This document shows, piece after piece, positions 1 to 64,000 of a DNA stretch of 64,000 nucleotides (the stretch's first letter is position 1; every line of letters begins with the position of its first letter). The notes beneath the pieces are model-generated. The model was not told the DNA's origin and searched no databases. It saw only the letters and a program-made list of their open reading frames with translations. The DNA comes from an uncultured Sphingomonas sp. (GTDB taxonomy: Bacteria; Pseudomonadota; Alphaproteobacteria; Sphingomonadales; Sphingomonadaceae): contig NZ_CALMPA010000070.1 in assembly GCF_937871615.1 (NCBI RefSeq), positions 1-64,000 of the forward strand, in the 5' to 3' direction. The translations under genes were made by a program, and so were the position numbers.

Positions 1-1
1 A

Positions 2-88
2 TGGTGCCCAGAAGAGGACTCGAACCTCCACGCCCTTGCGAGCGCCAGCACCTGAAGCTGGTGCGTCTACCAATTCCGCCATCTGGGC
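2..88 (-). tRNA. tRNA-Leu (anticodon CAG)
   Basis: Read on the minus strand this is an 87-nt tRNA with encoded CCA. The 7-bp acceptor stem pairs GCCCAGA with TCTGGGC, the T loop carries GGTTCGAGTCC, and there is a long variable arm as expected of class II tRNAs. The anticodon loop TTCAGGT sits on the stem CCAGC/GCTGG and gives anticodon CAG, which decodes CUG leucine codons. The gene begins one base inside the left edge of the window. Confidence 0.97.
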
Positions 89-192
89 ACGGGGTAGGCC
101 GGCGCCTCTAGTGGACGCGGCGTGGCCTTGTCAACAGGGCTGCGAGAGGGGTAGGCGCGCGGCATCGAACAATTCGGATGGACGGCTCGCGC

Positions 193-1128
193 ATGAAGGA
201 CAGGTTGGTCACGCTCGTCGGCGGAGGCGGCTTTATTGGCCGCTACGTGGCGCAGGCGCTGTTGGCGGCGGGCGCGCGGGTGCGCGTGGCGGAGCGTGAT
301 CCGCGCGACGCGTGGTTCCTGAAGCCGCTTGGCGGGCTGGGGCAGACGCAATTCGTCGCCGCGGACGTGACGCGACCGGAGACGATCGCGCGTGCGGTGG
401 CCGGCGCGGACATGGTGGTGAACCTGGCCGGCAGCTTCACCGGCGATCTGCGGCGCATCCATGTGGATGGCGCGCGATCGGTGGCCGAAGCGGCGGCGCG
501 CAGCGGCGTCGAGGCGCTGGTGCATGTTTCGGCGATCGGCGCGGATGCCGATTCGCCGTCCGTTTATGCCAGCACGAAGGGGGCGGGCGAGGTCGCGGTG
601 CGCGCCGCTTTCCCGAATGCGACGATCGTGCGCCCGGCAACGGTGTTCGGGCGGGAGGACCAGTTCATCAACCGTTTCGCGGGGATGATCGCGCGGTTCC
701 CGGTCGTGCCGGTGTTGCGCGCGCGCGCGCGGTTTCAGCCGGTTTTCGTGGGCGACGTCGCGGCGGCGATCGTCGCGGCGCTCGGCGCGCCGGCCCGATC
801 CGGCGGCCATGTCTATGAGCTTGGCGGGCCTGACGTGCTGACCATGGAGGAATTGCATCGCTGGATCGCGCAGGCGATCGGGCGCGATCCCGCAATGCCC
901 GCGCTGCCCGATATCGCGGGGCGGGCGATCGCCGCGCTGGGCTTCCTGCCGGGCGCGCCGATCACCGCGGATCAATGGAAGCTGCTCCAGCGCGATACGG
1001 TCGTAGCGCCGGGCGCCGAGGGGCTGGCCGCGCTTGGCGTCACGCCGACGCCGCTCGCGGCGGTCGCGCCCGGCTGGCTGGTGCGCTATCGGCGCGCCGG
1101 TCGCTTCGCCGTTGCCGTCAAAGGCTGA
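193..1128 (+). CDS. NAD(P)-binding epimerase-like protein, NDUFA9 family
   Basis: This is a 311-residue atypical short-chain dehydrogenase. A Rossmann glycine motif, GGGGFIG, lies at residues 10-16, followed by an epimerase-like core ([32 protein letters not shown]). The order and the C-terminal half resemble the NDUFA9-like proteins that accompany complex I in alphaproteobacteria. They bind NAD(P)(H), and their role in bacteria is unsettled. I chose the ATG at 193 because the Rossmann strand begins ten residues later; an in-frame ATG at 178 would only add five residues. uppP follows 38 bases downstream on the same strand. An unrelated extended SDR cannot be excluded. Confidence 0.8.
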
Positions 1129-1166
1129 TCCCCGCGCGCCCGCATGGGCGCCAAACGAGGTATTTC

Positions 1167-1976
1167 ATGACCGACCTGCTGATCGTGATCCTGCTTGGGA
1201 TCGTCGAGGGTGTAACCGAGTTTCTGCCCGTCTCCTCTACCGGGCATCTGATCCTTGCCGGTGCGCTGCTCGGGCTGCCGGAGGCGGATGCGACGTTCGA
1301 TATCGTGATCCAGCTTGGCGCGATTCTCGCGGTGGTGGTGCTGTTCTGGCGCCGCTTCGTCAACGTCGGGCATGGGTTGATGCGGCGCGATCCGGAGGCG
1401 ATCGCCTTTACCCGCAACGTCCTGCTGGGGTTCCTGCCGGCGGCACTCGTCGGCGCGGTGGCCTATAAGGCGATCAAGGCGGTGCTGGAGGCGCCGGTGA
1501 TCGCGCCGGTGGTGGTGGCGATCGCGCTGATCGTTGGCGGCATCGCGATCCTGTTCATCGAGCGCGTTGCGCCGCCCGAACATGCTGATCGGGTGGAGGG
1601 GATTTCATGGCGCACGGCGCTTGGCATCGGCGCGCTCCAGTGCCTTGCGATGATTCCGGGGGTCAGCCGCTCGGGCGCGACGATCATGGGCGCGCGCGCG
1701 ATGGGCATCAGCCGCGAGACGGCGGCGGAATACAGCTTCTTCCTCGCGATCCCGACGATGCTGGGCGCGACGGTGCTGACCCTGTGGAAAGCGCGGCATG
1801 AATTGAGCGCCGCGCATCTCAATTCGATCGCGATCGGGTTCGTCATTTCCTTCGTCGTCGCGCTTGTCGTGGTCCGCTGGTTCCTGTCGTTCGTCACCAA
1901 ACACGGGTTTCAGCCGTTCGCCTGGTATCGGATCATCGCCGGAATCGTCGCGCTGGTGGCGCTGTCGTTCAGATAA
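1167..1976 (+). CDS. uppP: undecaprenyl-diphosphatase
   Basis: This 269-residue polytopic membrane protein recycles the lipid carrier of cell-wall synthesis by removing a phosphate from undecaprenyl diphosphate. Both signature motifs of the UppP/BacA family are intact: [14 protein letters not shown] at residues 14-27 and PGVSRSGAT from residue 164, with the conserved arginine at 168. The length is typical. The open frame extends upstream to 975, but that part overlaps the previous gene and lacks family features, so I placed the start at the ATG at 1167. The other cell-wall genes are elsewhere in the window, so this is not part of a division cluster. Confidence 0.96.
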
Positions 1977-2049
1977 GTCCGAATCGGCCATTAAATATGA
2001 GTAATATACCGCCCGCGCCGACTGGATAAGCCCGAACCAAGCCATATAG

Positions 2050-2064
2050 GTCAGTATAGCTGAC
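2050..2064. promoter_or_regulatory. short palindrome upstream of gltD, possible operator
   Basis: GTCAG-TATAG-CTGAC is a perfect 5-bp inverted repeat with a 5-base AT-rich spacer, 45 bases before the gltD start. It lies in an AT-richer patch that is unusual for this GC-rich window and could be a regulator site or overlap a promoter. No consensus is recognised, so the assignment is weak. Confidence 0.25.
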
Positions 2065-2109
2065 TTGTTGTTCCGCGCCGCCTGTGAGAACGCGGGCGGC
2101 GGAGGGCTT

Positions 2110-3552
2110 ATGGCTGTGGAAAAGATGCTTCGATTCGTCGCGAAGGCGCAATCCTACCCGGACAAGCGCGACGCGGCGCAGCGCGCGCAGGACTTTCGCG
2201 AGATCGCCGATCGTTATGCGATGCCGGTGGCCGAGGAACAGTCCTCGCGCTGCTCGCAATGCGGCGTGCCCTATTGCTCGGTGCATTGCCCGCTCCACAA
2301 TCACATCCCGGACTGGCTGCGGCTGACCGCCGAAGGCCGGCTCAAGGAAGCCTTTGAGCTGAGCAACAGCACCTCGACCATGCCCGAGATCTGCGGCCGC
2401 ATCTGCCCGCAGGACCGGCTGTGCGAGGGCAATTGCGTGATCGAATTCTCCGGCCACGGCGCGGTGACGATCGGCTCGGTCGAGAAATTCATCACCGATA
2501 CGGCGTGGGAGGAAGGCTGGGTCGAACCGCTCAAGCCCGGCCCGGCGCGTGGCCAGTCGATCGGCGTGATCGGCGCGGGGCCGGCGGGGCTGGCGGCGGC
2601 GGAATATCTGCGCGGCCACGGCTATGAGGTGCACGTCTACGACCGCCACGATCGTGCGGGCGGGCTGCTGACCTATGGCATCCCCGGTTTCAAGCTGGAG
2701 AAGCCGGTGGTGATGCGCCGCGTCGAGCGGCTGCGCGAGGGCGGCATCGTTTTCCACGAAGGGTTCGAGGTCGGTCGCGACGCCACGCTCGATGAGCTGC
2801 GCCGCCGGCATGATTCGATCCTGATTGCGACCGGCGTGTACCGCGCGCGCGCGATCGACGTGCCGGGCAATGCGGCAAGCGGCGTGATCGAGGCGCTGGA
2901 TTATCTCACCGCATCGAACCGCAAGAGCTTCGGTGATGCGGTGCCGGCATTCGACGACGGCAGCCTGAACGCGGCTGGCAAGCACGTCGTGGTGGTCGGC
3001 GGCGGCGACACCGCGATGGATTGCGTGCGCACCGCGATCCGGCAGGGCGCGAAAAGCGTGAAGTGCCTCTATCGCCGGGATCGCGCCAATATGCCCGGCA
3101 GCCAGCGCGAAGTGGCCAATGCGGAAGAAGAAGGCGTCGAGTTCGTCTGGCTCTCCGCCCCGCTCGCGTTCGATGGCGAGAAGGTGTCGAGCGTCCGCGC
3201 AAGCCGGATGCGGCTCGGCGCGGCGGATGCCAGCGGACGGCGCGCGCCGGAGGTCGATCCGGGCAATGAGATGTCGTTCCCGGCGGATATGGTAATCAAG
3301 GCATTGGGCTTCGATGCGGAGGAACTGCCGCGCCTGTGGGGCGCGCCCGAGCTTGGCGTGACGCGCTGGGGCACATTGCTGGTCGATGGCAAGACGCTGA
3401 TGACCAGCCTCGACGGGGTGTTCGCCGCCGGTGATATCGTGCGCGGCGCGAGCCTCGTCGTTTGGGCGATCCGCGATGGCACCGATGTCGCGGGGCATAT
3501 GCACAAGTGGCTGAAGGCGAAGGCGAAGGTGCGCGAGAGGGAGGCGGCGTGA
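2110..3552 (+). CDS. gltD: glutamate synthase (NADPH) small subunit
   Basis: This 480-residue beta subunit of GOGAT oxidises NADPH on FAD and passes electrons to the large subunit. The N-terminal iron-sulfur region has cysteines at 48, 51, 56, 60 and 95, 99, 105, 109. It is followed by an FAD-binding glycine motif (GVIGAGPAGLAAAEYL) and a second dinucleotide motif (VVVVGGGDTAMD). The C-terminal FAA-GD motif (FAAGDIVRGASLVVWA) closes the fold. The start at 2110 has a strong Shine-Dalgarno GGAGGG at 2101-2106; the longer upstream frame is rejected. The stop shares one base (TGATG) with the next gene, so translation is probably coupled. Confidence 0.95.
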   Translation: MAVEKMLRFVAKAQSYPDKRDAAQRAQDFREIADRYAMPVAEEQSSRCSQCGVPYCSVHCPLHNHIPDWLRLTAEGRLKEAFELSNSTSTMPEICGRICPQDRLCEGNCVIEFSGHGAVTIGSVEKFITDTAWEEGWVEPLKPGPARGQSIGVIGAGPAGLAAAEYLRGHGYEVHVYDRHDRAGGLLTYGIPGFKLEKPVVMRRVERLREGGIVFHEGFEVGRDATLDELRRRHDSILIATGVYRARAIDVPGNAASGVIEALDYLTASNRKSFGDAVPAFDDGSLNAAGKHVVVVGGGDTAMDCVRTAIRQGAKSVKCLYRRDRANMPGSQREVANAEEEGVEFVWLSAPLAFDGEKVSSVRASRMRLGAADASGRRAPEVDPGNEMSFPADMVIKALGFDAEELPRLWGAPELGVTRWGTLLVDGKTLMTSLDGVFAAGDIVRGASLVVWAIRDGTDVAGHMHKWLKAKAKVREREAA

Positions 3553-4133
3553 TGCGGCGCGCTTTTCTCGCGCTGTTGCTGGCGGGAGCGCCATTTCCCG
3601 CACTCGCACAGGCCGCACAAACGCCCCCGGCGCAGCCCGTCGCCGATGCGGCGACTATCGCGGCGGCGGAGCGATTGATCGCGCAGATGAACGTGACGGC
3701 GACACTCGATCGCGTTTTCGTGCAGCTTTCCCCGGTGTTCGCGCAGGCGGTTCTCGGTCAATTGGGGAGCGAACCCAAGACCAAGGCGATGATCGACACG
3801 ATCAACGCCAGGGCGCCCGAAAATCACGACCGGATGGTCGCGATCCTGTCGCAGGAATTCATGACCGCGATCAAGCGCCAGTATCCGGCTTATCTGAAGC
3901 AGGTGGCGGCCCAATATGCCGCTGCCTTCACCGCCGACGAACTCAATGCAATCGCGGGTTTCTATACGACCGGCCCCGGCGCCAAGGCGCTCAGGCTGCT
4001 GCCGGAGCTTCAGGCGAAGATGAGCGCCGACGGCCGCGAACTTGGCAGTGTCGCCGGCAGGGAAGCCGGCATCCGCGCCTTCGAGCGCATCATACAGGAA
4101 ATGTTGCCCGAGAACGGGAGCAGGAAATCATGA
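3552..4133 (+). CDS. secreted DUF2059 protein between gltD and gltB
   Basis: This is a 193-residue protein with a clear Sec signal peptide: MRRAF, then a Leu/Ala-rich core, with predicted cleavage after ALAQA. The body is helical and carries DUF2059-type features (FTADELNAIAGFYTTGPGAKAL near the C-terminal third), so the mature protein should be periplasmic. Members have no established biochemical function. The gene overlaps gltD by one base and gltB by four (ATGA), so it is co-translated with two cytoplasmic GOGAT subunits even though its product is exported. I infer shared expression but no direct role in glutamate synthesis. Confidence 0.85.
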   Translation: MRRAFLALLLAGAPFPALAQAAQTPPAQPVADAATIAAAERLIAQMNVTATLDRVFVQLSPVFAQAVLGQLGSEPKTKAMIDTINARAPENHDRMVAILSQEFMTAIKRQYPAYLKQVAAQYAAAFTADELNAIAGFYTTGPGAKALRLLPELQAKMSADGRELGSVAGREAGIRAFERIIQEMLPENGSRKS

Positions 4134-7100
4134 CCGATACCTTCGACGCTCAGCGCAACCATCTCGCCACCCACGGCATGTATCGCCCCGAATTCGAGGG
4201 CGACGCCTGTGGCGTCGGCCTTGTCGCGGCGACCGATGGCAAGCCGTCGCGCCGCGTCGTCCAGTGCGCGGTCGATGCGCTGAAGGCGGTGTGGCATCGC
4301 GGCGCGGTCGATGCCGATGGCAAGACCGGCGATGGCGCGGGCGTGCATGTCGATCTGCCGATCCGCTTCTTCGACGATGCGATCGCAGCCGGCGGGCATC
4401 GCGTGCAGCCGAACCGGCTGGCGGTGGGCATGATCTTCCTGCCGCGCACCGATCTTGGCGCGCAGGAAACGTGCCGCACGATCGTCGAAAGCGCGATCAT
4501 CGAGGCGGGCTATACGATCTATGGCTGGCGGCAGGTGCCGGTCGATGTGTCGGTGATCGGCCAGAAGGCGCAGGCGACGCGCCCCGAGATCGAGCAGATC
4601 ATGATCGCCGGCCCGATGCCGGATGAGGTGGACGCCGCCGAATTCGAGAAGAACCTCTATCTCGTCCGCCGCCGGATCGAGAAGCGCGTGATCGCGGCGC
4701 AGATCCAGGGCTTCTATATCTGCTCGCTGTCGTGCCGTTCGATCATCTACAAGGGCCTGTTTCTCGCCGAGAGCCTGTCGGTTTTCTATCCGGACCTCAC
4801 CGATCAGCGGTTCGAGAGCCGGGTCGCGATCTTCCACCAGCGTTATTCCACCAACACCTTCCCGCAATGGTGGCTGGCGCAGCCGTTCCGCTGCCTTGCG
4901 CACAATGGCGAGATCAACACGATCCGCGGCAACAAGAACTGGATGCTCAGCCATGAGATCCGCATGGCCTCGATCGCGTTCGGCGAGCATTCGGAGGATA
5001 TCAAGCCGGTGATCCCGGCGGGTGCGAGCGATACCGCCGCGCTCGATGCGACGTTCGAGGCGATCTGTCGCTCCGGGCGCGACGCGCCGACTGCCAAGTT
5101 GATGCTCGTGCCCGAGGCGTGGCGTGGCAGCGGCGATGAGGATGTGCCCGCCGCCCATGCCGCGATGTATCAATATCTCGCGAGCGTGATGGAGCCGTGG
5201 GACGGCCCCGCCGCGCTGGCGATGACCGATGGCCGCTGGGCGGTGGCGGGCATGGACCGCAACGCGCTGCGCCCGCTGCGCTATACGCAGACGGTCGACG
5301 GGTTGCTGATCGTCGGTTCGGAAAGCGGGATGGTGGTGGTTCCTGAATCCACCGTGGTCGCCAAGGGCCGGCTCGGGCCGGGGCAGATGATCGCGGTCGA
5401 CCTGGCCGAGGGGCGCGTGTTCAACGATCGCGAGATCAAGGATCGCATCTCGGGCGAGCAGGATTATGCCGCGATGATCGGCAATTTCGCGACGCTTGAC
5501 GATCTGCCGCCCGCGCCGGCGGATAGCGTGCCGCGTTATGATCGCGCCGAACTTGCGCGCCGCCAGATCGCCGCCGGGCAGACGCTGGAGGATATGGAAC
5601 TGATCCTCGCGCCGATGGTGGAGACGGGGAAGGAAGCGATCGGCTCGATGGGCGATGATACGCCGCTCGCGGTGATCTCGGACAAGCCGCGCCTCATCAG
5701 TCATTTCTTCCGGCAGAATTTCTCGCAGGTGACGAACCCGCCGATCGACAGCTTGCGCGAACGCTATGTGATGTCGCTCAAGACGCGGTTCGGCAATCTC
5801 GCCAACATCCTCGATACCGAGGATCGGCGCGAGCGCGTGCTGGTGATGGATTCGCCGGTGTTGACCTCCGCCATGTGGGGCCGGCTCAAGGCCTATTTCG
5901 GCGGCGCGGCGGCGGAAATCGACTGCACGTTCGAGGCGAATGGCGGAACGGATCGGCTGCGCGCCGCGATCCAGCGCATCCGCAATCAGGCCGAGCAGGC
6001 GGTGCGCGAGGGGCGCAGCGAAATCTTCCTGACCGACGAGCATATCGGCCCCGATCATGTCGCCATCCCCGGCGTTCTGGCGGCGGCGGCGGTGCACACG
6101 CATCTCGTGCGGCGGGGCCTTCGCTCTTATGCGTCGATCAACATCCGTACCGCCGAATGCCTCGACACGCATTATTATGCGGTGCTGATCGGTGTCGGCG
6201 CGACGACGGTGAACGCCTATCTCGCGGAAGCGGCGATCGCCGATCGCCATGCGCGCGGGCTGTTCGGCGAAATGGCGCTGGAGCAATGCCTGGAGCGGCA
6301 TCGCGTCGCGATCGAGGAGGGGTTGCTCAAGATCCTGTCGAAGATGGGGATCGCGGTGATCTCCAGCTATCGCGGCGGCTATAATTTCGAGGCGGTGGGC
6401 CTAAGCCGCGCGCTCGTCAACGATCTGTTTCCCGGTATGCCGGCGAAAATCTCGGGCGAAGGCTATGCCTCGCTACATGTGAACGCGACCGAGCGACACG
6501 AGGCGGCGTTCGACAGCGCGGTGGTCCATCTGCCGATCGGCGGCTTCTATCGTCACCGCAACACCGGCGAGCCGCATGCTTATTCGGCGCAACTCATGCA
6601 CCTGTTGCAGACGGCGGTGGCGACCGACAGCTATTCGACCTATCTGCAATTCTCGCGCGGGGTTTCCGATCTGCCCGCGATCTACCTGCGCGATCTGTTG
6701 CAGTTCAACTTTCCGTCGGAAGGGCTGCCGGTCGATCAGGTCGAGCCGATCACCGAAATCCGCAAGCGTTTCGTAACGCCCGGCATGTCGCTCGGCGCGC
6801 TCAGCCCCGAAGCGCATGAGACGCTGGCGATCGCGATGAACCGCATCGGCGCCAAGGCGGTGTCGGGCGAGGGCGGCGAGGACAAGGCGCGTTACAAGCC
6901 ATATGCCAATGGCGATAACGCGAACTCCACGATCAAGCAGATCGCGAGCGGGCGGTTCGGCGTGACGGCGGAGTATCTCAACGCCTGCGAGGAGATAGAG
7001 ATCAAGGTGGCGCAGGGCGCCAAGCCCGGCGAGGGCGGCCAGCTTCCCGGTTTCAAGGTGACCGAGTTCATCGCGAAGTTGCGCCACGCAACTCCGGGCG

Positions 7101-8659
7101 TGACGCTGATCTCCCCGCCGCCGCACCACGATATCTATTCGATCGAGGATCTGGCGCAGCTCATCTACGATCTGAAGCAGATCAATCCGCGCGCGCGGGT
7201 GTGCGTGAAGCTCGTTTCCTCCGCCGGGATCGGCACGGTCGCGGCGGGCGTCGCCAAGGCGCACGCGGACGTGATCCTCGTCTCCGGCCATGTCGGCGGC
7301 ACGGGCGCGTCCCCGCAGACCAGCATCAAATATGCCGGGACGCCGTGGGAGATGGGGCTTTCCGAGGTCAATCAGGTGCTTACCCTGAATGGCCTGCGCG
7401 GTCGCGTGAAGCTGCGCACCGATGGCGGGCTGAAGACCGGGCGCGATATCGTGATCGCCGCGATCCTCGGCGCGGAGGAGTTCGGGATCGGCACGCTCAG
7501 CCTCGTCGCGATGGGCTGCATCATGGTGCGGCAATGCCATTCGAACACCTGCCCGGTCGGCGTCTGCACGCAGGACGAGAAGCTGCGCGGCAAGTTCGTC
7601 GGCACGCCGGAAAAGGTCATCAACCTGATGACCTTCATCGCCGAGGAGGTGCGCGACATCCTCGCCCGCCTGGGCGTGCGCAGCCTCGACGAGGTGATCG
7701 GGCGCACCGAATTGCTGCGGCAGGTGAACCGGGGTGCCGAGCACCTCGACGATCTCGATCTCAATCCGATCCTCGCCAAGGTCGATGCGGCGGATGACGA
7801 GCGCCGCTTCAGCCTCAAGACCTTCCGCAACGAAGTGCCCGACAGCCTTGATGCGCAGATCATCAAGGATGCGGCGGCGGTGTTCTCGCGCGGCGAGAAG
7901 ATGCAGCTCACCTATTCGGTGCGCAACACGCATCGCGCGGTCGGCACGCGGCTGTCGAGCGAGATCACCGCGCGTTTCGGGATGGATACGCTCAACGACA
8001 ATCACGTCACGATCCGGCTGCGCGGCTCGGCGGGGCAGAGCCTCGGCGCGTTCCTCGTCAAGGGCGTGACGCTGGAAGTGTTCGGCGACGCCAATGATTA
8101 TGTCGGCAAGGGGCTTTCGGGCGGGGTGATCGTGGTGCGCCCGGCGGTGTCGTCGCCGCTCGCCAGCCAGGACAATACGATCATCGGCAATACCGTGCTT
8201 TATGGCGCGACCGCCGGCCGCCTTTACGCTGCGGGCCAGGCGGGCGAGCGGTTCGCGGTGCGCAATTCGGGCGCGACCGTCGTGGTCGAGGGCTGTGGCG
8301 CGAACGGCTGCGAATATATGACCGGCGGCACCGCGGTGGTGCTGGGCGCGGTCGGCGCGAACTTCGGCGCGGGCATGACGGGCGGAATGGCGTTCGTCTA
8401 CGATCCCGATGGCACGTTCGCGCGGCGCGCCAACCCGGAGAACATCATGTGGCAGCGGCTCGCCTCGCTCCACTGGACGAGCGTGCTCCACAATCTGATC
8501 CGCGAACATGCCGATGCGACCGACAGCAAATGGTCGCGCAGCATCCTTGAGGATTGGGATCGCGCCGCCGGCGATTTCTGGCAGGTGGTGCCGAGGGAAA
8601 TGCTGACGCGGTTGTCGCACCCGCTCGATGACAGCGAGGTGCTCGAAGCGGCGGAGTGA
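4130..8659 (+). CDS. gltB: glutamate synthase (NADPH) large subunit
   Basis: This 1509-residue alpha subunit of GOGAT makes two glutamates from glutamine and 2-oxoglutarate. Cys27 in DACGVG is the expected N-terminal nucleophile of the class II amidotransferase domain after removal of a 26-residue propeptide. The central and FMN-binding synthase domains follow (GEGGEDKARY, VSGHVGGTGASP). The 3Fe-4S cysteines are at 1130, 1136 and 1141 (GCIMVRQCHSNTCPVG). The C-terminal GXGXG beta-helix repeats run from about residue 1250 (GANGCEYMTGG). The start ATG overlaps the stop of the DUF2059 gene. Length and motif order are normal, with no sign of decay. Confidence 0.97.
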   Translation: MTDTFDAQRNHLATHGMYRPEFEGDACGVGLVAATDGKPSRRVVQCAVDALKAVWHRGAVDADGKTGDGAGVHVDLPIRFFDDAIAAGGHRVQPNRLAVGMIFLPRTDLGAQETCRTIVESAIIEAGYTIYGWRQVPVDVSVIGQKAQATRPEIEQIMIAGPMPDEVDAAEFEKNLYLVRRRIEKRVIAAQIQGFYICSLSCRSIIYKGLFLAESLSVFYPDLTDQRFESRVAIFHQRYSTNTFPQWWLAQPFRCLAHNGEINTIRGNKNWMLSHEIRMASIAFGEHSEDIKPVIPAGASDTAALDATFEAICRSGRDAPTAKLMLVPEAWRGSGDEDVPAAHAAMYQYLASVMEPWDGPAALAMTDGRWAVAGMDRNALRPLRYTQTVDGLLIVGSESGMVVVPESTVVAKGRLGPGQMIAVDLAEGRVFNDREIKDRISGEQDYAAMIGNFATLDDLPPAPADSVPRYDRAELARRQIAAGQTLEDMELILAPMVETGKEAIGSMGDDTPLAVISDKPRLISHFFRQNFSQVTNPPIDSLRERYVMSLKTRFGNLANILDTEDRRERVLVMDSPVLTSAMWGRLKAYFGGAAAEIDCTFEANGGTDRLRAAIQRIRNQAEQAVREGRSEIFLTDEHIGPDHVAIPGVLAAAAVHTHLVRRGLRSYASINIRTAECLDTHYYAVLIGVGATTVNAYLAEAAIADRHARGLFGEMALEQCLERHRVAIEEGLLKILSKMGIAVISSYRGGYNFEAVGLSRALVNDLFPGMPAKISGEGYASLHVNATERHEAAFDSAVVHLPIGGFYRHRNTGEPHAYSAQLMHLLQTAVATDSYSTYLQFSRGVSDLPAIYLRDLLQFNFPSEGLPVDQVEPITEIRKRFVTPGMSLGALSPEAHETLAIAMNRIGAKAVSGEGGEDKARYKPYANGDNANSTIKQIASGRFGVTAEYLNACEEIEIKVAQGAKPGEGGQLPGFKVTEFIAKLRHATPGVTLISPPPHHDIYSIEDLAQLIYDLKQINPRARVCVKLVSSAGIGTVAAGVAKAHADVILVSGHVGGTGASPQTSIKYAGTPWEMGLSEVNQVLTLNGLRGRVKLRTDGGLKTGRDIVIAAILGAEEFGIGTLSLVAMGCIMVRQCHSNTCPVGVCTQDEKLRGKFVGTPEKVINLMTFIAEEVRDILARLGVRSLDEVIGRTELLRQVNRGAEHLDDLDLNPILAKVDAADDERRFSLKTFRNEVPDSLDAQIIKDAAAVFSRGEKMQLTYSVRNTHRAVGTRLSSEITARFGMDTLNDNHVTIRLRGSAGQSLGAFLVKGVTLEVFGDANDYVGKGLSGGVIVVRPAVSSPLASQDNTIIGNTVLYGATAGRLYAAGQAGERFAVRNSGATVVVEGCGANGCEYMTGGTAVVLGAVGANFGAGMTGGMAFVYDPDGTFARRANPENIMWQRLASLHWTSVLHNLIREHADATDSKWSRSILEDWDRAAGDFWQVVPREMLTRLSHPLDDSEVLEAAE

Positions 8660-8808
8660 ATGGCCCCCGGCTGTTTGCGCCGGTGTCGATGGACACAGGC
8701 TAAATGGCCGGGCGCCGTTCGCCCGAGGGGAGCCGCCGAGGCCATCGGCTGAATTTCCGCGTCGAGCGGCGTTGCCGCGCCGCCGTCGCTCGGCTTATGG
8801 GTGGCGGC

Positions 8809-9480
8809 ATGTGGCAGCTTTACCAATTCGCCTTGTGCCCCTTCACCCGCAAGGTTCGCGCGCTGCTCAATGAAAAGGACGTCGGCTATGAGCTGGTGTC
8901 CGAGGAGCCATGGGCGCGCCGCGACGAATTCGTCGATATGAACCCCGCCGGGCAGACCCCGGTGATGGCCGATCCGACGCGCAATATCCTGCTGCTCGAT
9001 TCGGTGGCGATCTGCGAATATTTCGAGGAAACGGTCGACAAGGTGCAGATGATAAACGGCACCGCCGCGAACCGCGCCGAGATTCGCCGGCTGGTGACGT
9101 GGTTCGACGGCCATTTCTATCGGGATGTTACCGGCCCGCTGCTGCAGGAGCGGATGATAAAGCGGATCGTCCACCGCGCCTCGCCCGATGCCTCGCGGCT
9201 GCGCGAGGCGATGAAGTCCGCGATCGGCCATCTCGATTACATTGATTTCCTGCTCGATCACCGCAAATGGATGGCAGGCGCCACGATCAGCCTCGCCGAT
9301 CTCGCCGCCGCCGCGCAGATATCGGTTGCGGATTATCTCGGCGGGATCGACTGGAGCGGGCACACCCATGCCAAGGCGTGGTATTCCGCGTTCAAGAGCC
9401 GCCGCAGCTTCCGCCCGCTGCTCGCCGAACGGATGCGCGGGATCGAGCCGCCATCCTATTACGAGAATCCGGATTTCTGA
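8809..9480 (+). CDS. fzlA: GST-fold protein, probable FtsZ-binding FzlA
   Basis: This is a 223-residue glutathione S-transferase-fold protein. The thioredoxin-like N-terminal domain carries CPFTRKVR and NPAGQTPVM, and the C-terminal helical domain carries SLADLAAAAQISVADYLGG. The central RRLVTWFDGHFY segment and a tail ending in PPSYYENPDF resemble, from memory, alphaproteobacterial FzlA. FzlA binds FtsZ and stimulates septal wall synthesis rather than conjugating glutathione. I placed the start at 8809 because the domain begins there; ATG 8797 is an alternative. The stop shares one base with the csaA start. A detoxifying GST remains possible. Confidence 0.6.
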   Translation: MWQLYQFALCPFTRKVRALLNEKDVGYELVSEEPWARRDEFVDMNPAGQTPVMADPTRNILLLDSVAICEYFEETVDKVQMINGTAANRAEIRRLVTWFDGHFYRDVTGPLLQERMIKRIVHRASPDASRLREAMKSAIGHLDYIDFLLDHRKWMAGATISLADLAAAAQISVADYLGGIDWSGHTHAKAWYSAFKSRRSFRPLLAERMRGIEPPSYYENPDF

Positions 9481-9851
9481 TGCACATGAAGCATGATCCG
9501 GCGGCCCAGGCCGCCGATCCAATCGGTTTCGACGATTTCCTGAAGGTCGATATTCGTATCGGCACGATCACTGCCGTCGATCCCTTTCCCGAGGCGCGCA
9601 AGCCCGCGTTCAAGCTGACGATAGATTTCGGGCCGACGCTGGGCGTGAAGAAATCGTCGGCGCAGATCACCGAACATTATACCCCGGATCAGCTCGTCGG
9701 GCGGCAGGTGGCGGCGGTGGTCAACTTCCCGCCGCGCCAGATCGGGCCGATGATGAGCGAGGTGCTGACGCTCGGCTTCCCTGATGCGGATGGCAAGGTC
9801 GTGCTGATCGGGCCGAGCGCGCCGGTGCCGGACGGGGGACGATTGTTCTGA
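9480..9851 (+). CDS. csaA: CsaA-type tRNA-binding protein
   Basis: This 123-residue single-domain OB-fold protein is of the tRNA-binding (tRNA_bind/CsaA) family. VDIRIGTI, ARKPAFKLTIDFG, GVKKSSAQIT and VAAVVNFPPRQIGPMMSEVL are the conserved strands of this fold. Homologues bind tRNA and have been reported as export-related chaperones. The ATG overlaps the preceding stop (TGATG), so the two genes probably form one operon. The gene faces pepN tail-to-tail across a 125-base palindromic spacer. Confidence 0.88.
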   Translation: MHMKHDPAAQAADPIGFDDFLKVDIRIGTITAVDPFPEARKPAFKLTIDFGPTLGVKKSSAQITEHYTPDQLVGRQVAAVVNFPPRQIGPMMSEVLTLGFPDADGKVVLIGPSAPVPDGGRLF

Positions 9852-9868
9852 CCCGGAAAAGCCCCTGC

Positions 9869-9960
9869 CCTTTAGGGGAGGGGTTGGGGTGGGGCAGTGA
9901 GAAGCGGCAGGCGGTCGGTCTCGGTGAGACATCCCCCACCCCCATCCCCTCCCCTGAAGG
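9869..9960. repeat. intergenic inverted repeat, G-rich/C-rich mirror arms
   Basis: The left arm at 9869-9894 (CCTTTAGGGGAGGGG...) and the right arm at 9934-9960 (...CCCCTCCCCTGAAGG) are near-perfect reverse complements around a 39-base centre. The element fills the space between the convergent genes csaA and pepN and could terminate transcription from both sides. The C4/G4 runs also allow G-quadruplex formation on either strand. There is no T-tract. Confidence 0.75.
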
Positions 9961-9976
9961 GGAGGGGTGAGCTTCT

Positions 9977-12568
9977 TTACCCCTCCAGGCTTTTCGATGC
10001 CTGTTCGAACAGATCCTTCGACAGCCCCGGCGTCGCGACGATCCGCTCAAGCTCGGCCTTCATCAGCGCGGCGCGGCCAGCATCGAAGCGGCGCCAGCGG
10101 CCAAGCGGCGGCAGCAGCTTGGCCGCTGTTTGCGGGTTGAGCCGGTCCAGCGCGATCAACTGATCGGCGACGAAGCGATACCCCCGCCCGTCGGCGGCGT
10201 TGAACGTGCGCTGGTTGACGCTGAACGCGCCGATCAGGCTGCGCGCGCGATTGGGGTTGGCGAGCGTGAAATCGGGGTGTTCGGCCAGTTGCGCCACCGC
10301 CGCCGGCGTGTCGGCACGGGTTGATAGCGCCTGCGTCTGAAACCATTTGTCCAGCACCAGCGGATTATCGGCATAACGATTGTAGAAGATGTCGAGCGCG
10401 GCCTCGCGCTCGTCCCAGTCGCCGTTGACCAAGGTGGTGAGCGCCGCCTGCCGATCGGTCATGTTGTCGGCCGCCTCGAACTGGCCGAACGCGATCTGCG
10501 CGACATCGCTCGCCCCGCTCGCCGCGATATAGCTGAGCGCCACATTGCGCAGCCGCCGCAACCCTTTGGCATGGGGATTATATTGATAGGGCGTGGTGCC
10601 GTTTGCATCATAGGCCGCGCGCCACTGCCCGGCGAGCGCCGTGCCGAGATCGCGGCGCAATGCCTCACGCGCGGCGAAGATCGCGTCGGGATCGACCGTC
10701 GCGAGCTGATCGCCGATAAAGCCTTCGGACGGCAGCAGCACCGCCTCCGCGATGAATGCCCGGTCGAGCGATCCGTTGGCGAGCGTATTGGCGACCGCGC
10801 GGATCACCGCCTGATGATCGGCGCGCCCCTCCACCGTGGCGGCGACGAGCGTATCGAGCATCAATTGCTGCATCGCCTCATATCGCGCGAAGGGATCGTC
10901 ATCATGCGCCGAGAGGAAGGCGAGATCGGCCGCGCTGCGATCGCTTTCGATCACCACGGGGGCCGAGAAACCACGATTGATCGAGAGCGCGGGGCGTTCG
11001 GCGATGCCATCGAACACGATCGTCTCCACCGTCGAATCGAACAGCACGAGTTGTTCCTCGGTCAGCGGGCGCCCGGTTTCCGTGCCGAACAGACGCAGCT
11101 TGAGCGGGAGGACCATCGGCAGCTTTTCCGCCTGGCCCGGTGTCGGCTGGACATGCTGGGCGAGCCGCAAGGTCGCGCGGCCACCATCATGCGTGACGCT
11201 CGCCGAAACGCGCGGCGTGCCGGCCTGCGAATACCACAAGCGGAAGCGCGAGAGATCGACCTCGCTCGCTTCTTCCATGCACGCCACGAAATCCTCGCAC
11301 GTCGCCGCGGTGCCGTCGAAACGATCGAAATACAGATCGGTCGCGACGCGGAACCGCGCCGGGCCGAGGATCGTCGCCATCATGCGGATCAGCTCGGCGC
11401 CCTTGTTGTAGATCGTCGCGGTGTAGAAGTTCGAAATCTCGATATAGCTTTCCGGGCGCACCGGATGCGCGAGCGGCCCGGCATCCTCCGGGAACTGGCT
11501 GGCGCGCAGCCCGCGCACATCCTCGATCCGCTTGACGGCGGCAGAGCCCTGATCGGCGGAGAAGCTTTGATCGCGATAGACGGTGAAGCCCTCTTTCAGC
11601 GAGAGCTGAAACCAGTCCCGGCAGGTGACGCGGTTGCCGGACCAGTTGTGGAAATATTCGTGCGCCACCACGGCGGCGATGGCATCATAATCATAATCGG
11701 TCGCGGTATCGGCATCGGCGAGGATGTAGCGGCTGTTGAAGATGTTCAGCCCCTTGTTCTCCATCGCGCCGAAATTGAAATCGTCCACCGCGACGATGTT
11801 GAACACATCGAGATCATATTCGCGGCCATAGACGCGCTCGTCCCAGGCCATCGCCGTCCTGAGCGCGTCGAGCGCATGATCGGTGCGCGGCAGATCGGCC
11901 GCGCGCACCCAGATGCCGAGCGTCACCTCGCGCCCCGATTGCGTGATGAAGGTATCGCGATTGACCGCGAGATCGCCCGCCACCAGCGCGAACAGATAGG
12001 TGGGTTTGGGGAAGGGATCGTGCCATTCCGCCCAGTGCCGCCCATCCGGCAGATCGCCCGAGGCGACGGGATCACCGTTCGCCAGCAGCACCGGGAAGCG
12101 CGCCTTCTCCGCGGTCATCCGCACGCGATAGGTGGCGAGCACGTCGGGCCGGTCGGGGAAATAGGTGATGCGGCGAAAGCCTTGCGCCTCGCACTGCGTG
12201 CACAGATTTCCGCCCGACGCGTAAAGCCCCATCAGTTGCGTGTTGCGATCGGGCGCGATCGCCACTTCGGTTTCGATTTCATGCGTGGCGCCGGCCAGCG
12301 GGATAATCAGATCGTCGCCGTCCTGCCGCCAGTTGTTCACCGCCACCCCGTCGACCAGCACGGCGAGCGGGGCCTGCCCCGCGCCATCGAGCCTGAGCGG
12401 CGCGGAATGCGCGCCATTGCGGGCAACGCGGAAGCGCGCCTTCACCGATGTGCGTTCGGGCGCGAGATCGAAATCGAGCGCCACCTCGGGCACCAGCCAT
12501 GCGGGCGGGCGATAATCCTCGCGCCGGGTGATGGCGGGAAGCGCGGCGGCGGTCTGAACGTCGATCAT
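9977..12568 (-). CDS. pepN: aminopeptidase N (M1 family)
   Basis: This 863-residue cytoplasmic zinc metallopeptidase removes N-terminal residues from peptides. The exopeptidase motif GAMEN lies in NFGAMENKGLNIFN. The zinc site is H303-E304-x-x-H307, with the third ligand Glu326 eighteen residues later (LKEGF). The N-terminal beta domain, the catalytic domain and the long C-terminal ARM-repeat domain are all present, and the length matches proteobacterial PepN of about 870 residues. It is transcribed divergently from the M28 peptidase gene across an 80-base spacer. Confidence 0.96.
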   Translation of the reverse strand: MIDVQTAAALPAITRREDYRPPAWLVPEVALDFDLAPERTSVKARFRVARNGAHSAPLRLDGAGQAPLAVLVDGVAVNNWRQDGDDLIIPLAGATHEIETEVAIAPDRNTQLMGLYASGGNLCTQCEAQGFRRITYFPDRPDVLATYRVRMTAEKARFPVLLANGDPVASGDLPDGRHWAEWHDPFPKPTYLFALVAGDLAVNRDTFITQSGREVTLGIWVRAADLPRTDHALDALRTAMAWDERVYGREYDLDVFNIVAVDDFNFGAMENKGLNIFNSRYILADADTATDYDYDAIAAVVAHEYFHNWSGNRVTCRDWFQLSLKEGFTVYRDQSFSADQGSAAVKRIEDVRGLRASQFPEDAGPLAHPVRPESYIEISNFYTATIYNKGAELIRMMATILGPARFRVATDLYFDRFDGTAATCEDFVACMEEASEVDLSRFRLWYSQAGTPRVSASVTHDGGRATLRLAQHVQPTPGQAEKLPMVLPLKLRLFGTETGRPLTEEQLVLFDSTVETIVFDGIAERPALSINRGFSAPVVIESDRSAADLAFLSAHDDDPFARYEAMQQLMLDTLVAATVEGRADHQAVIRAVANTLANGSLDRAFIAEAVLLPSEGFIGDQLATVDPDAIFAAREALRRDLGTALAGQWRAAYDANGTTPYQYNPHAKGLRRLRNVALSYIAASGASDVAQIAFGQFEAADNMTDRQAALTTLVNGDWDEREAALDIFYNRYADNPLVLDKWFQTQALSTRADTPAAVAQLAEHPDFTLANPNRARSLIGAFSVNQRTFNAADGRGYRFVADQLIALDRLNPQTAAKLLPPLGRWRRFDAGRAALMKAELERIVATPGLSKDLFEQASKSLEG

Positions 12569-12648
12569 GGGGGAAATATACTTCGCGCGCGCGGTGGTTC
12601 CATCGAAACCTTGCGCGCGGGGCGCGGGGTGATAGGCAATCGCCCGAT

Positions 12649-14310
12649 ATGAAAGCCATTCACCTGCTGGCCCGCGCGGGCCTGATCGCGCTTTTCCCGC
12701 TCGCCATGCCGCTTTTCGCGCAGGAAAAGACGCCTGCCGAGGTGAACGCGCTGGTCAACGCGCCGCTGCCTGCCGATCAGGCCGCGCTCAAGGCGCATGT
12801 CATGTTCCTCGCATCCGACGCGATGAAGGGGCGCGAGGCGGGGAGCGGCGAATATGACATCGCCGCGCAATATGTCGCGTCGCGCTTCTATGCTGCGGGG
12901 TTGCGGCCCGGTGGCGACGCGGGGGGCTATCTTCAGGCGGTGCCGCTGGTCAGCTATCGCCCCGATGGCGGCGGGCGCGTGGTGCGGACCATGGGCGGGA
13001 AAGCGGAAACGCTGGTGGCGGGAACGGATTATGCCGCGCTCGCCGATCCGCATCGCGCGAAAGTGTCGCTAAGCGGGGAAATCGTCTTCGTCGGCTTCGG
13101 CGTCTCCGCGCCCGATCGCGGGCGGGATGATTATGCGGGCGTGGATGTGAAAGGGAAGATCGTCGCGGTCCTCCCCGGCGCGCCACGCGATATGAACGCC
13201 GAGGAGCGCGCCTATCTCGGCGGCGGCGATGCCAAGGCGAAGGCGGCGGCGGCGCATGGCGCGATCGGCGTGATCCTGCTCGCGACGCCCGGCAGTGCTG
13301 AAAAGGCGCCGTTCGAGCGCACCGCCGAGCGCACCGCCAAACCGCGCATGACCTATGCCGAAGCGGACGGGACGGGGCATGGCGACGCGCCGATCCCGAC
13401 GGTCGCGACGTTCAGCGAGGCGGGCGCGGCAAAGCTGTTCGCGGGCGCGCGCACGCCCTGGGCCGCGCTGGTGAAGGAAGCGAAGAAGAAACTGCCGCGC
13501 TATACCGCCGAGGCGCTGCCCGGCGTGGTGGAGCTTGAGAGCGCGAGCAGCTATGGCAAGGCGGCGTCATCCAATGTGATCGGCGTGATTCCGGGGCGCG
13601 ATCCGGCGCTGGCGAAAGAGGTGCTGGTGCTCTCCGCGCACCTCGATCACATCGGCGTCACCGCGCCCGATGAGAATGGCGATGCGATCAACAACGGCGC
13701 GCTCGACGATGCGATCGGCATCGCCAGCCTGATCGAGGAGGCGAAACGCTTCAAGGCGCAGCCGCCGCGCCGCACGATCCTGTTCGTCGCCTTCACCGCC
13801 GAGGAAAAGGGGCTGATCGGCAGTGCCTGGTTCACCGCGCACCCGACCGTGCCGATTGGCGAAATCGTGGCGGATGTGAACCTCGACATGCCGATCCTCA
13901 CCTACAGGTTTGAGGATATGGTGGCGTTCGGCGGGGACCGCTCGACGCTTGGGCCGGTGATCGCACGAGCCACCGCCGCGATCGGCGTTACCATGTCGCC
14001 CGATCCGATGCCGGACGAGGCGATCTTCGTGCGATCCGATCATTTCAACTTCGTGCGGCGCGGCATCCCCTCCGTCTTTCTGTGGCCGGGCGAGAAGGGG
14101 CCGGGGAAGGACGCGACCTCGACGTTCATGTCGAAACATTATCACCGCCCGTCGGACGATCTGACCCAGCCGATCATGTGGGATCAGGCGGTGCGCTTCG
14201 TCGATGCCAATTATCGTATCGCGCGCGAGATCGCCGATGCCGATGCGCGGCCGGTGTGGAACAAGGGCGATTATTTCGGCGCGCTGTTCGGTGGGCCGAT
14301 GGCGCGGTGA
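12649..14310 (+). CDS. secreted M28 family metallopeptidase with PA domain
   Basis: This is a 553-residue zinc aminopeptidase-like enzyme. A signal peptide covers about the first 24 residues (cleavage near LFAQ). A protease-associated insert follows (about 140-260, with GKIVAVLPGAP), and then the M28 catalytic domain: His331 and Asp333 in SAHLDHIG, Asp353 in NGALDDAIG, and Glu385-Glu386 in FTAEEKG. The product is probably periplasmic or outer-membrane-facing and trims peptides. The start at 12649 is supported by the signal peptide. It lies back to back with pepN; a shared peptide-degradation role is an inference. Confidence 0.88.
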   Translation: MKAIHLLARAGLIALFPLAMPLFAQEKTPAEVNALVNAPLPADQAALKAHVMFLASDAMKGREAGSGEYDIAAQYVASRFYAAGLRPGGDAGGYLQAVPLVSYRPDGGGRVVRTMGGKAETLVAGTDYAALADPHRAKVSLSGEIVFVGFGVSAPDRGRDDYAGVDVKGKIVAVLPGAPRDMNAEERAYLGGGDAKAKAAAAHGAIGVILLATPGSAEKAPFERTAERTAKPRMTYAEADGTGHGDAPIPTVATFSEAGAAKLFAGARTPWAALVKEAKKKLPRYTAEALPGVVELESASSYGKAASSNVIGVIPGRDPALAKEVLVLSAHLDHIGVTAPDENGDAINNGALDDAIGIASLIEEAKRFKAQPPRRTILFVAFTAEEKGLIGSAWFTAHPTVPIGEIVADVNLDMPILTYRFEDMVAFGGDRSTLGPVIARATAAIGVTMSPDPMPDEAIFVRSDHFNFVRRGIPSVFLWPGEKGPGKDATSTFMSKHYHRPSDDLTQPIMWDQAVRFVDANYRIAREIADADARPVWNKGDYFGALFGGPMAR

Positions 14311-14338
14311 TACGTGTGACGGCGCCGCGGCACATACG

Positions 14339-15163
14339 ATGACCCGGCTGTTCGTCTTCGGGCTGGGCTATGCCGCGCGCGCGATCGTCGCGGCGAGCGG
14401 CTGGCCCGCGCTGGGGACAACGCGAGACGGCCGCGACGGCACGATCCGTTTCGATGACGCGGATGCGGTGCGCGCCGGGCTGGCTGCTGCGACGCATGTG
14501 TTGTCGAGCGTGCCGCCGGATGCGGCGGGCGATCCGGTGCTGGCGCGTTATGGCGCGCTGCTCGGCGGGCGTAGGCTCGGCTATCTTTCGTCAACCGGCG
14601 TCTATGGCGATACGCGCGGCGCGTGGGTGGATGAGTGCACGCCGATCGGCGGCGGGCGGCGCGGCGCGCGCGCGGCGGCGGATGCCGCCTGGCTGGCGCA
14701 TGGCGCGCGGGTGTTTCGCCTGCCGGGAATTTACGGGCCGGGGCGCTCCCCGCTCGATCGGGTCCGCGCCGGCACCGCGCACCGTGTCGATATCACAGGG
14801 CAGATATTCAGCCGCATCCATGTCGCCGATATCGCTAGCGGGGTGATCGCCGGGTTCAATGCGCCGGCGGGAGCGTACAATCTCGCCGACGATCTGCCCG
14901 CGAGCCAGAATGAGGTGGTGGCCTATGCCGCCGCATTGCTCGGGCTGCCGCCGCCGCCGCTGGTTGCGCTTGATACGCTCTCGCCCGCGGCGCGCGGCTT
15001 TTATGCGGAGAACCGCCGCGTCGCGACGGGCAAGGCGAAGCGCGTGCTCGGCTGGGCGCCGCTTTATCCCGATTATCGCGCCGGCCTGCGCGCGGTGAGC
15101 GCGATGACGAGGCCGGCCCCGGCCAGCGCCGCGCCGCCGATCGCCAGCGGCGACCAGCGATAG
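14339..15163 (+). CDS. SDR / NAD-dependent epimerase-like protein
   Basis: This is a 274-residue Rossmann-fold protein. It starts FVFGLGYAARAIV, a GxGxxA-type nucleotide motif, and keeps YLSSTGVYGD and FRLPGIYGPGRSPLDRV, which are typical of atypical extended SDRs of the YeeZ kind. The canonical YxxxK pair is not obvious, so catalysis is uncertain. The start ATG at 14339 is 28 bases after the M28 stop and has no strong ribosome-binding site. The last 91 bases overlap the 3' end of the convergent EamA transporter gene, an unusually long tail-to-tail overlap. Confidence 0.8.
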   Translation: MTRLFVFGLGYAARAIVAASGWPALGTTRDGRDGTIRFDDADAVRAGLAAATHVLSSVPPDAAGDPVLARYGALLGGRRLGYLSSTGVYGDTRGAWVDECTPIGGGRRGARAAADAAWLAHGARVFRLPGIYGPGRSPLDRVRAGTAHRVDITGQIFSRIHVADIASGVIAGFNAPAGAYNLADDLPASQNEVVAYAAALLGLPPPPLVALDTLSPAARGFYAENRRVATGKAKRVLGWAPLYPDYRAGLRAVSAMTRPAPASAAPPIASGDQR

Positions 15164-15990
15164 CCTTCGAACAATGTCGACAGCAGCATCGCGATCACCG
15201 GCACGATCACGCTGGAATAGGCCGCCTTGGCCGGGCCGATCACGCGAATCACGTTGAAATAGAGCGGGAAGCACAAGGCGGAGGCGGCCAGCCCGAGATA
15301 GAGGATGCCGGCGATATAGCCCGCGCGCCATTCGAACACCGGCGGGCCGACCGTCGACCACGCCCAGATCGCATCGAGCCCCGCGCCGATCAGCATCGCC
15401 ACCGCGAGCGTCGGGATCATCGGATAGCGCCGCGCCGTTTCGGTCGCTTGCATCACATTGGCGCTGGAGGCGGAGAGGATCGCGCAACAGGTGAGCGCGA
15501 TGCCGAGCAGCGCCGCATCCGATCCGTGCGGATCGCTGCGTGCCTCGTTGATGAACAGCAGCACCACGCCCGCCATCGCCACCGTCGAACCCGCGATCAA
15601 TTGCCGCCCGAGCTTCTGGCCGAGGAAGATGCGCCCGAACAACGCATTGGGCACGAGCAGCAACGCGAATACCACCGCGACCAATCCGGAGGTGATGTGC
15701 TGTTCCGCGCGATAGACGAAGTTGAAATTGAACACGAACTGCGCCGCACCCAGCGCGCCCGCGAACGCCCAGCCGCGCGCATCCAGCCCGAATCGCTCGC
15801 GCCTGACCAGCGACCAGACCAGCATCGCCACGCCGGCGGTGAGGAAGCGATAGCTGACCGACCAGCTCGCCGGCACGACATGCAACTGATCGCGGATGAC
15901 AAGCCAGGTCGAGCCCCAGATCAGCGTCACGATCGCGAACGGGATCAGAATCGCGGCGCGGGTGGAATTGGGGCGGGGCGCGTCGCTCAT
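15073..15990 (-). CDS. EamA/DMT-family transporter
   Basis: This 305-residue inner-membrane permease has about ten hydrophobic segments in two homologous EamA halves. The first half begins IWGSTWLVIRDQL and the second contains the LYLGLAASALCFPLYF segment. Drug/metabolite transporters of this family export amino acids or other small molecules; the substrate here cannot be told. I placed the start at MSDAPRPN (15990), since the upstream 28 codons look non-coding. The 3' end overlaps the opposing SDR gene by 91 bases. Confidence 0.88.
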   Translation of the reverse strand: MSDAPRPNSTRAAILIPFAIVTLIWGSTWLVIRDQLHVVPASWSVSYRFLTAGVAMLVWSLVRRERFGLDARGWAFAGALGAAQFVFNFNFVYRAEQHITSGLVAVVFALLLVPNALFGRIFLGQKLGRQLIAGSTVAMAGVVLLFINEARSDPHGSDAALLGIALTCCAILSASSANVMQATETARRYPMIPTLAVAMLIGAGLDAIWAWSTVGPPVFEWRAGYIAGILYLGLAASALCFPLYFNVIRVIGPAKAAYSSVIVPVIAMLLSTLFEGYRWSPLAIGGAALAGAGLVIALTARRPAR

Positions 15991-16101
15991 CGGCTTTGTT
16001 CCTCCCCGCGCACCGGACGGCGACAGGCGCCCCCGCTCTAGCCGCCCGCGCGACGCTGTCGACCTGAAAACCACGCCTGGATCACAAGCCTGGCTGATAG
16101 G

Positions 16102-18258
16102 TCAGTCGCGCGGCGGCGTTGCATCCGGCGGCGGCGCCCGATCCTCGCGGCGGGATGGCGGCGCTGACGGCGGTGGTGGCAGGCCGCCGGCCTCACGGGG
16201 GCGGTTGACCGAGATTGACCCATCCTGCCCGATCTTGAGATCAAGCCCGATTCCCTGAAGCTGGCTCTGGAGCTGCCCCTGCAACTGCCCGGTGACGGGG
16301 GCGAGCACATTATCCGCAATGTCCCCGATCGCCGCTTCGGGATCGAGTTCCTCCGGTTCGGGCGCTTTCACCACGGGCTTCAGATCAAGCGCGGAAACCA
16401 TGAAGTTGCGCCAGATTTGCGCGGGCACGCCGCCGCCGTGCAGCCCCGGATTGGGCGTGTTGTCGTCATTGCCGACCCACACGCCGACCACCAGATCGCC
16501 CGCGAAGCCGATGAACCACGCATCGCGTCCGCTTTGCGACGTGCCGGTCTTGCCATAAGCGGGGACGGAGAGCGCGGCGGCGCGCCCGGTGCCGCGCATC
16601 GAGGCGGCGAGCAGCTCCAGCATCTCGTCATGGATCGTCGCGGGCATGGTCTTCTGGCCGCCGGTCAGCGCGCTATACCATGGCTTGTCGCCGGCATCCT
16701 TCAGCCCGCGCGGGTGGACCGGATAACGCCCGTCGGCCACCCCGGCGAAGGCGGCGGTGAGTTCGAGCAGCGACACTTCCGACGTGCCGAGCGAGATTGT
16801 CGCCTCGTTCGCGATCGGGGTGGAAATGCCCAGATCGCGCGCGGCGCGGATCACGTTCTTGACCCCCACTTCCTCGGTCACGCGCGCGGCGACGACGTTT
16901 GACGAGCGCTGGAAGGCGCGGCGCAGCGGGATCTTGCCGAGATAATCGTTGCCGTCGTTCTTCGGCTTCCACCCCGCGATTTCGACCGGCGAATCGTCGA
17001 CGATCGTTTCCGGGGTCATCCCGGCGCGCATCGCCGCGAGATAGACGAACAGCTTGAAGGTCGAGCCGGGCTGGCGCCGTGCCTGCGTTGCGCGGTTGAA
17101 CGAGCTTTGCGCATAATCGCGCCCGCCGACCATCGCGACGACCTCGCCGCTGCGCGTCATCGCCACCAGCGCGGCCTGCGCCTGTCGCAGCCCGGCCTGC
17201 CGGATCACGCGCTCCGCGGTGCGCTGGAGATCGCGGTCAAGCGTGGTGCGGACCACCGCCTCGTTGCGAATCTCGCCCGCCTGATCGCGCGCATCGGGCA
17301 GCACCCAATCCGCGAAATAGGTGCCATTGGGAAGCTGCTCGGCCTGTCTGGCGAGCACGCGTTGCGGCTGCACCGCGTCGCCCTCGGCCTTGGTGAGGAA
17401 GCCGGCATCGACCATCGCGCCGACCACCACCATCTCGCGCGCCTGCGCACCCTCCAGATTGCCGGTCGGCGCGAGCCGTGACGGCGCCTTCACTAGCCCG
17501 GCCAGCATCGCCGCCTGCCCGACGCTGAGCTTCTCCGGCGCGCGCCCGAAATAATGGTTCGCCGCGGCGCGCAGCCCATAGACATTGTCGCCGAAATAGA
17601 CGTTCGACAGATAACGCGAGAGGATTTCGTCCTTTGTCAGCCACGCCTCCAGCCAGAAGGCGATCAGCATCTCGCGCAGCTTGCGCCCGGCGGTGCGATC
17701 CGAATCGAGAAAGGCGTTTTTCGCGAGCTGCTGCGTGATGGTGCTGCCGCCCTGGCGCACCCCGCCATGGCCGACATTGGCCCAGGCGGCGCGCAGGATG
17801 CCGCGCGGATCAATCCCCCAGTGCGAATAGAAGCGCCGGTCCTCGATCGCGATGAATGCCTCGCGCACATACGGCGGCAGTTTCGCGGCGTCGACCGGCG
17901 CGCCGATGATCGCGCCGCGCCGCGCGATCGGCGTGCCGTCCGACGCGGTGAGCGTGATCGACGGCGGCGTCGGCGGCTTCAGCGAGCGCGACAATGGCGC
18001 GGTGACGGCGAGCCACGCCACCGCGATGACGATGAGGACGATGAACGCCGCGGCCGCGCGCGCCGCCCAGCGCCAGATGCGCCGGGCGCGATTCGGGCGC
18101 GGATGATGCGGCGGCTCGGGCGGCGGGGGCGCGTCGCCCTCATGCCATGCGTTGAACCCCGACAGCGGCGCGCGCGCGTCCGCCGGGGCATGGTTGTAGC
18201 GCAAGCGGCCAGTTTCGTGGGGATCGGGGTGCATATCGTCGTGTGAGCGCTCGGCCAT
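16102..18258 (-). CDS. bifunctional penicillin-binding protein, class A (PBP1A type)
   Basis: This 718-residue glycan polymerase and crosslinker has a proline-rich cytoplasmic tail, one transmembrane helix at about 65-90, and a GT51 transglycosylase domain (Glu139 in EDRRFYSHWG, GGSTITQQLAKN). The transpeptidase has nucleophile Ser399 (STFK), SSN at 452-454 and KTGTS at 570-574, so both active sites are complete. The C-terminal 70 residues are unusual: a Q-rich GQLQGQLQSQLQG stretch and then a Pro/Arg-rich tail. The gene is transcribed away from the FMN reductase gene. It is distinct from the pbpC gene further right. Confidence 0.93.
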   Translation of the reverse strand: MAERSHDDMHPDPHETGRLRYNHAPADARAPLSGFNAWHEGDAPPPPEPPHHPRPNRARRIWRWAARAAAAFIVLIVIAVAWLAVTAPLSRSLKPPTPPSITLTASDGTPIARRGAIIGAPVDAAKLPPYVREAFIAIEDRRFYSHWGIDPRGILRAAWANVGHGGVRQGGSTITQQLAKNAFLDSDRTAGRKLREMLIAFWLEAWLTKDEILSRYLSNVYFGDNVYGLRAAANHYFGRAPEKLSVGQAAMLAGLVKAPSRLAPTGNLEGAQAREMVVVGAMVDAGFLTKAEGDAVQPQRVLARQAEQLPNGTYFADWVLPDARDQAGEIRNEAVVRTTLDRDLQRTAERVIRQAGLRQAQAALVAMTRSGEVVAMVGGRDYAQSSFNRATQARRQPGSTFKLFVYLAAMRAGMTPETIVDDSPVEIAGWKPKNDGNDYLGKIPLRRAFQRSSNVVAARVTEEVGVKNVIRAARDLGISTPIANEATISLGTSEVSLLELTAAFAGVADGRYPVHPRGLKDAGDKPWYSALTGGQKTMPATIHDEMLELLAASMRGTGRAAALSVPAYGKTGTSQSGRDAWFIGFAGDLVVGVWVGNDDNTPNPGLHGGGVPAQIWRNFMVSALDLKPVVKAPEPEELDPEAAIGDIADNVLAPVTGQLQGQLQSQLQGIGLDLKIGQDGSISVNRPREAGGLPPPPSAPPSRREDRAPPPDATPPRD

Positions 18259-18321
18259 GGGTGCGTTACTTTAACAAGACAGTTGCCGCAAGGGGCCGGG
18301 CCATGCGAAGGGCTTAGCCCG

Positions 18322-18921
18322 ATGACGAATGAAGCGAAAGCGGGAAGCGGCGAAAACAAGCCGCTGGTAGTGGGGATCGGCGGCACGACCGGGGGCGTGT
18401 CCTCGACCGAGCGCGCCTTGCGGATCGCGCTCGATGCGGCGTGCGAGGCGGGTTTTCGCACCCGGATGTTCGGCGGCGCCGATATGGCGAAGCTGCCGCT
18501 TTATGATCCGCGCGCGCCCGAACGCACGCCCGAGGAGCGCGAGTTCGTCGAAACGGTGCGGAGCGCCTCGGCGGTCATCATCGCCAGCCCCGGCTATCAC
18601 GGTAGTATCTCCGGTCTCGTCAAGAACGCGCTCGATCTGCTCGAGGAAACCGCGCGCGATGCGAATCGCCCGTATCTCGCGGACATGCCCGTCGGACTGA
18701 TCGCCACCGCTTACGGCTGGCAGGCGACCGGATCGACGATCGCCGCGCTGCGCTCGATCGTCCACGCGCTGCGCGGCTGGCCGACGCCGTTCGCCGCCGC
18801 GATCAACAGCCAGATCACCAAGTTCGACGATGCCGGCGGCGCGAGCGATCCGGCGGTGGTGGAGCAATTGCGCCTGATCGGGCGGCAAGTGGCGCGGTTC
18901 GCCCCGCTGACTCAACCCTAA
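18322..18921 (+). CDS. NAD(P)H-dependent FMN reductase family protein
   Basis: This 199-residue flavodoxin-fold protein has the GGTTGGVSSTERALR phosphate-binding segment near residue 18, then SPGYHGSISGLVKNALD, the hallmark of NADPH-dependent FMN reductases (YxGSxSGxLKNALD). It probably transfers hydride from NAD(P)H to FMN or a small electron acceptor. The start at 18322 (MTNEAKAG) is preferred over an in-frame start at 18283. It sits just upstream of the catabolic block, and I infer but cannot show that it supplies reduced flavin there. Confidence 0.88.
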   Translation: MTNEAKAGSGENKPLVVGIGGTTGGVSSTERALRIALDAACEAGFRTRMFGGADMAKLPLYDPRAPERTPEEREFVETVRSASAVIIASPGYHGSISGLVKNALDLLEETARDANRPYLADMPVGLIATAYGWQATGSTIAALRSIVHALRGWPTPFAAAINSQITKFDDAGGASDPAVVEQLRLIGRQVARFAPLTQP

Positions 18922-18991
18922 CCTTCTAATACATTTGACTTAGCAAATCGGACGACGCACCCTTCGGGAAAATTTCCGAGGAGAGGTGCGC

Positions 18992-20755
18992 GTGGCCGAT
19001 GCAGCCTGGGATCTGGTGATTCGCGGCGGAACGATCGTCGACGGATCGGGCGGAGAGCCGTTCGAGGCGGATGTCGCGGTGGCCGATGGCACGATCGCGG
19101 CGATCGGCAGGATCGCCGGGCGCGGACGCGAGGAGATTGACGCGCGCGGGAAGATCATCACCCCCGGTTTCGTCGATGTCCACACCCATTATGACGGGCA
19201 GGCGACCTGGGACGAGCGGCTCCAGCCCTCATCATGGCATGGCGTTACCACCGTGGTGCAGGGCAATTGCGGCGTCGGCTTCGCGCCGTGCCGTCCGGAC
19301 GATCGCGATCGGCTGGTCTATCTGATGGAGGGGGTGGAGGATCTGCCCTATCCGGTGCTAACCGCCGGGCTGCCGTGGAACTGGCGGAGTTTCCCCGATT
19401 ATCTCGATGCGTTGGGGCAGCGCCGCTTCGATCTCGATGTCGCGACGCAACTGCCCCATGCGGCGGTGCGCGTGCATGTGATGCGTGAACGCGGCGTGGC
19501 GCGCGAGCCGGCGACGGCGGACGATATCGCGCAGATGGCGGCGATCGCGCGCGCGGGCGTGGAGGCCGGCGCGCTCGGCTTCTCCACCAGCCGCACGCTG
19601 AACCATCGCACCAAAGCGGGCGAGCCGACCCCGACGCTGACGGCGGAGGAGGATGAACTGACCGGCATCGCCATGGGGCTCGCCGCCGCCAATGGCGGGC
19701 GCGGCGCGGGGGTGTTGCAGCTCGTCAGCGATTTTCATCCCGATGCGGCGGGCGAATTCGCGATGTTTCGCCGCATCGTCGAGAAATCTGGCCGGCCATT
19801 GAGCTTCAGCCTCGCGCAGAGCCATCAGGCGCCCGATTCGTATCGCATGATCCTGGATTGGCTGGGGCAAGCGGTGGATGCCGGGCTGCCGATGAAGGCG
19901 CAGGTCAGCGCCCGCGCGGTGGGGGTGCTGTTCGGGCTCGATCTGACGGCCAATCCGTTCAGCGGGCACGAAGCCTATCGCGAGATTGCCGCCTTGCCGG
20001 TTGCCGCGCAGCTCGCCCGGCTCCGCGATCCCGCCTTCCGCGCACGGCTGCTCGCCGAAACGCCTGATCCGCGCGGGCCATTCGCGAGCGCCAATCTAAC
20101 CGCCTGGGCAGGCATGTACCCGCTCGGGCCGGAAAGCCCCGATTATGAGCCGACGCCGGACCGCACGGTCGCCGCGATCGCCGCCGCGCAGGGGCGGGAG
20201 CCGCAGGAAGTGGCGCTCGATCACCTGCTGTCTAACGACGGGCGCGGCATCCTGTATCTGCCGTTCCTGAGCTATGGCTATGGCTCGCTCGACGCATCGC
20301 ATGAGATGATGCTGCACCGTGATACCGTGCCCGGCCTGTCCGATGGCGGCGCGCATGTCGGGATGATCTGCGACGGCAGCTTTCCCACCTCGCTGCTCAC
20401 CCATTGGACGCGCGATCGCACGCGCGGGCCGAAGTTGTCGCTGCCGTTCGTGGTTAAGCAGCAGGCCGCTGATACCGCCGCGCTGGTTGGGCTGGGCGAC
20501 CGGGGCATGATCCTGCCGGGGCTGCGCGCCGATCTCAACGTGATCGACTATGACAATCTCACCCTGCTCGCGCCGGAGGTGATCCATGACCTGCCGGCGG
20601 GCGGGCGGCGGCTGATGCAGCGCGCGCGCGGCTATGTCGCGACGATCGTTGCCGGGCAGATCACCTATCGCGATGGCGAGCCGACCGGCGCCTTGCCGGG
20701 TCGGCTGGTGCGCGGCGCGCGCGGCACGCCGGCGGCGCGACGTTTCGCGGCATAA
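18992..20755 (+). CDS. amidohydrolase, N-acyl-D-amino-acid deacylase family
   Basis: This 587-residue metal-dependent hydrolase starts with a small beta domain (LVIRGGTIVDGSG) and then the TIM-barrel metal site H64-T-H66-YDGQATWD, as in D-aminoacylases. QGNCGVGFAP and GLSDGGAHVGMICD are also family motifs. I chose GTG 18992 because GAGGAGAGG (18978-18986) gives proper spacing to it and not to the GTG at 18986. The substrate is unknown; homologues hydrolyse N-acyl-D-amino acids or other cyclic or acyl amides. It is the first gene of a six-gene same-strand block with CoA-dependent enzymes. Confidence 0.85.
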   Translation: MADAAWDLVIRGGTIVDGSGGEPFEADVAVADGTIAAIGRIAGRGREEIDARGKIITPGFVDVHTHYDGQATWDERLQPSSWHGVTTVVQGNCGVGFAPCRPDDRDRLVYLMEGVEDLPYPVLTAGLPWNWRSFPDYLDALGQRRFDLDVATQLPHAAVRVHVMRERGVAREPATADDIAQMAAIARAGVEAGALGFSTSRTLNHRTKAGEPTPTLTAEEDELTGIAMGLAAANGGRGAGVLQLVSDFHPDAAGEFAMFRRIVEKSGRPLSFSLAQSHQAPDSYRMILDWLGQAVDAGLPMKAQVSARAVGVLFGLDLTANPFSGHEAYREIAALPVAAQLARLRDPAFRARLLAETPDPRGPFASANLTAWAGMYPLGPESPDYEPTPDRTVAAIAAAQGREPQEVALDHLLSNDGRGILYLPFLSYGYGSLDASHEMMLHRDTVPGLSDGGAHVGMICDGSFPTSLLTHWTRDRTRGPKLSLPFVVKQQAADTAALVGLGDRGMILPGLRADLNVIDYDNLTLLAPEVIHDLPAGGRRLMQRARGYVATIVAGQITYRDGEPTGALPGRLVRGARGTPAARRFAA

Positions 20756-20846
20756 CTTCTGTTATTGTAGCGTTGACAGGATCACCGCCGCTCGTCCACG
20801 CTGGGGCATCGCGGCGATAGAACGCGACCCCCGAAGGAGAGCTGGC

Positions 20847-21962
20847 ATGGTGCTGACCAAGGGCGACGACTATCCGATCCACCAGACGGCGGAGCCGATC
20901 GCCTATGCGGGAACCGATCGCAATTTCTACGATCGCTATTTCTTCAACGGCTATCCGCAAGGCACCGATGACGACGGTTTCTTCGCCGCCGCGCTGGGCG
21001 TTTATCCGCATCTGAACGTGATCGACGCGGCGTTCTGCGTGCTGATCGGCGGGCGGCAGGTCAATCTTCATGCCAGCCGTGGCCTCGGGATGGAGCGGAT
21101 GGACACCCATGTCGGGCCGATCGCGATCGAGGTGGTGGAGCCGCTTCAGGTGCTGCGCCTCAAGGTCGACGCGCCGGACGAGAAGATCCGCGCCGACATC
21201 ACCTTCACCGGCCGCTCCTTCCCGCTGGAGGAGCCGCGTTTCACGCGCCGCAACGGCCCGCGCGTGATGATGGACGTGACGCGGCTGACGCAGAACGGGC
21301 GCTATGCCGGCTGGATCGAGGTGGACGGAGAACGCATCGACGTGAACGGCTGGGTCGGCACGCGCGATCGCTCATGGGGTGTGCGACCGATCGGCGCGCC
21401 CGATGCGCAGCCCGCCAGTCCGCCGATCGCGCCGCAATTCTTCTGGCTGTGGAGCCCGTGCGTGATCGAGGGCGGTGATCTTTACTGCCACACCAACGAC
21501 GACGCGCATGGCCGCTTCTGGAACCGGCGCGCGACATGGCGCCCCGAAGGCGGCGGCGCGGCGGACGAGCGCCATTATGAAGCGGCGGATTATGCGATCG
21601 CGTGGCGCAAGGGCACGCGCCACGCCGAGCGCGCATCCGTATCGCTGCACGATGCAGCCGGCGAGACGAAGGTGGCGTTCGATATCGGCGCGACCTTCCA
21701 GATGATCGGGCTGGGCTATGGCCACCCGAAATGGGCGCATGGCCGCAATCATGGCGAGGCGGTGACGGTGGAGCGCGAGGATTTCGTGCCCGCGGAACTT
21801 GATCCGATGATGCCGCACCATCTGCATATTCAGGCGCTGATCGGCGTGACGATGACCGCGCCCGATGGCTCGGTGCGCAGGGGCAGGGGCGTGCTGGAGC
21901 AATTGGTGATGGGGCCGCACCTCCCGTCCGGTTTCCGCAATGTGCTGGATCCGGCGCAATGA
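20847..21962 (+). CDS. conserved hypothetical protein, possible lipocalin-like fold
   Basis: This is a 371-residue protein with no signal peptide. I recognise only a general likeness to two-lobed, beta-rich AttH/CrtC-like proteins: many Trp, Gly and His residues in strand-like segments (GWVGTRDRSWGVRP, FWLWSPCVIEGGDLYCHTND). This is a weak assignment. The start at 20847 has a good Shine-Dalgarno GAAGGAGA at 20833-20840, so the long upstream frame is rejected. The stop overlaps the next start as ATGA, which implies co-translation with the phosphotransferase-like gene. The setting suggests a role in handling the pathway's lipid-like or CoA-bound substrate, but this is an inference. Confidence 0.75.
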   Translation: MVLTKGDDYPIHQTAEPIAYAGTDRNFYDRYFFNGYPQGTDDDGFFAAALGVYPHLNVIDAAFCVLIGGRQVNLHASRGLGMERMDTHVGPIAIEVVEPLQVLRLKVDAPDEKIRADITFTGRSFPLEEPRFTRRNGPRVMMDVTRLTQNGRYAGWIEVDGERIDVNGWVGTRDRSWGVRPIGAPDAQPASPPIAPQFFWLWSPCVIEGGDLYCHTNDDAHGRFWNRRATWRPEGGGAADERHYEAADYAIAWRKGTRHAERASVSLHDAAGETKVAFDIGATFQMIGLGYGHPKWAHGRNHGEAVTVEREDFVPAELDPMMPHHLHIQALIGVTMTAPDGSVRRGRGVLEQLVMGPHLPSGFRNVLDPAQ

Positions 21963-23356
21963 TCGGCGCGGCGATCGAAGCCTATCTGACGCGCATCTGG
22001 AACACGCCGGTGGTGATCCGCGATCTGGCGCGCATCCCCGGTGGCGCGAGCCGCGAAACCTATCGCTTCGACGCGTTCGTCGACGGGGAGCGGCGGCGGC
22101 TGATCCTGCGGCGCGAACCGGAGGCCGGGCTGATCGACACCGAAAGCGAGACCGAGTTTCGCGCCTATCAGAGCGCGGCGGGCATCGTCCCCGTTCCCGG
22201 CGCTATCGTGCTGGAGCCGGGCGGGGCGGAGCTTGAGCGCCCGTTCTTCCTGATGGAGCGGATCGACGACGGGCTGGTCGCCAGCCCGTTCGATCGCGCG
22301 GGCTTTGGCGATCATGCGGAGGCGCTGGGCGAGCAATTCTTCGCAAGCCTTGGCCGGCTGGCCGCGCATGATCCGGCCGGTTCTCCGCTCGCTCGCCATG
22401 TCGAGACGCCCGCGCCCGATCAATGCTGGCGCATCGCGCTCGATTATTGGGAAAGCGTGATCGAGGCGGATGCCTTCGCGCCGCAGCCGATCGCGCGCGC
22501 CGCGATCCGGCGGCTGCGCGCCGATCCGCCGCCACCGGCGCAGCGCATCTCGATCGTTCATGGCGATTATCGTTCGGGCAACATGATGCACGACGGCGCG
22601 GGGCGGATGCTCGCGATGTTCGATTGGGAGATGGCGCACCTCGGCGATCCGTTGGAGGATCTCGGCTGGGCGCTCAATCCGATCTGGGATCATTTCCAGC
22701 CGGGCCGCGCGTGCGGCATGACGTCACGCGAACGCGCGCTGGCGATATGGCGCGAGGCGAGCGGGCTGGCGGTCGATCCGGCGGCGCTCGACTGGTGGCT
22801 GCTGTTCAACGCGGTGAAGGGCGCGGCGATCTGGATTTCCGCCTTCCGCGAATTCGTCGATGGCGGGCGCACCGATCCGATCCTCGGGCTGTCGGGCTGG
22901 TATGTCGGGCGGCGGCAGGATGCGGTGATCGCGGCGATGCTGGCGGGCCGCCCCACCGCGCCCGAGCCGCCGGGTGCGACGCAGAGCCAGCTCGGCCATA
23001 TCCTGACCGGCGCCGGGATGATCGCAAGCGGCGCGGGGCAGGCCGCAGCCGCCGTCGACGCTTTCGGCGGCGCGATGCTCGCGGGCACCGGGCTGATGGC
23101 GCTGCTCGCCGCGCAGGAAGCGGAGAAGGCCGCGGCATGGCGCATCACCGATATCGCGGAGATGCGCGCGTTGCTCGGCGACACGTCGGCGGGCGGGGAG
23201 ATGACTCTGCCGGCGCTCGACGCGCGTTGGGCGGGGCTGGCGCGTGCGCTGATCGCCGAACATGATCGTGTCGCGGCGGCGGGGGGCGATGAGCGCGCGT
23301 TCGTCGACTTCTATCTCGCGAGCGCGGCGCGGCGAGAACTGGCATGGCCGGCGTGA
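21959..23356 (+). CDS. APH-like phosphotransferase family protein
   Basis: This 465-residue protein has an aminoglycoside-phosphotransferase (kinase-like) domain. The catalytic loop HGDYRSGN is at 201-208 and the metal-binding DWE begins at Asp222. The N-terminal nucleotide loop is GGASRETYRF. The last 120 residues form a separate Ala-rich helical region. Such proteins are frequently encoded beside acyl-CoA dehydrogenases and CoA-transferases and resemble the kinase half of ACAD10, which acts on hydroxyacyl substrates. Antibiotic modification is unlikely here. The gene overlaps both neighbours (4 and 13 bases). Confidence 0.85.
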   Translation: MIGAAIEAYLTRIWNTPVVIRDLARIPGGASRETYRFDAFVDGERRRLILRREPEAGLIDTESETEFRAYQSAAGIVPVPGAIVLEPGGAELERPFFLMERIDDGLVASPFDRAGFGDHAEALGEQFFASLGRLAAHDPAGSPLARHVETPAPDQCWRIALDYWESVIEADAFAPQPIARAAIRRLRADPPPPAQRISIVHGDYRSGNMMHDGAGRMLAMFDWEMAHLGDPLEDLGWALNPIWDHFQPGRACGMTSRERALAIWREASGLAVDPAALDWWLLFNAVKGAAIWISAFREFVDGGRTDPILGLSGWYVGRRQDAVIAAMLAGRPTAPEPPGATQSQLGHILTGAGMIASGAGQAAAAVDAFGGAMLAGTGLMALLAAQEAEKAAAWRITDIAEMRALLGDTSAGGEMTLPALDARWAGLARALIAEHDRVAAAGGDERAFVDFYLASAARRELAWPA

Positions 23357-25635
23357 ACACGGCGGACCTGCCGCTCGCCGGGGTGCGTGTGCTCGATGCG
23401 GTGCCCGGTGCATTGGGCGCGATCGCGCGCTTCCTTGGCGAGCTTGGCGCGGAGGTGATCCGGGTCGAGCCAAGCGGCGGCGGGGCGGATCGCGCCGCGG
23501 GTGATAAGGCGGCGGGGATCGGGCTGGGCTTCGTCGCGGCCAATCTCGGCAAGCGCGTCGCGGCGATTGATCTGCCGCATGATGCCGCGCGGTTCATGGA
23601 ACTGGCGCGGACAGCGGATATCCTGCTTGAGGCGCGGCTGCCGGGGCTGGATCTGGGCGCGGTGCGCGCCGCCAATCCGGCGCTGGTCATCGTCTCGATC
23701 AGCGATTTCGGCGAATCCGGGCCGTGGCAGGGCTGGCGCGCGAGCGATGCGGTGCTCCATGCGCTAACCGGCGGCCTCTCGCGATCGGGGTTGCCGGGGC
23801 GGCCGCCGCTACTGCCGCCGGGCGAACTGACCTTGCAGACCGCCGCGCCCCAGATCGCCTGCCTCGCGCTCGCCGCGTTCATCGGACGATTGCGGACCGG
23901 GAAAGGCGACCGGCTCGACGTGGCGCTGCTGGAGGCCGCGATGCAGGCGCTCGATCCGGGATATGGGTTGTCGGGGAGTGCGCAATCGGGGGTGCCTTTG
24001 TGGAAAATGCCGCGGGGGCGGAGCGACGAACGGCATCGTTATCCGATCTTTCGTTGCGCCGATGGGTTCGTTCGCTTGTGCGTGCTCGCGCCACGGCAAT
24101 GGCACGGCATGTTCAAATGGATGGGCGAGCCGGCCGACTTCGCCGGGCGGGAATGGGAGAAGCTGACGACGCGCTATCGCTCGGTGCCGCTGCGCGATGC
24201 CTTTACCCGCTTCCTCGCGCCGCAGACCCGCGCCGAGATCGAGGCCGGCGCGCAGGCGCATGGCGTGCCCGCCGCCGCGCTGCTCGATATAGGCGAGGCG
24301 ATCGCGACGCCGCAGATGATCGCGCGCAACGCCTTCGCGCCGGTGGAGATCGCGCCGGGCGTGCGCCTGCCCTTCCCCAATGGCGCGGTGGAGATAGACG
24401 GCGCGCGTGCGGGCATCCGTGGCTCCGCCCCGGCGCCGGGCGGCGATGCGACCTTCACCGGCGCGCGCGCGGCGTTCGACGCAGCGCCCGCCGGTGCCAG
24501 CGCCACGGGTCCGCTTGACGGCATCAAGGTGCTCGACATGGGCGTGATCGTCGTCGGCGGGGAAACCGGGCGGCTGCTCGCCGATCTCGGCGCGGAGGTG
24601 GTCAAGGTGGAGAATGCCGCCTTCCCCGACGGGCAGCGCCAATCCCGCGACGATGCCGCCGTTTCGCTGACCTTCGCCGCCGGGCATCGCAACAAGCGCG
24701 GGCTGGCGATCGACCTGCGCTCGGCGCGCGGCAAGGCGCTGTTCCTCGATCTGGTGCGGCAGGCCGATGTGCTGTGCTCGAACTTCAAGCCCGGCACGCT
24801 CGCGGCACTCGGCTTCGACCGGGAGACATTGGAGCGCGCCAACCCGCGGCTGGTGATGATCGACAGCTCGGCATTCGGGCCGACGGGGCCGTGGTCCGGG
24901 CGGCTCGGCTATGGCCCGCTCGTGCGCGCATCGGCGGGGCTGGCGCGGCAATGGGTCTATCCCGGTGAGCCGGAGAGCTTTTCGGACGCGATCACCGTCT
25001 ATCCCGATCATGTCGCGGCGCGGATCGGGGCGGGTGCGGCGCTTGCCCTGCTGATCCGGCGGATGCGCACCGGGCGCGGCGGCAGCGCCAGCATCGCCCA
25101 GGCGGAAGTGATGCTGGGGCACAAGGGCGCGGAGATCGCGGCGCTCGCAAGCGGCCCGGCGCTCACGCGCGGCGCGGCGGCGGAGAACTGGCTGCTCCCT
25201 TGCGCGGGGGACGACGAATGGTGCGTGGCGACGATCCGCGACGATGCCGATCGCGCCGCGTTAGCAAGGGTGACCGGCGGCGCCGATCGCGCGACGGCGG
25301 CGCGATGGGCGGCGACGCGCCCGCCCGACGAGGCGATGGCGTTGTTGCAGGCGGCGGGAATCGCGGCGGGCGCGATGGTGCGTGTCGCCGATCTGCCCGC
25401 CAGCCCGCAATATCAGGCGCTCGGCACGTTCCGCGAGGCGCGGCATCCGCTGATCGACGCCCCGTTCGTGGTGGAAGGCCGACCGACACGTTCGGCGCAT
25501 CTGCCCGATCCCGATCAGCGCCCGGCCCCGCGCATCGGCGAGGACAGCGCGGCGGTGGTGGCCGACTGGCTGGGGCTGGACACGGCGGCGATCGCCGCGC
25601 TCATCACCGATACAATCATCGAACAGGCAGCTTGA
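23344..25635 (+). CDS. two-domain CaiB/BaiF (class III) CoA-transferase
   Basis: This 763-residue protein is a tandem fusion of two family III CoA-transferase units (about 10-380 and 395-760). Each begins GxxVLDxxxGxxGxxxRxLxELGAEVIxVE or similar, and both carry the RTG(K/R)G segment. Class III enzymes exchange CoA through an aspartyl thioester. Aligning the two halves from RTG backwards puts Asp555 of the second half at that position, whereas the first half has Leu164. The second half is therefore probably catalytic and the first structural. The protein likely activates an acid by CoA transfer in the surrounding block. It overlaps the previous gene by 13 bases. Confidence 0.88.
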   Translation: MAGVNTADLPLAGVRVLDAVPGALGAIARFLGELGAEVIRVEPSGGGADRAAGDKAAGIGLGFVAANLGKRVAAIDLPHDAARFMELARTADILLEARLPGLDLGAVRAANPALVIVSISDFGESGPWQGWRASDAVLHALTGGLSRSGLPGRPPLLPPGELTLQTAAPQIACLALAAFIGRLRTGKGDRLDVALLEAAMQALDPGYGLSGSAQSGVPLWKMPRGRSDERHRYPIFRCADGFVRLCVLAPRQWHGMFKWMGEPADFAGREWEKLTTRYRSVPLRDAFTRFLAPQTRAEIEAGAQAHGVPAAALLDIGEAIATPQMIARNAFAPVEIAPGVRLPFPNGAVEIDGARAGIRGSAPAPGGDATFTGARAAFDAAPAGASATGPLDGIKVLDMGVIVVGGETGRLLADLGAEVVKVENAAFPDGQRQSRDDAAVSLTFAAGHRNKRGLAIDLRSARGKALFLDLVRQADVLCSNFKPGTLAALGFDRETLERANPRLVMIDSSAFGPTGPWSGRLGYGPLVRASAGLARQWVYPGEPESFSDAITVYPDHVAARIGAGAALALLIRRMRTGRGGSASIAQAEVMLGHKGAEIAALASGPALTRGAAAENWLLPCAGDDEWCVATIRDDADRAALARVTGGADRATAARWAATRPPDEAMALLQAAGIAAGAMVRVADLPASPQYQALGTFREARHPLIDAPFVVEGRPTRSAHLPDPDQRPAPRIGEDSAAVVADWLGLDTAAIAALITDTIIEQAA

Positions 25636-25645
25636 AGGAGAAGAT

Positions 25646-26449
25646 ATGAGCGCTCTTGGGAATGACGCGGTAGCAGTCGAAACGCGCGGCAATGTGATGC
25701 TGGTCACGATCAACCGGCCGGAGGCGCGCAACGCGGTCAACGCGCAGGTGCACGAAGGCGTTGGCGATGCGCTGGCGGCGGCGGATCGCGATCCCGAAAT
25801 CCGCTGCGTGATCGTCACCGGCGCCGGCGACAAATCCTTTTGCGCGGGGGCGGATTTGGTGGCGCTGTCGCGCGGCGAAAGCCTGGTGCCCGCCGACAAG
25901 GCCAAGCAATCATGGGGCTTTGGCGGGATCGTGAGCCATGCGATTTCCAAGCCGGTGATCGCCTGCGTCAATGGCACCGCGCTGGGCGGCGGGCTGGAGA
26001 TCACGCTCGCCTGCGATCTGGCGGTGGCGGTGGACAGCGCGCAATTCGGGTTGCCCGAGCCGAAGCGCGGGCTGTTCGCGGCGGCGGGCGGCGTGTTTCG
26101 CCTGCCCGAACAACTGCCCAAGAAGATCGCGATGGAAATGATCCTGACCGGCGAGCCGATTTCCGCCCAGCGCGCGCTTGAGCTTGGCCTGGTCAACGCG
26201 ATCGCCCCGCGCGAGGCGTTGCTCGATACCGCCTTTGCGCTGGCGGAGCGGATCGCGGTCAACGCGCCGCTTTCGGTGCAGGCATCGAAGCGGATGGCGC
26301 AGGGCATCGTCGAGGGCAAGGTGGCGCGCGAGGAGGGCGCCTGGGCGCAGAACCGCAAGGAGACGATGGTGGTGTTCACCAGCGAGGATTCGCGTGAGGG
26401 GCCAAAGGCGTTCGCCGAGAAGCGCGCGCCGGTGTGGAAGGCGCGCTGA
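25646..26449 (+). CDS. enoyl-CoA hydratase/isomerase (crotonase family)
   Basis: This 267-residue crotonase-fold enzyme has the oxyanion-hole segment CAGADL and both catalytic glutamates of true hydratases: Glu118 in GGGLE and Glu138 in GLPEPKRG. It should add water to a trans-2-enoyl-CoA or carry out a related step. A strong ribosome-binding site (GAAGGAGA) lies just before the ATG. It follows the CoA-transferase by ten bases and precedes the thiolase-like gene by seven, so the three are almost certainly one transcript. Confidence 0.93.
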   Translation: MSALGNDAVAVETRGNVMLVTINRPEARNAVNAQVHEGVGDALAAADRDPEIRCVIVTGAGDKSFCAGADLVALSRGESLVPADKAKQSWGFGGIVSHAISKPVIACVNGTALGGGLEITLACDLAVAVDSAQFGLPEPKRGLFAAAGGVFRLPEQLPKKIAMEMILTGEPISAQRALELGLVNAIAPREALLDTAFALAERIAVNAPLSVQASKRMAQGIVEGKVAREEGAWAQNRKETMVVFTSEDSREGPKAFAEKRAPVWKAR

Positions 26450-26456
26450 GGTGGCG

Positions 26457-27956
26457 ATGGATCCCGAGCGCGTCGCGGTGATCGTGGGCGTCGGGCAGGT
26501 CAACGACCGCCCGGCGGACCCGATGCAGGGGCTCGATTCGCTCGGCCTGATGGTCGCCGCGCTGGAGGCGGCGGATCGCGACGCGGGCGGGGGCTGGCTG
26601 GCGGATGTCGAATCGGTCGCGGTGGTGATGCAGATCAGCTTCGCCCGCGATAATCCACTGGCGCAAAAGGTCGCCGACCGGATCGGATCGCGCGCGGGCA
26701 TCGTCTATGAATCGGCTGGCCCCAACGGCGACAGCCCGATCCTGTTGCTGAACGAGGCGGCGAACCGGATCGCGCGGGGCGAAATCAGGATCGCCGCGGT
26801 GACGGGCGGGGAGGCATTGCGCACCGCCAGTCAGCGCGCCGCGCTGGCGGCGAAGACGGCGGTGGCGGATCAGAACCCGATCCGCAATCTCGCCAAGGGC
26901 CGCGCGCCGGGATATCGCCAGCTCCACGGCCTGTCCGCGCCGGTCGACGTCTATCCGCTTTATGAAAATGCCGGTCGCGCGGCTTACGGGCAGACGCTGG
27001 CGCAGGGGCAGCACGAATCCGGGGAAATCTGGTCGCGCTTCAGCCAGATCGCGGCGGCCACCCCGGCGGCGTGGATTCACGCGCCGAAAACCCCGGACGA
27101 GGTGATCGAGCCGACCGCCGACAACCGGCGGATCGCCTTCCCCTACACCAAGCTGATGGTCGCCAATTCCAGCGTCAATCAGGGTGCGGGGTTTCTCGTC
27201 ACCAGCCTTGCCGAGGCGCGGCGGCGCGGGGTGCCCGAGGCGCGGATCATCTATGTCGGGCGGGGTGCGGCGGCGCATGAGGCGGAGGATTTCATGGCGC
27301 GTGATCGCTATGACAAATCGCCGAGCATGGAAGTGTGCCTCAGGCGCACGCTGGAATGGAACGGGGTGGCGGGCGCCGATCTCGATCTCGCCGAGCTATA
27401 TTCCTGTTTCCCGTGCGTACCCAAAATGGCGCGGCGCGTGATCGGCTGGCCGCTGGGCAGGCCCGCCACGGTGTTCGGCGGGCTGACCTTCGGCGGCGGC
27501 CCGATCGGCAATTATATGAGCCATGCGGTGGCGGCGATGGTCGATGCGCTGCGTGGGCGCGCGGGGGGCAAGGGCCTGCTGTTCGCCAATGGCGGCTATG
27601 CCACGCACAATCACGCGATCGTGCTCGGCACCGCGCCACTGCCCGGCGCGGGCGAGGCGCATGATTTCGATTGTCAGGCCGAAGCCGATGCGGCGCGCGG
27701 GCGCGTGCCCGAACTGATGAAGGACTATGCCGGGCCGGCGCAGATCGAGACCTATACCGTGTTCTATGCGCGCGACGGGCAGCCGAAATCGGGCGTCGTG
27801 GTGGCGCGGCTGCCCGATGGGAATCGCACGCTGGCGCATGTGCCGGGCGAAGATGCCGCGACGATCGCCTTCCTCACCGATGGCGCGATCGAGCCGGTCG
27901 GCGCGAGCGGCGCGGTGGTCGCCGGGGGCGAATTGATGGCGTGGCGGCGGGGGTGA
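26457..27956 (+). CDS. thiolase-like protein lacking the usual nucleophilic cysteine
   Basis: This 499-residue thiolase-fold protein is of the kind often named acetyl-CoA acetyltransferase. Aligning RGEIRIAAVTGGEA with the thiolase strand puts Gly91 (GDSP) where classical thiolases have the nucleophilic Cys. The NEAF motif is replaced by YSCFPC (Cys317, Cys320), and the GHP-type loop reads ANGGYATHNHAI. Classical thiolysis is therefore doubtful; retro-aldol cleavage, as in Cys-less steroid thiolase-like enzymes, is a possibility. The start at ATG 26457 fits the first beta strand. It ends the catabolic block. Confidence 0.82.
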   Translation: MDPERVAVIVGVGQVNDRPADPMQGLDSLGLMVAALEAADRDAGGGWLADVESVAVVMQISFARDNPLAQKVADRIGSRAGIVYESAGPNGDSPILLLNEAANRIARGEIRIAAVTGGEALRTASQRAALAAKTAVADQNPIRNLAKGRAPGYRQLHGLSAPVDVYPLYENAGRAAYGQTLAQGQHESGEIWSRFSQIAAATPAAWIHAPKTPDEVIEPTADNRRIAFPYTKLMVANSSVNQGAGFLVTSLAEARRRGVPEARIIYVGRGAAAHEAEDFMARDRYDKSPSMEVCLRRTLEWNGVAGADLDLAELYSCFPCVPKMARRVIGWPLGRPATVFGGLTFGGGPIGNYMSHAVAAMVDALRGRAGGKGLLFANGGYATHNHAIVLGTAPLPGAGEAHDFDCQAEADAARGRVPELMKDYAGPAQIETYTVFYARDGQPKSGVVVARLPDGNRTLAHVPGEDAATIAFLTDGAIEPVGASGAVVAGGELMAWRRG

Positions 27957-28059
27957 TCGGGCAGCGCGCGCGGTTTCCTTTCTTCAACGGTGGCAATCGC
28001 GCGGCGGCGCGGCTAAAGGCGCGGGCATTCGTCCATCGCCTTTGAAGGAAGCGCCCACG

Positions 28060-28530
28060 ATGCGCATCGCCATCGCGTCCGATCACGCCGCCGTCGAGTT
28101 GAAGACCGCGCTCGCGGCGTGGCTGCGCGAGGGCGGGCACGACGTGCTCGATCTCGGCACCGATGGCGGCGCGAGCGTCGATTATCCCGATTATGGCTAT
28201 GCCATCGGCGCCGCGCTGGCGGATGGGCGCGCGGATCGCGGCGTCGCGCTGTGCGGATCGGGCATCGGCATCGCGATCGCGGCGAACCGCAATCCGGCGT
28301 GCCGCTGCGCGCTCGTCAGCGAGCCGCTTTCCGCGAGCCTCGCGCGTACCCATAATGATGCCAATGCGATCGCGATGGGCGCGCGGCTGGTGGGGCCGGA
28401 AATGGCCAAGGCCTGCCTCGATGCGTTTCTCTCGACCGAATTCGCCGGTGGGCGCCACCAGCACCGCGTCGATATGCTTAGTGTTACTGGCGGTGCCGGT
28501 GCCGCCCCCAACCCGAAGGAGCCAGCATGA
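28060..28530 (+). CDS. rpiB: ribose 5-phosphate isomerase B
   Basis: This 156-residue enzyme interconverts ribose 5-phosphate and ribulose 5-phosphate. [11 protein letters not shown] at the start, the active-site cysteine Cys65 in [14 protein letters not shown], and [13 protein letters not shown] are the RpiB/LacAB signature. The ATG at 28060 has GAAGGA eight bases upstream. The C-terminal 20 residues are a low-complexity extension. The stop overlaps the glyA start (ATGA), so the two are translationally coupled. Confidence 0.95.
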
Positions 28531-29834
28531 GCACGAACCCCGCCTCTCTCCACGACGTGCAGCCCGATGGCTTCTTCACCCGCAATCTTGCGGACGCTGA
28601 TCCGGCGGTGTTCGCCGGCGTCACGCACGAACTCACCCGCGAGCAGACCCAGATCGAACTGATCGCCAGCGAGAATATCGTCTCGCGCGCGGTGCTGGAG
28701 GCGCAGGGCAGCGTCTTCACCAACAAATATGCCGAAGGCTATCCGGGCAAGCGTTATTATCAGGGCTGCCACCCGTCCGACGAGGTGGAGCAGCTCGCGA
28801 TCGACCGCGCGAAGGAATTGTTCGGCTGCGCGTTCGCCAACGTCCAGCCGCATTCGGGCGCGCAGGCCAATGGCGCGGTGATGCTCGCGCTCGCCAAGCC
28901 CGGCGACACGATCATGGGCCTGTCGCTCGATGCGGGCGGCCACCTGACGCACGGCGCGCGCGCCGCGATGTCGGGCAAATGGTTCAACGCGGTGCATTAC
29001 GGCGTCGATGCCAAAACGCATCTGATCGACTTCGACGAGGTTGCCGCCAAGGCGCGCGAGCACAAGCCCAAGCTCATCATCGCCGGCGGATCGGCCTATC
29101 CGCGCCAGATCGACTTCGCGAAATTCCGCGCGATCGCCGATGAGGTCGGCGCGTTCTTCATGGTCGATATGGCGCATTTCGCCGGGCTGGTGGCGGGCGG
29201 GGTTCACCCGAGCCCCTTCGCCCATGCGCATGTCGTCACCACCACCACCCACAAGACGTTGCGCGGCCCGCGTGGCGGCGCGGTGTTCACCAATGACGAG
29301 GGCATCGCGAAGAAGATCAATTCGGCGGTGTTCCCAGGGCTTCAGGGCGGCCCGCTGATGCATGTGATCGCGGCCAAGGCGGTGGCGTTCGGCGAGGCGC
29401 TGCGCCCCGAATTCCGCACCTATGCCGCCGCGATCATCGAGAATGCCAAGGTGCTGGCGGCGACGCTGGCGGAGCGCGGCGCCGCGGTGGTTTCCGGCGG
29501 CACCGACACGCATCTCGCGCTGATCGACCTCACCCCGCTCGGCGTGACCGGCAAGGATGCCGACGAGGCGCTGGAGCGCGCCGGCATCACCTGCAACAAG
29601 AACGGCATCCCCAACGATCCGCTGCCCCCGGTGAAGACCAGCGGCATCCGCGTCGGCTCCCCCGCGGGCACGACGCGCGGCTTCGGCACGGCGGAATTCC
29701 GCGAGATCGGCAACATGGTGGCCGACGTGCTCGATGGCCTCGCGAAGAACGGCGAAGCGGGCGATGCACAGGTGGAGGCGCATGTCAGGGAACGAGTTCG
29801 CGCGCTATGCGCTCGTTTCCCCATCTATCAGTGA
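28527..29834 (+). CDS. glyA: serine hydroxymethyltransferase
   Basis: This 435-residue PLP enzyme converts serine and tetrahydrofolate to glycine and methylene-THF, the main one-carbon entry point. The PLP lysine is Lys243 in [27 protein letters not shown] and [16 protein letters not shown] are the substrate- and folate-binding signatures. Length and motif order are normal. The gene is coupled to rpiB upstream and followed eight bases later by a small membrane-protein gene. I see no glycine riboswitch upstream. Confidence 0.97.
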
Positions 29835-29842
29835 GGGATGAC

Positions 29843-30019
29843 ATGTCGAAGATCGACGAAGTGCAGGCCAATGTGAAGAACACGCCGGGTCTGGGCAAGA
29901 AGATGGCGAAATACGGCGCGGTCGGCGCGGTGCTGGCGATCCCCCTGCCTTTCGTCGGCCCGGTGCTTGGCGCGATCGTCGGCGCGGGCGTCGCTTATGC
30001 GAGGCGCGACAAGAAATAG
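29843..30019 (+). CDS. 58-residue glycine-zipper membrane protein
   Basis: This is a small protein with a basic N-terminal half (MSKIDEVQANVKN...KKMAKYG) and one long hydrophobic stretch (about 26-52) rich in GxxxG spacing. It ends in a basic tail, ARRDKK. A single- or hairpin-type membrane insertion is likely. GAGGGA precedes the ATG by a proper distance, and the spacing to glyA is eight bases, so I take it as real and co-transcribed. No known family is recognised. Confidence 0.72.
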   Translation: MSKIDEVQANVKNTPGLGKKMAKYGAVGAVLAIPLPFVGPVLGAIVGAGVAYARRDKK

Positions 30020-30045
30020 TTTCCGGATTCTGTCGTCGCTGAATC

Positions 30046-30137
30046 CGCAGCCGGTGCCGGCCTGCTTCCCTGCCCCGCCTCCCACGTCAGTATCTTGAAT
30101 GGGAGGCGGGGTGGGGGAACGGGCCGGCGCCGCATCC
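30046..30137. repeat. large imperfect palindrome, copy A
   Basis: The core is a perfect 12-bp inverted repeat, CCCCGCCTCCCA at 30073-30084 and its complement at 30100-30111, with a 15-base loop. Outside it the arms continue as imperfect complements out to GCAGCCGGTGCCGG on the left and CCGGCGCCGCATCC on the right. The layout, loop length and outer-arm sequence match the element at 33720-33805, so this is a dispersed repeat. It lies between the small membrane-protein gene and nrdR and could form a terminator-like RNA hairpin. Confidence 0.75.
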
Positions 30138-30228
30138 AGCTCCTGCCTGACTTCCCATTCGGCGCAAGCTGTGGGAAAGCCGGCGGGAGAGCGGGCCGTT
30201 CCCGTTTCATCGTGAGGAATCAAGCCCG

Positions 30229-30690
30229 ATGCGCTGCCCGTTCTGCGGCCATGACGCGAGCCAGGTGAAGGACAGCCGCCCCACCGATGACGGCGCGGCG
30301 ATCCGCCGGCGGCGCCAGTGCGAGGGGTGCGCCGCGCGCTTCACCACGTTCGAACGCATCCAGTTGCGCGAGCTTGTCGTCATCAAGAGCCAGGATCGCC
30401 GCGAGCCGTTCGAGCGCGAGAAGCTGGTCCGCTCGATCGGCGTCGCCGCGCGCAAGCGCCCGGTGGATAGTGTCGCGATCGAGCGGCTCGTTTCGGGCAT
30501 CCAGCGCCAGCTTGAAACCAGCGGCGACGGCGAAGTCACCTCGAAGCGGATCGGCGAAATGGTGATGGAGGGGCTGAAGGTGCTCGATTCGGTCGCCTAT
30601 ATCCGCTTCGCCTCGGTCTATCGCGATTTCAACGAAGCACGCGATTTCGAGGAGTTCGCCGGCAACGTCGAGGAAGCGGGGCGCGAGTGA
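30229..30690 (+). CDS. nrdR: transcriptional repressor NrdR
   Basis: This 153-residue regulator of ribonucleotide reductase genes has an N-terminal zinc ribbon with Cys3, Cys6, Cys31 and Cys34 (MRCPFC...RQCEGC), followed by RFTTFERIQ. An ATP-cone occupies about 48-138 ([24 protein letters not shown]) and senses ATP/dATP. It is a complete, normal-length member. No nrd gene lies in the window, so it acts in trans. The RNA methyltransferase gene begins at its stop. Confidence 0.96.
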
Positions 30691-30692
30691 CC

Positions 30693-31415
30693 ATGTCGCA
30701 GCCGCCGGTGATCGTTCTGGTTCGCCCGCAACTTGCCCAGAATATCGGCAAGGCGGCGCGCGCGATGCTCAATTTCGGGCTGGCCGAGATGCGGCTCGTC
30801 TCCCCGCGCGACGGCTGGCCCAATCCGCTGGCCGGTCCCGCCGCTTCGGGCGCGGATATCGTGCTGGAGCGCGCGCAATTGTTCGACAGCGTGGCCGATG
30901 CGGTGGCGGATTGCGCGCATGTCTATGCCACCACGGTGCGCAAGCGCGGCGTGACCAAGCCGGTGGTGACGCCCGAGATCGCCGCGCGGGAAATGCACGG
31001 CGCGCGCGAGCGTTCCGCCATCCTGTTCGGGCCGGAGCGTTCGGGCCTTGAAACCGATGACGTGGCGCTGGCGCGCAAGATTGTGACCGTGCCGATCAAT
31101 CCCGAATTCGGCAGCCTCAACCTCGCGCAGGCGGTGATTCTCGTCGCCTATGAATGGTCGAAGGGAGAGGCGCTGGCGAGCCCGCCGACCACCGATCTGG
31201 CGCCGCCCGCGCCGCACGAGGAACTGGAAGGGATGATCGGCCAGCTCGATCGGATGCTGGAGGACGCGAATTTCTATTTCCCGCCCGATCGCACGCCTGC
31301 GACCCGGCGGACGCTGCGCACCCTGCTGACCAAGCCCGGCTGGTCGAGCCAGGAAGTGCGCACGCTGCGCGGCGTGCTGTCTGCGCTGGCGGGGGCGAAA
31401 GCGAAGCGCGGCTGA
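30693..31415 (+). CDS. trmJ: TrmJ-like RNA 2'-O-methyltransferase (SPOUT/TrmH family)
   Basis: This is a 240-residue SPOUT methyltransferase. PVIVLVRPQLAQNIGKAARAM at the start, the knot motif LFGPERSGLETDD, and NLAQAVILVAYEW are family signatures, and the C-terminal helical extension fits TrmJ. TrmJ methylates the 2'-OH of position 32 in several tRNAs. I placed the start at ATG 30693; a GTG at 30687 would overlap the nrdR stop and is a real alternative. Confidence 0.87.
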   Translation: MSQPPVIVLVRPQLAQNIGKAARAMLNFGLAEMRLVSPRDGWPNPLAGPAASGADIVLERAQLFDSVADAVADCAHVYATTVRKRGVTKPVVTPEIAAREMHGARERSAILFGPERSGLETDDVALARKIVTVPINPEFGSLNLAQAVILVAYEWSKGEALASPPTTDLAPPAPHEELEGMIGQLDRMLEDANFYFPPDRTPATRRTLRTLLTKPGWSSQEVRTLRGVLSALAGAKAKRG

Positions 31416-31418
31416 GCG

Positions 31419-31572
31419 CCTGGGGCCGGCGCGACATTCAGCCCATGCCGGCCTGCAAATGGCGGTTTCCCGCGCTTTGCCGGTGCTCACGTACCTTTGG
31501 TACGCTGCGCTTGCGGGTCATGAGAAACCACCATTTTCGGCTCGACCTGACCGGAATGCGTCAGCCCCAGGC
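31419..31572. repeat. 154-bp imperfect palindrome between trmJ and tRNA-Phe
   Basis: The ends are perfect complements (GCCTGGGG at 31419-31426, CCCCAGGC at 31565-31572). The centre is CGTAC-CTTTG-GTACG (31490-31504), and the arms share further blocks such as AAATGG(C/T)GGTTTC. The symmetry centre coincides with the midpoint of the outer ends, so this is one large palindrome of about 75-bp arms with mismatches. It fills nearly all of the space between the two genes. Confidence 0.7.
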
Positions 31573-31620
31573 GTGCAATTCGCTGCGCGCCGATGGGGAG
31601 GCATCATCCGGGAAAAGGGG

Positions 31621-31696
31621 TGGTGCCCAGGGACGGGATCGAACCGCCGACACTGCGATTTTCAGTCGCATGCTCTACCAACTGAGCTACCTGGGC
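31621..31696 (-). tRNA. tRNA-Phe (anticodon GAA)
   Basis: This is a 76-nt tRNA on the minus strand with encoded CCA. The acceptor stem pairs GCCCAGG with CCTGGGC, the D arm has AGCTCAGTTGGTAGAGC, and the T arm has GGTTCGATCC. The anticodon loop CTGAAAA on stem TGCGA/TCGCA gives GAA. It lies 29 bases downstream of yacG on the same strand and may be co-transcribed from the infA operon. Confidence 0.97.
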
Positions 31697-31725
31697 ATAA
31701 CCGACGAACGCCGGAGCCGCGCTCT

Positions 31726-31902
31726 CTAGTCGGGGTCTTTGCCGCTGTCCAGCCCGTTCGGCGCGATCGTCGAACCGGGCAGGCGATATCCTTCACCCAG
31801 CCATTGCAGCAGATCGCGATCCTTGCAGCCACGGCTGCAAAACGGGGCATATCCGGGCGCGGTGGGGCGGCGGCAGATGGGGCAGGTGGCTTTCGTCATC
31901 AT
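31726..31902 (-). CDS. yacG: DNA gyrase inhibitor YacG
   Basis: This 58-residue zinc-binding protein has the four YacG cysteines in CPIC and FCSRGC, followed by KDRDLLQWLGEGYRLPG. YacG binds GyrB and inhibits gyrase. The start ATG overlaps the rng stop (ATGA) on the minus strand; a second ATG one codon later is equally possible. It is the last protein gene of the infA-maf-rng-yacG run. Confidence 0.9.
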   Translation of the reverse strand: MMTKATCPICRRPTAPGYAPFCSRGCKDRDLLQWLGEGYRLPGSTIAPNGLDSGKDPD

Positions 31903-32816
31903 TGCAATATGGGGGTGCGCCCGGTGCGGCGCACCAGTTCGGCGAGCCAATCCGCGCGTGATTCGATTCGCGCGGTGACGGCGGGCGGGAGGCGGTGGCT
32001 GTTGGGCGCGCCGGGCGGCGTCCGCTCGATCTGGCGCAGCGCGGCGCGCGCGGCGCTGCCGATCGGATCGGCGCGGAGCAGTTCGGGGAGTGACGCGCGC
32101 GGGCGCGGGCGCACGATCTGCAGGAAGCCGAAGCCGTTCATCGCGGTGCGCTCGAACGGCTGGGGCAGCCCCGCGTCGATCGCGGCGGCGACCCGTTGGC
32201 GTGCCTCCTTGCCCTGGATGGTGGGGAAGTCGATGCCGATCGAGCCGCCCACCCCGTGGCGCACGATCGCCGACGCCACCGCAGCCGCCGCGCGTTCGGC
32301 GAGCGCGTCGAGCGGGCCATCGCCGTCAACGTCGAACAGGGTCATCGCCGGGGTTGGCGACATGCGCAGCGCGCCGCCGGGGAAGGCGATGTCGCCGGTC
32401 AGTGCCTCATCGAGCAGTTCGGACCAGCCCGCCGCCTCCAGCGCGTCCGGCTCGTGCGCGCGGAGCACCCGCACGGGGCCTTCGAGGGTGTCGCGCAGCG
32501 CGGGGGCTTCGCGCGGGGCGGCATCGGTGGCGATGACGCGGGGAGGCTTGAGGCGGCCCGTCTCGGGCAGCGCCTCACGCGTTACCTCGACATTCAGCCG
32601 CGCGCCGAGCGTCAGGCCGGGCGGCGTGCGCGTGAGCGTCGCGGTGGTGCCGTCGGGGAAGCGCACGAGGCCCGGCTCGAACAGTTGCGCGGTATAGACC
32701 GCGCCCAGCCGTGGGCCGGTATCGTCGCGCTCGATCCGGGCGCGCAGGATGCGATCATCCGCGATCAGCGCGGCGCGCGCCTCGCCAATGCCGTCTTCAA
32801 ACAGCCATTCAGCCAA
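31899..32816 (-). CDS. rng: short RNase G/E-family ribonuclease (TTG start)
   Basis: This 305-residue protein is related to the catalytic core of RNase E/G. The two metal-binding aspartates are retained: Asp162 (LFDVDG) and Asp196 (IGIDF). MNGFGFLQIVRPR is the family strand after them. It is much shorter than RNase G of about 490 residues: the N-terminal S1 part is reduced and the zinc-link and small domain are missing. The only start that fits homology (xAEWLFEDG) and the 8-base overlap with maf is a TTG at 32814-32816. The upstream open frame inside maf is rejected. An active endonuclease is likely but not certain. Confidence 0.83.
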   Translation of the reverse strand: MAEWLFEDGIGEARAALIADDRILRARIERDDTGPRLGAVYTAQLFEPGLVRFPDGTTATLTRTPPGLTLGARLNVEVTREALPETGRLKPPRVIATDAAPREAPALRDTLEGPVRVLRAHEPDALEAAGWSELLDEALTGDIAFPGGALRMSPTPAMTLFDVDGDGPLDALAERAAAAVASAIVRHGVGGSIGIDFPTIQGKEARQRVAAAIDAGLPQPFERTAMNGFGFLQIVRPRPRASLPELLRADPIGSAARAALRQIERTPPGAPNSHRLPPAVTARIESRADWLAELVRRTGRTPILQ

Positions 32817-33396
32817 GGCGGATGCCCGCCGTGCGCAGCAGCGCGGCGGTTTCGTAAAGCGGCAGGCCGACGACGCCGGAATGCGAGCCGTCGAGGCGGC
32901 GCACCCAGGTTTCGGCATGGCCCTGGATGGCATAGCCGCCCGCCTTGCCCATCCCCTCGCCGCCGGCGACATAAGCGTCGATCTCGGCGGTGGAGAGCGG
33001 CTTGAACACCACCAACGTATCGGAAAGCTGCTCGCGCAGCCGGCCCGCGGCGTCGATCACCGCGACCGACGACAGGCAATGGTGGCGGCGCCCCGCCAGC
33101 AGCCCGAGCATCCAGCGCAGTTCGCCCGCATCGGCGGGCTTGCCGAGTATCCGCCGCCCGACCGCGATCGTCGTGTCGGCGGCGAGGATCACCTCGCCCG
33201 GCGTTCGCTCGACCGCATTGGCCTTGGCGGCGGCGACGCGGCGGACATAATCGCGCGGGCGCTCGCCCTTGAGCGGCGTCTCGTCGACATCGGGCGCGAC
33301 GATGCGCGCCGGCACCACGCCGATGCGCGCCAGCAGATCGCGCCGCCGGGGCGACGCGGATGCGAGAACGAGGACCGGAGCCTGATCGGAGGGCAT
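32809..33396 (-). CDS. maf: Maf-family nucleotide pyrophosphatase
   Basis: This 195-residue house-cleaning enzyme hydrolyses non-canonical or excess nucleoside triphosphates. The N-terminal LASASPRRRDLLARIG loop, DVDETP, ILAADTTIAVG and the C-terminal GYAIQGHAETWVRRLDGSHSGVVGLPLYET are the conserved Maf/YhdE blocks. The ATG at 33396 follows the infA stop by 15 bases. The 3' end overlaps the rng start by eight bases. Confidence 0.94.
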   Translation of the reverse strand: MPSDQAPVLVLASASPRRRDLLARIGVVPARIVAPDVDETPLKGERPRDYVRRVAAAKANAVERTPGEVILAADTTIAVGRRILGKPADAGELRWMLGLLAGRRHHCLSSVAVIDAAGRLREQLSDTLVVFKPLSTAEIDAYVAGGEGMGKAGGYAIQGHAETWVRRLDGSHSGVVGLPLYETAALLRTAGIRLG

Positions 33397-33411
33397 AGGC
33401 CCGTCCGCGCC

Positions 33412-33657
33412 TTATTGCGGGCCGGGGCCGCCGCGACCGGGCATGAAGCGATAGGTGATGCGCCCCTTGGTCAGGTCATAAGGGGTCAGCTCGACCAGCA
33501 CTTCATCGCCCACCAGCACGCGGATGCGGTTCTTGCGCATCTTGCCGGCGGTGTGGCCGAGGATTTCGTGATCGTTCTCAAGCCGGACGCGGAACATCGC
33601 GTTGGGCAGCAGCTCGACCACCTGGCCGCGCATTTCGAGGAGTTCTTCTTTGGCCAA
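33412..33657 (-). CDS. infA: translation initiation factor IF-1
   Basis: This 81-residue OB-fold protein binds the ribosomal A site during initiation. [19 protein letters not shown], the RNA-binding strand [22 protein letters not shown], and [11 protein letters not shown] are intact. The ten-residue C-terminal tail (GRGGPGPQ) is slightly longer than in E. coli. It heads the operon infA-maf-rng-yacG. A perfect 14-base GC palindrome (33680-33693) lies in its upstream region. Confidence 0.96.
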
Positions 33658-33719
33658 ACAACTGTCTTTCGGGAATGGAGGGCGCGCGCGCCCTTAGCGG
33701 AAAGGCGCTGCTATGGGAA

Positions 33720-33805
33720 GTGTGGCGCCAGCCGCTCCCCCGCCCGGCCTCCCGAACATGATGCTGATGGGAGGCCGGGCGGGGCAGTGGGCTGGTGCCG
33801 CATCC
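33720..33805. repeat. large imperfect palindrome, copy B
   Basis: The core is a perfect 16-bp inverted repeat (33738-33753 with 33769-33784, CCCCGCCCGGCCTCCC and complement) with a 15-base loop. The outer arms GTGGCGCCAGCC and GGCTGGTGCCGCA are imperfect complements. It matches copy A at 30046-30137 in layout and outer sequence. It lies between infA and hppA, both on the minus strand, so it is downstream of hppA and upstream of infA. Confidence 0.75.
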
Positions 33806-33845
33806 GGAGATATCCCGCAAGGGACATCTCCGGACAAAGCCGGAT

Positions 33846-36020
33846 TCAGCCCGCGACGTGACCAGCCAGCGCGGCGAGCAGCAGCAGCGCCACGATATTG
33901 GTGATCTTAATCATCGGGTTCACCGCCGGGCCGGCGGTGTCCTTGTACGGATCGCCCACGGTATCGCCGGTGACGGCGGCCTTGTGCGCTTCCGATCCCT
34001 TGCCGCCGTAATGCCCGTCTTCGATATATTTCTTGGCATTATCCCATGCGCCGCCGCCGCTCGTCATCGAAAGCGCGACGAACAGCCCGGAGACGATCAC
34101 GCCGAGCAGCATCGCGCCCAGCGCCGCGAAGCCCGCCGCCTGATTCTCCACGCCGGTGACGACGAAATAGAGCACGATCGGCGACAGCACCGGCAGCAGC
34201 GACGGCACGATCATCTCACGGATCGCCGCACGGGTGACGAGATCGACGGTGCGGCCGTAATTGGGCCGGCTTGTCCCTTCCATGATGCCGGGATTGTCGC
34301 GGAACTGACCGCGCACTTCCTCCACCACGCTGCCCGCCGCGCGGCCCACCGCCGTCATCCCGAACGCGCCGAACAGATAGGGCAGCAGCGCGCCGAGCAA
34401 CAGCCCGACGATGACATAGGGGTTGGACAGATCGAAATCGACCTGCGTATCCGGGAAATAGGTTTGCAGATCGGTGGTATAGGCGCCGAACAGCACCAAG
34501 GCGGCAAGCCCCGCCGAGCCGATCGCATAACCCTTGGTGACGGCCTTGGTGGTGTTGCCCACCGCATCGAGCGCGTCGGTCTTGCGGCGCACATCATCGG
34601 GCAGGCCGGCCATTTCCGCGATGCCGCCGGCATTGTCGGTGACCGGGCCGTAAGCGTCGAGCGCCACGACCATCCCGGCGAGCGCCAGCATCGAGGTGGC
34701 GCCAAAGGCGATGCCGATGATCCCGGCGAACTTATAGGCCGCGATAACCGCGATCACGATCACCAGCGTGGGCAGCGCGGTCGCCTCAAGGCTGACGGCG
34801 AGGCCCTGGATCACGTTGGTGCCGTGCCCCGTCTCCGATGCCCTGGCGATCGCCTTCACCGGGCGATAATTGGTGCCGGTGTAATATTCGGTGATCCACA
34901 CGATCAGCGCGGTCACCGTAAGGCCGATCATCATGCACCAGAACAGGTCCATGCCGGTGAAGCCGGCACCCGCCGCCACCGGGGCGACCGGCGCGGTGAG
35001 ATCGCCGCCCAGCGCGTCGCCCGAGCGATCGAGGAAGGCCGAGGCGCCGATCGGCGCGTTCATGTCGCCCAACGTGTATTTGGTGGCGAACCAGATTGCC
35101 GGGATCGACAAGAGCGCCGAGGTGCCGAAGCCCTTGTACAGCGCGCCCATGATCGAGCCGCCGCTGCCGAGCCGCACCATATAGGTGCCGATGATCGAGG
35201 TGATGATGCACACGCCGCCTACCATCAGCGGCAGCGTCATCAGCTGCGTCAGTTCAGCCGTGTCGGCATGGATCAGCAGCGCGATCGACACCATCGTCAC
35301 GCCCAGCGTCACGACATAGGTTTCGAACAGATCGGCGGCCATCCCTGCGCAATCGCCGACATTGTCGCCGACGTTATCGGCGATCACCGCCGGGTTGCGG
35401 GGATCGTCTTCCGGGATGCCGGCTTCCACCTTGCCGACGAGATCGGCGCCAACATCCGCCGCCTTGGTGAAGATGCCGCCGCCCAGGCGCGCGAAGATCG
35501 AGATCAGCGAGGCGCCAAAGGCGAGCGCGGTGAGCGATTCGACGAGCACGCGATCGTTCGGCGCATGGCCCGCCGGGCCGGTGAGATACCAGAAGAAGGA
35601 TGCGATCGCGAGCAGCCCCAGCCCCGCGACGAGCAGCCCGGTGACGGCGCCGGAGCGGAACGCGAGCGTGAGCGCGCCCTGCAACGAGCCGCGCGCGGCC
35701 TCCGCCGTGCGGACGTTGGCGCGCACCGAGATGTTCATGCCGACGAAGCCCGCCACGCCCGACAGGATCGCACCGATGACGAATCCGGTGGTGGAGGTGA
35801 GGCCAAGCGTTGCCGCGAGGATCACCGCGACGATCACGCCGACGATGGCGATGGTGGTATATTGCCGCGCCAGATAGGCTTTCGCGCCTTCCTGAATGGC
35901 GGCCGCGATATCCTGCATTCGTTCGTTGCCCGGCGAGGCGCTGAGCACCTGCCTGCTGGTGACGAAGCCATAGACTACGGCCAGAACGCCGCAGAGGATG
36001 GCGATAGTGACGGTCGTCAT
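33846..36020 (-). CDS. hppA: proton-pumping membrane pyrophosphatase (K+-independent type)
   Basis: This 724-residue integral membrane enzyme couples pyrophosphate hydrolysis to proton export, with about 16 membrane segments. The substrate-binding region [30 protein letters not shown] and the conserved [16 protein letters not shown] are present (described here as motif blocks, not one contiguous string). The subclass residue is Lys492 in [11 protein letters not shown]+-dependent enzymes carry Ala here, so this is the K+-independent H+ pump. GGGGAAGGA precedes the start. The C-terminal histidine ends in GHVAG. Confidence 0.96.
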
Positions 36021-36131
36021 CGCATTCCTTCCCCTATTCTGTTCTCCCGCGCCGAAGGCTTTTGCCCTTGAAAAAGCGCGGTTAGGGCGAAGGCGTATAG
36101 AGCGCCCGGCGCGCGCGCAAGCCGCCCCGCG

Positions 36132-37019
36132 TCAGGCGCGGTGTTCGAAGCCGAGACGCGGGGGAAGCGGCACCGCGCGATCGCCGTCGGTGAGCGCGAG
36201 GCCGGCCCCTTCCGCGAACCGCCCGATGCGCGTCGCGGGCGCGGGGATCGGCGCGCCGGGCGCCGCGGCGAACAGCAATTGATAATCGTCGCCCGCAGTC
36301 GCGGCGGCGAGGGCGTCGCCCCCGAACACGCGATAATCGGGCGATAGCGGCACTTGCGCGAGGTCGATCGTCACCGCGCAGCCGCTTGCCGCCGCCATCC
36401 GCCACGCGTCGATCAGAAGGCCGTCGGACACGTCCATCATCGCATGGACATGGGGCGCGAGCAGCCGCCCTTCGCTGAGGTGCGGGCGCGGGCGGCGATA
36501 GGCGGCGAGCAGCGCGGCGGGGCCGTCCGCGCCGCGCGCGATGGCAAGCCCGGCGCCCGCATCGCCGATCGTGCCGGTGACCCACAGATCGTCGCCCGGC
36601 CGCGCGCCGCTTCGCGCCGGCGCAATGGCGTCAGCGCCGATCGCGGTGAGCGTCAGCACGCGCGGCGCGCCGGGCGGCAGCGATACCGTGTCGCCGCCGA
36701 GCAGCGCGCAATCGAATGCCGCGAGCGCCGCCCCCAGCCCGGCGAGGAACGCGCGATCCCAGCGATCGTCGCCGAGCGGATGGTTGAGCAGCACGGCTTC
36801 GGGGCGCGCGCCCTTGGCGGCCAAATCGGAGAGGTTGGTCGCGAGCAGCTTCCACGCGACATCCTCCGCCGGATCGCCGGGGAGGAAATGCACGCCCTCC
36901 ACCAATGTATCGGTGGTGAGGATGAACCCGCCGAGCCGCGCGGTATCATCGGCCAGCCCGAGCGCGCCGGGGTGGAGCGGCAGGCGGCGCAGCGCGGCGA
37001 TGAATTCGGCTTCGATCAT
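36132..37019 (-). CDS. thiL: thiamine-monophosphate kinase
   Basis: This 295-residue enzyme makes thiamine diphosphate from the monophosphate using ATP. Family blocks are TTDTLVEGVHF, LATNLSDLAAKGA, LLGGDTV and the strongly conserved MMDVSDGL. The first metal loop reads GLADDTARL rather than the common GIGDDAA, but both aspartates are kept. The upstream open frame to 37211 runs through a repeat, so I placed the start at ATG 37019 (MIEAEFIAAL). It is divergent from nadB. No TPP riboswitch is visible upstream. Confidence 0.9.
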   Translation of the reverse strand: MIEAEFIAALRRLPLHPGALGLADDTARLGGFILTTDTLVEGVHFLPGDPAEDVAWKLLATNLSDLAAKGARPEAVLLNHPLGDDRWDRAFLAGLGAALAAFDCALLGGDTVSLPPGAPRVLTLTAIGADAIAPARSGARPGDDLWVTGTIGDAGAGLAIARGADGPAALLAAYRRPRPHLSEGRLLAPHVHAMMDVSDGLLIDAWRMAAASGCAVTIDLAQVPLSPDYRVFGGDALAAATAGDDYQLLFAAAPGAPIPAPATRIGRFAEGAGLALTDGDRAVPLPPRLGFEHRA

Positions 37020-37070
37020 GCGGGGGCAGGGGTATCGGGTTTGCGCGGCGACGTCACCTGCCTCCCCCGT

Positions 37071-37143
37071 CGTCATTCCCGCGAAGGCGGGAATCCATAA
37101 CCCGTGTCGGCGCGAATGGATTCCCGCCTTCGCGGGAATGACG
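37071..37143. repeat. perfect 28-bp inverted repeat (REP-like)
   Basis: Arms at 37071-37098 and 37116-37143 are exact reverse complements (CGTCATTCCCGCGAAGGCGG...), separated by 17 bases. Each arm is itself partly palindromic (TTCCCGC..GCGGGAA). It lies in the divergent thiL-nadB spacer. Sequences starting CGTCATTCCCGCGAAGGCGGG are familiar as dispersed REP-like elements in proteobacterial genomes; copy number here is unknown. Confidence 0.85.
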
Positions 37144-37189
37144 GGGTGGCTCTTGTCGCGCGGCGCAACTTTCGTGCAACAGGGCGCGC

Positions 37190-38782
37190 ATGACCCAGCC
37201 TGTTCACGCAACCAGCGACATCCTCATCGTCGGTTCCGGCGCCGCGGGGCTTACCGCCGCGCTCAACCTCGCCGATCGCTTCAGGGTGACGGTGCTGGCG
37301 AAGGGCGCGCTCAACGAAGGCTCTACCGCCTGGGCGCAGGGCGGGATCGCGGCGGTGCTGGAGCCGGGCGACACGTTCGAAAGCCATATCGAGGACACGA
37401 TGATCGCGGGCGCCGGCCTCAACGATCGCGCCACCGTCGAGTTTGTGGTGGAGAATGCTCCCGCCGCGATCCAGCGCTTGCAGGCATTGGGCGTCCCCTT
37501 CGCGACCGAGGGCGATGCGCTGCACCTGACGCGCGAGGGCGGCCATTCGCACCGCCGCATCGTCCATGTCGACGACGCGACCGGCTGGGCGGTGCAGGAA
37601 GCGTTGCAGCGCGCGGCGGAAAAGCATCCCAATATCACGCTCGTTCCCGATCAGGTGGCGATTGATCTCGCCACCAGCCGGCATGAGGAGCGTTATTCCG
37701 GCGCGGGCAATGTGTGGGGCGTCTATGCCGCCGATCGCGGCACGGGCCGCGTCAACCTCTATACCGCGCGCGCGACGATCCTCGCCACCGGCGGCGCGGG
37801 GCGCACCTATCTGTTCTCCACCGCGCCGCGCGGCGCGACCGGCGACGGGATCGCGATGGCGTGGCGCGCGGGGTGCCGCATATCGAACATGGAATTCATG
37901 CAATTCCACCCGACCTGCCTCTACAATCTGGAGGTCAAGAACTTCCTCATCACCGAGGCAGTGCGCGGCGAGGGCGGGCAACTGCGGATTCCCGAGACGG
38001 GTTATCGCTTCATGCCCGATTTCGATTCCCGCGCGGAGCTTGCCCCGCGCGACGTGGTGGCGCGCGCGATCGACCATGAGATCAAGCGGCTGGGGCTCGA
38101 TTACGTCCATCTCGATATCAGCCACCAGCCCGCTGATTTCGTGCGCGGGCATTTCCCCAATATCTACGAAAAGCTGCTTGGCCTCGGCATCGACATGACG
38201 ACGCAGCCGATCCCGGTGGTGCCCGCGCAGCATTACACCTGCGGCGGGATCGTGATCGACCGTGACGGGCGCACCGATCTGCCCGGCCTTTACGCGGCGG
38301 GCGAGTGCACCCAATCCGGCCTGCACGGCGCGAACCGGCTCGCGTCCAATTCACTGCTCGAATGCTTCGTGTTCGGCGAAGCGGCGGCGAAGCATATCGC
38401 GGCCAATTGGGATGGCTTCGCGCCTGTGCCCGCGATCCGCCCATGGGATGAAAGCCGCGTCACCGATTCCGACGAGGAAGTCGTCATCAAGCAGAACTGG
38501 ACCGAGATCCGCCGCTTCATGTGGAATTACGTCGGCATCGTGCGCAGCACCAAGCGGCTGGAGCGCGCCGCGCACCGCATCAAGCTGCTGACCGACGAGG
38601 TGGGCGATTATTACGGGCATTTCCGCGTCACGCCCGATCTGATCGAGCTGCGCAACCTGCTCCAGACCGCCGATCTGATCGTGCGTTCCGCGTTGCAGCG
38701 GCGCGAAAGCCGCGGGCTGCATTATACGATCGACTGGCCCGAAACCTTGCCCGCGGCGCGCGACACGATTCTCGTGCCATGA
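37190..38782 (+). CDS. nadB: L-aspartate oxidase
   Basis: This 530-residue FAD enzyme oxidises L-aspartate to iminoaspartate, the first step of de novo NAD synthesis. FAD binding uses ILIVGSGAAGLTAALNLA. NEGSTAWAQGGIAAV, GGHSHRRIVHVDD and QHYTCGGIVID are flavoprotein and NadB signatures, and the C-terminal helical domain has RLERAAHRI. Length is normal. nadA and nadC are not beside it, so the pathway is split. A GC hairpin follows the stop. Confidence 0.95.
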   Translation: MTQPVHATSDILIVGSGAAGLTAALNLADRFRVTVLAKGALNEGSTAWAQGGIAAVLEPGDTFESHIEDTMIAGAGLNDRATVEFVVENAPAAIQRLQALGVPFATEGDALHLTREGGHSHRRIVHVDDATGWAVQEALQRAAEKHPNITLVPDQVAIDLATSRHEERYSGAGNVWGVYAADRGTGRVNLYTARATILATGGAGRTYLFSTAPRGATGDGIAMAWRAGCRISNMEFMQFHPTCLYNLEVKNFLITEAVRGEGGQLRIPETGYRFMPDFDSRAELAPRDVVARAIDHEIKRLGLDYVHLDISHQPADFVRGHFPNIYEKLLGLGIDMTTQPIPVVPAQHYTCGGIVIDRDGRTDLPGLYAAGECTQSGLHGANRLASNSLLECFVFGEAAAKHIAANWDGFAPVPAIRPWDESRVTDSDEEVVIKQNWTEIRRFMWNYVGIVRSTKRLERAAHRIKLLTDEVGDYYGHFRVTPDLIELRNLLQTADLIVRSALQRRESRGLHYTIDWPETLPAARDTILVP

Positions 38783-38796
38783 TGGCGCCCGCGGCA

Positions 38797-38826
38797 CGGG
38801 GCGGTTGATCCGGTTTACTCGCCCCG
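38797..38826 (+). terminator. possible hairpin terminator after nadB
   Basis: CGGGGCG (38797-38803) pairs with CGCCCCG (38820-38826) around a 16-base loop, 14 bases after the nadB stop. No T-tract follows, so intrinsic termination is doubtful. The rest of the 225-base gap to the next gene shows nothing I can identify. Confidence 0.35.
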
Positions 38827-39007
38827 CCGCCCGTCAGGGATGGACCGAAGGGAAAGGTGCGTGGGCCAGCGCCGGGATTTCAGCGGGAATGCGGGAATCC
38901 GTCGCGCATCAGGCGCGGTTCATCGCGATTGTGGCAAGCCCATGTTTTCTTTCGATGCCGGGATCGGGTTTAACCTGATCTTCGGGTCGGGTGGGCATAT
39001 TTTCGGC

Positions 39008-40159
39008 ATGACGGGTTCGTCGGTACGGTGGTTGATGGCAGGGCTGGGGACGCTGGCGCTGGCGCTGGCCGCCTGCGGCTCGGGCACGCGGCCCGGCGCG
39101 AGCGGCGTCGCGATGGCGCCATCCTATGTCGCCGCCCCCGCCTATGTCGTGTCGCTCCCCGTGCCGCGCGTGATGACGCCGCGCCGCAACGATCCGCCGC
39201 GCGCGCTGGTCGAGCGCGTCGATGCGCTGGTGCGGGGCTTCCCCGGCATTGCCGGCGTCGCGATCCGCGCGGTGGATGAAGGATGGACGGTGGAGGCGGG
39301 TGGCCGCCGCCGGATGCCGCAGCAGAGCGTGAGCAAATTGTGGGTCGCGATGACCGTGCTCGATCAGCGCGATTCCGGGCGGTTGAAGCTCGATGATCCG
39401 GTGACGCTCTACCCGGCTGATCTCACGCTGTTCCATCAGCCGATCGCCTCGCTGGTGAAGCCGTCTGGCTATCAGACCACGGTTGGCGCCTTGCTGGCCC
39501 GCGCGCTGACGCAGAGCGACAATACCGCCAACGATCGCCTGCTGTCGCTGGTCGGCGGCCCGAGCGCGGTGCGCGCCTTCGTCGAGCGCAAGCAGCTTGG
39601 CGATATCCGTTTCGGCCCTGGCGAGCGGCTGCTCCAGTCGAAAACGGCGGGGCTGACCTGGCAGCAGAGTTATTCGCTCGGCAACAGTTTCGAAATCGCC
39701 CGTTCGCGGCTTTCGCCCGATGTGCGCGCGGCGGCGCTTGAAGCCTATATCGCCGATCCGCCCGATGGCGCGGCGCCGCTCGCCATCGCCGATGCGCTGG
39801 CCCGGCTGGCGCGCGGCGAACTGCTGTCCGAAACATCGACGCGCTATCTGCTGAGCACGATGGGGGCATCCGTCACCGGGCGGGCGCGGCTTCGCGCGGC
39901 GCTGCCGCCGGGCTGGTCGATCCAGCACAAGACGGGGACGGGGCAGGAGCTTGGCCGCCGCAACGCCGGCTTCAACGATGTCGGCCTGCTCACCGCGCCC
40001 GATGGCCGGCGCTACGCGATCGCGGTGATGATCGGTGACACGACGCGCCCGATGCACGAACGGCAATTGCTGATCCAGGCGGCGGCGAGCGCGCTGACCG
40101 GCTATCGCACCGATAATCGCGCGCTCGCCTCGACCGACGACGACGCGCCGGGAAGCTGA
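39008..40159 (+). CDS. class A beta-lactamase-like serine hydrolase, lipoprotein
   Basis: This 383-residue protein has a lipoprotein signal (lipobox LAAC, Cys23) and a proline-rich linker, then a serine-hydrolase domain with class A spacing: Ser107-x-x-Lys110, Ser170-Asp-Asn and Lys308-Thr-Gly. Glu206 is exactly 36 residues after the SDN serine, where class A enzymes keep Glu166, but the following ExxLN reads ExxLQ. About 34 extra residues lie between that loop and KTG. It could be a beta-lactamase or a peptidoglycan peptidase. The start at 39008 gives the best signal peptide. Confidence 0.8.
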   Translation: MTGSSVRWLMAGLGTLALALAACGSGTRPGASGVAMAPSYVAAPAYVVSLPVPRVMTPRRNDPPRALVERVDALVRGFPGIAGVAIRAVDEGWTVEAGGRRRMPQQSVSKLWVAMTVLDQRDSGRLKLDDPVTLYPADLTLFHQPIASLVKPSGYQTTVGALLARALTQSDNTANDRLLSLVGGPSAVRAFVERKQLGDIRFGPGERLLQSKTAGLTWQQSYSLGNSFEIARSRLSPDVRAAALEAYIADPPDGAAPLAIADALARLARGELLSETSTRYLLSTMGASVTGRARLRAALPPGWSIQHKTGTGQELGRRNAGFNDVGLLTAPDGRRYAIAVMIGDTTRPMHERQLLIQAAASALTGYRTDNRALASTDDDAPGS

Positions 40160-40251
40160 GGGTTAGCCAGCCCGAACTTTTTGTCGCCGCCCAACCCGCC
40201 GATGTGACATGCGGGATTGGTCCGCCGCGCGATCCGGGCTATCCCGCGCCG

Positions 40252-43011
40252 ATGCCGCACCTCTATCTCGTCGATGGCTCGGGCTATATCTTCCGCGCTT
40301 ATCACGTCCTGCCAAAGCTCACCAACCGGCATGGCGAACCTGCCGGCGCGGTCTATGGCTATACGACGATGCTGTGGAAGCTCGCCAACGAGCTGCATCA
40401 GGCCGATGGCCCGACCCATCTGGCGGTGATCCTCGACAAATCGGGGCACACTTTCCGCAACGAGATGTACGATAAATACAAGGCGCAGCGCCCGCCCGCG
40501 CCGGAAGACCTTGTGCCGCAATTCCCGATGATCCGCGATGCGACGCGCGCCTTCTCGCTGCCGTGCATCGAGGAGCAGGGGTGGGAGGCGGACGATCTGA
40601 TCGCCTCTTATGCCAAGGCCGCGCTGGCGCAGGGCTGGCAGGTGACGGTAATCAGCTCCGACAAGGATCTGATGCAATTGCTGACCGAACCGGGCATCGA
40701 CATGCTCGATACGATGAAGGATCGCCGGATCGGGCCGGAGGCGGTGATCGAGAAATTCGGCGTCGGCCCGGACAAGCTCGGCGAGGTGCTGGCGCTGATG
40801 GGCGACAGCGTGGATAACGTGCCGGGGGTTCCCGGTGTCGGCCCCAAGACCGCCGCCAAGCTCATCAACGAATATGGCGATGTCGAAGCCGTGCTCGCTG
40901 CCGCGCCGGGGATGAAGCCGGGCAAGCTGCGCGACAATCTGATCGAACATGCCGATATGGCGCGGCTGAGCCGCCAATTGGTCGAGCTGGCGAGCGATGT
41001 GCCGCTGCCCGAGCCGCTCGACGATCTGGCGCTGAACGGCATCCCCGAAGCGCCGCTGCGCGCGTTTCTCGAACATCACGGGTTCAAGACGCTGCTCGGC
41101 AAGCTCGGCCAGAAGGCCGATGCGCCCGCGCCCGCGACGCCTGCCGCGATCCCGCTCGAAGCCGAGCCGCCATGCGATCACGACGCCTATGAAACGGTGA
41201 CGGACGAAGCGGTTCTCGATCGCTGGATCGCCGAGGCGCGGCATCAGGGCTATGTCGCGATCGACACCGAGACGACCGCGAAAGACCCGATGCTCGCCGA
41301 ACTGGTCGGCATCAGCATGGCGCTAGCCCCCAATCGCGCCTGTTATATCCCGCTCGCGCATGGCGGCAGCGACATGTTCGCCGAAAAGCCGGTGCAGATC
41401 GCGCGCGCGGCGGCACTGGCGAAGCTGGGGCCGTTGTTCGAGGATGCCGGCGTGCTCAAGATCGGGCACAATCTGAAATATGATCTGACCGTGCTGGCGC
41501 GGCTGGGCATTTATGTTGCGCCTTATGACGATTCGATCGTGATGAGCTTCGATCTCGATGCCGGGCTGCACGGGCACGGCATGGACGAACTGGCGGTGAC
41601 GCATCTGTCGCACACCTGCATCGCGTACAAGGATGTGGTCGGCACGGGGAAAAAGCAGCTCGGCTTCAACGAGATCGACCTCAAGACCGCCACGCGCTAC
41701 GCGGCGGAGGATGCCGATGTGACGTTAAGGCTGTGGCGGCGATTCCGCGCCCGGCTGCCCATGGAAGGCGCGACGCGCATCTATGAGATGGTCGATCGCC
41801 CGCTCATTCCGGTGATCGCGCGGATGGAGCGGCATGGCATCAAGGTCGATCGCGAGCGGCTGGCGCAATTGAGCCGTGGCTTCGATACCGGGATCGCGGA
41901 GCTTGAAACGACGATCCATGGCCTCGCCGGCGGGAGCTTTACGATCGGCAGCCCCAAGCAGCTTGGCGATGTGCTGTTCGAGCGGATGGGGATCAAGGGC
42001 GGGCGCAAGGGCAAGTCCGGCGTTTATTCCACCGATGTGAACGAGATGGAGCGGATCGCCGCCGACAAGGAATCGCCCGGCGCCGAGATCGCGGCGCGCG
42101 TGCTCGACTGGCGGCAGCTCACCAAGCTCAAGAACACCTATACCGATACGTTGCAGGAGCAGATTCACGCCGGGACGGGCCGTGTCCACACCAGCTACAG
42201 CCTGACCGGCGCGCAGACCGGGCGGCTCTCGTCCACCGATCCCAACCTTCAGAATATCCCGATCCGCACCGAAACGGGGCGCCAGATCCGCGACGCCTTT
42301 GTCGCCGAACCGGGCAATGTCATCCTCGCGGCGGACTATTCGCAGATCGAATTGCGCCTCGCCGCGCACATGGCCGATGTGCCCGCGCTCAAGGCGGCGT
42401 TCGCGCGCGGTGACGACATTCACGCGATGACCGCGCAGGAATTGTTCGGCGAGCTGAACCGCGACACCCGCGCGCGCGCCAAGACGATCAACTTCGCGAT
42501 CCTCTATGGCATCAGCCGCTGGGGCCTTGCCGGGCGGCTCGATGTGACGCCGGATGAAGCGCAGGCGATGATTGATCGCTATTTCGAGCGCTTTCCCGGC
42601 ATCAACCGTTATATCGCCGAAACGCTGACCCATGTGCGCGAACGCGGCTTCACCGAAACGCTGTTTGGCCGCAAGACGCATTTCCCGCGCATCAAATCCA
42701 AGGTGCAGCACGAACGACAGGGCGCCGAGCGCGCGGCGATCAACGCGCCGATTCAAGGAACGTCGGCGGACATCATCAAGCGCGCGATGGCGCGGATGGA
42801 GCCGGCGCTGGCGGCGGCGGGGCTGACCGGCACGCGGATGCTGCTTCAGGTGCATGACGAACTGGTGTTCGAGCTTCCCGCGGGCGAGGTGGATGCCGCG
42901 CGCCCGGTGATCGAGCGCGTGATGGCGACCGCCGCCGAGCCGGTGGTGACGCTCGACGTGCCGCTCGCGGTGGAGATCGGTGTCGGTGAAAGCTGGGGGA
43001 CTGCGCATTGA
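40252..43011 (+). CDS. polA: DNA polymerase I
   Basis: This 919-residue repair polymerase has three domains. The N-terminal 5'-3' nuclease begins LYLVDGSGYIFRAYHVL and includes EADDLIASYA and DNVPGVPGVGPKTA. The 3'-5' exonuclease keeps its metal residues (Asp338 and Glu340 in IDTETT; later NLKYD and YAAEDADV), so proofreading should be active. The polymerase has motif A with Asp695 (DYSQIEL), motif B (AKTINFAILYGIS) and motif C with Asp869-Glu870 (VHDE). The ATG at 40252 is chosen because the first beta strand begins three residues later. Confidence 0.97.
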   Translation: MPHLYLVDGSGYIFRAYHVLPKLTNRHGEPAGAVYGYTTMLWKLANELHQADGPTHLAVILDKSGHTFRNEMYDKYKAQRPPAPEDLVPQFPMIRDATRAFSLPCIEEQGWEADDLIASYAKAALAQGWQVTVISSDKDLMQLLTEPGIDMLDTMKDRRIGPEAVIEKFGVGPDKLGEVLALMGDSVDNVPGVPGVGPKTAAKLINEYGDVEAVLAAAPGMKPGKLRDNLIEHADMARLSRQLVELASDVPLPEPLDDLALNGIPEAPLRAFLEHHGFKTLLGKLGQKADAPAPATPAAIPLEAEPPCDHDAYETVTDEAVLDRWIAEARHQGYVAIDTETTAKDPMLAELVGISMALAPNRACYIPLAHGGSDMFAEKPVQIARAAALAKLGPLFEDAGVLKIGHNLKYDLTVLARLGIYVAPYDDSIVMSFDLDAGLHGHGMDELAVTHLSHTCIAYKDVVGTGKKQLGFNEIDLKTATRYAAEDADVTLRLWRRFRARLPMEGATRIYEMVDRPLIPVIARMERHGIKVDRERLAQLSRGFDTGIAELETTIHGLAGGSFTIGSPKQLGDVLFERMGIKGGRKGKSGVYSTDVNEMERIAADKESPGAEIAARVLDWRQLTKLKNTYTDTLQEQIHAGTGRVHTSYSLTGAQTGRLSSTDPNLQNIPIRTETGRQIRDAFVAEPGNVILAADYSQIELRLAAHMADVPALKAAFARGDDIHAMTAQELFGELNRDTRARAKTINFAILYGISRWGLAGRLDVTPDEAQAMIDRYFERFPGINRYIAETLTHVRERGFTETLFGRKTHFPRIKSKVQHERQGAERAAINAPIQGTSADIIKRAMARMEPALAAAGLTGTRMLLQVHDELVFELPAGEVDAARPVIERVMATAAEPVVTLDVPLAVEIGVGESWGTAH

Positions 43012-43039
43012 CCGATCGCAGGCGCCGGGAGCGCCGGCA

Positions 43040-44557
43040 ATGAGTGAATCGTCGGAAGACCTCGCCACGCTTGCCAAGGGCGGGCGAACCAATGTCGCGG
43101 GCTTCATCCTGCGGCTGCTGGCGCGCATTCCCTTCCTGTTCATCGCCGGGCGGCTCTATGGCCCCGATCTCGTCGGGCGTTTCGCCATTGCCGTCGTGGT
43201 GGTGGAACTGGCGGCGCTGGTTTCTACGCTGGGGCTGAAACGCGGGCTGGCGCAGGCGCTGGCGACGACCGATCGCCCGCATGTCCATGTCGTATGGGAT
43301 GCGATGGTGCTTGGCGGCATCCTCAGCCTCGCGGCGAGCGCGGTGCTGTGGGTGTTTCCCGAGGTGATGTATCCCAACAGCTTCGTCACCGGGCTCGATC
43401 GCTATCTGCCGCTTATCATCCTGGCGATCGCTTGGTCGGATATCAGCCTTGCCGCGCTCGCCTATCGGCTGAACGTGCGCGCGACCGTGACGGCGCGCGC
43501 GGTGGTGGAGCCGTGGACGATCTCGATCGCGGCATGGGTTTTCTCGTTCTTCACGACGCGCGACGGGCTGGTGCTCGCCTATGTCTCGTCGATGATCGCG
43601 GCGCTGACCGCGAGCCTCGTTCCGTTCATCCGCAGCTACGGGCTGCCGCGCGGCTGGTCCCCGCATCTCAGCGAATTGTTCGCGCTGGCGCGGCGCAACG
43701 TGCCGCTCGCCGGCGCCGACGCGCTGGAATGGGGGACGCGCAACGTCGATCGTTTCATCCTCGGCGTGATGTTCGAGCCGAAGATCGTCGGCATCTATTA
43801 TATGGCGCAGCAGGTCGCCTCGCTGCCGCAGAAGCTGAAAACCTCGTTCGATCCGATCCTCGGGCCGGTAATCACCCGCAATCTCGCGAGCGGCAATCGC
43901 GCGGCGATCGCGGCGCAGGTGCGGCAGGTGGCGTTCTGGATCATCGCCGCGCAGGTGGGCCTTGCGCTGATGGGGTCGATCCCCGGCGAGGCGGTGATGG
44001 GGATCGTGGGGCCGCAATTCGTCGCGGGGACGGCGGCGCTCGCCTTCCTGCTCACCGCGGAGGTGCTCGCGTCGACCGGGGCGGTATGCGAATCCGCGCT
44101 CGTCTATCTGGCGCGGCATCGCAATCTGATGATTTCCGCCGCGATGCTGACTTTTCAGGTGGTGTTGAGCTTCGCGCTGATCCTCGCGATGCGCGCGCTT
44201 GGCTGGCCGATCGCGTTTCAGGCGGCGGGGCCGGCGGTGGCGCTGATGCTGAGCGTCGCGCTGACCTCTGTGGTGAAAGCGCGGGTGCTTGGTCGGTTGC
44301 TGCACGCGCCGGTATCGCCATTGCGCTGGGCGTTATTGTGGGCGGCGCTGGCGGCGGTCGTCGTTGGGGGATGCTTCGCGATGCTGCCGCACAGCCTCGA
44401 ATGGGCCGAGGTGATCCTCGGCATCCCGGCGATCGCGGCGGTCTATCTGTTCGTGCTGTGGCGCTGGGCATTCGGCCCGGCTGACCGCGCGCTGTTCGGC
44501 AAGATGCCGCGCGCCGATGAGGCGACACTGCCCAATGTCGGCGCGATCACGCGGTAA
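43040..44557 (+). CDS. oligosaccharide flippase-like membrane protein
   Basis: This 505-residue polytopic protein has about 12-14 membrane helices and resembles the polysaccharide-biosynthesis (Wzx/MATE-like) superfamily. The N-terminal LARIPFLFIAGRLYGPDLVGRFAIA segment and the repeated helical pairs support this assignment. It likely flips a lipid-linked saccharide across the inner membrane. No glycosyltransferase genes are adjacent. The start at 43040 is 28 bases after polA. The nearby heparinase-like gene could act on the same polymer, which is an inference. Confidence 0.8.
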   Translation: MSESSEDLATLAKGGRTNVAGFILRLLARIPFLFIAGRLYGPDLVGRFAIAVVVVELAALVSTLGLKRGLAQALATTDRPHVHVVWDAMVLGGILSLAASAVLWVFPEVMYPNSFVTGLDRYLPLIILAIAWSDISLAALAYRLNVRATVTARAVVEPWTISIAAWVFSFFTTRDGLVLAYVSSMIAALTASLVPFIRSYGLPRGWSPHLSELFALARRNVPLAGADALEWGTRNVDRFILGVMFEPKIVGIYYMAQQVASLPQKLKTSFDPILGPVITRNLASGNRAAIAAQVRQVAFWIIAAQVGLALMGSIPGEAVMGIVGPQFVAGTAALAFLLTAEVLASTGAVCESALVYLARHRNLMISAAMLTFQVVLSFALILAMRALGWPIAFQAAGPAVALMLSVALTSVVKARVLGRLLHAPVSPLRWALLWAALAAVVVGGCFAMLPHSLEWAEVILGIPAIAAVYLFVLWRWAFGPADRALFGKMPRADEATLPNVGAITR

Positions 44558-44570
44558 GCACGCCCGGTTT

Positions 44571-44653
44571 CCCGTTCGCCCTGAGCTTGTCGAAGGGTTG
44601 CCCTTCTTCCCTGGAAGAAAGTGCAGGGCTTCGACAAGCTCAGCCCGAACGGG
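44571..44653. repeat. inverted repeat with inner hairpin
   Basis: Outer arms at 44571-44597 and 44626-44653 are complements except for two paired dinucleotide swaps (core CTGAGCTTGTCGAAG and CTTCGACAAGCTCAG). Inside lies a separate hairpin, TTCTTCC-CT-GGAAGAA (44604-44619). The element sits between the convergent flippase and purH genes and could act as a bidirectional terminator. A single arm-like copy lies at 52841-52855. Confidence 0.8.
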
Positions 44654-44679
44654 GATGGGAATCCTCTCCCGATATGAAA

Positions 44680-46251
44680 TCAATGCCGGAAGTGGCGCAT
44701 CCCGGTGAAGATCATCGCCAGCCCCGCCTCGTCGGCGGCGGCGATCACTTCGGCGTCGCGGATCGAGCCGCCCGGCTGGATCACCGCCGTCGCCCCGGCC
44801 TCGACCGCGGCGAGCAAGCCGTCGGCGAACGGGAAGAACGCATCCGACGCCACCGCCGAACCGATTGTGCGCGGCGTGGCCCAGCCCGCCTTGTCCGCCG
44901 CGTCCTTCGCCTTCCACGCGGCGATCCGCGCGCTTTCGAGCCGGTTCATCTGCCCCGCGCCGACGCCCGCCGTGCCGCCGTCCTTGGCATAGACGATCGC
45001 GTTCGACTTGACGTGCTTGGCGACCGTCCAGGCGAAGCGGCAATCGGCCAGTTCCTGCGCGGTCGGCTGACGCTTCGTCACCACCTTGAGCATGTCGTCG
45101 GTGAGGCGGCCGTTATCGCGGGACTGGACGAGCCAGCCGCCGGTGATCGCCTTCGCCGCCATGCCGGTGCGTGCCGGATCGGGAAGCTGGCCGGTGAGCA
45201 GCAGCCGCAGGTTCTTCTTCGCCGCGAACAAGGCGATCGCCTCCTCATCGGCATCGGGGGCGACCACCACTTCGGTGAAGATGCCGGTGATCGCCTTCGC
45301 CGTCACCGCATCGAGCGTGCGGTTCAAGGCGATTATCCCGCCGAACGCGGACACGGTGTCGCACGCGAATGCCGCCTCATAAGCCTCGGCCAGCGTCGCC
45401 GCGCTCGCCACGCCGCATGGATTGGCGTGCTTGACGATCACGCAGGTCGGCGCGGCATCGCGGAATTCGCTCACCAGCTCCAGCGCGGCATCGGCATCGT
45501 TCAAATTGTTGTAGCTCAGTTCCTTGCCCTGCACCTGTCGCGCCTGGCCGATGCCGGGGGTGGAGGGGCCGGCGTGGCTGTAGAACGCGGCCTGCTGATG
45601 CGGATTCTCGCCGTAACGCAGCACCGTCGGCGATTCGAGCACGAAGGGCAGGGTCGCGGGGAATTGCTGCTGCTGATCGGCGAAGCCGAACCAGCTTGCG
45701 ATCATGGCGTCATAGGTCGCGGTCGCGGCGAAGGCCTTGGCCGCCAGCCGCTTGCGTTCGGCGAGATCGGTCTCGCCCTTCGCCACGATGGCATAATCCG
45801 CCGGATCGGTGACGATCGCGACATAGGCGTGGTTCTTCGCGGCGGAGCGCACCATCGAGGGGCCGCCGATATCAATATTTTCGATGATCTCGTCGCGATC
45901 CGCGCCGCGCGCCACCGTCTGGGCGAAGGGATAGAGGTTCACCACCACCAGGTCGATCGCGCCGATCGCGTGTTCGGCCATCGCGGCGGCGTGTGCCGGA
46001 TCGTCCCGCACCGCGAGCAGCCCGCCATGCACCATCGGGTGCAGCGTCTTGACCCGGCCATCCATCATTTCCGGAAAGCCGGTGAGATCGGACACATCGC
46101 GCACCGCAAGCCCCGCGTCGCGCAACGCTTTGGCGGTGCCGCCGGTCGATACCAGCTCCACGCCGCGCCCGGCGAGCGTGCGCGCCAGATCGACCACCCC
46201 CGTCTTGTCGGAAACGGAAAGGAGCGCGCGCTTGATCGGGATCGTGGTCAT
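44680..46251 (-). CDS. purH: bifunctional AICAR transformylase / IMP cyclohydrolase
   Basis: This 523-residue enzyme catalyses the last two steps of IMP synthesis. The N-terminal cyclohydrolase domain (about 1-195) carries [24 protein letters not shown] and [13 protein letters not shown]. The C-terminal transformylase domain carries [21 protein letters not shown] (catalytic Lys-His) and FFPFADG. It is a normal-length, complete protein. The other purine genes are not in the window. Confidence 0.97.
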
Positions 46252-46329
46252 GTCGGCCTTGCGAAGCTGGGGAAGGTTCGCCGCGCCTCTTAGAACCGCT
46301 TTCCGGGGGGCGCTACCCCGCGGCCTACC

Positions 46330-48063
46330 TCAACGCGCGCGTTTCAGCGCCCAGCTCACGCTCGCGCCGCCCGCTTCGGCCATGCCGGTGACGACGAGCT
46401 GCTGCGCCGCGACCGGGCGACCGTCCGCGTCGATCCACAGGCTATCCTCGATCGAAAGCGAATCGCCGCGCACGCGAAATTGCCACAGCGCGCCGCCGGG
46501 CACGCGCAGCACGGCGGCAAGGCCGTCGGCGGTGGGCGATGCCTCCACCCCGCGCCCGAGATGGAAGCGGATCGCGAATGGCGTTGGGCCGGAACGCCGC
46601 CGCCGCCCCTTGGGCAGGAGCGAATCCTCGCCACGCAGTTCGCGCCCGTCGCCGGTGAGGACGAGCTGGCGGCGGTGGGCGAAACCGAAACGGCGGACAT
46701 AGCCGTCGTGGCTGGCCTCGATCCGGTTGGCGCCATCGGATTCCTGGCGCGACAGCTCCACCTCCGCCACGCCCTTGCCGAGCGTGCCATCGGCGAGGAT
46801 CGCGGTGGAATTGGAATCCGCCAGCGTCAGCGTGGAATGGGCGGCGGTGGTGCGCAACGCCTCGACCAGCTCGCGCGGGAGGCGAGAGGAGGCAGCGCGC
46901 GCGCCACCGCAATTGACGATCAGCCGCGTCGCGCCATCGGAAAATTCGAACGCCAGCGTCGAGGCGCTGCCACCCTCGACCACCCGCGCGACCGGGGGAG
47001 GTGCTGCATCCATGATGAGCACGGCATTGCCCCCGGTGAGCCGCTGATAGCCCCATTCGCGGGCCTGTTTGAGCGGGCGCGCGCGCACCCCGGTCGCCTC
47101 GATGATCTGCGCGACGCGCTCGGCGGAGACGGGGCCGCCGCCCTGCCAGCTCGCCAGCCCGCGATCGGCGTGGCAGGTGCCGAGCAGCGCCGGGATCAGC
47201 CGCGCCAGCGCCGCTTCCGCCGGCTCGGGCAGCTCCAGCCGGCGCGCGGCATAGCATTCGCGCAGGCTCGCCAGCAGCATCGCGATATCGAGCAACGCGT
47301 CGGGCGCGCGGCTCACCGCGCCGCCATCCTCGAACAAGGCGGTGGAAAGCGCGCGCGCCAGCCCCGCTTCACCGAACACGCGGCGCGGATCGCCGCCGGG
47401 AATGAGCAGCCCCGCTGCGACGAGGCCGCACCAGGCGGCGATACGCTTCGGCCCAGGCGGCGTCTTGTCCGCGCCGCGATCGAGATGCCGCGCGCCACGC
47501 GCCAGCGTGTTCAGCACTTTCGAGCGATAGACGAGATCGGTCGAGGAGAGGATCAGCGGGGCGTGCGCGGTCCAGAACAGCATCCGCCGGCCCCAGATAT
47601 CCGGGCGCCATGCGATGCCGGAAACCTTGTCGGCATGGGCGAGCAACCAGCGCGCCATGAGCCCCTCGGCGATCGGCGCGCCCTGCGCACGGGTCGCGAC
47701 CGAGGAGAGATCGCGTAGCCAGGCGAAGGACTGGAGATATTCGGCGAAGCCCGGCGCGACATCGAGCGCGCGGAAATCGAGACCGGCGATTTCCCGCACG
47801 TCGCCACGCCATTCGGCGCGCCCGTCAAGCAGCGCCTGCCCGCGCTTCGCATCGCCGAACAACGGATCTTCGGGCACGGCGATCAGCTTCAGCGGATAGC
47901 GCCCCTTGAGGCGGAAGCTGTGGATCGGGGTACGCCAGGTGAGCCGATCGAGGGTTTGCGAGAGGCGTTCGGTGAGCGACAGGCCGCGATCGCCGCCCGA
48001 TCTTACCAGCCGCTTGCCCTGCTCGATCCCGTCGGCGCCGGGATCGCCGCCCGGCGCGTTCAT
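46330..48063 (-). CDS. heparinase II/III-like protein
   Basis: This 577-residue protein has an N-terminal alpha-alpha toroid-like helical half (to about 340) and a C-terminal beta half with the heparinase II/III-type region ([27 protein letters not shown]). There is no signal peptide, so cytoplasmic action or non-classical export is implied. Members cleave acidic polysaccharides by elimination; the substrate here is unknown. The start overlaps the rpe stop by four bases. Confidence 0.82.
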
Positions 48064-48722
48064 TCGCCCCGCAGCGCCCGGATATTGGCGGCATAGGCAT
48101 CCGGCCCGCCGCGGAAGGTGGCGGTGCCGGCGACCAAGGCGTCGGCGCCGGCATCCACCGCCAGCCGCGCGGTACGCTGGTCGATCCCGCCATCGACCTC
48201 CAAATCAATATCGCGCCCGGACGCGTCGATCATCGCGCGGATCGCGGCGATCTTGCGCAACTGGCTGTCGATGAAGGACTGCCCGCCGAAGCCGGGATTG
48301 ACGCTCATCACCAGCACCAGATCGACCATGTCGAGCAGATAATCGAGGGTTTCCACCGGGGTCGCGGGGTTGAGCACCACGCCGGCGCGCTTGCCGAGGC
48401 CCTTGATGTGCTGGAGCGAGCGATGGATATGCGGGCCGGCTTCCGGGTGAACGGTGATCGTGTCCGCGCCAGCCGCCGCGAAGGCATCGAGATAGGCGTC
48501 GACCGGCGAGATCATCAGATGAACGTCGAACGGCTTGGCGGTGTGGGCGCGCAATGCCTTCACCACCGCCGGGCCGATCGAGATGTTGGGCACGAAATGC
48601 CCGTCCATCACATCGACATGAATCCAGTCCGCCCCCGCCGCGTCGATCGCGCGCACCTCCTCGCCGAGCTTCGCGAAATCGGCGGACAATATGGATGGCG
48701 CGATACGGACTGGCTTGGTCAT
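48060..48722 (-). CDS. rpe: ribulose-phosphate 3-epimerase
   Basis: This 220-residue TIM-barrel enzyme interconverts ribulose 5-phosphate and xylulose 5-phosphate. Conserved blocks are [36 protein letters not shown] with the metal ligands, [14 protein letters not shown] and the C-terminal VDGGI. The start ATG at 48722 has GGAG just upstream; an earlier in-frame TTG is rejected. It is translationally coupled (ATGA) to the heparinase-like gene. Confidence 0.96.
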
Positions 48723-48791
48723 GGTGCTCCGCTGCTGCAACTGAGGCCCGCCGGGCTGGTGGGCGCGAAGATGCCTTAACGCGCGATTCGC

Positions 48792-50084
48792 TCAGGCGGA
48801 AGCGCGTCGCAGCCGTGCGATGAAAAAGCCGTCGCAGCCACCCTTCACCTCAACCGTTCCGGGCAAGGTGCGGACATGGCCGTCGGCGTGCGCGGTGATG
48901 CCTTCCGGCAATTCGCCCGCGATCGGCGGCGCGATCGCATAATCGCCGCGCGTGCCGAGAAACCGCGCCAGTTGCGCCTCGCCCTCCGCCGGTTCGAGCG
49001 AGCAGGTGGCATAGACGAGCGCGCCGCCCGGCTTCACCCAATCCGCCGCGCGGGAAAGGATGCGCTGTTGCAGATCGGCCATCTCGGCGATCACGCCGGG
49101 ATGCGCGCGATGCAGCACGTCCGGGTGGCGGCGGAAAATGCCGGTGGCGCTGCACGGCGCATCGACCAGCACGGCGTCCGCGGGCGCGCTCGGGGACCAT
49201 TGCAGGACGTTCGCCACCACCGTTTCCGCCGCAAGCCCGATGCGCGCGAGATTTTCGTCAAGTCGCGCGGCGCGACTTTTCGAGGCGTCCACCGCCGTCA
49301 CCCGCCAACCGGCCGCGGCGAGCTGGAGCGTCTTGCCGCCCGGCGCCGCGCACAGATCGAGCGCGTGGCCATTGCCCGCGCCGATCAGCCGCGCGGGGAT
49401 CGAGGCGGCGAGATCCTGCACCCACCATGCGCCTTCGCCATAGCCGGGGAGTTCGGGCACAGGTGCTGCATCGGCAAGGCGCAGATGGCCGGGGGCGAGG
49501 CTCTCCCCCTCAAGCCCGGCCCATGACGGATCGCGCAGCGAGAGATCGAGCGCGGGCGGGGCGGCGATCGCGCGCGCGGCGGCGGCCACCACCGCATCGC
49601 CCCACGCATCGCGCCAGCGCGTGGCGACTTCCTCGGGCAGCGTCGGCGTCTCGGGCAGCGTCGCGTTGCGGCGGGAGAGCGTGCCGAACACGCCATGGAC
49701 CAGCCGGCGCGGGCCGCCATCGACGAGTGGCAGAACCGTGGCGATCGCGGCGTGCGGTGGGGTGCCCAGCCCCAATGTCTGGGCGAGCGCGATGCGCAGC
49801 GCCATCCGCGCCTTGGCATCATCGGGCAGGCGCTGGCTGGTCGCCGAATCGATCAGCGCATCGAGATCGGGCAGGCGGCGCAGCGTTTCCGCCGCGATCG
49901 CATGGGCAAGCCCGCGATCGGGCGGCGAGATCAGATCGCGCGTTGCCGCCGGCAACGCCTGCTCCAGCGCCTCGCCGCGCCGCAATACCGCATCGAGCAG
50001 GCGCAGCGCGGCGCGCCTCGTTTTCGTGCCGAGCGGCTCGACGGGGCGGGCGCGCGAATTGCGGGGCTTGGCGTGGGTCGTCAT
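48792..50084 (-). CDS. rsmB: RsmB-type rRNA (cytosine-C5)-methyltransferase
   Basis: This 430-residue enzyme methylates C967-like positions of 16S rRNA. An N-terminal NusB-like helical domain (about 20-150) is followed by the SAM-binding domain: LDLCAAPGGKTLQLA, then the two cysteines in VDAPCSATG and YATCSLEPAEGE used in m5C catalysis. I placed the start at ATG 50084; an in-frame ATG at 50093 is also possible. It is divergent from the DUF1674 gene. Confidence 0.93.
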   Translation of the reverse strand: MTTHAKPRNSRARPVEPLGTKTRRAALRLLDAVLRRGEALEQALPAATRDLISPPDRGLAHAIAAETLRRLPDLDALIDSATSQRLPDDAKARMALRIALAQTLGLGTPPHAAIATVLPLVDGGPRRLVHGVFGTLSRRNATLPETPTLPEEVATRWRDAWGDAVVAAAARAIAAPPALDLSLRDPSWAGLEGESLAPGHLRLADAAPVPELPGYGEGAWWVQDLAASIPARLIGAGNGHALDLCAAPGGKTLQLAAAGWRVTAVDASKSRAARLDENLARIGLAAETVVANVLQWSPSAPADAVLVDAPCSATGIFRRHPDVLHRAHPGVIAEMADLQQRILSRAADWVKPGGALVYATCSLEPAEGEAQLARFLGTRGDYAIAPPIAGELPEGITAHADGHVRTLPGTVEVKGGCDGFFIARLRRASA

Positions 50085-50124
50085 CGCGCCCATGTGGCGG
50101 TTAACCAGCAAGATCGGAAGAGCA

Positions 50125-50277
50125 ATGTCGAAACGCCCCCCGCACGTGAAAGCGCCGGCCTATCTTTCGCCGAACCCGCCGGTGCCGAAACCGGCGCCCG
50201 CGAAGCCGGGGCCTGCCGATCGCGATCCGACCCGCTATGGGGATTGGGAGCTGAAGGGGATCGCGGTCGATTTCTAG
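50125..50277 (+). CDS. DUF1674 small protein (SDHAF4-like)
   Basis: This 50-residue protein has a proline-rich middle and ends RDPTRYGDWELKGIAVDF, the hallmark of the DUF1674 family. That family includes the mitochondrial succinate dehydrogenase assembly factor 4. A bacterial role in SdhA flavinylation or protection is plausible but unproven. GGAAG lies eight bases before the ATG. It is the only plus-strand gene in an otherwise minus-strand stretch. Confidence 0.85.
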   Translation: MSKRPPHVKAPAYLSPNPPVPKPAPAKPGPADRDPTRYGDWELKGIAVDF

Positions 50278-50288
50278 GGCAATCCTCC

Positions 50289-50819
50289 TTAGGCGATCTG
50301 TTCGGCCAGCTTGACCAGTGTGTTCCAGTTGCGCGCGGTGGCGGCTTTCGGGAATTTCGCGCGCGCCATCGCCGGGGTCAGCTTCGATCGGCCGATGCCG
50401 TCGGGATAGTCGATGAACAATTCGCGCCCGATCGCGCGCACCTGTTCCGGCCCGTGATAATTGTCCGCGAGCGCGGCAAGCGCCGCCGGGGCGACGGGCG
50501 CATGGAGGAAGAACACCACCACATGGCTGGGCCGGATTTCCGCCTCACGCGGGAAGGGATTGGCGGCGATGATCGCGGCCAGCGCGCGATGATCGCGCAG
50601 GAACCAGTCTGTATCCAGCCCGAGCCTGTCGCGAGCCGCCGCCTGCAAGTGCCGCTCCAGCGCGGCGGCATCGGTTTCGTCGGCGTCGAACAGGGCGTTG
50701 CCCGAGGCGAGCAGGGTGGAGACATCGCGCATCCCCTCCGCCGCCAGAAACGCGCGCAGATCGGCCATCGCGAGGCTCTTGCCGGCGTTGATGCTTCTGA
50801 GCAGCGCCGCCCAGCGCAT
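50289..50819 (-). CDS. DUF1697 family protein
   Basis: This 176-residue cytoplasmic protein starts MRWAALLRSINAGKSLAMADLRAF, the conserved opening of DUF1697 proteins. It also carries LLASGNALFDADET and a C-terminal ATARNWNTLVKL. The biochemical function is unknown. The ATG at 50819 follows the gpsA stop by two bases on the same strand, so it ends the tsaD-gpsA-DUF1697 operon. The longer upstream frame inside gpsA is a shadow. Confidence 0.88.
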   Translation of the reverse strand: MRWAALLRSINAGKSLAMADLRAFLAAEGMRDVSTLLASGNALFDADETDAAALERHLQAAARDRLGLDTDWFLRDHRALAAIIAANPFPREAEIRPSHVVVFFLHAPVAPAALAALADNYHGPEQVRAIGRELFIDYPDGIGRSKLTPAMARAKFPKAATARNWNTLVKLAEQIA

Positions 50820-50821
50820 CG

Positions 50822-51793
50822 TCAGCTTTCGTCGCGCAGCGGGCGGGCGAGCAGGTCGCGCGTCACCGCGCGCACGTCCGCGCCATCGAGCAACCGGCAC
50901 ACCGCATCGACGATCGGCATATCGACCCCCGCCTCGCGCGCCGCTTCGGCCAGCACCGGGGCGGTGAACGCGCCTTCGGCCACGGTGCGGCGATCGGCGA
51001 GCAGCGCCGTGGCCTGCTCACCGCGCCCGAGGCCAAGGCCGAGCGAGAAGTTGCGCGAACTGGTCGAGGAACAGGTGAGGACGAGATCGCCCAGCCCCGA
51101 AAGCCCCGCCAACGTCTCCGCCCGCGCGCCGCGCGCAAGGCCGAAGCGCGTCATTTCCGCGAAACCGCGCGCGATCAGCGCGGCGCGGGCGTTCTGGCCG
51201 AGGCCGGCGCCCTCAACCACGCCACAGGCGATCGCCAGCACGTTCTTCACCGCGCCGCCGATCTCCGCCCCCACCACGTCTGTCGAGGCATAGGGGCGGA
51301 AGGCAGGGCCGGCGAGTCGCGCCGCGAGCCGCGCCTGAAGCGCATGATCCTCGCACGCGAGCGTGACGGCGGTGGGCAGGCCGGCGGCGACCTCATGCGC
51401 GAAGGTGGGGCCGGAAAGCACCGCGATCGGCGCCTCAGGGTGCGCGGCGTGCGCCACCTCGCCGACCAGCCGGCGCGATCCCGCCTCGATCCCCTTGGCG
51501 CACATCACCAGCGGCGTCGCGCCGACCGGCGTATCAGCGAGCACGCGCCCGACATGCTGGGCGGGGGCGACGACCAGCAGCGCGTCCACGCCCGAAAGAT
51601 CGCCAAGCGCGCCGGTCGCGCGGATCGCGGGCGAGAGCGGGACGCCGGGCAGGAACAAGGGATTCGTGTGATCGGCGTTGACCGAGGCCACCACCTCCGG
51701 CTCGCGCGCCCATAGCAGCACCTCGCCGCCACGCGCCGCCACCTGCGCCAGCGCGGTGCCCCAGGCCCCGCCGCCGATCACCCCGATCCTCAT
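50822..51793 (-). CDS. gpsA: glycerol-3-phosphate dehydrogenase [NAD(P)+]
   Basis: This 323-residue enzyme reduces dihydroxyacetone phosphate to glycerol 3-phosphate for phospholipid synthesis. The N-terminal nucleotide motif is [16 protein letters not shown]. The catalytic lysine lies in [15 protein letters not shown], and [14 protein letters not shown] is the C-terminal signature. Length and order are normal. The start overlaps the tsaD stop by four bases. Confidence 0.96.
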
Positions 51794-52815
51794 GCCTTCA
51801 CCCCCGCGCCACGCACCGCCTCCGCCAGGGGATCGAGCGGCCAGCGCGCGCGCGCCGGCACGTCGAGCGCGTCGGTGAGGCCGGCGGTGAACCGCTCCAC
51901 CCCCGCCCAGGCGATCATCGCGGCGTTATCGGTGCACAGCCACAAGGGCGGCGCGACGAAGCGCAGCCCGCTTTCGATCGCCAGCCGCTGAAGCGCGCCG
52001 CGCACGGCGGTGTTGGCGGCGACCCCGCCCGCCACGACCAGCGCGGTGGCGCTATCGGCGCGGGTAAGCGCGCGGCGGGTGCGGTCGATCAGGCAATCGA
52101 CCACCGCCTGCTGGAACGACGCGGCGATATCCTCCGGCGCGTGATGCCCCACCGCGCGCGCGACCGCGCTCTTGAGCCCCGCGAAGGAGAAATGCGGTTC
52201 GCCCGATCCGAGCAGCGGGCGCGGCAACGGCACGGCCCGCGCATCGCCAAGCGTCGCCGCGCGCTCCACCGCCGGGCCGCCGGGAAAGCCGAGGCCAAGC
52301 AGCTTCGCGGTCTTGTCGAATGCTTCGCCCGCGGCATCGTCTATCGTGGTGGCGAGCCGGCGATATCGGTCGACACCCTCTACCCGCAGCAACTGGCAAT
52401 GCCCGCCCGAGACGAGCAGCAGCAGATAGGGAAATTCGAGATCGGGATCGGACAGGCGCGGGCTGAGCGCATGGCCCTCCAGATGATTGACCGCGATCAG
52501 CGGCTTGCCCACCGCGTGGGCGATCGCCTTGCCGGTGACCAGCCCGACCATCACGCCGCCGATCAGCCCCGGCCCGGCGGTGGCGGCGATGGCATCCACA
52601 TCCGCCAGCGACACGCCCGCATCGGCGAGCGCGGCCTCGATCAGCGGCTCCAGCGCCTCGACATGCGCGCGCGCGGCGATTTCCGGCACCACCCCGCCAT
52701 AAGGGCGATGCGCGGCTTCCTGCCCGGCAAGGCGATGCGCCAGCACGCGCCGTTCGCCATCGACCAGCGCGGCGGCGGTCTCGTCACAGGAGGATTCCAG
52801 CCCAAGGATCAGCAT
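51790..52815 (-). CDS. tsaD: tRNA N6-adenosine threonylcarbamoyltransferase
   Basis: This 341-residue enzyme transfers threonylcarbamoyl to A37 of ANN-decoding tRNAs (t6A). [16 protein letters not shown] at the start, the metal site histidines in [10 protein letters not shown], and VSGGHCQLL and [13 protein letters not shown] are TsaD/Kae1 signatures. It is the first gene of the tsaD-gpsA-DUF1697 run. It is divergent from hemC across 65 bases that contain a half copy of a repeat. Confidence 0.96.
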
Positions 52816-52840
52816 GGCTCGTTCCTTATCCGCTCGCTGC

Positions 52841-52855
52841 GAACTTGTCGAAGGG
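52841..52855 (+). repeat. solitary repeat arm in the tsaD-hemC spacer
   Basis: GAACTTGTCGAAGGG differs by one base from the arm GAGCTTGTCGAAGGG of the inverted repeat at 44571-44653. The partner arm is missing. It may be a decayed copy or chance; the spacer shows no other feature. Confidence 0.45.
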
Positions 52856-52880
52856 CGCGGCTTGGGCCATCGGGGGCGGC

Positions 52881-53780
52881 ATGACCTTTCGCCTCGGCAC
52901 CCGTGCTTCGCCCCTTGCGCTCACCCAGGCGGAGATGGTGCGCGACGCGCTTGTCGCCGCGCATCCCGGCATCGCGGTTGAGCTGGTGCCGATGCGCACC
53001 ACCGGCGACAGGGTGCAGGATCGCGCGCTGGCCGAGATCGGCGGCAAGGGGCTGTGGACCAAGGAGCTGGATCGCGCGCTGCTCGCGGGCGAGGTCGATG
53101 CCTGCGTCCATTCGGGCAAGGATGTCGAGACGATCCGCCCGGCGGAGATCGCCATCGCGGCGATGCTGCCGCGCGCCGATGTGCGCGATCGGCTGATCGG
53201 GGCGCCGTCGATCGCCGCGCTGGCGGCGGGCGCGGTGGTCGGCACCAGCTCGCCGCGTCGGCGCGCGCAATTGCTCCATCTGCGCCCCGATCTCAGGACC
53301 GTGCTGTTCCGGGGTAATGTCGCCACCCGGCTCGCCAGACTGGAGGCGGGGGAGGCGGATGCGACATTGCTCGCCGCCGCCGGGCTCGATCGGCTCGGGC
53401 GGCACGATCTGGGAAGCGCGATTTCGATCGACGAGATGCTGCCCGCGCCATCGCAGGCGGCGGTGGCGATCGAAGTGCGCGCCGGCTCCCCGGCGGCGGG
53501 GATCGTCGCGGTGATCGACGATGCGCCGACCAGCATGGCGGTGCGGGCCGAACGCGCCCTGCTCGCCGCGTTCCACGCGGGGTGCCATTCGCCGGTCGGT
53601 GCGTTGGCGCGGATCGTGGACGGACGCGTCGTGCTGCGCGCGCAATTGCTGTCCGAGGATGGCGCGGAGACGATCGCGGGTGAACTGTCCGGCGCGCCCG
53701 GCGAGGATATCGCCGGGGCGCTCGCGCGCGATCTGCTGGCGCGCGCGCCGGCGGCGGTGAAGCGGCTGTTCGGCGGATGA
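52881..53780 (+). CDS. hemC: porphobilinogen deaminase (hydroxymethylbilane synthase)
   Basis: This 299-residue enzyme polymerises four porphobilinogens into hydroxymethylbilane for haem. It begins [16 protein letters not shown]. The [14 protein letters not shown] and VHSGKDVET segments bind substrate, and Cys235 in [10 protein letters not shown] anchors the dipyrromethane cofactor. The usual SLKD reads GKDV, a minor change. The start ATG at 52881 follows GGGGGCGGC. It overlaps hemD by four bases. Confidence 0.95.
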
Positions 53781-54445
53781 CGCGCACCGCGATCGTGCTG
53801 CGCCCCGCGCCCGGCGATGCGCAGACGATCGCCCGGCTCGCGGCGCGCGGCATTCCCGCCCGCGCGCTGCCGCTGTTCGCGATCGAGCCGGTCGCATGGT
53901 CGTTGCCGGACGGGGATTTCGACGCGCTGCTCGTCACCAGCGCCAATGCGATGCGCCATGCAGGCGCCGGGCTGGCGGCGGTGCGCGCGCTGCCGGTTAT
54001 CGCGGTGGGCGAGGCGAGCGCCGCCGCCGCGCGGGAAGCGGGTTTGCGCGTCGCGATAACCGGGGCGAGCGATGGCGCAGCGGCGATCGCGGCGGCGCGC
54101 GCGGCGGGCTTCACGCGGCTGCTCCATCTTGTCGGGCATGATCGGATCGGCTTGACGGGGGTGACGGCGATCACCGTCTATCGCAGCCGCGCGCTCGACC
54201 CCGCGCCCGGTGCGCTTGCGGCGGCAAGCGGGCAGGTCGTGTTGCTCCATTCGCCGCGCGCCGCGCGCCGTTTCGCGGCGCTGGTCGATCGCGATGGCGT
54301 GGCACGCGACACGATCCGCCTCGCCGCGCTGAGCGAGGCGGTGGCGTGCGCCGCGGGGCGGGGCTGGGGCGAAACGCTGATCGCGCCGCGCCCCGACGAC
54401 GCGCTGCTTGTCGCGCTCGCCGCAAAGCTCGCGATTGACCCGTGA
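53777..54445 (+). CDS. hemD: uroporphyrinogen-III synthase
   Basis: This 222-residue protein closes hydroxymethylbilane to uroporphyrinogen III. HemD sequences are poorly conserved; support comes from the two-lobed pattern (LLVTSANAMRHAG early, VYRSRALDPAPGALAAA in the middle, HSPRAARRFAALV late) and from coupling to hemC. It is followed 24 bases later by the mitofilin-like gene, a conserved alphaproteobacterial arrangement. Confidence 0.9.
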   Translation: MTRTAIVLRPAPGDAQTIARLAARGIPARALPLFAIEPVAWSLPDGDFDALLVTSANAMRHAGAGLAAVRALPVIAVGEASAAAAREAGLRVAITGASDGAAAIAAARAAGFTRLLHLVGHDRIGLTGVTAITVYRSRALDPAPGALAAASGQVVLLHSPRAARRFAALVDRDGVARDTIRLAALSEAVACAAGRGWGETLIAPRPDDALLVALAAKLAIDP

Positions 54446-54469
54446 GCCCGGCGCGGGGATAGTGCGCGC

Positions 54470-55387
54470 ATGAACGATCCTATGCCGAGCGAAACCGCCG
54501 CGCGCCGGCCGCGGGTCGGGCTGGTGACGATTTTTATCGTGCTGGCCTTTGCCATCGGCATCGCGCTGATGTTTTTCGCGATGCGCAATTCGGGGGGATG
54601 GTTCATCCACACCCCCGCAGCCAACCCGCCGGCCCCTGCCGCCGCCCCTGCCGAGCCACAGCCGGTCGCGGCGCCATCCCCATCCTCACCCGCCCCGCCG
54701 CCCGATCTCGACGGGCTGGCGACGCGCGAAACTGCGCTTGCCGCGCAACTCGCCGCGCTGGAGGCGCGCGCGGCGGAGATCGGCAGCACCTCCGCCGCCG
54801 CCGCCACGCAAGCCAGCCGCGCGGAGGCGATGATGGTCGCCTTCGCCACGCGCCGCGCGATAGATCGCGGGCTGCCGCTTGGTTACCTTGAGGTGCAGTT
54901 GCGCGAACGCTTCGGCAAGATCGCGCCCGGCCCGGTGGCCACCGTCATCCAGGCGGCGCGCCAGCCGGTGACGATCGCGGCGCTACGCCAGGCGCTGGAC
55001 AATAGCGCCGATGTGCTCATCAACGGCGATGACGGCTGGCTGGAGGGGCTGAGGCTTCAGCTTGGCAAGCTCGTCATCCTGCACGATGCCAACACCCCGT
55101 CGCAGCTTCCCGGCGAGCGGCTGGCGCGTGCGCGGCGGCTGCTCGAATCCGGGCAGGTGCAGGCGGCGCTGGGGGAGGTGTCGCGGCTGCCCGGCGCGGC
55201 GGATTCGGGCAATTGGGCGGTCGCCGCGCGGCGCTATGTCGATGCGCATCGCGCGCTCGATGTGATCGAGGCGGCGGCGCTGATGCTGCCGCCGCCTGTG
55301 CCGGTGAAGCAGGATGAGGCTGATGCCGCCCCGGCGCCTGTGCCTGCGCTCGCGCAGATCGCGCCACCGCCGCCGGACGTTATCTGA
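54470..55387 (+). CDS. mitofilin/Mic60-like membrane protein
   Basis: This 305-residue protein has a short cytoplasmic N-terminus, one membrane helix (about 16-39), a Pro/Ala-rich periplasmic linker, a short coiled-coil segment (about 80-120) and a C-terminal mitofilin-like region (about 170-265, ADVLINGDDGWLEGLRLQLG to VAARRYVDAHRALDVI). Alphaproteobacterial Mic60 homologues lie next to hemD and shape the inner membrane. This one is shorter than average and ends in a Pro-rich tail. Its last eight bases overlap the convergent DUF72 gene. Confidence 0.82.
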   Translation: MNDPMPSETAARRPRVGLVTIFIVLAFAIGIALMFFAMRNSGGWFIHTPAANPPAPAAAPAEPQPVAAPSPSSPAPPPDLDGLATRETALAAQLAALEARAAEIGSTSAAAATQASRAEAMMVAFATRRAIDRGLPLGYLEVQLRERFGKIAPGPVATVIQAARQPVTIAALRQALDNSADVLINGDDGWLEGLRLQLGKLVILHDANTPSQLPGERLARARRLLESGQVQAALGEVSRLPGAADSGNWAVAARRYVDAHRALDVIEAAALMLPPPVPVKQDEADAAPAPVPALAQIAPPPPDVI

Positions 55388-56177
55388 CGCGCTCGATCAG
55401 CGCCATCGCGCCATGCGGAGCACGGATCTTGGCGCCGTTGATGAAGAATATGAACGCATCGCGTGGCGCGCGCGTCATTTTCGATGGATCGACATAAGGC
55501 AGGTTTTTAGGCGCGTCGCCCGCCGCCCATTGGTGCGCCGCGCCAGCCCAGCGATCGAGCGCGGCGGGGGTATAGCCCGCCGGCTCCTCCTCCACGGCAT
55601 TTTCCAGCCGGGCATAAGTGAAATCGCCCGTCACATCGGCGATCGCGGGATAACCGGCTGAATCGGCATAGACGATCGCCACGCCCGCCGCGCGGCACAT
55701 CGCGATAAAGGCGGGATCGGCAAAGGATTCGTGCCGCACCTGCACCGCATGGCGCAGCGAGACGCCGGCATGATCTGGCGGCAGCAATTTCAGGAATGCC
55801 GCGAAATCATCGGCGTCGAACTTCTTGGTCGCCATGAATTGCCACAGGATCGGCCCGAGCTTGGCCCCCAGCTCCACGATCCCCTGCCCGACGAAGCGGG
55901 CGACCGATTCGCCGGCCTCCGCCAGCACCTTGCGATTGGTGCAGAAGCGCGATGCCTTGAGCGTGAAGACGAAGCCGTCGGGCACCGCGTTTGCCCAGTT
56001 GGCGAAGGTCGCGGGTTTGAAGCCGCTGTAATAGGTGCCGTTGATCTCGATCGCGGTCAGCTTGCCGGCGGCATATTCCAACTCGCGCTTCGCGGGCCAT
56101 TTCGCCGGATAGAAGCTGTCACGCCATGGCTCATAGGTCCAGCCGCCGATGCCGATGCGAATCCTGCCTGTGCTCAT
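55380..56177 (-). CDS. DUF72 family protein
   Basis: This 265-residue TIM-barrel-like protein starts IRIGIGGWTYEPWRDSFYP, the classic opening of DUF72/YecE proteins. It also carries EINGTYYSGFKPATFANW, VQVRHESFADP and the C-terminal YVDPSKMTRAPRDAFIFFING. The function is unknown. It ends eight bases inside the mitofilin-like gene on the opposite strand and starts a few bases from a 272-bp palindromic element. Confidence 0.9.
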   Translation of the reverse strand: MSTGRIRIGIGGWTYEPWRDSFYPAKWPAKRELEYAAGKLTAIEINGTYYSGFKPATFANWANAVPDGFVFTLKASRFCTNRKVLAEAGESVARFVGQGIVELGAKLGPILWQFMATKKFDADDFAAFLKLLPPDHAGVSLRHAVQVRHESFADPAFIAMCRAAGVAIVYADSAGYPAIADVTGDFTYARLENAVEEEPAGYTPAALDRWAGAAHQWAAGDAPKNLPYVDPSKMTRAPRDAFIFFINGAKIRAPHGAMALIERVR

Positions 56178-56180
56178 TGC

Positions 56181-56452
56181 CTAGGGTCCAAACTCGATCA
56201 GCGCAGCGTCGTGATCGCCCGGAGAAGTCCGCTGGCAAGGAGCGTAGCGCAGCCGCGTAGCTGATGCTACGCGCAAGCAAGCGACGCCGTCCAGCGGACT
56301 TCTCCGGGCGACCCCTTCGGGGCGGGCGGATTTTGGTGTCATGCGGCGTCGCGCGTCGGTCACGATGGAACCCCATCGCTCCCTCCTTGCTCCTTGCCTG
56401 ACGCCAAAATCCGCTCCGTCACGGCGCTGTGCTGATCGAGTTTTGACCCTAG
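56181..56452. repeat. 272-bp multi-stem palindromic element
   Basis: An outer inverted repeat of 34 bases (56181-56214 with 56419-56452, 31 positions matching, CTAGGGTC at both extremes) encloses two further stems. The first is perfect over 21 bases (56215-56235 with 56291-56311). The second matches 15 of 16 bases (56326-56341 with 56399-56414). One strand could fold as a multi-branched structure. It lies between DUF72 and pbpC, the only gap over 300 bases in the window (56178-56606). A structured RNA, a non-autonomous mobile element or a regulatory fold are all open. Confidence 0.85.
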
Positions 56453-56530
56453 CATAGCAGGAAAATGCGGCGCGGGCGTTGGCCGCGTCGCGTGATACGC
56501 ATCGACGCGGCCGGTGCCGTTTGCGCAACA

Positions 56531-56556
56531 CCGGCCCCCAAAGGGATAGGGGCCGG
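56531..56556 (-). terminator. possible hairpin downstream of pbpC
   Basis: CCGGCCCC (56531-56538) pairs with GGGGCCGG (56549-56556) around ten bases. A second stem, GGCCGCGTCG/CGACGCGGCC, lies at 56481-56512. Both follow the pbpC stop on the minus strand but lack T-tracts. Confidence 0.3.
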
Positions 56557-56606
56557 GTCGTCAACGCGCGATTCCCGCTGGGGTTCGCGGGCGACGAGAA
56601 ATCCGT

Positions 56607-58751
56607 TCAGCGTACCGTAAAAGTCACACGGTCGACGATGCGCCCGGCAAGATCGACCAGCGCCAGTTGATGCTTGCCCGGTGCGGGGAAGATCGGGGCG
56701 ATCGTGTCGGCGGCGCCCAGATCGCGCGCATCGAGCCGCAGCCGGTGCGCCGCCGCCGCCCCTGTCACCGCCACGGACAGCCGTTGCCGATCGCGCGGGA
56801 TATCGGGATCGAGCGCATAGACGCTGCCCGAAACGGGCGTGGCGATGCGCGGGCGGCGCGCTTCCGCTGGCGCCGCATCGGCGCGCGCGAAGGAGGTGCC
56901 GGCGAGGAACCATTCGCGGCGGGGCTGCTCACGCGTGCCCGCGAACGTCACCTGTCGCGCCTCGATTCCGGCGGGCGGGGGCGGGGGCGGGGCGTGGCCG
57001 GCGCGCGCGCCGTTCAGCGCGAGCATCACATCGCGCCATACCGGCGCCGCGCCGCTCGTCCCCGAAACGGCGCGCATCGCATCACCCTCGACATTGCCGA
57101 CCCACACCGCCACCGTGAAGCGATCGGAAAAGCCGACGCACCAATTGTCGCGCATCGCCTTTGACGTGCCGGTCTTCACCGCCGCCCAGAACGGCAGCCT
57201 GAGCGCCGAATCGAGCCCGAACGTGCCCGCGCGCGCCACCGGGTCCGACAGCATGTCGCCGACGATCCACGCCGCCGCCGGGGTGGTGATCGCGCGCGCG
57301 GGCTGATGCGGGTCCGCCGCCGTCAGCCGCAGTGGGGACCAGCGCCCGCCCCGCGCGAGGCTGCGATACGCCGCCGCCTGCTCCGCCAGCGTCACCTCCG
57401 CCGAACCGAGCGCGAGGCTGAAGCCGTAATAAGCGCCATCCTCCACCAGCCCGCGATAGCCCGTGTCCCACAGCCGGTCGCGGAATGGCTCGACGCCGAC
57501 CAGCAGCAGCGTGCGCACCGCCGGCACGTTGAGCGATCCCGCCAGCGCCGCGCGCGCGGAAACCGGCCCCTTGAACGCGCGATCGTAATTCTGCGGCACG
57601 TACAGCCCGGACGCGGTGTCGAGCTGCACCGGCGAATCGTCGAGGATCGAGGCAGGCGTGAGATAGCCCTTCTCGATCGCCTCGGCATAAAGGAACGGCT
57701 TCAGCGTCGATCCCGCCTGGCGATAGGCGTTGGCCGCGTCCACCGCCGGGGCGGTGGAATTGCCGCCGATCCCGCCGACATAGGCGAGCACGTCGCCGCT
57801 CGCATTGTCGACCACGATCACCGCGCCATCGCGCGCGCGGGTCGCGCCAAGCCCCAGAAGCTGGCGGCGCAACGCGGCGATCGCGATGCGCTGGACATTG
57901 ATATCGAGCGTGGTGGCAACGCGCATCCCAGGCTTCTGGAGCAGCCGGTCGGCAAGATGCGGCGCCAGCCCCGGATCGAGCGCGAGGCTGCGCGCCGGGC
58001 CGAGCATCGAGGCGGCTAGCGCGGAATAGCGCGCGCAATTCTTGTCCCGCGCCAGCGCGCAGGCGCGGCGTGCGACGCGATTCGCTGGCGCCTGCGGATT
58101 GGGGAGCAACGCCGCCAGCAGCAGCGCGTCGTCGCGGGTCAGCGCGGCGGGCGTCTTCCCGAACAGCCCGAGCGCGGCGGCGCCGATCCCCTGCGCCTCC
58201 CCGCGAAAGCCCGCGAGATTGAGATAGGCTTCGAGGATCTGGTCGCGGCTCCATGTCTCGCCGATCGTTCGCGCCGCCCTGATCTGGCGCAACTTGTCGC
58301 GCCAGCCGCGCGCGCCGGGCCGGGCGAGATCGGGCGCGAGGAAACCGGCGAGTTGCATCGCGAGCGTACTCGCGCCGCGCGGGCGCTTGCCGGTGATCCG
58401 ATCGCGCAGCGCGCCGCCCAGCGCGAGCCAGTCGACCCCGGCATGATCGGCGAAGCGCCGGTCCTCCGCCGTGACGATCGTGGTGCGGGCGATCGGCGCG
58501 ATCCGGTCGAGCGGGGTCCATGCCAGCCGCCGCGTGGCGAAATCGACGCGCGAGGAATCGAGCAGCACGCCGTTACGGTCGTAAAGCCACGCCTCCGATG
58601 GCCGCCACGCCGCACGCACCTGCGCATAGCCCGGCAACGGGGGCGGGCGGGTGAACCAGTCGGCGAGGGCGAACAGCGCCGCCGCCAGCAGGATCGCCGC
58701 GACCGGCCACGCGCGCCGCGCCGGGCGGGCAGGCGCGCGCCCGTCGCTCAC
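56607..58751 (-). CDS. pbpC: penicillin-binding protein 1C
   Basis: This is a 714-residue class A PBP of the PbpC type. A short cytoplasmic tail and one membrane helix (about 14-33) precede the GT51 glycosyltransferase (TAEDRRFADHAGVDW, GASTLAMQLAGFL). The transpeptidase has nucleophile Ser348 (STLK), SLN in AGSLNVPAVR and KTGTS. The C-terminal about 100 residues form the extra BiPBP_C beta domain of PbpC proteins. It starts on the stop of the alpha-2-macroglobulin gene (ATGA), so the two are co-translated. Confidence 0.95.
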   Translation of the reverse strand: MSDGRAPARPARRAWPVAAILLAAALFALADWFTRPPPLPGYAQVRAAWRPSEAWLYDRNGVLLDSSRVDFATRRLAWTPLDRIAPIARTTIVTAEDRRFADHAGVDWLALGGALRDRITGKRPRGASTLAMQLAGFLAPDLARPGARGWRDKLRQIRAARTIGETWSRDQILEAYLNLAGFRGEAQGIGAAALGLFGKTPAALTRDDALLLAALLPNPQAPANRVARRACALARDKNCARYSALAASMLGPARSLALDPGLAPHLADRLLQKPGMRVATTLDINVQRIAIAALRRQLLGLGATRARDGAVIVVDNASGDVLAYVGGIGGNSTAPAVDAANAYRQAGSTLKPFLYAEAIEKGYLTPASILDDSPVQLDTASGLYVPQNYDRAFKGPVSARAALAGSLNVPAVRTLLLVGVEPFRDRLWDTGYRGLVEDGAYYGFSLALGSAEVTLAEQAAAYRSLARGGRWSPLRLTAADPHQPARAITTPAAAWIVGDMLSDPVARAGTFGLDSALRLPFWAAVKTGTSKAMRDNWCVGFSDRFTVAVWVGNVEGDAMRAVSGTSGAAPVWRDVMLALNGARAGHAPPPPPPAGIEARQVTFAGTREQPRREWFLAGTSFARADAAPAEARRPRIATPVSGSVYALDPDIPRDRQRLSVAVTGAAAAHRLRLDARDLGAADTIAPIFPAPGKHQLALVDLAGRIVDRVTFTVR

Positions 58752-61700
58752 CGTTGCACGACCACCACCGGCGCATTGGGCACCGCCGCGTGGATCGCGG
58801 GCGAATACATCGCCTCAACGCGCGTCGGCGGAAGCTGGAAGCGGCCCGCGCCGTTCAGCCGCAACATATAAGACGCCTGGAAGCGCCCGCGCGGCACCCA
58901 TGCGTAGAAGCCGCGCCACGCGGTATTGCCGCGCTCGACATAGGCGGGGACGACGCCCGCCTGCACCTCCCACAATTTGCCGCCGCCATCCACCGCGCCG
59001 AATTTCACGCCGTCGCCGGCGCTGGCCTGATCGGCGAGCATTTTCGATTGCCCGCCGAGATCGCCGATGATCGTCGCCCCCGCCGGGATCGGATCGTCGA
59101 TCACCACCCAGTTGCGCTCGGCGGTCGCGTCGACGGTCAGCGTGATCCGCAGCACGTCGCCGCGCGTCAATTGCCCCGCGACGCGGCGCTGCACCACCTC
59201 CACCTTCCGCGTCAGCCGATAACCGGCGGAGAGCGGCTGGGCGAGCGGCACGGCGGCCTTCACCGAAACACTCGCCCACGGCCCCTCGCCGCCCGACTGG
59301 CGCAGCACCAGCGGCGCCGGCCCGGCGGGCAGCGGCAGCGACGCCTGCCGCCGGTCCGCCGCCAGCGGCCAGGCGAAGCTGGCGCTACGCCCGCCCAATG
59401 TCGCGGTGGTCGTGCCCGCGATCGCGCTCGCGGGGTAAAGCCCGGCGAAACGCCGCACGGCGAGCGCCCCCCAGGCGTTGGCGGTGGTGGTGTCCCAGCG
59501 CCCGCGCTGCTGGCGCGCGGCGATGCCGACCATCATCTTCGGCCCTTCATCCTGCCAGCCGGGGCGCCCGAGCATCGCCAGCAATGCCTTGATCGAGCCT
59601 TCGTCGGCGGACGACATCAGCCACCACGGCGCGTTCGACGCATCGGAAAGATCGAGCCGCGTTCCCTCATACACCAGCCGGCTGCGCAGCGCATTCTCGC
59701 CCGCCCCGCGCATAGCCCGCGCATTGGCGAGGCCAGGCACGCGATCGAGCGCGAGCAGATAATCGGCGAGGCTCCCGGTTGGCATTTCCGCCGGGGTCAG
59801 CCCGATCTGGCCGAGCATGGCGGGTGTCGCGGCGCCCGCCCGCGCCAGCGCGGCGAAGGCGGCGAGCCGCTGGAGCCGCACGTCGCCATATTCCTCATTG
59901 CGCAAGCGCCCGTCGAGCACGGCGCGCAGCCCCTCGATCATCCTGGCCTTGCTCGCCTCGGGGATCGGCAGCCCGGCCTCGCCCGCCATCGACAGGACAT
60001 AGGCGGTCAGCGCCTCCGAGCCCTTGAGGCTATCGCTCGGCCAGTAACGCAACAGCCCGTCTGGCGCCTGATAGGCTGGGATGTCCGCCGCCAGCCGTGC
60101 CCAGCCCGGTGTGTCGCCGAGTGCGACGATGCGGCTCATCTGTTGTTCGAAGCAGGTATAGGGATAAGCCGCCATGAACGCGCGCACCCCGGCCATCGGC
60201 GGCGCGAGCGTATCGTCGAGCCGGATATCGACCGAACCCATCCCGCGGATCGCGCCGGCGGGCGCCCGGATCGGGATCACCGTATCCGCGCCCACCCGCG
60301 CCAGCGTCGATGCCCAAACCTCGACCGGCACCGCGGGCAGCACCTCCTGCGTCACCGTCACCTTGTCCGCCGCGCGCCCGTCGCTCGTCTTCGCGCTGAC
60401 CTGCCAGCGCAGATTGCCCGCCTGCGCTGGCGCGGTGAGGTTCCACGCGATCGGCGCGGCGCCGCCGGCGGGGATCGTCACGGTAAGCGGCCTGCCCGTC
60501 GCGATGCGCGGGGTGAGCGACACCTCCGCCGTTACGGTCATCGGCTTGTCCGAACCGTTCCTGAGCGTGAAGCCGGCGGCATAAAAATCGCCGGTGCGCA
60601 CCGCCGGGGGCAGCCCGGCGTAAACCGACAGATCCTGTGCGGTGCGGATGCTGATCGCGCCGGTGCCGAAGCGATCCGCCCCGTCGGTGGCAATCGCGAC
60701 CAGCCGGAACGAGGTCAATGCGTCATTGAGCGGCACCGGGACCACCGCGCGGCCATTGGTATCGAGCGCGACGCGGCCCGTCCACAGCAGCACCGGCTGG
60801 AAATTCTCGCGGTTGAGCGCGGTTGCATCGCCGCCGCCGCCGCCGCCCGCCTCCACCGCTTTGCGCCCATAATGCCGCTTGCCCACCACCTGCATCTGCG
60901 CGGTGGCGGTGAGGACGGAGAGCGGGCGTTCGCCCATCATCGCGCTCAGCACGTCCCATGATTCATTGGGGGCAAGCTGGAGCAACGCCTGATCGACCGC
61001 CGCGAAGGCGACATCGGCGGTGCGCACCGGCCTGCCATCCGGCCCGCGCACCTGAATGGCGACCTGCGCCGTATCGCGCGCGGCATAACGCTCGCGATCG
61101 GCCTTCACCGTCACGCCCAGCCTATGCGCTTCCCACCCGACCTTCACCTTCGCGATGCCCAGGCGATAGGCCGGCTTGGATAGATCGACGAGCGCGGTAG
61201 GGGCGGGCGCTTCGTTGCGCGCGCCGAACAGGCTCTTGAACCAGCCCCACCAGCTTTGCGTCACGCGCCCGCGCACCGCCAGCACCGAGACATAGACATC
61301 GGGCGCATAGCTGCCCGGCATCTTCACCTCGACCACCGGGTCTTTCCCGGACAATTGCGTGACGAAGCTGGAAAGCACGCCCTCGCGCTCCACCGTCACC
61401 AGCGCGGTCGCCTCGCGGAACGGCATCCGCACCTGGAAGCGCGCGGTTTCGCCCGCCTTATAGGCGGGCTGTTCGGGCACCACGTCCATGCGATCGCCAT
61501 TGTCGCCGCCGAACCACCAATCGTCGTCGCCCGCCAGCCACACCGAGCGCACCGCGCGCGCGACATTGCCGTCCGCGTCGGTGGTAGTCGCCACCGCATA
61601 GACTTCGCCCGAAACACCGGGGCTGGCCGCGCATTGCGCCAGCCCCTGCGCGTCGGTGGTGGCGGAACAGGAGGCGGAGAGCTTCGTCGTCCGCATCTGA

Positions 61701-64000
61701 TTGTCATAAGCGTAGAAGCCGCCGATCAGCCGGCGCCGCGCGGTGAGTATCTGGCGGCTGTAGAGGGCGACCGCGATCTTCTGGCCCTTGATCGGCTTGC
61801 CATCGGAATCGAGCGCGACGAAGCGCAGGCGCAGATCGTCCTGCTTCATCAGCCAGCCGTCGGTCTTGACGCCGAGTTGCACGCGCGACGCGAACACCGG
61901 GATGGTGCGCGACGCGGTCAGCGTCTGGCCGTTGGCATCCTGATAATCCATCTCGACCGTCATGTCGGTCGTGCCGTCAAGGCCCTGCGGCACGTCGATC
62001 GTCTGGCGCCCGGTGCCGTCCGCGCCCAGCCTGGCGGGGAGCGTCTGCGTCGGCGGCAGGCTGGGCGTATCCTCCTCGCCATCACCGTTCAGCGGCTTTA
62101 CGCCCTCCTGCACGGCGCGACCGCCGAAGGTATAGGCGTCATAACCATCCGGGTTGGCCCGGCGCGCGAACCAGCCGACGCGCAGATCGACCGGCAGGTT
62201 CGATGCGCCCCCGCCCGAGAGATAGCCGACGAACAGATCGAGCGGCACCGCCTTGGGGCGCACCAGCGCGCCCTTCGGCCCGCCCACCGTCGCGCGCATC
62301 GTCGGCAGGCGATATTCGTCGAGCCGGAACGACTGGCTGGTGTAGATCGTGCGCTCGTTCTTGCCGGCGCCTGCGATCACGCGCAGATCATAGTCGCCCA
62401 TCGGCGCGCCCTTTGGCGCGGTCCAACTCGTCTCGCCCGTGCCGTTCGCGTCGATCGTCAGCGGCAGATCGAATTCGGTATCCGATCCGCGATGCGACAG
62501 CCGCAACGTGCCCGTGAAACCGGCGGGAATGGTGAAGCCCGCGCCGACGGGGTGGCGCACGATATGCTTCATGTGGATCGTTTCGCCGGCACGGACCAGC
62601 GCGCGATCGAAGACGGTGTGGAAAATGTCGTCGGGCTTCGAATAGCCATAGGGCAGATCGAAATCATACGGGCGGATGCCGTCGCCCCATTCGGTGAGGG
62701 TGAAGCTGAAATCGCCGCCCGCGCGGGCGGAGATCATCAGCGGATGCGCGGAGGAATTCTCGCCGCAGCCGCCATAGGTCTCCGGTTCGGGCAGCCCGCC
62801 GGCCACCATCAGCGCGCCGGAACGGTCGGTCGCGCCGCGCGCCAGCGATTTGCCCGTGCAACTGTCGGTGATCGCGATCGCGGCGTTGGCGACGGGCTTG
62901 CCGCTGTCGAGCGCGGTTACCCAGGCAAGGCTGCGCTCGCGGCCCCATTTGAAATGCACCGCCATGTTGGTGACGAGCGCGGACGCGGCGACATAGCGCG
63001 TGGCATCGCGGCCCAGCAGCGCGCGCCCCAGCACGGGGCTGGCAAGTTCGACGACATAGAAGCCGGGCTTGCCGAGCGGCACGCCGATTACCTCGAAATC
63101 GCGCCCCTTGCCGGGGAGCGCGACCGTGAGCGGTGCGCCCTTGCCGCCGAGAATCGCGGTGTCGCCGGTGTGGTTGACCTCCACCGTTTCCTTGCCGTGC
63201 GTAACGGTTTCATACCTGTTGTCGCCGGCTGATCCGACGCGGCGCAGCCATTCGGCGACATCGCGATCGCTGTTCGCGACGCGCAGCGCCTGTCCGCCGA
63301 CCGAAAGGTTGCGGCCCTGAAGCGCGGGCTCGACGTTTCGCACCGTGACCGGCAGCACGCCGCCTTCCTTCGCCTCAAGGATGCCGAATGGCGCGGCGAA
63401 TTTCACCAGCGGCGGGGCACGATCGAAGCGGATATCGAGCGGGAAACGCTCCGCATTGGAAAGCGCGCGGCCGCTTTCGTCCTTCACGCCCGGCGGCAAT
63501 ACCAGCTTCGCGGCGGTGTCGAACGGCAGCGGCGTGGGGAAGGAGATGTCGGCGATCGTCGCCTTTTTCCGATCGTCATCGCTGAACGTCGGCGCGATCG
63601 TCTTGCCGTCAGCGAGCGTGATGCGGATCGCCTGCGCGACCGACATCGGCACCGGGGCGGAGAAGCGCACCCACGCCTTTTCGACCGGGCTGCATCCGGC
63701 CTGAGGATTGACGCGCGAACATTCGAAACGCGCGGCGAACGGCTTGCGCACGGTGTAATCGAAACGCTGGTCGCTGCCGGCGCGCTTGCCGCCGGTGGCG
63801 GCGATGTTCGCACCCCACACCAGCGCCATGTCGCGCCCCGGCGGCAGGTTTCGGCGGCATTTCAGCGCGACGACGCTGCTGAGCGCGCGCTGCCGATCGG
63901 CCGCGGCGGCGGGCAGATCCTGCGCGATGCCGGCACTTTCGAGAAAATGCCTGACCTCCCAGCGATCCGTTCCCATCGCGCCGAGCAACTTGCCGGGCAG
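58748..64000 (-). CDS. bacterial alpha-2-macroglobulin, 5' end outside the window
   Basis: At least 1750 residues are visible, and the frame is still open at the right edge (codons continue to 64000). The N-terminus with its signal or lipobox is therefore missing; the first in-window start at 63988 is not taken as real. Domains are macroglobulin-like beta repeats, then a thioester domain. The motif Cys-Phe-Glu-Gln (Cys at 60152-60154) sits in YPYTCFEQ, so the reactive thioester is present. Bacterial forms trap proteases in the periplasm and act with PBP1C on damaged envelope. It overlaps pbpC by four bases. Confidence 0.93.
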   Translation of the reverse strand: MPGKLLGAMGTDRWEVRHFLESAGIAQDLPAAAADRQRALSSVVALKCRRNLPPGRDMALVWGANIAATGGKRAGSDQRFDYTVRKPFAARFECSRVNPQAGCSPVEKAWVRFSAPVPMSVAQAIRITLADGKTIAPTFSDDDRKKATIADISFPTPLPFDTAAKLVLPPGVKDESGRALSNAERFPLDIRFDRAPPLVKFAAPFGILEAKEGGVLPVTVRNVEPALQGRNLSVGGQALRVANSDRDVAEWLRRVGSAGDNRYETVTHGKETVEVNHTGDTAILGGKGAPLTVALPGKGRDFEVIGVPLGKPGFYVVELASPVLGRALLGRDATRYVAASALVTNMAVHFKWGRERSLAWVTALDSGKPVANAAIAITDSCTGKSLARGATDRSGALMVAGGLPEPETYGGCGENSSAHPLMISARAGGDFSFTLTEWGDGIRPYDFDLPYGYSKPDDIFHTVFDRALVRAGETIHMKHIVRHPVGAGFTIPAGFTGTLRLSHRGSDTEFDLPLTIDANGTGETSWTAPKGAPMGDYDLRVIAGAGKNERTIYTSQSFRLDEYRLPTMRATVGGPKGALVRPKAVPLDLFVGYLSGGGASNLPVDLRVGWFARRANPDGYDAYTFGGRAVQEGVKPLNGDGEEDTPSLPPTQTLPARLGADGTGRQTIDVPQGLDGTTDMTVEMDYQDANGQTLTASRTIPVFASRVQLGVKTDGWLMKQDDLRLRFVALDSDGKPIKGQKIAVALYSRQILTARRRLIGGFYAYDNQMRTTKLSASCSATTDAQGLAQCAASPGVSGEVYAVATTTDADGNVARAVRSVWLAGDDDWWFGGDNGDRMDVVPEQPAYKAGETARFQVRMPFREATALVTVEREGVLSSFVTQLSGKDPVVEVKMPGSYAPDVYVSVLAVRGRVTQSWWGWFKSLFGARNEAPAPTALVDLSKPAYRLGIAKVKVGWEAHRLGVTVKADRERYAARDTAQVAIQVRGPDGRPVRTADVAFAAVDQALLQLAPNESWDVLSAMMGERPLSVLTATAQMQVVGKRHYGRKAVEAGGGGGGDATALNRENFQPVLLWTGRVALDTNGRAVVPVPLNDALTSFRLVAIATDGADRFGTGAISIRTAQDLSVYAGLPPAVRTGDFYAAGFTLRNGSDKPMTVTAEVSLTPRIATGRPLTVTIPAGGAAPIAWNLTAPAQAGNLRWQVSAKTSDGRAADKVTVTQEVLPAVPVEVWASTLARVGADTVIPIRAPAGAIRGMGSVDIRLDDTLAPPMAGVRAFMAAYPYTCFEQQMSRIVALGDTPGWARLAADIPAYQAPDGLLRYWPSDSLKGSEALTAYVLSMAGEAGLPIPEASKARMIEGLRAVLDGRLRNEEYGDVRLQRLAAFAALARAGAATPAMLGQIGLTPAEMPTGSLADYLLALDRVPGLANARAMRGAGENALRSRLVYEGTRLDLSDASNAPWWLMSSADEGSIKALLAMLGRPGWQDEGPKMMVGIAARQQRGRWDTTTANAWGALAVRRFAGLYPASAIAGTTTATLGGRSASFAWPLAADRRQASLPLPAGPAPLVLRQSGGEGPWASVSVKAAVPLAQPLSAGYRLTRKVEVVQRRVAGQLTRGDVLRITLTVDATAERNWVVIDDPIPAGATIIGDLGGQSKMLADQASAGDGVKFGAVDGGGKLWEVQAGVVPAYVERGNTAWRGFYAWVPRGRFQASYMLRLNGAGRFQLPPTRVEAMYSPAIHAAVPNAPVVVVQR

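Follow-up and report, generated by a model that had tools for sequence, protein, structure and literature searches.

A 272-bp palindrome of Sphingomonas, probably a MITE-like transposon that targets TA and keeps a folded single-stranded core

The 64,000-nt stretch of Sphingomonas DNA analysed here (the window) contains a 272-bp palindrome at 56181–56452, which raises the question of what kind of object it is. A preliminary description had reported three inverted repeats, one pair enclosing the two others, and had suggested a non-autonomous mobile element, a structured RNA or a recombination substrate. The evidence described below indicates that the palindrome is probably a full-length copy of a MITE-like, TA-targeting transposon, with a core that selection is likely to maintain in folded, single-stranded form. 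The coordinates and repeats were borne out from the sequence: the outer arms are complementary at 31 of 34 positions (Table 1), the perfect 21-bp pair lies at 56215–56235 and 56291–56311, the pair matching at 15 of 16 positions lies at 56326–56341 and 56399–56414, and CTAGGGTC stands at both outer ends; longer, looser extensions of the inverted repeats were also found. In the predicted fold, the outer pair encloses the two others as a closing stem around two long hairpins, A and B.

The palindrome had also been placed in the only large gene-free gap, which holds for gaps longer than 250 nt in the window. Three such gaps were returned by a rough home-made gene caller (used for gaps, insertion context and stop codons), which missed at least one real-looking ORF (14204–15163); two of the three are explained away, 14311–15072 being covered by that ORF and 31416–31898 containing tRNA-Phe. 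The ATG of the flanking DUF72 gene is only 3 nt from the element, and 154 nt separate the element from the end of the PBP1C-type gene on its other side, where more short palindromes occur (56480–56560). A simple scan of 56100–56700 with one promoter type found no sigma-70-like site and no terminator-like site; promoters in the element ends, an idea that had come from gene-start proximity alone, were rejected. The Rfam 15 covariance models gave no match at E ≤ 1 in 55800–57000, and at Rfam gathering scores the whole window yielded two tRNAs only.

Folding both strands, as had been proposed, placed each of them well below 200 dinucleotide shuffles in energy: one strand reached −188.7 kcal/mol (z −14.4) and the other −187.6 kcal/mol (z −15.6), and for neither strand did any of the 200 shuffles come as low. 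The fold of the window element comprises a 33-bp closing stem (P1) and hairpins of about 97, 11 and about 96 nt, with no unpaired base between the four helices, thus forming a perfect four-way junction. The P1 5′ arm of this copy begins C-TA-GGGTCCAAACTCGATCAG, and hairpin A has a perfect 21-bp base and the inner loops GGCAAGGAGC...GCGACGCC. The covariance model of hairpin B (model R1), which was built from 25 sequences including the window copy, matched hairpin B of that same copy at 56320–56423 on the minus strand (117.4 bits, E 1.6e-25). It also matched hairpin A on the opposite strand (56210–56314, plus strand, 47.3 bits, E 7.5e-9), and likewise in many other copies, so that A and B are apparently an inverted pair of one hairpin type. 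A near-palindromic hairpin scores on its opposite strand too (39.5 bits for hairpin B), so the 47.3 bits of hairpin A alone are not decisive for this homology. At two other loci (L065 1608–1712 and L118 2575–2678), hairpin A scores in the orientation of B, as if inverted within its own stem. A further weak R1 match in the window (20328–20420, 17.8 bits, E 0.08) is probably due to chance. Coding by the element core was rejected, the apical loop of hairpin B differing by single bases among copies.

Table 1. Parts of the element and flanking genes in the window
Feature	Position	Strand	Basis or remark
P1 5′ arm: TA-flanked terminal inverted repeat and inner stem	56181..56214	.	31/34 complementary to 56419–56452; aligned family ends
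Left TA of presumed target duplication, within CTAG	56182..56183	.	Sister-copy empty sites; end profile
Hairpin A, 97 nt, sense on plus	56215..56311	+	Fold; covarying helix 5; model R1 match
Mini-hairpin CCCCTTCGGGG, between both long hairpins	56312..56322	.	Helix 4: 100% of cells paired, 23 elements
Hairpin B, 96 nt, sense on minus; conserved G·A mismatch ladder	56323..56418	-	Model R1 match
P1 3′ arm: TA-flanked terminal inverted repeat and inner stem	56419..56452	.	Reverse strand CTAGGGTCAAAACTCGATCAGC
Right TA of presumed target duplication, within CTAG	56450..56451	.	As for left TA
Flanking gene, DUF72 protein	55380..56177	-	Pfam PF01904, E 3.8e-57; not part of element
Flanking gene, penicillin-binding protein 1C-type	56607..58751	-	Transgly, Transpeptidase, BiPBP_C; not part of element

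A search for copies, which the preliminary description had proposed, found many of them, and the palindrome is not single-copy. The draft genome to which the window belongs (3.99 Mb, 71 contigs, G000) gave 31 blastn matches, which fall at 16 places, and of these C41:36878 is likely to be a chance match; about 15 places hold the element or fragments of it, and further solo ends were also found. A second full copy, 88% identical, lies on contig C59, and the other copies of this genome lack hairpin A, hairpin B or both. Derived copies with missing hairpins comprise 188-, 173-, 166-, 53- and 51-nt forms, the two shortest being those without either hairpin. With the 272-bp sequence as query, the element was present in 12 of 41 genomes (the own genome and relatives). 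Counting the own genome each time, model R1 matched in 78/151 genomes of the genus, with up to 18 matches per genome, in 51/296 genomes of the order (18/79 genera) and in 21/385 genomes of the class (19/276 genera). A rigid-motif scan of named genomes found, among the matches listed, Sphingomonas (e.g., S. gilva), Sphingopyxis, Erythrobacter, Croceibacterium, Sphingosinicella and Aureimonas. The motif is also present in four loci labelled Bacillus sp. 2B10 (L267, L269, L272 and L298), which may be mislabelled or come from a mixed assembly. Plasmid and phage collections gave no match to the element, nor did an exact-motif search of viral contigs, and carriage by plasmids or phages was rejected. 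A literature search on sphingomonad MITEs and palindromic repeats, with most subscription papers outside its reach, returned no description of the element.

The loci analysed below are mostly the best-scoring ones returned by the searches, rather than a random sample. Two of them were entered twice (L094/L122 and L104/L124), so the counts of 113, 104, 95, 78 and 65 each hold at most two repeats; the doubly entered loci were left out of the arm-identity, G·T/A·C and stop-codon counts.

At 272 bp the element is too short for a transposase, and it carries terminal inverted repeats, as MITEs do. In 104 of the 113 places with hairpin B, the two outer arms complement each other over at least 14 of 18 positions. 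TA is found on both sides of 54 of the 95 anchored copies and on one side of the other 41, where the anchoring of ends itself presupposed at least one flanking TA; a pyrimidine (C or T) precedes the left TA in 83/95, and a purine (G or A) follows the right TA in 84/95. The conserved AG and GG within the arms outscore TA (89 and 73 vs. 54), so a dinucleotide table is no clean control for TA. CTAG is found 10 times in the window where base composition would give 187, making it about 19-fold rarer than predicted, and the CTAG ends of the element are thus unusual words here.

Target-site duplications had likewise been proposed as a check, and TA flanks were found together with some empty sites that read YTAG or CTAA at the junction. 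At the site of the C59 copy, the flanks are joined at YTAG without the element in four of 12 relative loci (CTAG in three, TTAG in one), while six show other length changes and two do not cover the junction. At the site of the copy on contig C11, the junction reads CTAA in one relative and CTAG in another, with gaps in the aligned flanks. Both of these copies with clean empty sites have lost their left TA (CTCAG and CTGGG). For a copy that keeps both TAs (L110 of genome G076), relative G020 reads TTAG at the junction, the alignment ending four bases later. All six loci compared for the site of the C62 copy lacked a clean junction. The syntenic relative G007 is without the element at the position that it occupies in the window. 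In G076, three copies (L107, L108 and L109) are identical over 190 nt with unrelated flanks, and a fourth (L106), also in unrelated flanks, differs from them by one base. It is therefore well supported that the element is interspersed, has recently been mobile in a relative and ends at TA in YTAR contexts. In the same genome, L112 and L113 have a common left flank (58/60) and different right flanks, as if copied with neighbouring DNA.

The element arms also resemble the ends of insertion sequences (IS) of the genus. The TA-flanked ends of IS5-family (DUF4096) IS read TAGGGTCAGGACCCATTGAT (G076) and TAGGGTCCGGACTCAT (G056), and those of IS630-family IS read TAGAGCGGTTT...; the terminal repeats TAGGGTCAGGACCCAT, TAGGGTCCGGACTCAT and TAGAGCGGTTTTCGA of these IS are equal or nearly equal to element arms, whereas the IS themselves code for a transposase, are 745–1360 bp long and have no four-way core. 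When ten IS end sets were compared with the elements, 51 of 95 elements agreed with the end of an IS in at least 11 of 14 nt, vs. about 0.9 per replicate when the IS ends were shuffled after their first three bases. One of the ten sets comes from a putative IS of the own genome and accounts for 18 of the 51 matching elements. This IS-like end is identical to the window P1 3′ arm at 21/22 nt and to the P1 5′ arm at 20/22 nt, stands at three contig ends of G000 (the end of C25 and the starts of C41 and C47), and, with up to three mismatches allowed, was absent from all 294 other genomes of the genus that were searched. About 54 nt of it are seen, at contig ends only, and its coding part is absent from the assembly, so the IS is placed in the IS5 family tentatively, with TAGGGTCAAAACTCAATCAG as its presumed ends. 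An insertion sequence present in several copies in G000 seems to have been collapsed and lost from the assembly.

The ends of the window copy read TAGGGTC and resemble IS5-type ends; a derivation of the window copy from IS630/Tc1-mariner, with its TAGAGC-type ends, was rejected on this reading, and IS630-type ends occur in short relatives and in some long elements. IS5-group elements can duplicate TA. IS5-group transposases would move copies with TAGGG... arms, such as the window copy, in trans and duplicate TA, and IS630-group transposases would do the same for copies with TAGAGC... arms. Against such an action, DUF4096 (PF13340) was detected in 11 of 15 genomes tested, with none in the copy-rich G089, and DDE_3 (IS630) in three of six genomes tested, with none in the copy-rich G076 or G089. 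TA duplication by an IS630-family element is documented in one report, whose reference list also contains a title on CTAG preference of insertion (PMC2170065). The two types of arms around one core suggest, as far as sequence comparison goes, an exchange of ends between transposase families. The earlier suggestion of a non-autonomous mobile element is supported by the multiple copies, by the TA/CTAG ends and their likeness to IS ends, by the empty state of some orthologous sites and by the identity of copies that lie at unrelated sites, and the window palindrome is very probably a mobile, TA-targeting element of this kind.

The insertion sites are often stop codons. A gene called by the home-made caller ends exactly at the element-proximal TA(G) in 32 of 91 insertions, and 36 of the 38 stop-codon sides read TAG and two TAA. 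YTAR sites outside the element in the same loci comprise 31 stop codons, 141 intergenic and 81 coding sites, so that 32/91 compares with 31/172 (18%) of the stop-or-intergenic sites (p 1e-4, a value that ignores relatedness). Since the element starts with G after TA, insertion into a TAG or TAA stop yields TAG again, which would leave the host gene unharmed. At the C59 site, a minus-strand gene is called as ending in the TAG, and the empty relatives, judged by eye, have TAG or TAA there. The two arm types and the restored TAG together suggest how a passenger may persist in gene-dense genomes.

More generally, 58 of 89 gene-end-facing sides lie within 25 nt of the gene end, and 26 of 92 gene-start-facing sides within 25 nt of the gene start. 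This proximity, along with the strong single-strand fold and its covariation, would suit a resident structured RNA, i.e., an immobile cis-regulator or small RNA spread by descent or duplication. However, the genes around copies are found in all four orientations, empty sites exist, identical copies have unrelated flanks, the ends are IS-like and Rfam gave no match, all of which make a resident RNA very improbable.

Mobility of the element leaves the question of its interior, which is a conserved perfect four-way junction of P1, hairpin A, the 11-nt hairpin and hairpin B. A closing stem with three branches, mostly of about 96, 11 and 97 nt, was obtained in 65 of 78 minimum-energy folds of long elements; 12 of the remaining ones have two branches and one has none. 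Twenty-three of the 29 full-length elements, all preselected for the three-branch fold, were aligned by sequence alone, and six class-level elements were left out as too diverged for such an alignment. In it, 96.3% of the cells of the 96 predicted pairs do pair, and 65 of the 96 pairs show two-sided changes, vs. a mean of 40.3 after shuffling and 30–36 in slid versions. The covariation is 0.508, vs. 0.147 shuffled and at most 0.082 slid. The preliminary description had regarded a single copy without compensatory changes in the stems as evidence against a conserved element, and the opposite was clearly found. P1 alone has two-sided changes in 28 of its 31 pairs, showing that the arms differ among copies and yet still pair; the mean identity of the P1 5′ arms of 63 elements is 49%. 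The four junction pairs are invariant in all 23 elements.

Across the class, two-sided changes were found in 31 of 32 pairs of hairpin B, in an alignment of 88 rows (88 of 92 loci, with L092, L246, L247 and L248 left out) that was made to the model, so that its pair counts lean towards structure. The A·G/G·A mismatches at positions 5, 7 and 18 of hairpin B are kept in 84, 82 and 79 of 88 rows and become canonical in 0, 0 and 2 rows, respectively, and the other five A·G/G·A positions are kept in 69–78 of 86–88 rows. For all eight positions, a canonical pair appears in 0, 0, 1, 7, 6, 8, 2 and 3 of 86–88 rows. Among class-level loci with enough flank, 12 of 15 have arms and a palindrome of 264–276 nt, the others being L238, L244 and L248.

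Covariation of this kind might also be produced in an ordinary palindromic MITE with a functionless fold, whose arms are kept complementary by template switching or gene conversion and whose ends are kept by the transposase. Covariation is indeed seen in all long stems, also outside the terminal repeats, and both the hairpin loss in the derived copies and the orientation of hairpin A in L065 and L118 are what DNA hairpin events would give; template switching (palindrome correction) could be the source of part of the covariation. However, arm copying would turn the mismatches into pairs, yet the G·A/A·G positions persist class-wide, while the junction pairs stay invariant and the length is held; thus, the covariation is not ascribed solely to arm-to-arm copying. 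In addition, G·T outnumbers A·C by 36:7 in the B stems on the B-sense strand (counted in 56 of the 88 rows, those of exactly 104 nt), which strand-symmetric copying does not predict. A functionless fold is therefore unlikely.

On the same strand, 63 elements gave G·T:A·C ratios of 15:29 in the A stems (p 0.05) and 36:57 in P1 (p 0.04), so that A and P1 lean to the other strand than B, the numbers being weak, the p-values ignoring relatedness and selection by model or fold possibly biasing the counts. Each long hairpin may be selected on its own sense strand. Of the earlier suggestion of a structured RNA, the part that stood is the fold, which is strongly kept by compensatory change in a way that suits RNA and single-stranded DNA alike. 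That the fold is functional and selected, acting as RNA or single-stranded DNA, appears likely. As RNA, the core could be under selection because the element becomes the immediate 3′ or 5′ UTR of a neighbouring gene; alternatively, it could be selected as single-stranded or cruciform DNA that serves the propagation of the element.

In the usual view, MITEs are remnants of IS and their hairpins incidental. In this family the sequence of the stems changes, while their pairing, the dimensions of the fold and particular non-Watson–Crick positions stay, so that the question of a function of a MITE core becomes directly testable. A bolder reading, put forward tentatively and with somewhat less than an even chance, is that the folded core rather than the transposon ends is the heritable unit, an alphaproteobacteria-wide, Holliday-junction-like single-strand device in which a perfect four-way junction is combined with the G·A mismatch ladder. 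Such a core would persist by riding within the ends of transposase families unrelated to one another and gaining new ends as IS turn over, its two inverted hairpin copies would let either strand show one sense copy, and it would do a job as RNA or single-stranded DNA, for the element or for the host. The covariance model, which represents a repeat family with no Rfam match, would also serve annotation.

Among the known repeats, the two apparently homologous inverted hairpins recall BIMEs, which, like the element, contain inverted pairs of palindromes (PMC3733652). That the element is a REP/BIME composite dispersed by a REP-associated tyrosine transposase (RAYT) is nevertheless scarcely credible and was rejected as largely refuted: PF01797 (Y1_Tnp) has no match in G000, a draft rated 100% complete, whereas five of 14 control genomes were positive, the ends are TA-flanked with IS-like terminal repeats and have no GTAG tags, and the hairpins of about 97 nt compare with the 20–40 bp of REPs. 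By the published account, REPs measure 20–40 bp and carry a GTAG or CGTC tag that is unpaired; those with CGTC occur mainly in Alphaproteobacteria, have stems of 8–9 bp and lack a known transposase (PMC3733652). A CGTC-tagged REP (20–40 bp, CGTC tag, 8–9 bp stem and CCA tail) was likewise rejected, the hairpins of the element being 96–97 nt long within a closed junction. The Br-REP1 and Br-REP2 palindromes of Bradyrhizobium are described as short 3′-UTR palindromes of about 20–40 nt; Br-REP1, like the element, is alphaproteobacterial and lies inside a repeat with three palindromes, i.e., three stem-loops, whereas the passages available mention neither TA ends nor a four-way closure for either, the comparison being one of descriptions (PMC5082802).

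The 63 long elements are poor in GANTC, the sequence that CcrM methylates in Alphaproteobacteria, with seven sites vs. about 57 expected in mononucleotide shuffles; it is absent from 57 of them and scattered in the other six. This bears on the CIR repeats of Caulobacter and Brucella, which have two arms, a linker and, in a terminal loop, a GANTC site according to a paper citing Chen and Shapiro 2003 (PMC2229807). A diverged member of CIR would agree with the element in being alphaproteobacterial and intergenic, in ending at TA and in having two long hairpin arms with a linker between them. However, the defining GANTC site is missing from most elements, the length is 272 vs. about 110 bp, i.e., more than twice as long, and the closing stem P1 is present here and absent in CIR by that description (PMC2229807); membership thus fails on the defining site, was rejected and is highly doubtful.

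Correia, ERIC and RUP are TA-ended repeats with stem-loops closed by both ends, and RUP has ends in common with IS630-Spn1, by the same source (PMC2229807). ERIC/IRU, Correia/NEMIS and RUP are, like the element, small and mostly intergenic, with TA ends and palindromic transcripts (PMC2229807, PMC10969869), and the published descriptions, as far as available, set them apart as repeats of about 100–200 bp with one stem-loop. In contrast, the element has a closed perfect four-way junction, two long similar hairpins and class-wide compensation, and its arms resemble IS5 as well as IS630 ends.

Two type II copies of G076 lie at other palindromic sequences. A CGTC-tagged palindromic pair (CGTCATTGCGAG.../...CTCGCAATGACG) stands in the left flank of L106, beside the copy. 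L109 splits a second palindromic repeat at its centre (CCCCGGAC-TA-GATCCGGGG); removal of the element and one TA gives CCCGGACTAGATCCGGG, and the uninterrupted 17-mers CCCGGACTTGATCCGGG and CCCGGACCTGATCCGGG, of the same length, occur among the fetched loci.
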